Shown piece by piece: positions 1 to 24,534 of a stretch of DNA of 24,534 bases. The notes under the pieces were generated by a model. It did not search any database. It had not been told where the DNA came from and saw nothing but the letters and a program-made list of their open reading frames with translations. The position numbers were made by a program, and so were the translations under genes. The DNA lies in the IMG/VR virus record IMGVR_UViG_3300048908_000137, positions 1 through 24,534 of that record. One strand, 5' to 3'. Numbering within the stretch: the first letter of the stretch is position 1; the number at the start of each line of letters is the position of its first letter. The stretch is from a virus.

Positions 1-60
1 CTGGCCTTGAACGCCAGGGAAAAGCGCGCCGATCAGGGCGCCGATACGGGTTTTCTTCAT
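1..60 (-). CDS. N-terminus of an unidentified gene, truncated by window edge
   Basis: Only the first 20 codons are inside the window, read from an ATG at 60-58 leftwards. The visible start is MKKTRIGALIGALFPGVQGQ: a short positively charged N-terminus followed by a mildly hydrophobic, alanine/glycine-rich stretch. An AGGGGAT ribosome-binding sequence lies just upstream of the ATG. The gene follows the tail-fibre gene in the same direction, so a virion or lysis role is possible by position only. The product cannot be named from 20 residues. Confidence 0.6.
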   Translation of the reverse strand, partial: MKKTRIGALIGALFPGVQGQ

Positions 61-89
61 GGTAATCCCCTGATTAGGCTTTCGCCGGT

Positions 90-116
90 TGTATAGCATT
101 TATTGCAAAAAGTCAA
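90..116 (-). promoter_or_regulatory. Possible minus-strand promoter before the edge gene
   Basis: On the minus strand, TTGACT (116-111) and TATACA (95-90) are separated by 15 bp, short for a sigma-70 promoter. The spacer carries TTTTGCAAT, then AAA, then TGC, which resembles the TTTTGCAATTGC core of the three strong plus-strand promoters with a 3-bp insertion. It lies in the only gap between the tail-fibre gene and the next gene. The -35 overlaps the stop of the fibre gene. Confidence 0.4.
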
Positions 117-1507
117 CGTACGCGCCGCGCGCGTATGAATCCGTCACAAGTCATGGTGCTGACGCCGAACGAGGCCTGCGCGACAAGAAACACAGTAGTA
201 GTAGAAGCCAAAGATACTCTTATCACTGGCGCCGACTGCCGCTGGGCGGTCCCTGTTGTAAATGCTGTGTTAGTTTGCGTAAACGTGCCTAGGCCGCCTA
301 GGGTGGCCGAAACAGTATTCACCCCCTGTGTTAGGCCGTTTACGGTTGTCGTTCCCGCAGGGTTATATTGGACTACCCCGGAGACATCCCAATCGCCCGC
401 AGTAAGACTTACACTCGTGATATTCGCGGGCGTAGCGCTCGTAAGAGAAGTCCCCGTCGTTGTGTTGGAGACGTGCTCGCCTACGCTGCCTGCGTTCGCG
501 TTGTTGTTCGTGGTCGTACCGACGATACCGTTCAGTTGATCGGGCGTGAACGTGCCTGTGGAACTGAGTGTCGTGAACGCGCCGGTACTCGCTGCCGTGT
601 TTCCGATAGGGCCGGGAGACGCGAAGCGCGCCGTAAACCCCGCGCCGGTTACCGCACCACTCGCTGCCAGTGTCGTGAATGTGCCGGCATTGGCCGCCGT
701 GCCTCCTATGGCGGGAGGCGAAGCAAACAGGCTGGTGAATCCCGCGCCGCTAACCGTCGAACTGGCAGACAACGTAGTGAAGGCGCCGGTTGACGGTGTG
801 GTGTTGCCGACAGCCGTGCTGTTCAGGCCGCTTGACGCGGACAGCGTAGTAAAGGCGCCGGTTGACGGCGTGGCATTCCCGACTGCTGTGCTGTTGATAC
901 CGCCCGTCGCACTGAACGTGCCTGTATGCGCCCACGCGCCCGTACCGCTGTTGGACGTGATGCCGCTGATACCGATCGCCTGCCCACCTGTGATCGTGAT
1001 CGCGTTCACGAAACCCGTGAATGCGTCGTTGGCGAATCCCATCGACAGGACCGTCAACCCCCATTGAATGAATGCATTCTTGTTGTTTGCGCTGCGAATG
1101 GAGTCGATAAACTGAACAGTCGGATTCGGGCTGTTGTAGACCTGCGTGCCCGTGGCGGTTACTGCCGGTACCGCGCCACCGGACGCAAACACGCTGCCGG
1201 CTGTCGCCGTCGTAAAGGTGCCTGTGTTCGGCGTGGTCGCGCCAATCGGCGTGTTGTTGATCGAGCCTGTAGTGATCGCGACGCCCGACATCGTGCCGGA
1301 AGTCGCATGCACGGCTGATACAGTCGGATTCGGGTACGTTCCCGACAGATCGCCGCCCGCTGGCCCGGTCGGGTCGCTGGCGACGCTGTTCAGTGCAACG
1401 GTTGTCTGCTGCGCGAGCGAGTTGATAGCAGCCTGCACTTCTTCAGGCGGCACATCGGTGCCCGCGCTGCGCACGACGTACGGAATGATCCGGAATGTGT
1501 CAGACAT
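113..1507 (-). CDS. Repetitive tail-fibre-like protein
   Basis: 464 residues, very rich in Thr, Ser, Gly and Ala, and almost free of Cys. Near residue 50 is the GGDLSGTYPNPTV motif common at the start of phage fibre shafts. The middle (about residues 70-330) is built of degenerate repeats of the form NSTAVGNxTPSTGAFTTLSAS or IGxTAAxTGxFTTL, as expected for a beta-helical or collagen-like fibre shaft. The last ~110 residues are non-repetitive (ITSVSLTAGDWDVSG, later FIRARRVR) and may form the receptor-facing tip. An AGGG ribosome-binding sequence precedes the ATG, and the gene overlaps the metalloprotease gene by 8 bp. The fibre assignment rests on composition and repeats; the receptor is unknown. 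Confidence 0.8.
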   Translation of the reverse strand: MSDTFRIIPYVVRSAGTDVPPEEVQAAINSLAQQTTVALNSVASDPTGPAGGDLSGTYPNPTVSAVHATSGTMSGVAITTGSINNTPIGATTPNTGTFTTATAGSVFASGGAVPAVTATGTQVYNSPNPTVQFIDSIRSANNKNAFIQWGLTVLSMGFANDAFTGFVNAITITGGQAIGISGITSNSGTGAWAHTGTFSATGGINSTAVGNATPSTGAFTTLSASSGLNSTAVGNTTPSTGAFTTLSASSTVSGAGFTSLFASPPAIGGTAANAGTFTTLAASGAVTGAGFTARFASPGPIGNTAASTGAFTTLSSTGTFTPDQLNGIVGTTTNNNANAGSVGEHVSNTTTGTSLTSATPANITSVSLTAGDWDVSGVVQYNPAGTTTVNGLTQGVNTVSATLGGLGTFTQTNTAFTTGTAQRQSAPVIRVSLASTTTVFLVAQASFGVSTMTCDGFIRARRVR

Positions 1508-1835
1508 GAAGAGCCCTTAGCCGTTTGCTTATCGATGGGCGCCCGCCGGGGCAGTGCATCAGCAGGTAAGTCACCAGACCGGGCCCGTAGCCGCATGCTT
1601 TGGCGTACTGATCTGCCTCCAGTTCCTGCGCTTCGCACATCGCGAAAAACTTCTCAGTCTGAAAGAATGCTCGCAGCGTCAGGAACCACAGAAGCCTGGT
1701 GCGCACGTGCTTATGGTGCAAGTGGCCGCGCTCGTGCGCCAGAATCGCGTTCTGCTCGAAGCGCGACAGAACGGCGAACTGGTCGCCCGTCTGTATTGTG
1801 CCCCACGGCGTCACGCGTGCGCAGAAGTCTTTCAT
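1500..1835 (-). CDS. Small M48-like HExxH metalloprotease-type protein
   Basis: 111 residues. The sequence AHERGHLHHKH (residues 33-43) contains the zinc-protease motif HExxH (His34, Glu35, His38). A second motif, ELEADQYAKACGYG (71-84), matches the E..AD segment that supplies the third zinc ligand in M48-type peptidases. A hydrophobic stretch (RLLWFLTLRAFF, about 47-58) lies between them. The protein is much shorter than typical M48 enzymes, so it is a minimal catalytic core. It starts on ATGA shared with the portal stop and ends inside the start of the fibre gene. Position among virion genes suggests processing of a structural protein or cell-envelope entry, but that is inference. A protein that keeps the fold without activity is also possible. 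Confidence 0.7.
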   Translation of the reverse strand: MKDFCARVTPWGTIQTGDQFAVLSRFEQNAILAHERGHLHHKHVRTRLLWFLTLRAFFQTEKFFAMCEAQELEADQYAKACGYGPGLVTYLLMHCPGGRPSISKRLRALHV

Positions 1836-4012
1836 CGCGGCCCCATCTGCGGGTCCTGCACCTGATCCGGATGGACTGCACCGGGAGGCGACTGCGGACG
1901 CGGCTGACCGGGCTGCGCGCCGGGGCGCGGTGTGCCTGCCACGCCGGGGCCCGCGCCGCCGGGTACGCCCGGTTGGCCCTGTGGTGCACCCAGCTGCTTC
2001 TGCATCTTCTGGTTCATGGCCTGCTGGTGCGCCTGAATGTGCGCGCGGAACAGGCCGTGCGGATCGCCTGTCAGCGTCGCGCCTTGCATATGCTCTGCGA
2101 TGTGCCGCTGGTCGTCGTCCGCCGGATGCACTTCGGCAGGCAAGCCGTTGTGCATCATCAGGTTTTCATCGCTTGGCTCGACGTGGAACAGGTTGCGTTC
2201 ATCGATCAGGATGCGCGGGCCGACTTCCGGGCCGAAGATCTGTTCTGTGCCCATTTCCAGAATGGGGCCCACGTTCAGACGACGCCCGTCCAGTTGTTGT
2301 GGCGGGATGCCTCGCAAGACGTTCATCCATGCAATCATCTGCTGCATGCGCTGCATGCCCGTCTGGTAGGCCGTGCCGCACCAACGGAAGAAGTATCGCT
2401 CGTTGAACGCCTGCACGGGAATCTCTTCCTGCTTGGCGCGCGCGCCGACTTCGCCCATTGTGACCACGGTCAGTTCCTTCGTGCGGAACTGTCGGTCAAG
2501 TTCGAACATGCGCTCAAGCAACGGGTTCAGGATGCAGCCTTCGTAGCGCTTTGCGTGGTCGATGATGTTCGACTGCTGTTCCTGCGCCTGGGCTGCGGCC
2601 TGCGCCTGATTCTTGCGGCCTGCTGGCATCTTGCCGAGCATGGCATCGTTGACTTCCATGCTCTCGTTGATCTGCGCCTTGATCGCCTGACAGAGTGCCA
2701 CGGCATCCTTGTAGATAGCCGGGAACTGCGCAAACTGCGTCTTCTGCGGATCGGTCAGCCACACGGCGGCCAGGCCCATCACCATTGACTGGTAATTAGG
2801 ATTGGCTAACGGATCGGTCATCACGATAGGCAGAAGCGCGTACTGCGCGCTGTCTTGCCCCATGTTCCAGTAGTCGTTCAGGTTCCATTGCAGGTACTTG
2901 ACCGGTTCGACGCGCGAGGTGCCGTAGATGGTTCCCTGAATCCGTTCGACGGGCGCTGTAATGATCGGGCGCTTCTTCGACCAGAACGGGTTCCGGATGA
3001 TGCCAAGAATGACTTCCGGGCCGGCGTAGTAGACGAAGCACGGTTCCTTGCCGCGCCCATCTTCCAGTTCAAGATTCGTGTGTACCTCATAGACCAGCGC
3101 GTACTTGTACGTGCCTTCCGTGCGTACGCCCGCGTCCGCCGTGCGTCGTTTATTCGGGACACGCTTCTGACGACTTCCGTCCGGTTCGTTCAGATTGTCC
3201 ATGATTTCTTTCGCGTTCCAGCCGACGAATACACCTTCATCGATGAACTGCTGGACGGATTCCTTCGACAGGCGCAGCCGTACCGCCGTAGCGGTCGCGC
3301 GCTCGATGTCGTTCACAGTCGGCGGGTAAACGGCCAGATCATCAACCGCCATCGGCGTGATGTCCGGCATTTCGTCAACAACTTCCGTCTCTTCCGTGTC
3401 CCACTCTTCTTCAGCCGTCACGTCTTCAACGTCAACGCCCGCCTCTTCATCGCTCAGGATTGGCGGTTTCTTGACGAGTTCCGTCACGCGGCGCGTCGTC
3501 TTCATCCAATCGATGTACAGCAGCCATTGGCCGGACACATCGCCCGACAGCAGATCCGCGCGAACGATATCCTTCAGATTCGTTTTACGGATGTAGTGCT
3601 CTAGAAGGGCAAGTGTGGGGAAAGGCGTAACGCTAGCCGGCCCCACGGCGTCAACGTGTTTATAGTTGGCGGGGAACAAAGTGGCAAGTGTGCGCTTGCA
3701 ACGCGCGTTGATTGCATCCCGGACCGCAGGAATATAACACTGGCTATTTCCGGTGTACTGCTGGTTCTCGTCGGGGCGGGCATTGTAGATATTCCAGTAC
3801 TCTTCAACCCAGTCGGACTGCTGCTGTTTGTTTTCATAGCACTTCTGGATTTTCGGATAGAGCTTCGCCGCGTCGATGTACGCATCGGAAGACAGGTCTT
3901 CCGCGAAATTCTCAATCTCTTCCCCTGTCCGCTCAGCGTCAATCGCCCGGCTATCGACAGTTTCGATGACGGGCTGTTCGTCCTTCTTTTCTTCTTTCTT
4001 TTTGCGCGCCAT
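1832..4012 (-). CDS. Portal protein
   Basis: 726 residues. The portal is the dodecameric ring at the capsid vertex through which the terminase packs DNA and to which the tail attaches. A lysine/glutamate-rich N-terminus (MARKKKEEKKDEQP) is followed by a long alpha/beta body with portal-type features: early aromatic, polar segments (WVEEYWNIYNARPDENQQY), then NDYWNMGQDSAQYALLPIV near the middle, then a long alpha-helical part rich in Gln, Met and Glu. The last ~70 residues are Pro/Gly/Gln-rich and probably disordered. Length fits the large portals of P22-like podoviruses. The ATG shares one base (TAATG) with the stop of the preceding 71-residue gene. The large terminase lies upstream in the same operon, which supports the call. 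Confidence 0.82.
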   Translation of the reverse strand: MARKKKEEKKDEQPVIETVDSRAIDAERTGEEIENFAEDLSSDAYIDAAKLYPKIQKCYENKQQQSDWVEEYWNIYNARPDENQQYTGNSQCYIPAVRDAINARCKRTLATLFPANYKHVDAVGPASVTPFPTLALLEHYIRKTNLKDIVRADLLSGDVSGQWLLYIDWMKTTRRVTELVKKPPILSDEEAGVDVEDVTAEEEWDTEETEVVDEMPDITPMAVDDLAVYPPTVNDIERATATAVRLRLSKESVQQFIDEGVFVGWNAKEIMDNLNEPDGSRQKRVPNKRRTADAGVRTEGTYKYALVYEVHTNLELEDGRGKEPCFVYYAGPEVILGIIRNPFWSKKRPIITAPVERIQGTIYGTSRVEPVKYLQWNLNDYWNMGQDSAQYALLPIVMTDPLANPNYQSMVMGLAAVWLTDPQKTQFAQFPAIYKDAVALCQAIKAQINESMEVNDAMLGKMPAGRKNQAQAAAQAQEQQSNIIDHAKRYEGCILNPLLERMFELDRQFRTKELTVVTMGEVGARAKQEEIPVQAFNERYFFRWCGTAYQTGMQRMQQMIAWMNVLRGIPPQQLDGRRLNVGPILEMGTEQIFGPEVGPRILIDERNLFHVEPSDENLMMHNGLPAEVHPADDDQRHIAEHMQGATLTGDPHGLFRAHIQAHQQAMNQKMQKQLGAPQGQPGVPGGAGPGVAGTPRPGAQPGQPRPQSPPGAVHPDQVQDPQMGPR

Positions 4013-4227
4013 TACCCGATCACTTTTCCGGCCAGCTTGCGTGCGAGGGAACTGCCCGTGTTACGGTCAGCCGGCGTGCGCGCGGGCCGGTCATCTTCTT
4101 CCGGCTTCTTCGACGTGCGTCCGTACGGCGTCTTGCTGTCTGCCCACATCTTGCCGCTGCGCAGATCAACCGATTGCGACCAGTTGCGCCCGCTGTTGCC
4201 GCGCATGTCCTTCTTCGATGCTTTCAT
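4012..4227 (-). CDS. Small basic protein between terminase and portal
   Basis: 71 residues, rich in Lys, Arg, Ser and Gly, with no obvious fold or membrane segment (starts MKASKKDMRGNSGRNW, ends ARKLAGKVIG). It starts at an ATG overlapping the stop of the previous small gene (ATGA), with GGGGCGG just upstream, and its TAA stop overlaps the portal ATG. It is the last of four consecutive tiny basic genes between the large terminase and the portal. The coupling at both ends supports it as real. Function is unknown; a head-assembly or DNA-contacting role is a guess from charge and position. Confidence 0.65.
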   Translation of the reverse strand: MKASKKDMRGNSGRNWSQSVDLRSGKMWADSKTPYGRTSKKPEEDDRPARTPADRNTGSSLARKLAGKVIG

Positions 4228-4379
4228 TTCCGCCCCTTCGGTTTGACGTCGGCGTGCCGCGCGATGATCTTGCGCTTCGCGCCCATCGGCGGGAGCTTGG
4301 CGCCCTTGCCCGGCGTCTTGCGCGTGTCGCGCTCCGGGCCCTGGCTGCCTTCACTCTTGTGATGGTCGCGATAGCCCAC
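4224..4379 (-). CDS. Tiny basic protein (51 aa), GTG start
   Basis: 51 residues, GYRDHHKSEGSQGPERD at the front and ending DVKPKGRK, with many Lys/Arg and Gly. The likely start is GTG at 4379, because no ATG lies near the previous stop; the frame is also open further upstream, so the start is uncertain. The stop overlaps the ATG of the 71-residue gene (ATGA). It is the third of the four-gene basic cluster. No family is recognised. Confidence comes from the tight packing and from filling an otherwise empty gap in the operon. Confidence 0.5.
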   Translation of the reverse strand: MGYRDHHKSEGSQGPERDTRKTPGKGAKLPPMGAKRKIIARHADVKPKGRK

Positions 4380-4381
4380 GA

Positions 4382-4531
4382 TCAGCCGCCCATCTTGCCT
4401 TTGGTGGTTCGATGCTTCTCGGTGCGCTCACCGCGCTCCGGCATCTTGCCGCCTTTCTTGACCTGTTCGGGCGTGGCCTTTTTGCCCGGCGCGGTGTATA
4501 CACGCGACATGCGGCCTTTCTTGCCTTCCAT
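4382..4531 (-). CDS. Tiny basic protein (49 aa)
   Basis: 49 residues, very basic and glycine-rich (starts MEGKKGRMSRVYTAPGKK, ends HRTTKGKMGG). About a third of the residues are Lys or Arg. Its ATG overlaps the TGA of the preceding gene (TGATG), a sign of translational coupling. There is no hydrophobic core, so the chain is probably disordered or folds only on a partner such as DNA or a capsid protein. The family is not recognised. Confidence 0.55.
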   Translation of the reverse strand: MEGKKGRMSRVYTAPGKKATPEQVKKGGKMPERGERTEKHRTTKGKMGG

Positions 4532-4692
4532 CACAGACCGTTGCGGCGCATTTTTTCGCGCATCGGGCCACCCTGAAGCTTCTCAGGAACGCTGGTCGGC
4601 TTGCCGTGCGCGCCGCCCTGCTGTTCGCCCTTGTAGAAGGCGGTCGGGTTTTGCGTGGGGGCTTTCGGGACAATCGTACGGGAAACGGCCAT
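4531..4692 (-). CDS. Small protein (53 aa) downstream of terminase
   Basis: 53 residues (starts MAVSRTIVPKAPTQNPTAFY, ends REKMRRNGL), rich in Pro, Gly, Lys and Gln. It has a strong ribosome-binding sequence, AAGGAG, which lies within the last codons of the large terminase, and a well-placed ATG at 4692. It is the first of four tiny coupled genes before the portal. Small proteins at this spot occur in several podovirus-like genomes, but no family is recognised here. A minor head or packaging accessory role is plausible only from position. Confidence 0.6.
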   Translation of the reverse strand: MAVSRTIVPKAPTQNPTAFYKGEQQGGAHGKPTSVPEKLQGGPMREKMRRNGL

Positions 4693-4694
4693 GA

Positions 4695-6695
4695 CTATCT
4701 CCTTGGGAGAGAGGTAAAGTATTGAGCACCATGCGGATTCATAGCAGAATGCAGGTCTTCCGGCAAGGTGTTTTGACGCGATGTTAGCACAAATACTGCT
4801 GCCTCAAGCCCTTCAAGCAAGGTGCGATGTGCGCCGCGCTCCGGCTCCTGCGACTGTTGCCCGGTCTTGCTGACCTGATAGCAATACCCACCCGCCAGCG
4901 CGTTGAGCGTCTGCCGCGCGTTGCTGTCCACGAGGAAGAGGCGCTTGCCCTTGCTCTCCGTGCGGATCATGGGTGACAGCGCGCCGCGCGCCATCGTCGG
5001 ATAGGCCCCGCGCATCGGGTTCATTTTCGAAGTTCGCAGGGCCGTCATCAGCGGCAGGCGGTCCGCCTGGTCGGCCACGTCGCCCGGCACCCAGCATGTC
5101 AGCCTTGCTCTCGGGAAAGCTGCGCGTACAAGTTGCAGCACGTCCGGTACAGCCTGCGCTGGCACGACTGGCGAAATCCAGTCGGCAACCACGGCCAGTC
5201 GCTCACCCTCAACAGCCACAAGCGCCGCCGTAGTCTCGCTCCCGTTCGCGTTGAAGCAGAGCGCCATTGCATCGCGGGCAGAAGGTTCATATCCGTCGAT
5301 GATGTTCCAGCTTCCGAAGTCTTCATAAACCGGAACTCCTGAAAAGACCCGCTGCGCGTACGCCAGCGCGTTGAGAATGTCGCGCTTGCCCGACGGAAAG
5401 TTGAGAATCTCCGCGACCAGCTGCTTGTGCTGGCCCGGGCCGCCGACCAGAACAATGTCTCCGGCTTCGAAGAACGGCTGAAGCCCCATGATGAACTGTT
5501 CTTTCGAACGGTCCTGCGGCGCCTGAATCGCTTTCAGCGGCAGGCTCACCCCGCGCCGGAGCATCTCCGCACGCATCGGCTGGAGCAACCACTCGTCCAG
5601 CGAGTTCTTTTCAATCGCCACATTGGCATCATCAAACCGGCGCGACGTGTCGAACGCATCCGCGATTATCTGATCGGGTTTCCAGTACTCGCCGGAACTT
5701 GCGTGCACGTAGATGCGGGTGCCGAGTCGGCTAAGCACCACACGGCCAGTGCGGTCGCTACTGGTAACACTCGCCGTTCTGGCAGGGTCAACGACAAGCG
5801 TCTTAGGAAGCCACGGCGCGGGGTCGATTGCGATTTCACGGATGTGTTCACTCTCGAAAGGTTTGTCCTGGCTGCCGATCGCCATCAGCATGTATTCCTG
5901 CATGAACCCGCGCAGCTGGCCGGCGGACTCCATCTTGTCGCGCTCGCGCCGCACCCACTCCATCGGGTAGCGTTCCGGCCACGTGGCGACGGTTGTCGGG
6001 TCGTCGATATCCCCGTTGCAGATCGGGAACCGCATGCTGGTCCAGAACCGGTCGCCGCGCAACCGCGTAATCATGCAGTCTTCGGCCAGCGGGGTCCCTG
6101 TCACGCGGATTTTCCCCTTCTCCTTGTCCATCGCGGGCATCAGTTCAAGGTAGATCTTGCGCATGCTGGCATCTACCGCCGCCTTGTCCTTGACGCGTTC
6201 CTTGTTCTCGATGTCGTCCAGGTACGCGCGGTCAGGCCGCAGATCATGCCACTTGAACCCCCGGATTTCTTCTTCCCACCCGTGGGCCTCGATCAGCACG
6301 CCGTTCGGGAGTTCGAACTGGTGTTCGTTCCAGAGATGCCCGGACACCTTCAGCTTGCCAAAGAGACTCGCCAGCTTCATGTTCCGCGACGCCTCGAACT
6401 TGATCGCCTCCAGTCGCTGGCATGCCTTCGTGTACGTCTCACCAATGATGATGCAATAGCCGAAGTTGCCGAGGCATGCCTCCAGCAACAGGAACTCTTC
6501 CGACAACGTTGACTTCCCACCTTCCCGGAACATCTCGATCAGCACATACTCGTCCTGCGCGCGCCACGCGTCCATGATCTGCACGTGCGCCGCCGGCGAG
6601 TTCTGTGGATGCCGGTGCGGGAACACCATCGCTGACGCCAGCGCCCGGTCTTCCGAGATGATGCGTAAGGTTGCTGCTGAAGTCAGACCTGTCAC
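4695..6695 (-). CDS. terL: Terminase large subunit
   Basis: 666 residues. TerL is the ATP-driven motor and nuclease that cuts concatemeric phage DNA and packs it through the portal. The N-terminal ATPase has a Walker A-like segment FREGGKSTLSEE (about 56-67), a Walker B segment RAYLDDIEN (156-164) and a coupling motif VTGTP (198-202). The C-terminal nuclease begins around TLVVDPAR (first acidic residue near 303), with a further acidic segment in VAIEKNSLDEWLL. The start is GTG at 6695, which shares GTGA with the stop of the preceding virion gene; the next in-frame Met would remove conserved sequence. The C-terminus extends past the usual nuclease end with AALVAVEGERLAVVADW and a further ~150 residues. 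The final codons carry the ribosome-binding site of the next gene. Confidence 0.88.
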   Translation of the reverse strand: MTGLTSAATLRIISEDRALASAMVFPHRHPQNSPAAHVQIMDAWRAQDEYVLIEMFREGGKSTLSEEFLLLEACLGNFGYCIIIGETYTKACQRLEAIKFEASRNMKLASLFGKLKVSGHLWNEHQFELPNGVLIEAHGWEEEIRGFKWHDLRPDRAYLDDIENKERVKDKAAVDASMRKIYLELMPAMDKEKGKIRVTGTPLAEDCMITRLRGDRFWTSMRFPICNGDIDDPTTVATWPERYPMEWVRRERDKMESAGQLRGFMQEYMLMAIGSQDKPFESEHIREIAIDPAPWLPKTLVVDPARTASVTSSDRTGRVVLSRLGTRIYVHASSGEYWKPDQIIADAFDTSRRFDDANVAIEKNSLDEWLLQPMRAEMLRRGVSLPLKAIQAPQDRSKEQFIMGLQPFFEAGDIVLVGGPGQHKQLVAEILNFPSGKRDILNALAYAQRVFSGVPVYEDFGSWNIIDGYEPSARDAMALCFNANGSETTAALVAVEGERLAVVADWISPVVPAQAVPDVLQLVRAAFPRARLTCWVPGDVADQADRLPLMTALRTSKMNPMRGAYPTMARGALSPMIRTESKGKRLFLVDSNARQTLNALAGGYCYQVSKTGQQSQEPERGAHRTLLEGLEAAVFVLTSRQNTLPEDLHSAMNPHGAQYFTSLPRR

Positions 6696-7474
6696 AGCAG
6701 ATCCACGTTGTCGATCAGAATCCCCTCGAACGCCGAGTACCCTTCCACTGTGCCCGTCACCGCCTTTACGCGGTTCGTCAGTGTCGTCTTCTCAGGCACC
6801 AGCGCCCCTACGATCACACTGCGCTGAACCGGAAACAGCGGCCCCGCGATGTACTCGCTGGTCGTCTGGATGGTGTTCGCGATGAAGTTCATGCGCGTGA
6901 AGCTGAACACGATATCCGTCGTCGTTCCCGTGCCGCCGCACTCCAGCAACAGGTCCGTCACCAGCAGCGTGAACCCCGCCGGCACGGTGTAGATCGCCTG
7001 CTTCGCATACCCGTACCCGGCCCGGGCGATGGCCTGCGTAGCCCCCGCGCCCGTCACGCGCAACGTCACATCCCCCGCGTTGGTCATGCCGCTGCCGCCA
7101 CTGGCAAGGTTCAGGCTGTTCACGCGCAGATACTGCTTCGTGCTCTGTACGGGCGTCACGCCCGCCATTGTCAGCGTCTCGCTGATAACGTTGTAGTTCG
7201 CGTCCAGTCCCGTGAGGGTGAACGTCCGTGCGCCCGTACCCGCCGCCGTGTCGTTCGCGCTCGCCGAGAGAATCTCCAGCGTGACGGCTGCCGCCTGAAA
7301 CGGGTACGCCCCGCTCCCCTCCCACACGTCAGCACCCGCCGTCACCGGGCTAGGATGATGTCCGTACACCGCAATCCGGCTATGCCCGCCAATGCGGTTC
7401 AAGGTCGCGGCCAGCGGGAACACGATCTGTACCGGGTCCTGCGCGACGTTCTTCAAGTATCCATTGTTCGCCAT
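6692..7474 (-). CDS. Beta-rich virion structural protein (putative)
   Basis: 260 residues, starting MANNGYLKNVAQDPVQIVFP at an ATG with a strong AGGAGGG ribosome-binding site; a longer in-frame reading upstream lacks such a site. The sequence is rich in Thr, Val, Gly and Ala. A central portion (AVTLEILSASANDTAAGTG, then TFTLTGLDANYNVISETL) has the pattern seen in a widespread family of phage virion proteins, and the whole looks all-beta. It is the first gene of the minus-strand structural operon, directly before the large terminase. It could be a head decoration, neck or tail component; the sequence does not decide. No enzyme motif is visible. Confidence 0.65.
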   Translation of the reverse strand: MANNGYLKNVAQDPVQIVFPLAATLNRIGGHSRIAVYGHHPSPVTAGADVWEGSGAYPFQAAAVTLEILSASANDTAAGTGARTFTLTGLDANYNVISETLTMAGVTPVQSTKQYLRVNSLNLASGGSGMTNAGDVTLRVTGAGATQAIARAGYGYAKQAIYTVPAGFTLLVTDLLLECGGTGTTTDIVFSFTRMNFIANTIQTTSEYIAGPLFPVQRSVIVGALVPEKTTLTNRVKAVTGTVEGYSAFEGILIDNVDLL

Positions 7475-7771
7475 ATACCCTCCTGGGGGTTTCGCGCGAT
7501 TATAGCCCGCGTGTTGCGGATCGCGGACTGGAATTATTTTCCATCGGTGTTTTTCCGGTGCGCGGTTCGGGAAACACGTCTCCAAATTTAGCCACCCGTC
7601 CGGCGGGGAGGGCCAGGGTTCCCAGAGTTTGAGAATGCTTTTCATTCCGGACCGAGAACCCCGATTCGACAGGCGAAAGTTCGATAGTTTCCATTATGTC
7701 AAATCGTTGTGCATTGCACCAATCGTTTAGAATCAATGACTTAGCGGAAGTGCACATGCACAGACGCATTA
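7475..7771. other. Leader region without a confident gene
   Basis: About 300 bp upstream of the structural operon. A minus-strand reading frame from an ATG at 7694 to 7500 (64 residues, starting METIELSPVESGF) is open but lacks any ribosome-binding sequence, so it is not called. The region holds the TATAAT-based promoter candidate near 7500 and another near 7700. No stable terminator hairpin was seen. Confidence 0.4.
7499..7528 (-). promoter_or_regulatory. Possible promoter of the structural operon
   Basis: A perfect TATAAT lies on the minus strand at 7504-7499, followed by an AGGAGGG ribosome-binding site and the ATG of the first structural gene at 7474. The -35 region is poor: GTCCGC at 7528-7523 would give an 18-bp spacer. 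A weak -35 could mean activation by a phage factor. A second candidate, TTGGTG (7722-7717) with CATAAT (7698-7693) and an 18-bp spacer, lies further upstream. Confidence 0.4.
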
Positions 7772-7975
7772 TCAGACCGTGATTTGCTGGCCTAGGCAAT
7801 CATTATTCGCTGTTACGTTATAGCGTTCCGCAAGCCGCTGATCGATGTTTTCGAGACGCGCGGAGGGGGTCACTTCGCCACCAATTCCCAATTTGCGTAT
7901 GGCGAACCCTTTCGCTATTCGCAAGACTTTCGACGGCGCTCGCGCGTCCATAATGCGTAACTGCGTCAGTTGCAT
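7772..7975 (-). CDS. Small hypothetical protein (67 aa)
   Basis: 67 residues from an ATG at 7975 (starts MQLTQLRIMDARAPSK, later SARLENIDQRLAERYN). AAGGAAA lies 6-7 bases upstream of the ATG as a ribosome-binding site. Composition is that of a soluble, basic, mostly helical protein. It reads away from the plus-strand gene at 8038, and the GCAATTGC palindrome of the promoter at 7985-8012 lies about 25 bp upstream of its start, so a shared regulator is conceivable. No family is recognised, and it could be a chance ORF. Confidence 0.4.
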   Translation of the reverse strand: MQLTQLRIMDARAPSKVLRIAKGFAIRKLGIGGEVTPSARLENIDQRLAERYNVTANNDCLGQQITV

Positions 7976-7984
7976 TTGTTTTCC

Positions 7985-8012
7985 TTGCTCTTCGTTTTGC
8001 AATTGCTATACT
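7985..8012 (+). promoter_or_regulatory. Shared-type promoter, copy 1
   Basis: TTGCTC (7985-7990) and TATACT (8007-8012) with a 16-bp spacer. The spacer and -10 carry CGTTTTGCAATTGCTATACT (7993-8012), nearly identical to segments at 8674 and 19040. The TGC before the -10 makes it an extended -10 promoter. GCAATTGC (7999-8006) is an 8-bp palindrome, a possible operator. It drives the small-gene operon starting at 8038. Confidence 0.75.
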
Positions 8013-8037
8013 GGAATCTCCACAACAGGAGACCATC

Positions 8038-8184
8038 ATGAAGCTGACCTCGCTGCACACCGTCCTGATCCTGCTATCCAACGCCTACATGGAAGTCGCC
8101 TGTCCTGACATGGAAGCGCCTGAAATGCGCCGGCACTGGCTCATCCGTCGCACGGTTGACCTCCGCCACGTGGTGTGGTGCTGA
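8038..8184 (+). CDS. Small hypothetical protein (48 aa)
   Basis: 48 residues (starts MKLTSLHTVLILLSNAYMEV, ends DLRHVVWC). The ATG is preceded by CAGGAGACC, a good ribosome-binding site, and lies 26 bp after the -10 of promoter copy 1. The first ~18 residues are fairly hydrophobic, but Asn, Tyr and Glu interrupt the segment, so membrane insertion is not certain. The next gene starts 1 bp after the stop. The family is not recognised. Confidence 0.6.
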   Translation: MKLTSLHTVLILLSNAYMEVACPDMEAPEMRRHWLIRRTVDLRHVVWC

Positions 8185-8185
8185 C

Positions 8186-8446
8186 ATGGCCGATACTTAC
8201 GAAGACGGCTTCAACCGGGGCTATGAAGCGGGCTATCGCGCGGCGTGTGAACGGCCCGAAAGCGAACACAGGCATTTGGGGCATGAACTCCGGGCATTGA
8301 TTCACTGGGCACACGATCAAGGCGGTTACTGGGTTCTCGATAAATGCCAGCCAGAACTTGACGCACTGGTGAGGGCTGCAAGGAAAGAAGGGATGCCGCC
8401 CTTGGATGCAATAAAATTCAACAACATGCCCACGGGAAAGAAATGA
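8186..8446 (+). CDS. Hypothetical phage protein (86 aa)
   Basis: 86 residues. The start chosen is ATG at 8186, one base after the previous stop, giving MADTYEDGFNRGYEAGYRAA; an upstream TTG reading is unlikely. The YEDGFNRGYEAGY segment is a repeat-like pattern typical of small phage-encoded proteins, followed by a helical region (HELRALIHWAHDQGGYWVL). The stop overlaps the ATG of the next gene (ATGA), so the three genes form one operon. Function is unknown. Confidence 0.65.
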   Translation: MADTYEDGFNRGYEAGYRAACERPESEHRHLGHELRALIHWAHDQGGYWVLDKCQPELDALVRAARKEGMPPLDAIKFNNMPTGKK

Positions 8447-8625
8447 TCCGCTACGCCATCCTGATTCCCGGAGACGAGATGATCGGCTTCATCGACTGTT
8501 GCGGGCTCCCTACGCTGGAGATGTGCGCCGACGCTTTGGCAGCGGAAGCCGGCTTCCCTGACCGCGATTCCTTCCTGCTCGCCAACCCCGAACTGAACAC
8601 AATCGGCTTCGCGCCCATCCACTAG
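8443..8625 (+). CDS. Hypothetical protein (60 aa)
   Basis: 60 residues (starts MIRYAILIPGDEMIGFIDCC, ends NTIGFAPIH). Its ATG overlaps the TGA of the preceding gene. It is the last gene of the first mini-operon, and a 9-bp inverted repeat lies 11 bp beyond its stop. No domain is recognised; the hydrophobic start may be a beta strand rather than a membrane segment. Confidence 0.55.
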   Translation: MIRYAILIPGDEMIGFIDCCGLPTLEMCADALAAEAGFPDRDSFLLANPELNTIGFAPIH

Positions 8626-8636
8626 GGACAAACCCT

Positions 8637-8661
8637 CGAACTGGAGAAATTTTCCAGTTCG
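8637..8661. repeat. Perfect 9-bp inverted repeat before promoter copy 2
   Basis: CGAACTGGA (8637-8645) pairs with TCCAGTTCG (8653-8661) around a 7-base loop, GAAATTT. It sits between the stop at 8625 and the -35 of the next promoter at 8665. There is no U-run after it, so it is a weak terminator candidate and could equally be a protein-binding site touching the promoter. Confidence 0.6.
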
Positions 8662-8664
8662 CGC

Positions 8665-8693
8665 TTGTCTTTCCGTTTTGCAATTGCTATAGT
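8665..8693 (+). promoter_or_regulatory. Shared-type promoter, copy 2
   Basis: TTGTCT (8665-8670) and TATAGT (8688-8693) with a 17-bp spacer and extended -10 TGC. CGTTTTGCAATTGCTATAGT (8674-8693) matches copy 1 at 19 of 20 bases and copy 3 exactly. GCAATTGC is at 8680-8687. It drives the gene at 8731. Confidence 0.8.
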
Positions 8694-8730
8694 GGAGTCA
8701 CTGGATAACACAACACGAAGGAGAAACGAA

Positions 8731-9000
8731 ATGCAAAAGTTCAAGACGGTTTCGGCTTCAGGCGCAATCTACAAATGCGAATCCTTTCAGGTCGTCGCCT
8801 ACAACAAGGATGGCTCGCAATCGCGCCTGTACAGCGCAGGCAGCCTGGGCGACCTCCTGACGGGCTACGCGAAGGTCATCGAACGCATGATGAAGCACCC
8901 GGCCACGGTGGGCGTGATGAAGTCCTACACGAAGATCTTCGTGTGGAACGTGGATGACGGTTTCACGGGTCTTGAACTCCCCTTCATCGAAACGGTTTAA
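8731..9000 (+). CDS. Hypothetical phage protein (89 aa)
   Basis: 89 residues (starts MQKFKTVSASGAIYKCESF). The ATG at 8731 has AAGGAG 7 bases upstream and lies 37 bp after promoter copy 2, so it is monocistronic under its own promoter. The fold looks alpha/beta with alternating beta strands (VVAYNKDGSQSRLYS) and one helix (LGDLLTGYAKVIERMMK). The dedicated promoter and following terminator suggest a highly expressed small early protein. The family is not recognised. Confidence 0.65.
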   Translation: MQKFKTVSASGAIYKCESFQVVAYNKDGSQSRLYSAGSLGDLLTGYAKVIERMMKHPATVGVMKSYTKIFVWNVDDGFTGLELPFIETV

Positions 9001-9010
9001 AACCCCCCAC

Positions 9011-9030
9011 AACGCCCCGCAAGGGGCGTT
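9011..9030. terminator. Hairpin terminator between convergent genes
   Basis: AACGCCCC (9011-9018), loop GCAA, GGGGCGTT (9023-9030): a perfect 8-bp GC-rich stem with a tetraloop. It lies between the plus gene ending at 9000 and the minus gene ending at 9045, so it probably stops both transcripts. The U-run is weak on either side (TTCTG on plus; the TTTT run on minus lies further off). Confidence 0.7.
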
Positions 9031-9044
9031 CTGCTGCCTCGGTA

Positions 9045-9230
9045 TCACTCCCGCTCTACAAACGGCTCCTGTGCCCGTCTCGCGCGCGAGGCCGCCTCTG
9101 CCAGCTCGGTATCGGCATACGTGATACACGGCTGGCACCAGAGCGGCCCTTCCCACCTCACCAGTTCCAGCAGGCGCACGCTGAACTCCCGGCCACAGCA
9201 CACGCACAGCACTGAGTCGTCTTTTCTCAT
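9045..9230 (-). CDS. Small zinc-ribbon-like protein (61 aa)
   Basis: 61 residues. Two cysteine pairs, CVCC (9-12) and CQPC (32-35), are spaced as in a treble-clef or zinc-ribbon fold, with GREFSVRLLEL and a Trp between them. The C-terminus is a charged helix (ELAEAASRARRAQEPF). Its ATG overlaps the stop of the 52-residue gene before it (ATGA). Zinc binding follows from the cysteines; the partner, whether DNA or protein, is unknown. Confidence 0.65.
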   Translation of the reverse strand: MRKDDSVLCVCCGREFSVRLLELVRWEGPLWCQPCITYADTELAEAASRARRAQEPFVERE

Positions 9231-9385
9231 TTGCTCATCTCGTTCAGAACTTCGACCACGCGGGCGATCAATTCGCTTTCTTGAACCTGATCCGTGTTTC
9301 GCTCTTTCAGCATCAGTTTCAGGGTTTGGATGATGAGTGCTTCCCTTACAGTTTCGTCAGTCCAGTTATCCCAGTCGTAGTTCAT
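9227..9385 (-). CDS. Small hypothetical protein (52 aa)
   Basis: 52 residues (starts MNYDWDNWTDETVREALI, ends VVEVLNEMSK), acidic and helical. A good ribosome-binding site (GGAG) lies before the ATG at 9385, and the stop overlaps the next ATG. It lies downstream of the iteron array, on the same strand as the primase-helicase gene, and may be co-transcribed with it. No family is recognised. Confidence 0.6.
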   Translation of the reverse strand: MNYDWDNWTDETVREALIIQTLKLMLKERNTDQVQESELIARVVEVLNEMSK

Positions 9386-9412
9386 CGTCAAATCTCCATT
9401 CGGTAAAGTTGC

Positions 9413-9527
9413 TTGCTGAGGTTACTGACGTTGCTGACGTCTTATAGACACGTCAGCAACATCAGAAAGTCAGCAAGAAGTCAGCAACAAAGTCAGCAAG
9501 AAGTCAGCCAAAGTCAGCAAGCGTCAA
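9413..9527. repeat. Iteron-like 9-bp repeat array with palindromic centre
   Basis: Left arm: TTGCTGAGG, TTACTGACG and TTGCTGACG at 9413, 9422 and 9431, in tandem with a 9-bp period. Right arm, opposite orientation: ACGTCAGCA (9450), ACATCAGAA (9459), then AGTCAGCAA or AGTCAGCCA at 9468, 9479, 9491, 9502 and 9512, then a partial GCGTCAA. The two arms meet in a perfect inverted repeat, TTGCTGACGT (9431-9440) and ACGTCAGCAA (9450-9459), around CTTATAGAC. The array lies just beyond the primase-helicase gene, whose stop falls inside the last repeat. This organisation fits a replication-initiator or partition/regulator binding site; which one is not shown by sequence. Confidence 0.85.
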
Positions 9528-11514
9528 GATCATCGTCCGCTAAGTTAAGCCCAGCTTCGGTTCGGCGAATTACGCCAAATTCTTCCAACCTCAGCACAAG
9601 GGGTACCATGTTGCGTCTGAGTTTGCTCGGAAACTTCTTGACGATAGCGTCCAGCAACTGATCGTCAGTCACCACCTTGGTAGGCGATTCGTCAGTGATA
9701 CGTTCGAAAATTGTAAGGATCTCTCGGTGCATGTCGTACCGTGAATCCTCAAGATTCGCCAGCTTGCGGGGCCGCTTCGGCGTCTTGCTGACCTCTTTCT
9801 GTACCGCCTCGATCACGCACGTGGTTACATCGTCGCCTTCGTCATCCACACCGACGGTTACGCGCTTCAGTTCAAACCCGAAACTGGTTCCGGTTACGTC
9901 ATCTCGCGATTTGGAAAGCATGGCGCCGTGCTCGAAACGGTCGCCCACCTTGTTCTTGAAGATCTCCATCACGAAATCGGCGCCCGCGAACAGGGCGGAT
10001 GAGCCGCGCATGCCCTTGCTGTCTTCCTTGCCTGTGTGGTGTACGGCAAGCACCATCGCGCCTGTAGCGTGGCTGATGTCCTTGCACGCGGCGAGAAAAA
10101 GGCCCATGTCCTTCGCGCTGTTCTCATCCCCTGAATGGGAAGCGGCCATCGTGTCCAGGATAATCAGGCCGGCGGAACCGATGGCCTCTATCAGTTGTTT
10201 CGTGTCCGTCGATAGCAGGTTCGGTGCTGACGCGATGATGTCGGGACGCGAACCGTCGGCGCAGACATGCTGGTCGTAGGCGTCCATGCGCTTCTTGATA
10301 CCTTCGCGCGCTTCAGCCGCAACGTAGACGACACGGCAGTTGCTGACCTTGCGCCCTCGCCATTCAGCGCCACGCGCCACGCAAGCCGCCATGTCCAGCA
10401 CGAAGAAAGTCTTCCCTGACCCTGACTGGCCATAGAGAATGCCGACCTCAGCCTGCGGCAGTACGCCCTTGATGATCCACGGAGTGGAAAGGTAATTCTG
10501 TTTGTAGGAAGACCATTCGTGAACGGCGAACGGGTTAGCGGAGCCGTCGGCGCGCGGCTTGTGCTCGGCGGCAGGCGGCTGACCGAAGTCCTTCATCAGG
10601 CTGCGTACCGTCTCCGGCGCGCCATCCCTATGGCCGAACGACTCCCATACGCGCCGCTGGTCGTCCGCGTCGTACTTCTCATGCGATTCGCTAAGCGCGG
10701 TCCAGAAGTCGAAACCCTCTTCGGATGCGTCGTACTGATGATGCAGAATGCGCCCGGCGCGCAACCACCCATCGCGATCCGCCAGCGGGAGTTTCTCCAG
10801 CAGCCATCCGATCTGCGCGGGCGTCAGATCCGTGACTGGCTCTGCGTGCCCAGCGAAAGGATCATCGCTGCCCAGATGATCGCCAGACCTCGGTTCCACT
10901 TGTACGTTAGCGGCAACCCGCCACTTGCCTTGCGCAACGAGACCGGACGCAATGCGTTCGAATGCGTCAATAACCAGCCGAGCATGGCTGGCGTCGAGTT
11001 CGGGAAGCGCAGAGCGCGCGACGCTCCGAATACCGTCGTCCGTGAATCCATCAAACCATTGATACGGCTGTTCAGTGTCTGGGTGGATGTGGTAGGCCAC
11101 CCACTGCTGGCCGTCCCCGAGAATCTCGACTTTGTGCTCATTTTCGCCGTCCGTGTAGATAGCAGAAGTCATCTTCCGGAAGGGAGCATCCGAACGGAAG
11201 GGTACCAGAAACTTTGGATACAACCCCGTACGCGTCCACAGGCCGGCCCCGAAGATCGCGTCGATCTCGTCCGACATCTGCTGCGCAACATCCGTGTCTA
11301 GGACATCTACATCGATGGCGGGAGTGTTGCGCGCATTCACTCCGGCGCCGTGATTCGCGCGTCCGTTGCTGTACCACGCAACCACATCTTCCGCTGTCGT
11401 ATTGTGGTTCGGCCAGTTCTTCAGATCCGGGCGCTTTGTCCCAGGCCTGATCGGCAAAACCGTATAGCCGAGCGCGACCAGCTGCTCGCCGTACTGTTTT
11501 AGAAATTGGGGCAT
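9514..11514 (-). CDS. Primase-polymerase / RecA-like helicase fusion
   Basis: 666 residues. The N-terminal half is an archaeo-eukaryotic-type primase-polymerase: PIRPGTKRPDLKNW near 21, catalytic-type acidic pair AIDVDVLD (66-73, Asp68 and Asp70), and VEILGDGQQWVAYHIHP (129-145). A middle helical segment (about 230-310) resembles a primase C-terminal domain. The C-terminal half is a RepA/RecA-type ATPase with Walker A GQSGSGKT (362-369), Walker B LIILDT (450-455) and sensor-like AVHHTGK (490-496). The protein probably makes primers and unwinds DNA at the phage origin. It starts at TGATG shared with the AlpA-like gene. The final codons run into the iteron array. Confidence 0.88.
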   Translation of the reverse strand: MPQFLKQYGEQLVALGYTVLPIRPGTKRPDLKNWPNHNTTAEDVVAWYSNGRANHGAGVNARNTPAIDVDVLDTDVAQQMSDEIDAIFGAGLWTRTGLYPKFLVPFRSDAPFRKMTSAIYTDGENEHKVEILGDGQQWVAYHIHPDTEQPYQWFDGFTDDGIRSVARSALPELDASHARLVIDAFERIASGLVAQGKWRVAANVQVEPRSGDHLGSDDPFAGHAEPVTDLTPAQIGWLLEKLPLADRDGWLRAGRILHHQYDASEEGFDFWTALSESHEKYDADDQRRVWESFGHRDGAPETVRSLMKDFGQPPAAEHKPRADGSANPFAVHEWSSYKQNYLSTPWIIKGVLPQAEVGILYGQSGSGKTFFVLDMAACVARGAEWRGRKVSNCRVVYVAAEAREGIKKRMDAYDQHVCADGSRPDIIASAPNLLSTDTKQLIEAIGSAGLIILDTMAASHSGDENSAKDMGLFLAACKDISHATGAMVLAVHHTGKEDSKGMRGSSALFAGADFVMEIFKNKVGDRFEHGAMLSKSRDDVTGTSFGFELKRVTVGVDDEGDDVTTCVIEAVQKEVSKTPKRPRKLANLEDSRYDMHREILTIFERITDESPTKVVTDDQLLDAIVKKFPSKLRRNMVPLVLRLEEFGVIRRTEAGLNLADDDLDAC

Positions 11515-11696
11515 CAGGCTACCTCGGAACGCAGATCCTTTTGCACCTGTACCCAGGCGTTGATTTCCTTGTCATCCCAAAACACGCGCCCGCCTACGCG
11601 AACGGGCTTTGGGAAATCGGAACGCTGCATCAGCAGGTAGAGCGTAGAGCGCGCAACAGGAACGAGCGACAGCACATCAGAAACGGGAATAAGCAT
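11514..11696 (-). CDS. AlpA-like DNA-binding regulator
   Basis: 60 residues. An N-terminal winged-helix DNA-binding motif (VLSLVPVARSTLYLLMQRSDFP) is followed by the family hallmark KPVRVGGRVFWDDKEINAWV. AlpA and excisionase-type proteins of this size bind promoter or attachment DNA. GGAG lies before the ATG at 11696. It is coupled by TGATG to the primase-helicase gene, so it may regulate or assist replication rather than excision; no integrase gene is in the window. Confidence 0.85.
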   Translation of the reverse strand: MLIPVSDVLSLVPVARSTLYLLMQRSDFPKPVRVGGRVFWDDKEINAWVQVQKDLRSEVA

Positions 11697-11730
11697 AATT
11701 CAGACTCCTTCGGACAGTTTCGTACAGAAT

Positions 11731-11750
11731 AGGCGGAATTCATCCCGCCT
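11731..11750. repeat. Inverted repeat upstream of the AlpA-like gene
   Basis: AGGCGG (11731-11736) and CCGCCT (11745-11750) form an inverted repeat with an 8-base gap, about 35 bp upstream of the AlpA-like start and just downstream of a promoter candidate. It is a plausible operator for autoregulation. A repeat this short could be chance. Confidence 0.35.
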
Positions 11751-11759
11751 CGTCCAAGC

Positions 11760-11788
11760 ATCCTACACCCGACCCGCGAACCACGCAA
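11760..11788 (-). promoter_or_regulatory. Weak promoter candidate for the AlpA/primase operon
   Basis: On the minus strand, TTGCGT (11788-11783) and TAGGAT (11765-11760) are separated by 17 bp. It lies directly after the terminator of the upstream operon and before the AlpA-like gene, where a promoter is expected. The match is only moderate. Confidence 0.35.
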
Positions 11789-11791
11789 TAG

Positions 11792-11814
11792 AAAAAGCCC
11801 GCATTGCGCGGGCT
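11792..11814 (-). terminator. Rho-independent terminator of the regulator operon
   Basis: Read on the minus strand, AGCCCGC (11814-11808), loop GCAAT and GCGGGCT (11802-11796) form a 7-bp GC-rich stem followed directly by a run of five T (the last stem base plus 11795-11792). It lies about 30 bp after the stop of the 134-residue gene and separates the regulator operon from the AlpA/primase operon. Confidence 0.85.
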
Positions 11815-11846
11815 CTGAAAACAACAAAGGAGACGGGGCTAGTGTA

Positions 11847-12251
11847 TCACGATCCGCGATCAGCGAGAAGCGCGCTCAACACTTTTGCTGCTGTCTGTAG
11901 ATGCACATAGTCAACAGGGGTAGACGAGCCATTGCGACCGTTGTGGGCCGGGAATGTCGATCCTCGCGCGATCAAATGTTTAATCGCTTCGCGCTGCTCA
12001 TCCGTCAGAGTCACCGCTTTCGGCTCGCTGGCGGGGTGGGTGTAGAGTTTCGTGCCCTTCTCAACGTCGCGTAGCCAACGCAGTTTGTAATTGCGGTGAT
12101 AGCTTCCGTTCGTCCATGACTCGACTTCCGCCACCGCTCCGGTAGTCAGCGCATCAACGGCTGGCGCGGCGCGCTCTTCGCAGGAATATTCAGCATGTGT
12201 GACTCCGCAAGCTGGACAGCCAATTCTTGTGTTGTGCTTGAACATGCTCAT
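11847..12251 (-). CDS. Hypothetical protein, paralogue of the adjacent gene
   Basis: 134 residues. It has an N-terminal CPAC...C segment (Cys at about 13, 16 and 25), then an AVDALTTGAVAEVESW segment, a GTKLYTHPAS motif and a C-terminal LTDEQREAIKHLIARG helix. The middle and end match modules of the neighbouring 210-residue protein, including the DALTTGAVA, GTKxxxHPA and LTDEx patterns, so the two arose by duplication or module exchange. The start overlaps the previous stop (ATGA). Proteins with such DALTTGAVA linkers are seen in Burkholderia-group phages, but no function is established. Confidence 0.65.
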   Translation of the reverse strand: MSMFKHNTRIGCPACGVTHAEYSCEERAAPAVDALTTGAVAEVESWTNGSYHRNYKLRWLRDVEKGTKLYTHPASEPKAVTLTDEQREAIKHLIARGSTFPAHNGRNGSSTPVDYVHLQTAAKVLSALLADRGS

Positions 12252-12772
12252 TTCTTTTCTCCATTCGCATCGACGGCTTGCTTAGATAGCGGACGCCATT
12301 TGTATGATCCGATAGCCTCGATCAATCCTTGTGCCTCAGGACGAATCCACAGTGGTTCGCCCGTGGCACTCCATGCTTCGCCCCCGTTCAGCTTCGAACC
12401 GGGCCTGTTTCGCACAAGTTCGACAAAGGCGCGCTCTTCATCCGTCAGCGCGGGCGCTGCATTGGCTCGCGGGGATGCGGCGAGCATGTCCTGCCAATTT
12501 TTCACACCGTAGGCAAGTCCGAACCCGTCAATATGAGTCCCATACGCAGCCTCCAGCATTTCACGCGTCGGCTCAATTGGCACCAGCTTCCATCCTTCGG
12601 GCGCGGTAGTCAGCGCATCGACGGCTGGCGCTTCCGGCGAGGGGGCGGGGTGGAGAAAGAACTTCGTGCCGTGCGGCAAGTCTTCCAGACGCTTGCATTC
12701 CCCGAGCGTGTCGAGAAATACTTGACCGTCGCGATGCTGAATCCACGCCACCGCTCCGGTAGTCAGCGCATC
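12130..12772. repeat. Dispersed direct repeats in two paralogous genes
   Basis: A 26-bp segment (12130-12155) containing CTCCGGTAGTCAGCGCATC recurs exactly at 12747-12772. A partial copy at 12604-12631 matches 12140-12167 at 27 of 28 bases. All encode the same DALTT-type linker on the minus strand. Their identity exceeds what protein conservation needs, which suggests recent duplication or recombination. Confidence 0.8.
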
Positions 12773-12880
12773 GATAGTGGCAAGTGCGGCGCGGGCTTGC
12801 CACGCAGACCACAACCCGCATGACCGGCCTTCCCTATGGGCCTTCTCAAGCCAAGCGTCAAACTGTTCTCGTTCATCCAT
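12248..12880 (-). CDS. Hypothetical modular phage protein (210 aa)
   Basis: 210 residues. Order of modules: a charged helical N-terminus (FDAWLEKAHREGRSCGLWSA), a DALTTGAVAWIQHRDG segment, GTKFFLHPAP, a second DALTT linker, then APEGWKLVPIEPTREMLEAA (a short motif found in many phage hypotheticals), and LTDEERAFVELVRNRPG. The last part is a divergent segment ending VDANGEKK. The first modules are shared with the 134-residue neighbour. AAAAGGAG precedes the ATG. No catalytic motif is seen. Confidence 0.65.
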   Translation of the reverse strand: MDEREQFDAWLEKAHREGRSCGLWSAWQARAALATIDALTTGAVAWIQHRDGQVFLDTLGECKRLEDLPHGTKFFLHPAPSPEAPAVDALTTAPEGWKLVPIEPTREMLEAAYGTHIDGFGLAYGVKNWQDMLAASPRANAAPALTDEERAFVELVRNRPGSKLNGGEAWSATGEPLWIRPEAQGLIEAIGSYKWRPLSKQAVDANGEKK

Positions 12881-12881
12881 A

Positions 12882-13529
12882 TCAGAATCTCCTTTTTATC
12901 TCGATCACGTCCGCATCGTTCCACAGTGGCGGAACGTTCTGACGCGCGCTGTTAAACCGCATGAAGTAGTGCCGGTAATTCACTGACCACTTGCCGTCAC
13001 CCACGGACACACCCACGACAGGGGCAACGTGCCAACCAGTGGCCGACAGTGACAGGTTCTGTGTCGGCGCATCACTGACCGTCCAGCCCTGCACCTGTTC
13101 GCTCCACGTGGACCGGTAGACGTACGTGCCGGCTTCCGCACCGAACCGCCAGCCGCCATACCACCGGTAAGGCTCGACAGTCAGCGCGACGCCCTGCGCG
13201 CGGCCTGATCCAGTGTAGTACGCCGTGTGCTTCGTTGTATGCGCCGCGTAGTCGGCGTCCGACGTGTCGCACTGGCAGGAGGCAACAGCACGGCCCAGGT
13301 TCACGTAGTCCGCGTGCCAGTCCACGCCCCAGGCGCCGCGCGAGACGAGAGCGCCCGTCACGCCAACCGAGTACTCCGGCGCGATCGTCGTCAAGTCGTG
13401 TTGCATGCGCTGCTGATACCAGCGTCCTTCAACCGTCTCGTAAGACGTGAGGCCGGCTCCCGCTTCGTACTCAAACCACGAAGCGTGGGCAGCGACTGGC
13501 AGGGCAAGAAGCAGGAGAAGGGATTTCAT
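12882..13529 (-). CDS. Outer-membrane beta-barrel protein with signal peptide
   Basis: 215 residues. A clear secretion signal (MKSLLLLLALPVAAHA, cleavage expected after Ala16) is followed by amphipathic strands rich in Tyr, Trp, Gly and Val. The chain ends VIEIKRRF, with the C-terminal Phe typical of barrel proteins recognised by the BAM machinery. The length suits an 8-stranded barrel. It sits in the regulator operon and its ATG overlaps the stop of the XRE gene (ATGA). Phage-encoded outer-membrane proteins of the Lom type are expressed by lysogens and alter the host surface, so a lysogenic-conversion or superinfection-blocking role is a reasonable inference. No close family is recognised. 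Confidence 0.75.
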   Translation of the reverse strand: MKSLLLLLALPVAAHASWFEYEAGAGLTSYETVEGRWYQQRMQHDLTTIAPEYSVGVTGALVSRGAWGVDWHADYVNLGRAVASCQCDTSDADYAAHTTKHTAYYTGSGRAQGVALTVEPYRWYGGWRFGAEAGTYVYRSTWSEQVQGWTVSDAPTQNLSLSATGWHVAPVVGVSVGDGKWSVNYRHYFMRFNSARQNVPPLWNDADVIEIKRRF

Positions 13530-13747
13530 TTCAGTCTCGGTTTATCGGAAAGCCCCAACAGGAAGTCGGCGGATACGTTCAGCGCTTGGCACAACTTCGT
13601 CAGCATCTCCCGGCTCGGATCGCGCTTGTCCAGGCGCAGACCGGAGATGGTAGAGGAACTAGTCCCAGTCGCGCGGGCTAGGGCGTTGGTCCGCATCTCC
13701 GCTCTGCTTTGCGCCTTCATCAGCCGCACCCCGAATGTGTCTTGCAT
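13526..13747 (-). CDS. XRE-family HTH regulator
   Basis: 73 residues. A helix-turn-helix of the Cro/CI type is visible: DTFGVRLMKAQ, then ALARATGTSSSTISGLRLDKR (about 22-42) and MLTKLCQALNVSADFLL. The ATG at 13747 has AGGAGA upstream and is preferred over an upstream TTG. It contains only the DNA-binding domain, so it is Cro-like rather than a full cleavable repressor. It overlaps the 64-residue ORF by 89 bp in another frame and is coupled to the outer-membrane gene. It probably acts at the divergent promoters near 14340, by position. Confidence 0.85.
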   Translation of the reverse strand: MQDTFGVRLMKAQSRAEMRTNALARATGTSSSTISGLRLDKRDPSREMLTKLCQALNVSADFLLGLSDKPRLK

Positions 13748-13853
13748 TTTCAATCTCCTGAATCGCTTCTGTAAGCAGTTTTGCTCGGCGATGGTTGCCG
13801 TTCATGTCGGCCCAAAGAGCCTCATCCAGTAACCGTTTACAAAGATCGTTCAT
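13659..13853 (-). CDS. Small ORF overlapping the XRE gene (64 aa)
   Basis: 64 residues (starts MNDLCKRLLDEALWADMNG). The ATG overlaps the stop of the preceding HTH gene (ATGA), which supports translation. The N-terminal ~40 residues look like a helical bundle, while the charged end (GAKQSGDADQRPSPRDWD) lies over the XRE gene. The 89-bp overlap is longer than usual, so the C-terminal part could be unselected sequence. The family is not recognised. Confidence 0.5.
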   Translation of the reverse strand: MNDLCKRLLDEALWADMNGNHRRAKLLTEAIQEIENARHIRGAADEGAKQSGDADQRPSPRDWD

Positions 13854-14125
13854 GAGCACGCCTTATAGTGTTGGCACTTCGCGCATGCTTCGGCCAGATC
13901 CCCGCGACGCAGTTCGGGAAGCGGTTTATGGCGTTTGCGTTTGCCGATAAGCGCTGCCGCCTTCTCGATCCTGCCAGCCAGTTCGCTACTCGCTTTCCGG
14001 TTGTTCGGCGGATCGTACGACAGCTGGTAGAGAAGCGAGAGCGACGTTTCCGCGTGCGCCGCCAGTTCTCGCTTCTCGTCAATCGTTGATTCCTTCATCC
14101 AGATCTTGAATTTTCCTATCGCCAT
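13850..14125 (-). CDS. Cro/YdaS-like HTH protein with C-terminal cysteines
   Basis: 91 residues. The N-terminal part (FKIWMKESTIDEKRELAAHAETSLSLL) fits a compact Cro/YdaS-type helix-turn-helix. The C-terminus ends with CAKCQHYKAC (81-90), a small metal-binding-like cysteine cluster. The ATG at 14125 overlaps the TGA of the membrane-protein gene (TGATG) and follows GGGGG. It is the second gene of the regulator operon, so it could be the main regulator of the divergent promoters. The HTH call is moderate, as the motif is not perfect. Confidence 0.6.
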   Translation of the reverse strand: MAIGKFKIWMKESTIDEKRELAAHAETSLSLLYQLSYDPPNNRKASSELAGRIEKAAALIGKRKRHKPLPELRRGDLAEACAKCQHYKACS

Positions 14126-14286
14126 CAAATCCCCCTATCCTCAAATTCCTTCCTGTTACGACGTTCAAAGCGACGCGCCCACTCGTCGCGCTCTTTCTTC
14201 AGTAGTACTTCGCGGATCATGGCGAAGATGCACAGCATGCCAACCGCTGCGCATCCCACGATCAGACTGATTGATGTGTCGTCCAT
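14125..14286 (-). CDS. Single-span membrane protein (53 aa)
   Basis: 53 residues from an ATG at 14286, which follows a perfect AGGAGG; a longer upstream reading would start inside the promoter and is rejected. MDDTS is followed by a transmembrane segment, ISLIVGCAAVGMLCIFAMI (about 6-24), and a strongly charged tail (LLKKERDEWARRFERRNRKEF). It is the first gene behind the minus-strand promoter at 14336-14308. Its role is unknown; small membrane proteins at this place could act in exclusion. Confidence 0.7.
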   Translation of the reverse strand: MDDTSISLIVGCAAVGMLCIFAMIREVLLKKERDEWARRFERRNRKEFEDRGI

Positions 14287-14307
14287 ATTTCCTCCTGACG
14301 TGAACAG

Positions 14308-14336
14308 ACTATAGCAAATGCGAAACAGCAATGCAA
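14308..14336 (-). promoter_or_regulatory. Minus-strand promoter of the regulator operon
   Basis: TTGCAT (14336-14331) and TATAGT (14313-14308) with a 17-bp spacer and extended -10 TGC. The core TGTTTCGCATTTGCTATAGT matches the shared plus-strand promoter in 17 of 20 bases. The transcript would start about 15 bp before the ribosome-binding site of the 53-residue membrane protein. It is back to back with a plus promoter. Confidence 0.75.
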
Positions 14337-14349
14337 GTGCAAAAAGACC

Positions 14350-14378
14350 TTGACAGCGAAATTTTCCGCGACTAAATT
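14350..14378 (+). promoter_or_regulatory. Plus-strand promoter of the replication operon
   Basis: TTGACA (14350-14355) and TAAATT (14373-14378) with a 17-bp spacer, before the gene at 14415. The -35 boxes of this and the minus promoter are 13 bp apart, so one bound protein could affect both. It differs from the shared GCAATTGC promoter. Confidence 0.65.
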
Positions 14379-14414
14379 ACGAACCGCAGTCACCCACCAA
14401 CCAAGGAGATACAA

Positions 14415-14879
14415 ATGTCATTGGAAGAAGCGCTTAACCGTAATACCGAAATGCTTGAACGACTGTGCTCGATCATGGGCGCTGTTCCGTTTCGCGCTCC
14501 CGATCCGCAAGGTTATGGTACGAACTATGGCGATGCAATGAAGCAACTCCCGTCAGGTTCGCCGGAAAAGATCGCAGAGAACATCCAGCGCGAAATCGAT
14601 GAAGCAAAGGAAGAAGTCCCAAACGAACAGACGAAATCCTCGCCCGCTACCGATACTTCGCCGCCTTCCTCGAACGAATCGCAAGCGGTGACTTACGATG
14701 ACGTTAAGGCCGTCACCATCGCCGTTAGCAAGATCGACAAGGCGAAGGCAGTCGCAGGCCTCGCGCGGTTCGGTGCAAAGAACGCGAAGGAGTTGCAGGA
14801 AACCCAGTGGTCCGACTACGTGGTCTACATGAAGCGTGTCGCAGCAGGCGAGATCGATCCGGAGTCGTCGCATGAGTGA
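14415..14879 (+). CDS. Hypothetical first protein of the replication operon
   Basis: 154 residues. The ATG at 14415 follows AAGGAG. The N-terminus (SLEEALNRNTEMLERLCSIM) is a helix of the kind that caps small phage DNA-metabolism proteins; the middle is Ser/Pro/Thr/Glu-rich and probably flexible; the C-terminus (VTYDDVKAVTIAVSKIDKAKAVAGLARFGAKNAKELQE) resembles a conserved domain found in phage proteins next to single-strand DNA-binding genes. It overlaps the DUF2800 gene by 8 bp. The role is unknown, with a replication accessory function inferred from position. Confidence 0.6.
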   Translation: MSLEEALNRNTEMLERLCSIMGAVPFRAPDPQGYGTNYGDAMKQLPSGSPEKIAENIQREIDEAKEEVPNEQTKSSPATDTSPPSSNESQAVTYDDVKAVTIAVSKIDKAKAVAGLARFGAKNAKELQETQWSDYVVYMKRVAAGEIDPESSHE

Positions 14880-16107
14880 CGAATACCACGCACTCGCAAG
14901 CCCCTCATCGTCCGCCAAATGGTTGAACTGCGCGAACTCGCTGGCAATGGAGATCGGCCAGCCAGGTGGCGACACGGGCGCCGCAGACCTGGGCACGGAC
15001 AAGCACGAACTGCTGGCCCTGTGTCTGGAGTTTGGTAAAAACGCGGTGGACTACGCGGGCCACATTCTCAAGAAGGGTCACACGGTCAACAAGGAGCTTG
15101 CCGCCGACGTGCAGACCGTGATCGACAACGTCATGGAGCGCAAGCGCCATTATGAGTTGTTAGGCTGCACCGTCGAACTGCTGATCGAGAAGGACGTACC
15201 TATCGATCACATAACAGGTGAGGAAGGTGCCACAGGCCGTGTAGACGTTCGTCTGATTATCCGCTGGCCCGATGGTCACGCCACGAAGGACGTGATTGAC
15301 GCAAAGTTTGGTTATCAGGAAGTGAAGGCCGAAGAGAACTCACAACTTCTGATGTACGGTGCCGGTTCGATCGAAGAACTGTCGCTGACTGAAGAGTTCT
15401 CTGGAATCACGCTTGTAATCGATCAGCCGACACGCGGCGCACCCGATGAGTGGCCGACGACGCCGGAGCGCATCGCGGAGTTCGTGGAGTATGCGAAACC
15501 GCGCGCCGCCAAAGCGATTTTGATTCACAAGATGGCAGGCGAACGCGCGCTGAAGGAAGAGGACTTCGCGCCGGCAGAAAAGACCTGCCAATGGTGCAGG
15601 GCGAAGGCGGTTTGTCCTGCGCTAAAAGCAAAGGTTGAGGAAATCACTGAAGCGGGATTCGAAACATGTGAACCCGAACCGGTGCAACCGCTCGCGATAA
15701 GCATCGAACGCCTTGGCGCAATATTCGAGCATCTGGAGCTAGTAGAAGACTGGATCAAGGCGATCCGTGCACGCATCGAAGCGGAGGTCCTGAACGGTCG
15801 CCCGGTGCCCGGCGTGAAGGTAGTTGCAGGCAAGAGGGGGAATCGGGCATGGGCTTCCGAGGAAGAGGCGGAAGCGATGATGAAGAAGTTCAAGATGAAG
15901 CAGTATCAGATGTACAGCTTCAAGCTGTTAGGCCCGAAGCCGATTCTTGATGCGCTGAAGGATCAGCCGCGACGCCTGAAGCAGATCGAAGCACTGGTCG
16001 TGCAGCCCGCCGGCAAGCCCCATGTTGTTCTGGAGTCGGACAAGCGTCCGGCGATTGAGATTACACCTGTCGAAGATGGCTTCGACACTGTTGATGAACT
16101 TTGTTAA
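14872..16107 (+). CDS. DUF2800 Cas4-like Fe-S nuclease
   Basis: 411 residues. This family joins an exonuclease of the PD-(D/E)XK type with an iron-sulphur cluster, as in Cas4 and AddB. Visible motifs: Cys20 (WLNC), GRVDV (Asp125), VIDAKFGYQEV (Asp143, Lys145), Gln158-type helix after it, and CQWCRAKAVC (Cys239, 242, 248), giving four cysteines for a 4Fe-4S cluster. It probably resects DNA ends for recombination or replication. The start is the ATG at 14872 with GGAG upstream; it lies inside the end of the previous gene. The DUF2800-DUF2815-PolA order seen here is a well-known phage module. Confidence 0.85.
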   Translation: MSDEYHALASPSSSAKWLNCANSLAMEIGQPGGDTGAADLGTDKHELLALCLEFGKNAVDYAGHILKKGHTVNKELAADVQTVIDNVMERKRHYELLGCTVELLIEKDVPIDHITGEEGATGRVDVRLIIRWPDGHATKDVIDAKFGYQEVKAEENSQLLMYGAGSIEELSLTEEFSGITLVIDQPTRGAPDEWPTTPERIAEFVEYAKPRAAKAILIHKMAGERALKEEDFAPAEKTCQWCRAKAVCPALKAKVEEITEAGFETCEPEPVQPLAISIERLGAIFEHLELVEDWIKAIRARIEAEVLNGRPVPGVKVVAGKRGNRAWASEEEAEAMMKKFKMKQYQMYSFKLLGPKPILDALKDQPRRLKQIEALVVQPAGKPHVVLESDKRPAIEITPVEDGFDTVDELC

Positions 16108-16119
16108 GGAGATTTGAAA

Positions 16120-16707
16120 ATGGGTACTATCGTTCAACTGAAGCACGTCCGCATCGCGTTCATCGATGATCTGTTCGAACCGGGTCAGTATGAAGGCAAG
16201 GGTGATTTCCGCCATACCGCCACATTCATCGTGGAACCGGGTTCGGCAAACGACAAGGCGATTCAGGAAGCCATCACGAAGGAAGCTACCGCGATGTGGG
16301 GCAAGAAGGCGGACAGCATGCTCGAAGACATGCGCGGGAACAAGAACAAGTTCTCGTACATGAAGAACAAGAAGGACAAGACGGGTGAAGTGTACGACGG
16401 TTTTGAGAACATGTTCGCACTGTCGGGTGTGCGCAAGCAGAAGGACGGCGCGCCCCTGTTCCTGCACAACGTGAAAGACCCGTCCACGGGCAAGGCGCAA
16501 CGCCTGACGGGCAAGGAAGGCATCATCTACGCCGGTTGCTACGTGAATGCCAAGGTGGAGATGTGGGCGCAGGGCGGCACGTACAGCGGCATGCGTTGCG
16601 GCCTCCTGGGCGTGCAGTTTGACGGCCAAGGTGACAGCTTCGGCGGCGCGAGCCGCGCGACGGATGACGGCTTCGACGCAGTGGACGCGGAAGACGAATT
16701 GGCGTGA
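16120..16707 (+). CDS. DUF2815 single-stranded DNA-binding protein
   Basis: 195 residues. The ATG at 16120 has AAGGAG 8 bases upstream; an upstream TTG is not chosen. The sequence (QLKHVRIAFIDDLF, later FSYMKNKKDKTGEVYDGFENMFALS) fits the DUF2815 family of OB-fold ssDNA-binding proteins always found near phage DUF2800 and PolA genes. The acidic, flexible C-terminus (DDGFDAVDAEDELA) is typical of SSBs that recruit other proteins. It acts in replication and recombination. A strong terminator follows it directly. Confidence 0.82.
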   Translation: MGTIVQLKHVRIAFIDDLFEPGQYEGKGDFRHTATFIVEPGSANDKAIQEAITKEATAMWGKKADSMLEDMRGNKNKFSYMKNKKDKTGEVYDGFENMFALSGVRKQKDGAPLFLHNVKDPSTGKAQRLTGKEGIIYAGCYVNAKVEMWAQGGTYSGMRCGLLGVQFDGQGDSFGGASRATDDGFDAVDAEDELA

Positions 16708-16710
16708 CGC

Positions 16711-16730
16711 AAGGCCCTTCGGGGCCTTTT
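16711..16730 (+). terminator. UUCG hairpin terminator/attenuator after the SSB gene
   Basis: AAGGCCC (16711-16717), loop TTCG, GGGCCTT (16722-16728), then TT. The C(UUCG)G tetraloop makes it very stable. It lies between the SSB gene and the zinc-ribbon gene with no promoter visible in between, so it may only partly stop transcription, giving more SSB than polymerase. Confidence 0.8.
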
Positions 16731-16749
16731 CCAACGAAGGAGATAAGCC

Positions 16750-16971
16750 GTGAAAATGAACTACGGTAGTTGGAAGGACGATGAATTGCGCCGGGCGCTC
16801 AACGCCGATCCTGACGACATCGACGCGATTATTGAAGCGGCGGAACGTTTCCGCAAATTCGAAGAACCATACGTTCCGGAACATCGGCATGAGTTTGATG
16901 TTGCGATGGAGTGTCCTGAATGCGGCCACGAGTGGGACGAGGTTGTGGATTGTGAGGACTACCAGTTATGA
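16750..16971 (+). CDS. Small zinc-ribbon protein (73 aa), GTG start
   Basis: 73 residues. A GTG start at 16750 with AAGGAG 7 bases upstream is preferred; an ATG two codons later is an alternative. The N-terminal half is acidic and helical (WKDDELRRALNADPDDIDAI), then CPECGHEWDEVVDC forms a metal-binding-like ribbon with three cysteines and His. The stop overlaps the ATG of the polymerase gene (ATGA). It may bind the polymerase or DNA; that is inference from its coupling. Confidence 0.7.
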   Translation: MKMNYGSWKDDELRRALNADPDDIDAIIEAAERFRKFEEPYVPEHRHEFDVAMECPECGHEWDEVVDCEDYQL

Positions 16972-19034
16972 AACTCTGGTGGGATCTGGAAACCTACTCC
17001 GAAACCCCAATCAACGACGGCGCACACCGGTACGCGGAGAACGCGGAGGTGCTGCTGTTCGCGTGGGCGGTCGATGACGGGCCGGTTCAGTGCTGGGATG
17101 CCACGCGCACGGATTTCCCTTCAGGCATCCCAAACGGGATCATCGACGTGATAAAGGATGCCGATGAGTATTGGGGCCACAATTCCGGGATGTTTGATCG
17201 GGTAGTGATAAAGCATGCGCTACCCGAAGTGGCGAAACACATGGACGAGTCGAAGCACAGAGACACGATGGTCCAGGCGCTCTGCCACGGCTTACCCGGT
17301 TCGCTAGGCGCGCTTTGCGATATCTTCCGCCTCAGTACCGACGTAGCGAAGGACAAGCGCGGCAAGCAACTGATTCGCATGTTCTGCATGCCGCAACCCG
17401 CGAACCAGAAGCTGCGTCGCAAGACGCGCGAGACGCATCCCGCTGAGTGGGCGGAGTTCATCGAGTATGCGAAGTCGGATATTACTTCCATGCGCATCCT
17501 GCATCAGAAGATGCCGAAATGGAACTATCCGAATCTGGACTGGCATCTTCGCGAATGGCAGGACGATCAACGAATCAATCAGGAGGGAATCTATGTCGAT
17601 CTTGAACTATCTGCGAAAGCCATCGAAGCGGTTGACGTTGCGCAAGCCGGCCTTGCAAGCGATGTTAGCGAAGCAACGAACGGAGAAATCGAAAGCGCAA
17701 GACAAGGAGCCGCGCTGCTCAAGCACATCCTCGCGGAATACGGGGTATCGCTGCCTGATATGCGTGCAGACACACTGGAGCGCAGGTTGTCCGACGCTTC
17801 GCTCCCTGATGGAGTCCGTGACCTGATCGCGATACGCCTGATGGCGTCTACGTCGTCGGTTAGCAAATACAAGCGCGTGATGCGATGCACGTCTTCTGAC
17901 GGCTATCTGCGCGGCGTGATCCAGTTCTCAGGCGCGGGGCGCACAGGACGCGACGCAGGGCGTCTCTTCCAGCCTCAGAACCTGATGCGCCCGACACTCG
18001 AAGCCGACGAGATCGAAACGGGTATCGAGGCTATCAAAGCGGGCTGCGCGGATCTGGTGACGGATAACGTGATGGAGTTGTGCGCTAACGCGATGCGCGG
18101 CGTCATCATCGCGCCGCCGGGCAAGAAGATCGTAGACGTTGACCTGTCGAACATCGAAGGGCGCGTACTGGCATGGCTGGCGGGCGAAGAGTGGAAGTTG
18201 CAGGCGTTCCGTGATTTCGACGCAGGCAATGGGCCCGACTTGTACCTTGCCTCCTACGCGCGCACGTTCGGCGTATCTATTGATGAGGCCAAACGCCAGG
18301 TGGGGAAGGTGCTGGAACTGGCTATGGGCTTCGGCGGGGGTGTTGGCTCGTTCCTGACGTTCGCCGCCGTCTATGGTCTCGATCTGGCGAAGATGACCGC
18401 CGGTCTGTCGCTTGCGGATGACGTGGTTGCGGAAGCGAAGAACTTTTGGGAATGGTCGGTCGAGACGAAGCGGTCCACGTACGGCCTGCCGCAGGAAGTG
18501 TTCATCGCTTGCGATTCGCTAAAACGCCTGTGGCGCCGCGCGCATCCGAAGACAGAGGCGATGTGGAAGAGTGATGAGAACGCGTTTCGCGATGCCGTGA
18601 TGAATGAAGGTGAGGAGTTTATCTCCGGACGCTGCCGGTTTGTTCGAAAGGGTAACTGGCTGCGCGCGATCCTGCCTAGCGGTAGATCGGTATCGTATCC
18701 CGCGCCTCGCGTTGAAGACAAACTGTCTTACATGGGCCTGAATCAGTACTCGCGGAAGTGGCAAAGACTTTCCACGTATGGTGGCAAGCTGACGGAAAAT
18801 CGTACGCAGGCCGTTGCGCGCGACGTGTTCAAGTCCTGCTATCCGGCAGTGCTGGAAGCAGGCTACAGCATCCGTCTCCCGATCCATGACCAGCTGATTA
18901 CGTACGCGCCAGACGGCCTGCTGTACAACGCGAAGCATCTCGCACAGATGATGGCGACGAACCCTGCCTGGGCGTCGGGTTTGCCGCTTGCCGCGAAGGG
19001 ATTCGAGACGTACCGATTCCGAAAAGAAGATTGA
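16968..19034 (+). CDS. Family A DNA polymerase with 3'-5' exonuclease domain
   Basis: 688 residues. N-terminal exonuclease: WDLET (Asp6, Glu8), HNSGMFDR (71-78) and YAKSD (167-171), the DEDDy set. Polymerase motif A: VDVDLSNIEGR (389-399). Motif B: KRQVGKVLELAMGFGGGVGSF region (442-462) with the conserved Lys and Phe. Motif C: PIHDQLI (638-644), where the usual HDE is HDQ. It replicates the phage genome together with the DUF2815 SSB and DUF2800 nuclease. It is coupled to the zinc-ribbon gene. Its stop codon overlaps the -35 of promoter copy 3. Confidence 0.9.
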   Translation: MKLWWDLETYSETPINDGAHRYAENAEVLLFAWAVDDGPVQCWDATRTDFPSGIPNGIIDVIKDADEYWGHNSGMFDRVVIKHALPEVAKHMDESKHRDTMVQALCHGLPGSLGALCDIFRLSTDVAKDKRGKQLIRMFCMPQPANQKLRRKTRETHPAEWAEFIEYAKSDITSMRILHQKMPKWNYPNLDWHLREWQDDQRINQEGIYVDLELSAKAIEAVDVAQAGLASDVSEATNGEIESARQGAALLKHILAEYGVSLPDMRADTLERRLSDASLPDGVRDLIAIRLMASTSSVSKYKRVMRCTSSDGYLRGVIQFSGAGRTGRDAGRLFQPQNLMRPTLEADEIETGIEAIKAGCADLVTDNVMELCANAMRGVIIAPPGKKIVDVDLSNIEGRVLAWLAGEEWKLQAFRDFDAGNGPDLYLASYARTFGVSIDEAKRQVGKVLELAMGFGGGVGSFLTFAAVYGLDLAKMTAGLSLADDVVAEAKNFWEWSVETKRSTYGLPQEVFIACDSLKRLWRRAHPKTEAMWKSDENAFRDAVMNEGEEFISGRCRFVRKGNWLRAILPSGRSVSYPAPRVEDKLSYMGLNQYSRKWQRLSTYGGKLTENRTQAVARDVFKSCYPAVLEAGYSIRLPIHDQLITYAPDGLLYNAKHLAQMMATNPAWASGLPLAAKGFETYRFRKED

Positions 19035-19059
19035 CATCGCGTTTTGCAATTGCTATAGT
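19031..19059 (+). promoter_or_regulatory. Shared-type promoter, copy 3
   Basis: TTGACA (19031-19036) and TATAGT (19054-19059) with a 17-bp spacer and extended -10 TGC: the best sigma-70 match in the window. CGTTTTGCAATTGCTATAGT (19040-19059) is identical to copy 2. GCAATTGC is at 19046-19053. The -35 lies over the stop codon of the polymerase. Confidence 0.85.
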
Positions 19060-19085
19060 CTGTTCAACAACCAAGGAGAAACAAA

Positions 19086-19400
19086 ATGCCGTGTACAGAT
19101 GGTGGCGTACCTTACCCGCCGAGCCGTGAAGAGATTCTCGACTCGAAAACCCCCGCCATGCTTTGTGCTTTGATTGGCGCTCTGGAAAAGAGCGATTACC
19201 TAGATGCTCTCGACCGTATCGACTGGAAAGAGTCTGGCTTAACGCGAAATCAGTTTGAAGAGTGGTGGGGCATCCACCAGCAACGAGACGAAGCACGCCG
19301 TAAGCGTGAAGCAGAACAGAAACGTATAGCGGCACTTCGCGAGGAAGGTTTGAGCAAACTTACCGACGCGCAGAAACGTGCTCTCGGTTTGAAGGAGTAA
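19086..19400 (+). CDS. Hypothetical protein (104 aa)
   Basis: 104 residues. ATG at 19086 with AAGGAG before it, 26 bp after promoter copy 3. It has an early Cys/Pro-rich part (MPCTDGGVPYPPSREEIL), a helical middle (LCALIGALEKSDYLDALDRI) and a long charged coiled-coil-like end (QQRDEARRKREAEQKRIAAL). The MPCTDGGxPY start is seen in other phage hypotheticals. Strong promoter and position suggest a well-expressed early product. Function is unknown. Confidence 0.7.
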   Translation: MPCTDGGVPYPPSREEILDSKTPAMLCALIGALEKSDYLDALDRIDWKESGLTRNQFEEWWGIHQQRDEARRKREAEQKRIAALREEGLSKLTDAQKRALGLKE

Positions 19401-19403
19401 TCC

Positions 19404-19583
19404 ATGTTCAGCAGAGACGCAAAACACTACCGCCCTACACCTCGCACGACTCAACAGGCGTTTGGCGCGTACCACAACTTCTACACGACCAACACGCCGA
19501 AGAAGCACGAACGGCTGGTCGTGATTGTTGGCGTGATCTTCGCCGGCGTGGTTCTCGGTTTGCTGTTTGGGTGGCGCGGTTGA
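19404..19583 (+). CDS. Single-span membrane protein (59 aa)
   Basis: 59 residues (starts MFSRDAKHYRPTPRTTQQAF). A polar N-terminus of ~37 residues is followed by one transmembrane segment, LVVIVGVIFAGVVLGLLFGW (about 38-57), with a positive KKHER before it, so the N-terminus is probably cytoplasmic. AAGGAG lies just upstream across the previous stop. It lies before the VRR-NUC gene and overlaps it. The role is unknown. Confidence 0.7.
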   Translation: MFSRDAKHYRPTPRTTQQAFGAYHNFYTTNTPKKHERLVVIVGVIFAGVVLGLLFGWRG

Positions 19584-19858
19584 GAGAGTCGGTAATCGAA
19601 GCGTACTTCGTGAAGCGCGTCAAAGCAACGGGCGGGTTGGAGAGAAAGTTTAAATCGCCTGCCCACCGTTCGGTTCCGGATCGCATATGCGGGTATCCGG
19701 GCGCACGGTTTGCCTTTGTCGAACTGAAGGCAACAGACGAAGTGCCTCGCGACGACCAATTGCGCGAACATAACCGCTGGCGGAAGTTGGGCTTTGCGGT
19801 GTACGTGATCGATTCGAAAGAAGGTGTTGACGAATTCATTAAGGAGATGACGAAATGA
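19571..19858 (+). CDS. VRR-NUC domain nuclease
   Basis: 95 residues. A compact PD-(D/E)XK nuclease of the VRR-NUC family: ESVIEAYFVKRV (6-17), PDR (36-38), FAFVELKA (47-54) and Q63 give the catalytic Glu10, Asp37, Glu51, Lys53 and Gln63. Stand-alone VRR-NUC proteins of this size in phages are thought to act on branched DNA during replication. The start is GTG at 19571, inside the end of the membrane-protein gene; TTG at 19580 is an alternative. Its stop overlaps the next ATG. Confidence 0.85.
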   Translation: MARLRESVIEAYFVKRVKATGGLERKFKSPAHRSVPDRICGYPGARFAFVELKATDEVPRDDQLREHNRWRKLGFAVYVIDSKEGVDEFIKEMTK

Positions 19859-19938
19859 GCGGACTTTCAATGCTTATTCTGTGCTGGGGTATCGCGATTC
19901 TGGCTTTCGCTTGCGGATGGAGCCTGCGTCCGCGATGA
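19855..19938 (+). CDS. Tiny membrane protein (27 aa)
   Basis: 27 residues (MSGLSMLILCWGIAILAFAC then GWSLRPR), almost a bare transmembrane helix. AAGGAG is 8 bases before the ATG, which overlaps the VRR-NUC stop; its own stop overlaps the start of the HNH gene (ATGA). Perfect coupling on both sides supports it in spite of its size. The role is unknown. Confidence 0.55.
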   Translation: MSGLSMLILCWGIAILAFACGWSLRPR

Positions 19939-20438
19939 TTTCACTTGACCGACTTCGTGAACTGTTCACCTACGATCCGGATACCGGCGTTCTTACACGC
20001 TTGAGCACGGGAAAGCCTTGCGGCTCCCCGAACGGTAACGGGTATCTGCGTGTGAACATACAAGGGACGATGGAGTACGCGCATAGAATTGCTTTTGCGC
20101 TCCATCACGGCTATGTACCCGATACGGTAGATCACCGGGACCACGTGCGCACGAATAACCGTGCCTATAACTTGCGAGACTGTTCGAAGCATCAGAACAA
20201 CAAAAGCAAGTCGAAGAGATCGAATGCGCGCACTTCGGATTTTATCGGTGTGTCTTTTGATACGCAGACAGGCCGCTGGCGCGCACAGATTACCGTCAAC
20301 GGTAAGCATGTGTCGATAGGTCGGTTTGACGAAGAGGAAACAGCCGCACATGCTTATGACGAAGCGGCCCGAAAGTATAACGGCGAATTTGCTAAAACAA
20401 ACTATGGAACTGCGACCGTATCAAACGATCATCCGTGA
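19935..20438 (+). CDS. HNH endonuclease with AP2 DNA-binding domain
   Basis: 167 residues. N-terminal HNH nuclease (HNH_3 type): YAHRIAFALHHGYVP (48-62), VDHRDHVRTNNRAYNLR (65-81) with His67, Asp69, His70 and Asn79. C-terminal AP2-type domain: FIGVSFDTQTGRWRAQI (103-119) to EEETAAHAYDEAARKYNGE (133-151). This architecture is that of freestanding homing endonucleases that spread between phage genomes. Its ATG at 19935 overlaps the 27-residue gene, with no own ribosome-binding site. It overlaps the start of the helicase gene by 35 bp. Confidence 0.88.
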   Translation: MISLDRLRELFTYDPDTGVLTRLSTGKPCGSPNGNGYLRVNIQGTMEYAHRIAFALHHGYVPDTVDHRDHVRTNNRAYNLRDCSKHQNNKSKSKRSNARTSDFIGVSFDTQTGRWRAQITVNGKHVSIGRFDEEETAAHAYDEAARKYNGEFAKTNYGTATVSNDHP

Positions 20439-21774
20439 CTTTATTCTGGAGAAAGATCGCTGTAATGCTTTCGTGCCGATGGGCCTTGGAAAAACCGTGT
20501 CCACGCTCAAAGCCATCGAAGCGAACACCTTGGTGGATGACGGTCCGGTGTTGGTACTGGCCCCGCTCCGGGTGGCGCAGAGTACGTGGCCGGATGAGGT
20601 GAAAAAGTGGAAACTTGATCTCCCGGTGACGGCGGTAGTTGGGTCATCACAGGAACGAATGATGAGGTTAAGGGATGACTCTGCGATCTTCACGATCAAC
20701 TATGAGAATGTCCCCTGGCTGGTTGATTTTTTTAAGTACAATCCCCGCCCCTGGCCGTTCAAGACGATAGTCGCAGACGAAGTCACAAAACTCAAAGGCT
20801 TCCGCACGCGTCAGGGTACGAAGCGCGCAAAGGCGCTCGCGGAAGTCGCACACAAGAAGGTGGACAGATGGATAGGACTGACTGGAACACCGGCGCCGAA
20901 TGGGCTGAAAGACTTATGGGGGCCGATGTGGTTCGTAGATGGCGGCCAGAGACTTGGGAAGTCTTTTTCGGCTTTCTCACAGCGGTGGTTCCGGGCGAGC
21001 TACGACGGTTATGGTATGGAGCCGATGGAGCACTCACAGAAGGAGATCCAGACGTCAATTTCCGACGTGTGCTTATCGCTGGATGCGAAGGACTACTTCA
21101 ATCTCTCCGAACCGATCCGCAACAAGATCATCGTGGATCTGCCTCACAAAGCGCGGCAGATGTATCGCGATATGGAAAAGAAAATGTTCCTGGAACTGGA
21201 GGGGCATCTCGGACCCACGGAAATCGAAGCGCTGAACGCGGCCAGCAAGACGCAGAAGTGCCTCCAGCTGGCAGCAGGCGCGATCTATACCGATGACCAA
21301 CGCAACTGGCAGGAGGTGCACGATGCAAAGATCCAGGCTCTTGACGACATCATTGAAGAGGCGAATGGTGCTCCAGTACTGGTCGCTTATCATTTTCGCC
21401 ACGATCTGCATCGCCTTGTTTCCGCTTTTCCTAGGGGCCGCGTTCTGGACTCTGATCCAGAAACTATCAGGGCTTGGAACGCTGGGAAAATTCCTGTTCT
21501 ATTCGCTCATCCTGCTAGTGCCGGTCACGGTCTTAATCTTCAGGATGGCGGAAATATACTCGTTTTCTTCTCTGTCAACTGGTCGCTAGAAGAGCATCAA
21601 CAGATTATTGAACGCATCGGCCCGACACGCCAGATGCAGGCAGGACATGATAGACCGGTATTTATTCATTACATTCTGGCAAACGATACAGTGGACTTTG
21701 ACGTACTTGAGCGTCTTGAAAGCAAGAAGACGGTTCAGGAAATTCTGATGCAGGCTATGAAACGAAGGGGATGA
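20404..21774 (+). CDS. SNF2-type helicase / translocase
   Basis: 456 residues. Superfamily 2 ATPase of the SNF2 class found in phages. Motif I: PMGLGKT (25-31). Motif II: VADEVTKLKG (123-132), with DEVT in place of DEAH. Motif III-like: LTGTPAPNGLKDLWG. C-terminal lobe ends with motif VI-like QIIERIGPTRQMQ and FIHYILANDTVDFDVL. The start is ATG at 20404 (MELRPYQTIIRDFI, the Q motif region); a longer upstream reading would lie in HNH coding sequence. No good ribosome-binding site precedes it, so translation may depend on coupling. It may remodel protein-DNA complexes in replication. Confidence 0.88.
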   Translation: MELRPYQTIIRDFILEKDRCNAFVPMGLGKTVSTLKAIEANTLVDDGPVLVLAPLRVAQSTWPDEVKKWKLDLPVTAVVGSSQERMMRLRDDSAIFTINYENVPWLVDFFKYNPRPWPFKTIVADEVTKLKGFRTRQGTKRAKALAEVAHKKVDRWIGLTGTPAPNGLKDLWGPMWFVDGGQRLGKSFSAFSQRWFRASYDGYGMEPMEHSQKEIQTSISDVCLSLDAKDYFNLSEPIRNKIIVDLPHKARQMYRDMEKKMFLELEGHLGPTEIEALNAASKTQKCLQLAAGAIYTDDQRNWQEVHDAKIQALDDIIEEANGAPVLVAYHFRHDLHRLVSAFPRGRVLDSDPETIRAWNAGKIPVLFAHPASAGHGLNLQDGGNILVFFSVNWSLEEHQQIIERIGPTRQMQAGHDRPVFIHYILANDTVDFDVLERLESKKTVQEILMQAMKRRG

Positions 21775-21775
21775 T

Positions 21776-22132
21776 ATGAACCCGTGCAACGATATGAATA
21801 GCGGTTATAAAACCAGCGTGGATTTCAGCGTTGAACGCAACCAGATACGCGATTTGTACGCGCGAGTGACTCAACTCGAAAAACTGATCCACTACCCGAA
21901 CACGTATCAGAGCGAGATGACGAAGTTAGCGAAAGACCGTTACACCGATTTAGCCGCCGCGCGGGACGCGCACAAAGCCACGGAACACCTCTACGCGCCC
22001 CTGCGCAGCGATACGCGAGCCGTGATCGACCTGGCAGCGTTCGCGCGCCGCCTGATCGACATGCAGGACCTCGGCCACGCCGTGACGGATGAGGTGCGGG
22101 AACTTGCGAAACGGGCTTTGGGGTTGAAATGA
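21776..22132 (+). CDS. Hypothetical phage protein (118 aa)
   Basis: 118 residues (starts MNPCNDMNSGYKTSVDFS). Mostly helical: IRDLYARVTQLEKLIHY, then TKLAKDRYTDLAAARDAHKA and VIDLAAFARRLIDMQDL. GAAGGGG just before the ATG serves as ribosome-binding site; the start is two bases after the helicase stop. The stop overlaps the next ATG. Coiled-coil-like helices suggest a binding protein. The family is not recognised. Confidence 0.65.
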   Translation: MNPCNDMNSGYKTSVDFSVERNQIRDLYARVTQLEKLIHYPNTYQSEMTKLAKDRYTDLAAARDAHKATEHLYAPLRSDTRAVIDLAAFARRLIDMQDLGHAVTDEVRELAKRALGLK

Positions 22133-22944
22133 AGCTGTATTCAACAACCGACATCGCGGCTTCAGTTCGCAAGGCGTACGAGACGTTCACGCATGTCGTG
22201 CTGAGTCGCGGTTACACGATCCTGAAGCCTGTCTACTTCAAGACAGAAACGATTCAGGATCTGGCGCCGCTCTACCAGTACGCCAGCTGGATACCCGCGT
22301 CAGCGCCGCAACTGAAGCGCTGGACGAACCTGGGTGGCGTGCTGATCGAACAGGACACGCACCCGGCGGACGACTTCCCGAAGACGGACGTAACGGTTAT
22401 GGTGGAAGCGCCGTACGACATGGATCGCCTGAAGAAGTGCAACTGGCGCAACAATGAGTATGGTGTGATTCCGAACCCCGTATCGTGGTCCACGCATGAG
22501 GAGTGCATAGACCTGCGCTTCCCGACTTCGGAACTGTTACGCGAGATCTGGACCGTTGCTAACGGCCAGCCGTTCACGAATTACGAACTGGCGACGGAAA
22601 CGGGCATCCCCGTCAGCCAATTGCAGTACATCAAGAATGCGCTTCACCCGGTCGAACACTGGTACATACAGAAGCGCCTGGCACCGGAGCGCGAAGAGAT
22701 GCTGCCCGCGTGGGAGTGGCTGGAGGCGGGCACCGTGCCGAAGTGGAAAATCATTGAATCCGGCCACAAAGCGATGGTTGAGGAGTTGGGTAAATTCGGG
22801 TATATCAACCTGAAACGCTACCAGCACTACCCGGCTGAAGAACCGGATTGGACGGTCGTTGACCGCAAGCGGCAACGCGCGCTTAGCGATCTGGCATCTG
22901 TTCGATCGTTAGTGGAGTCACTTCCCGACCATCTGTCATTGTGA
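22129..22944 (+). CDS. Hypothetical protein (271 aa), last gene of the right arm
   Basis: 271 residues, starting MKLYSTTDIAASVRKAYETF at an ATG overlapping the previous stop. It is a soluble mixed alpha/beta protein with several aromatic-rich parts (YQYASWIPASAPQLKRW, later EHWYIQKRLAPERE and ERPAW-like segments such as LPAWEWLEAG). No catalytic motif is recognised. It is the final gene of the plus-strand replication operon; its last 62 bp overlap the end of the convergent HTH gene on the other strand. Confidence 0.7.
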   Translation: MKLYSTTDIAASVRKAYETFTHVVLSRGYTILKPVYFKTETIQDLAPLYQYASWIPASAPQLKRWTNLGGVLIEQDTHPADDFPKTDVTVMVEAPYDMDRLKKCNWRNNEYGVIPNPVSWSTHEECIDLRFPTSELLREIWTVANGQPFTNYELATETGIPVSQLQYIKNALHPVEHWYIQKRLAPEREEMLPAWEWLEAGTVPKWKIIESGHKAMVEELGKFGYINLKRYQHYPAEEPDWTVVDRKRQRALSDLASVRSLVESLPDHLSL

Positions 22945-23416
22945 TGACGGTTTGCCGTATCTCTTTAATTCGAGGGGCGTTAGCATGATAGAGAGCATTC
23001 AGTTCCGCGAGGGCGTTCTCAGTCTCACTATTTCCCTGCCGCGTCGTCCCCCCACCAGTGAGAGCGAGCGCAGCATCCAGTTTGACTTTGGCGAGGGCGG
23101 CGCTATCACCGAACTCCATCGTTGCGAGCTTATGGACTTCATTGATCCCGTCTACCCGGAAGGCTCGCACCAGATCCGCGACCTGGTTTTCAAATTGCTC
23201 GGTACTCATGCGCGAGTACGTCGGATCTACCTTAACTGTTTCTACCGCACCCGCGAAAGCCTGGAGGGCGGCACTGCGACGGATGAAGATGTCAAGCTCG
23301 CGCGGGGTACAGTCTAGCGCGCACGCAGCCAGGAAGATGTCTCCCTTGGCTTCTGTCAGCGCGGTCTTGATTGACTGTTCGGAAATCAGGCCGCTCTTTC
23401 GCGCTCTGCTAGTCAT
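22883..23416 (-). CDS. HTH protein, candidate terminase small subunit
   Basis: 177 residues. The N-terminal ~55 residues hold a Fis/homeodomain-like helix-turn-helix (IKTALTEAKGDIFLAACALD, then TPRELDIFIRRSAAL). The middle is helical (FENQVADLVRAFRVDGINEV and AALAKVKLDAALALTGGG) and the tail is polar. This layout resembles small terminase subunits and phage DNA-binding adaptors. TerS recognises pac or cos DNA and hands it to TerL; TerL lies at 4695-6695, so the pairing would need a circular map or split genes. The ATG overlaps the stop of the basic protein (ATGA). A transcription regulator is the alternative. Confidence 0.6.
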   Translation of the reverse strand: MTSRARKSGLISEQSIKTALTEAKGDIFLAACALDCTPRELDIFIRRSAALQAFAGAVETVKVDPTYSRMSTEQFENQVADLVRAFRVDGINEVHKLATMEFGDSAALAKVKLDAALALTGGGTTRQGNSETENALAELNALYHANAPRIKEIRQTVITMTDGREVTPLTIEQMPDR

Positions 23417-23565
23417 TTCTTCGTCCGCCGTTCAGGAAGTCGTTTCAGGGATTTGCCGTGTTGCTCTTCCACGAATTTCTTGCCGACCTTGGCAGGCACC
23501 TTGGAAGACTTGCCCGCCGCTGCCGCGTGCATAAGTCGGCTTTGCGCTTTCGATTTCATAGGCAT
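23413..23565 (-). CDS. Small basic phage protein (50 aa)
   Basis: 50 residues (starts MPMKSKAQSRLMHAAAAGKS, ends KRLPERRTKK). The KSKAQxRLM...GK...VPxKVxKxFV...LPER pattern matches a widespread family of small basic phage proteins. The ATG at 23565 has GAGGT 6-8 bases upstream; a longer reading into the ligase stop is not chosen. It lies between the ATP-grasp ligase and the HTH gene. Family members have no established function; nucleic-acid or capsid binding is inferred from charge. Confidence 0.75.
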   Translation of the reverse strand: MPMKSKAQSRLMHAAAAGKSSKVPAKVGKKFVEEQHGKSLKRLPERRTKK

Positions 23566-23575
23566 GATATGACCT

Positions 23576-24534
23576 CTAGTAAGAAAGACCTGTTCCGTAT
23601 CCAAGTTTCTGAAGGTCTGGTAACTGCTTCTTTAACCGGCCGGCTCCTATGTCTGTCCTGTAAAAAGGAGAGTTCGGTATCTTTACCTTTTTTAGGGCAC
23701 TGTACGCACTGCGGCGCGCGCCAGTTATCGTTTCGCCGAGACCTGTTGCGATCAGAACATAATCCCCCGCCGTCACCGGACCCGGAAGATCCACCACCTT
23801 CCCGTTAATCTCGCGCGGCGCGTCGCCGATCATGACTTCCGAGAAGTGAAGATGCTCCATATCTTCCGCATTGTAAATCGGTATGCCGCAAAGTTCCTTG
23901 TTCGTTATTTTCGAGTAGGGAAAGTCGGGCAGCGCCATCAGGACAGAGATGGAGACTACATCGGTCTTCACCTTCAGCGTGTCTCGCCCGTTCACCAGAT
24001 CGAGCATCCATTGGGCCTGATCGCCTTCGATCAATGCGGTAAGGTTGTGGCGGATCGGCCAGCCGTCACGCATCGTCCACTCCAACGGATAGGGGGTTCC
24101 ATCGTGCGTTATCATGCAGTTCACATCAACGTAGCCGACGTACCCCACGCGCTGGAGATGATCTGTAGCCGGCTTGAGTACCTGGTCAGCCAGTTTCGAC
24201 TTCTTCACGACGCGCACAGTAGTGCCCATCTCGCCCGTATTCACGCCGAGATCGCCGTTCATCAGTTTCTTGTTCTCCCAGTTCTCAACCCATCCTGCTT
24301 TGGACCATCCAGCAGGCCCGAACCACCCGCCCACGGCCATCTCCATCCCGTCAATCTTCTCCTGGAGAATAAATCCGTCTTCTTTGGCCGATTTGACGTA
24401 TTTCGGGACTGTTTTCCAGCGCTGAAGCATGTAGACCAGATCCGCCGCCGAGTTCGCAACATAGGACATTGCCCGCTCGCCGTCACCGGACGGCTTGGAG
24501 ACAAACGCTTTACCCTGCTTTTTTACGTAGGCGA
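23576..24534 (-). CDS. PurD-like ATP-grasp ligase, N-terminus beyond window
   Basis: About 318 residues are visible, running open to the window edge, so the start lies outside; the reading frame continues upstream of the first internal Met as KAFVSKPSGDGERA. The sequence matches phosphoribosylamine-glycine ligase (PurD): ATP-binding GFILQEKIDG, GDLGVNTGEMGTTVRV (PurD: GDxGPNTGGMG), YVGYVDVNCMITHDGTPYPLEW, and a C-terminal domain ending VLIATGLGETITGARRSAYS and FYRTDIGAGRLKK (PurD: ffRxDIG). The PurD EFNxRFGDPE metal-binding motif is changed to EWTMRDGWP, so the substrate may differ. Possible roles are purine synthesis or adding an amino acid to a modified base. It is the first visible gene of the right minus operon. 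Confidence 0.8.
   Translation of the reverse strand, partial: AYVKKQGKAFVSKPSGDGERAMSYVANSAADLVYMLQRWKTVPKYVKSAKEDGFILQEKIDGMEMAVGGWFGPAGWSKAGWVENWENKKLMNGDLGVNTGEMGTTVRVVKKSKLADQVLKPATDHLQRVGYVGYVDVNCMITHDGTPYPLEWTMRDGWPIRHNLTALIEGDQAQWMLDLVNGRDTLKVKTDVVSISVLMALPDFPYSKITNKELCGIPIYNAEDMEHLHFSEVMIGDAPREINGKVVDLPGPVTAGDYVLIATGLGETITGARRSAYSALKKVKIPNSPFYRTDIGAGRLKKQLPDLQKLGYGTGLSY

Follow-up and report, generated by a model that had tools for sequence, protein, structure and literature searches.

Why would a phage carry, among its late genes and with no other purine gene nearby, a protein that resembles the purine enzyme PurD, and does that protein still do what PurD does? The question arises at the right end of the window, the 24,534-nucleotide stretch of viral DNA analysed here (IMG/VR record IMGVR_UViG_3300048908_000137), where the contig end cuts a gene whose frame stays open at its 5' end, leaving the last 318 residues. 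These match the Pfam families GARS_A (E 4.6e-7) and GARS_C (E 2.1e-8); the frame is genuine, and the PurD-type domains, the GDLGVNTGEMG loop and the EWTMRDGWP motif are there as a sequence-only reading of the locus had described them. The whole gene, encoding 450 aa, lies at L002:9605-10954 in the IMG/VR contig G001, with 318/318 residues identical to the window's fragment; at 38,970 bases with a 117-base terminal repeat, this contig is probably a complete genome. Full-length ligases measure 447-450 aa, 447 aa being the commonest length among the other copies of the soil group described below. Table 1 gives the features of the window.

Table 1. Features of the ligase gene and its downstream neighbours in the window
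Feature	Position	Strand	Remarks
PurD-like ATP-grasp ligase	23576..24534 (frame 24532..23576)	-	Residues 133-450 of 450; ORF and Pfam GARS_A/GARS_C
ATP-binding strand/loop FVSKPSGDGERAM	24467..24505	-	Invariant K145, equivalent to A. aeolicus PurD K143
E218-N-K220 (PurD D212-H-K214)	24269..24277	-	Glycine-contacting Asp replaced by Glu; Lys retained
GDLGVNTGEMG loop (PurD GDxGPNTGGMG)	24224..24256	-	GGMGA replaced by GEMGT in the clade
EWTMRDGWP (PurD ExNxR[FLM]GDP)	24056..24082	-	E283 and R287 retained; N285 to T, D290 to W, next E292 to I/L
C-terminal GARS_C domain, residues 327-429	23642..23950	-	Pfam
Short Lys-rich protein (MPMKSKAQ...)	23413..23565	-	Downstream, same strand; phrog_16759 match, unknown function
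177-aa conserved protein, cluster c7	22883..23416	-	Downstream; no family match
271-aa conserved protein, cluster c5	22129..22944	+	Convergent early-strand gene bounding the late operon

To compare active sites, 36 PurDs, 50 phage proteins and two complete cellular paralogues were tabulated residue by residue in an alignment to the Aquifex PurD 2yw2. In PurD, ATP is contacted by K103, K143, E185, E192 and K214, and glycine by D212, R287 and E292 (PMC8880213). K143, E192, K214, E283, R287 and E100 are retained in every sampled protein, one truncated phage row being without data at E100; in phage numbering the first five are K145, E196, K220, E283 and R287, present in 50/50. At other positions all 50 phage proteins depart from PurD: Q stands for E185, E for D212, T for N285, W for D290 and I or L for E292, the GGREHA loop is replaced, and K103 is R wherever there are data (one row has none). 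The PurDs are invariant (36/36) at the positions changed in the phage ligases, and all 36 carry the ExNxR[FLM]GDPE signature. We take N285 to be a metal ligand of PurD and the GGREHA loop to be its binder of phosphoribosylamine; the loop belongs to the N-terminal part beyond the window, which is also altered, PurD's GNGGREHAL reading DVGSNALDL in the G001 copy. Read in this way, the machinery for ATP-driven carboxylate activation looks intact, but not the sites at which PurD takes up glycine and phosphoribosylamine.

Judged by its sequence, the ligase is not PurD. Four relatives score 80-109 bits against the purD equivalog model TIGR00877, whose cut-off is 288 bits, and the PurDs of three host genomes score 568-573 bits; in full-length ligases GARS_N (PF02844) goes unmatched and GARS_A lies above its cut-off. 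The sequence-only reading had called for a PurD tree. In the maximum-likelihood tree the phage ligases and the two complete cellular paralogues, those of Halarchaeum and Roseomonas, are split from the 36 PurDs at 100/100, a division found in all bootstrap trees, and the phage ligases form one clade at 99/100; the order within the non-PurD side is unsure because the branches there are long. With the ligase outside PurD and the GGREHA loop absent, tree and motifs together exclude a host PurD captured by a prophage. An AlphaFold2 model built with 48 relatives (pLDDT 87, pTM 0.88; loop 225-232 poorly predicted) nonetheless retains the PurD fold: ranks 1-15 of a Foldseek search with it are all PurDs, and in a second look by VIA-align PurDs occupy rows 1-13 (Z 27.6-31.1), followed by PurK and PurT at Z ~23.

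The ligase thus shares with PurD (TIGR00877; PF02844 + PF01071 + PF02843) its length, domain order, fold, ATP-grasp lysines, E283, R287 and a GDxGxNTGxMG-type loop, but differs from it in the missing GGREHA loop and GARS_N match, in the replacements at D212, N285, D290 and E292, in forming a separate clade and in having no purine genes nearby. PurK, PurT, PylC and the L-amino acid ligase BacD/YwfE have the three-domain ATP-grasp fold and acyl-phosphate chemistry in common with it, yet align at Z ~21-23.5 where listed and with 9-16% identity. Other ATP-grasp proteins (R2K family, RimK-like and others) are likewise encoded by phages, but no viral structure in BFVD matched the model at TM 0.5 or above on the query. 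PHROGs v4 holds no family for the ligase, none of the PADLOC models matches it or places it in anti-phage defence, and our search of the literature on this PurD-like gene family found nothing.

The same departures from PurD occur, sparsely, in cells. A search of plasmids found proteins of Halarchaeum (29%, E 8e-41), Roseomonas (E 3e-22) and Sphingomonas (E 5e-22) that match the phage ligase better than the PurDs of the same plasmid collection do; they carry ExTxRxGxP, Glu for D212 and TGEMGT, and the GGREHA loop is absent. We therefore define an ExTxR clade by E[FW]TxRxGxP, TGE[MQ]GT, Glu for D212 and the lack of GGREHA, features found in every one of the 50 phage proteins and in both complete cellular paralogues. 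Cellular and phage proteins have E[FW]TxRxGxP, [FW]E[HN]K and TGE[MQ]GT in common, and the complete cellular pair groups with the phage proteins at 100/100; they differ in being only ~25-34% identical, in T or G rather than I/L after GxP, in Y or N for W290, and in the non-phage context of the cellular genes. Since the motif change is common to the cellular paralogues, it is not phage-specific and no phage invention. The Halarchaeum and Sphingomonas proteins are annotated as 'phosphoribosylglycinamide synthetase C domain-containing protein' and that of Roseomonas as hypothetical; the Roseomonas gene has genes for a type III polyketide synthase and an aminotransferase in its vicinity, and no relatives of its product were found in IMG/VR. 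The Sphingomonas gene (L238:11489-13136) carries a frameshift in the deposited sequence and faces a SET-domain gene in convergent orientation. A general linkage to SET domains, seen in Sphingomonas and some lake phages, was rejected, as it is absent beside the Halarchaeum and Roseomonas paralogues.

Among phages the ligase is widespread. Scans confirmed 156 relatives with the window protein as query, 393 with an alignment and 49 with the MW202796 protein, in overlapping sets; hundreds of relatives are in IMG/VR. They divide into a soil/Burkholderiaceae-type group, whose members share 76-100% identity with the window gene (63% in one uncultured relative) and which has prophages in Paraburkholderia tropica, P. 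sp. BL25I1N1 and P. phenoliruptrix, and a second group, 43-49% identical, to which the spring-water phage MW202796 belongs. In the latter phage the PurD-like frame of ~443 aa (MW202796.1 42140-43471; L098:5140-6471) is missing from the GenBank annotation. With the window's large terminase as query, every near-complete contig found carries the ligase, including two not previously listed; for the remaining ones this was established by matching contig names between scans. The ligase is likewise present in each contig bearing the c2 ejection-type gene whose sequence extends far enough downstream. One IMG/VR contig of 79,073 bases (G005) has two PurD-like gene copies and two terminase matches, and may therefore represent a joining of two related phages, or else a tandem assembly.

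Most pairs of ligase genes have dN/dS of 0.03-0.07 (maximum 0.15), a rough estimate as dS exceeds 1 in many pairs. The ligase is under strong purifying selection, and dN/dS and open frames exclude a pseudogene. The altered motif is no accident of chance: the gene has hundreds of relatives, evolves at dN/dS 0.03-0.15 and shows the changes in 50/50 phage proteins and 0/36 PurDs. When G001 is compared with G006 and G012, only a capsid-like protein is better conserved than the ligase; against MW202796, identity is 42% for the ligase and 23% for the terminase, with every other pair below threshold, a contrast that may reflect transfer between phage groups as well as constraint. The ligase is a core gene of these phages.

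A spread of the gene through bacteria outside phages was considered and rejected. A phage-type profile run over 398 Pseudomonadota genomes returned, beyond PurDs, only the known prophage, and with a broader profile every locus inspected was PurD or that prophage; among 99 genomes of the prophage host's genus, the ligase is present only in the starting genome, so that the prophage is rare. Matching 'phage' records of Salmonella, Acinetobacter, Listeria and gut samples were set aside, being canonical PurDs where inspected. The phage-labelled records OR845008, OR846666, MT838306, OQ572412 and CAKLQH020000004 hold a canonical bacterial PurD, and several of them look like bacterial contigs.

The setting of the gene is constant. 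In complete genomes a head-closure-type protein, one or two small enzymes and three ejection/internal virion-type proteins precede the ligase, and a 63-aa basic protein and a 177-aa protein follow it. Among 79 distinct loci with enough upstream sequence, the ligase comes directly after a large late gene (clusters c1/c36/c47/c52/c83) in 75, in many with a 4-base overlap. The upstream proteins, assigned as ejection-type from gene order and size and without family match, are probably injected into the host; their order resembles that of P22 gp7-gp20-gp16. BLASTP detects no similarity between the ejection-type proteins of the two phage groups. The sequence-only reading was right that the PurD homologue stands alone, without purine genes nearby, and wrong to call its neighbours packaging-type, as those upstream are mainly of the ejection/internal virion type and the large terminase lies ~17 kb away in the window contig.

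Soil-group phages count an Asp/Asn hydroxylase (PF05118) and a cupin among their small late enzymes; those of the lake group include either a GNAT or a fusion of cupin and SET domains. The Asp/Asn beta-hydroxylase-family gene at L104:4281-4841, beside a small cupin in a soil-group late operon, is unusual cargo for a virion operon. The cupin-SET fusion at L203:5050-5904 (phrog_34170, unknown function) lies in a lake-phage late operon where other lake phages have the GNAT. The 271-aa protein on the opposite strand is kept in most soil-group loci and has no match in Pfam, PHROG or PADLOC.

What, then, does the ligase join? That it is an ATP-dependent enzyme with a new substrate pair is very likely, and the corresponding proposal of the sequence-only reading is well supported by the residue table, by the tree outside PurD and by a lone gene in a constant late position; as the residues that bind glycine and the ribose amine are lost, it probably joins two other molecules. 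The reading we prefer, with a probability of roughly 0.4, is that of an ATP-dependent carboxylate-amine (or similar) ligase from a distinct PurD-derived ATP-grasp clade, a core late gene that would use a carboxylate other than glycine and a late or virion-associated protein as target. The enzyme would phosphorylate this carboxylate, held by R287 beside E218, W290 and I/L292; a nucleophile seated in the N-terminal pocket, itself altered (D10, DGS/T loop), would then accept the acyl group. Less firmly, we suggest that the acceptor belongs to a late or virion-associated protein. A protein target is proposed because the ligase is encoded with ejection-type proteins and the late stretch holds an Asp/Asn hydroxylase, GNAT and cupin-SET, which are protein-modifying types.

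Several observations speak against a protein as target. Small molecules are, to our knowledge, the substrates of the characterised PurD/PurK/PurT-group enzymes; the modifying enzymes near the ligase differ between phage groups; and since the ejection-type proteins have diverged between groups while the ligase stays above 40% identity, a ligase dedicated to them would be surprising. The same ligase type could instead make a small molecule, an amino-acid or peptide-like conjugate acting on the host late in infection, a possibility we regard as real if somewhat doubtful. It fits the nearest folds, PurD, PurK and PurT and then biotin carboxylases and PylC, all of which use small molecules or a carrier-bound cofactor, the L-amino acid ligases in the Foldseek list, the entire N-terminal substrate domain, retained and internally conserved, and the polyketide synthase and aminotransferase near the Roseomonas paralogue; yet no second biosynthetic gene is consistently linked to the ligase in phages, and a late-operon place beside virion proteins is unusual for such a gene. 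Any choice between these target classes is accordingly a guess, a protein being suggested by the late position and the protein-modifying neighbours, a small molecule by the habits of the nearest folds and by a single cellular context.

Other explanations fare less well. The sequence-only reading had offered DNA modification by ligation of an amino acid or amine, with a base or nucleotide as acceptor, to protect phage DNA against restriction. PurD's own acceptor, a ribose phosphate amine, does make a nucleotide-like acceptor chemically close, and the GS/GC left in the N-terminal loop does not speak against phosphate binding. Such DNA modification is unlikely, given that 12 relatives contain no PF00303 (thymidylate-synthase-type) gene, that the window genes searched include no other base-modification gene, that the ligase sits among late ejection-protein genes rather than replication genes, and that MW202796 has a conventional cytosine methyltransferase and an antirestriction protein. 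Palindromes of 6 bases occur at 0.68-0.75 of expectation in G001, G002 and G003, the soil phages nearest to the window, and at ~1.0 in two Burkholderiaceae prophage-type relatives, a mixed picture that is weak evidence either way. A PurD-like protein that has given up catalysis and serves the virion or its assembly structurally or by binding ATP would explain the constant place among virion genes and the loss of N285, but it is improbable with the catalytic-type E283, R287, K220 and K145 invariant in 50/50; Thr for N285 is kept in the cellular paralogues too, which suggests an active variant. The other option of the sequence-only reading, ordinary purine supply boosted by a GAR synthetase, is very improbable: the homology to PurD is full-length, and PurD is counted among viral metabolic genes in viral surveys (e.g. 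PMC12043954), but loss of the glycine and phosphoribosylamine determinants (D212, E292, N285 and the GGREHA loop) disfavours it, as do a score far under the purD equivalog cut-off, a place outside PurD in the tree and the lack of any other purine gene found nearby.

Returning to a protein-directed ligase, we tentatively propose that two very different phage groups share a late ligase of an undescribed PurD-derived clade, also present in bacteria and archaea, which would attach an acyl group other than that of glycine to a new acceptor, whether on the virion or on a late host target; such a phage-encoded ligation would have no known precedent. Automatic annotation would name the gene purD, yet its product ranks among the best-conserved proteins in an abundant group of phages and is still recognisable where the terminase is only 23% identical, although PHROGs lacks it. 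The viral purine genes recorded as 'PurD' in surveys may in part be this different ligase, from which PurD can be separated by a simple test at three positions, D212, N285 and E292 of the A. aeolicus enzyme. Once found, the substrate of the ligase would account for the cellular paralogues as well, and would reveal either a new modification of virion or late proteins or a new metabolite made by the phage.
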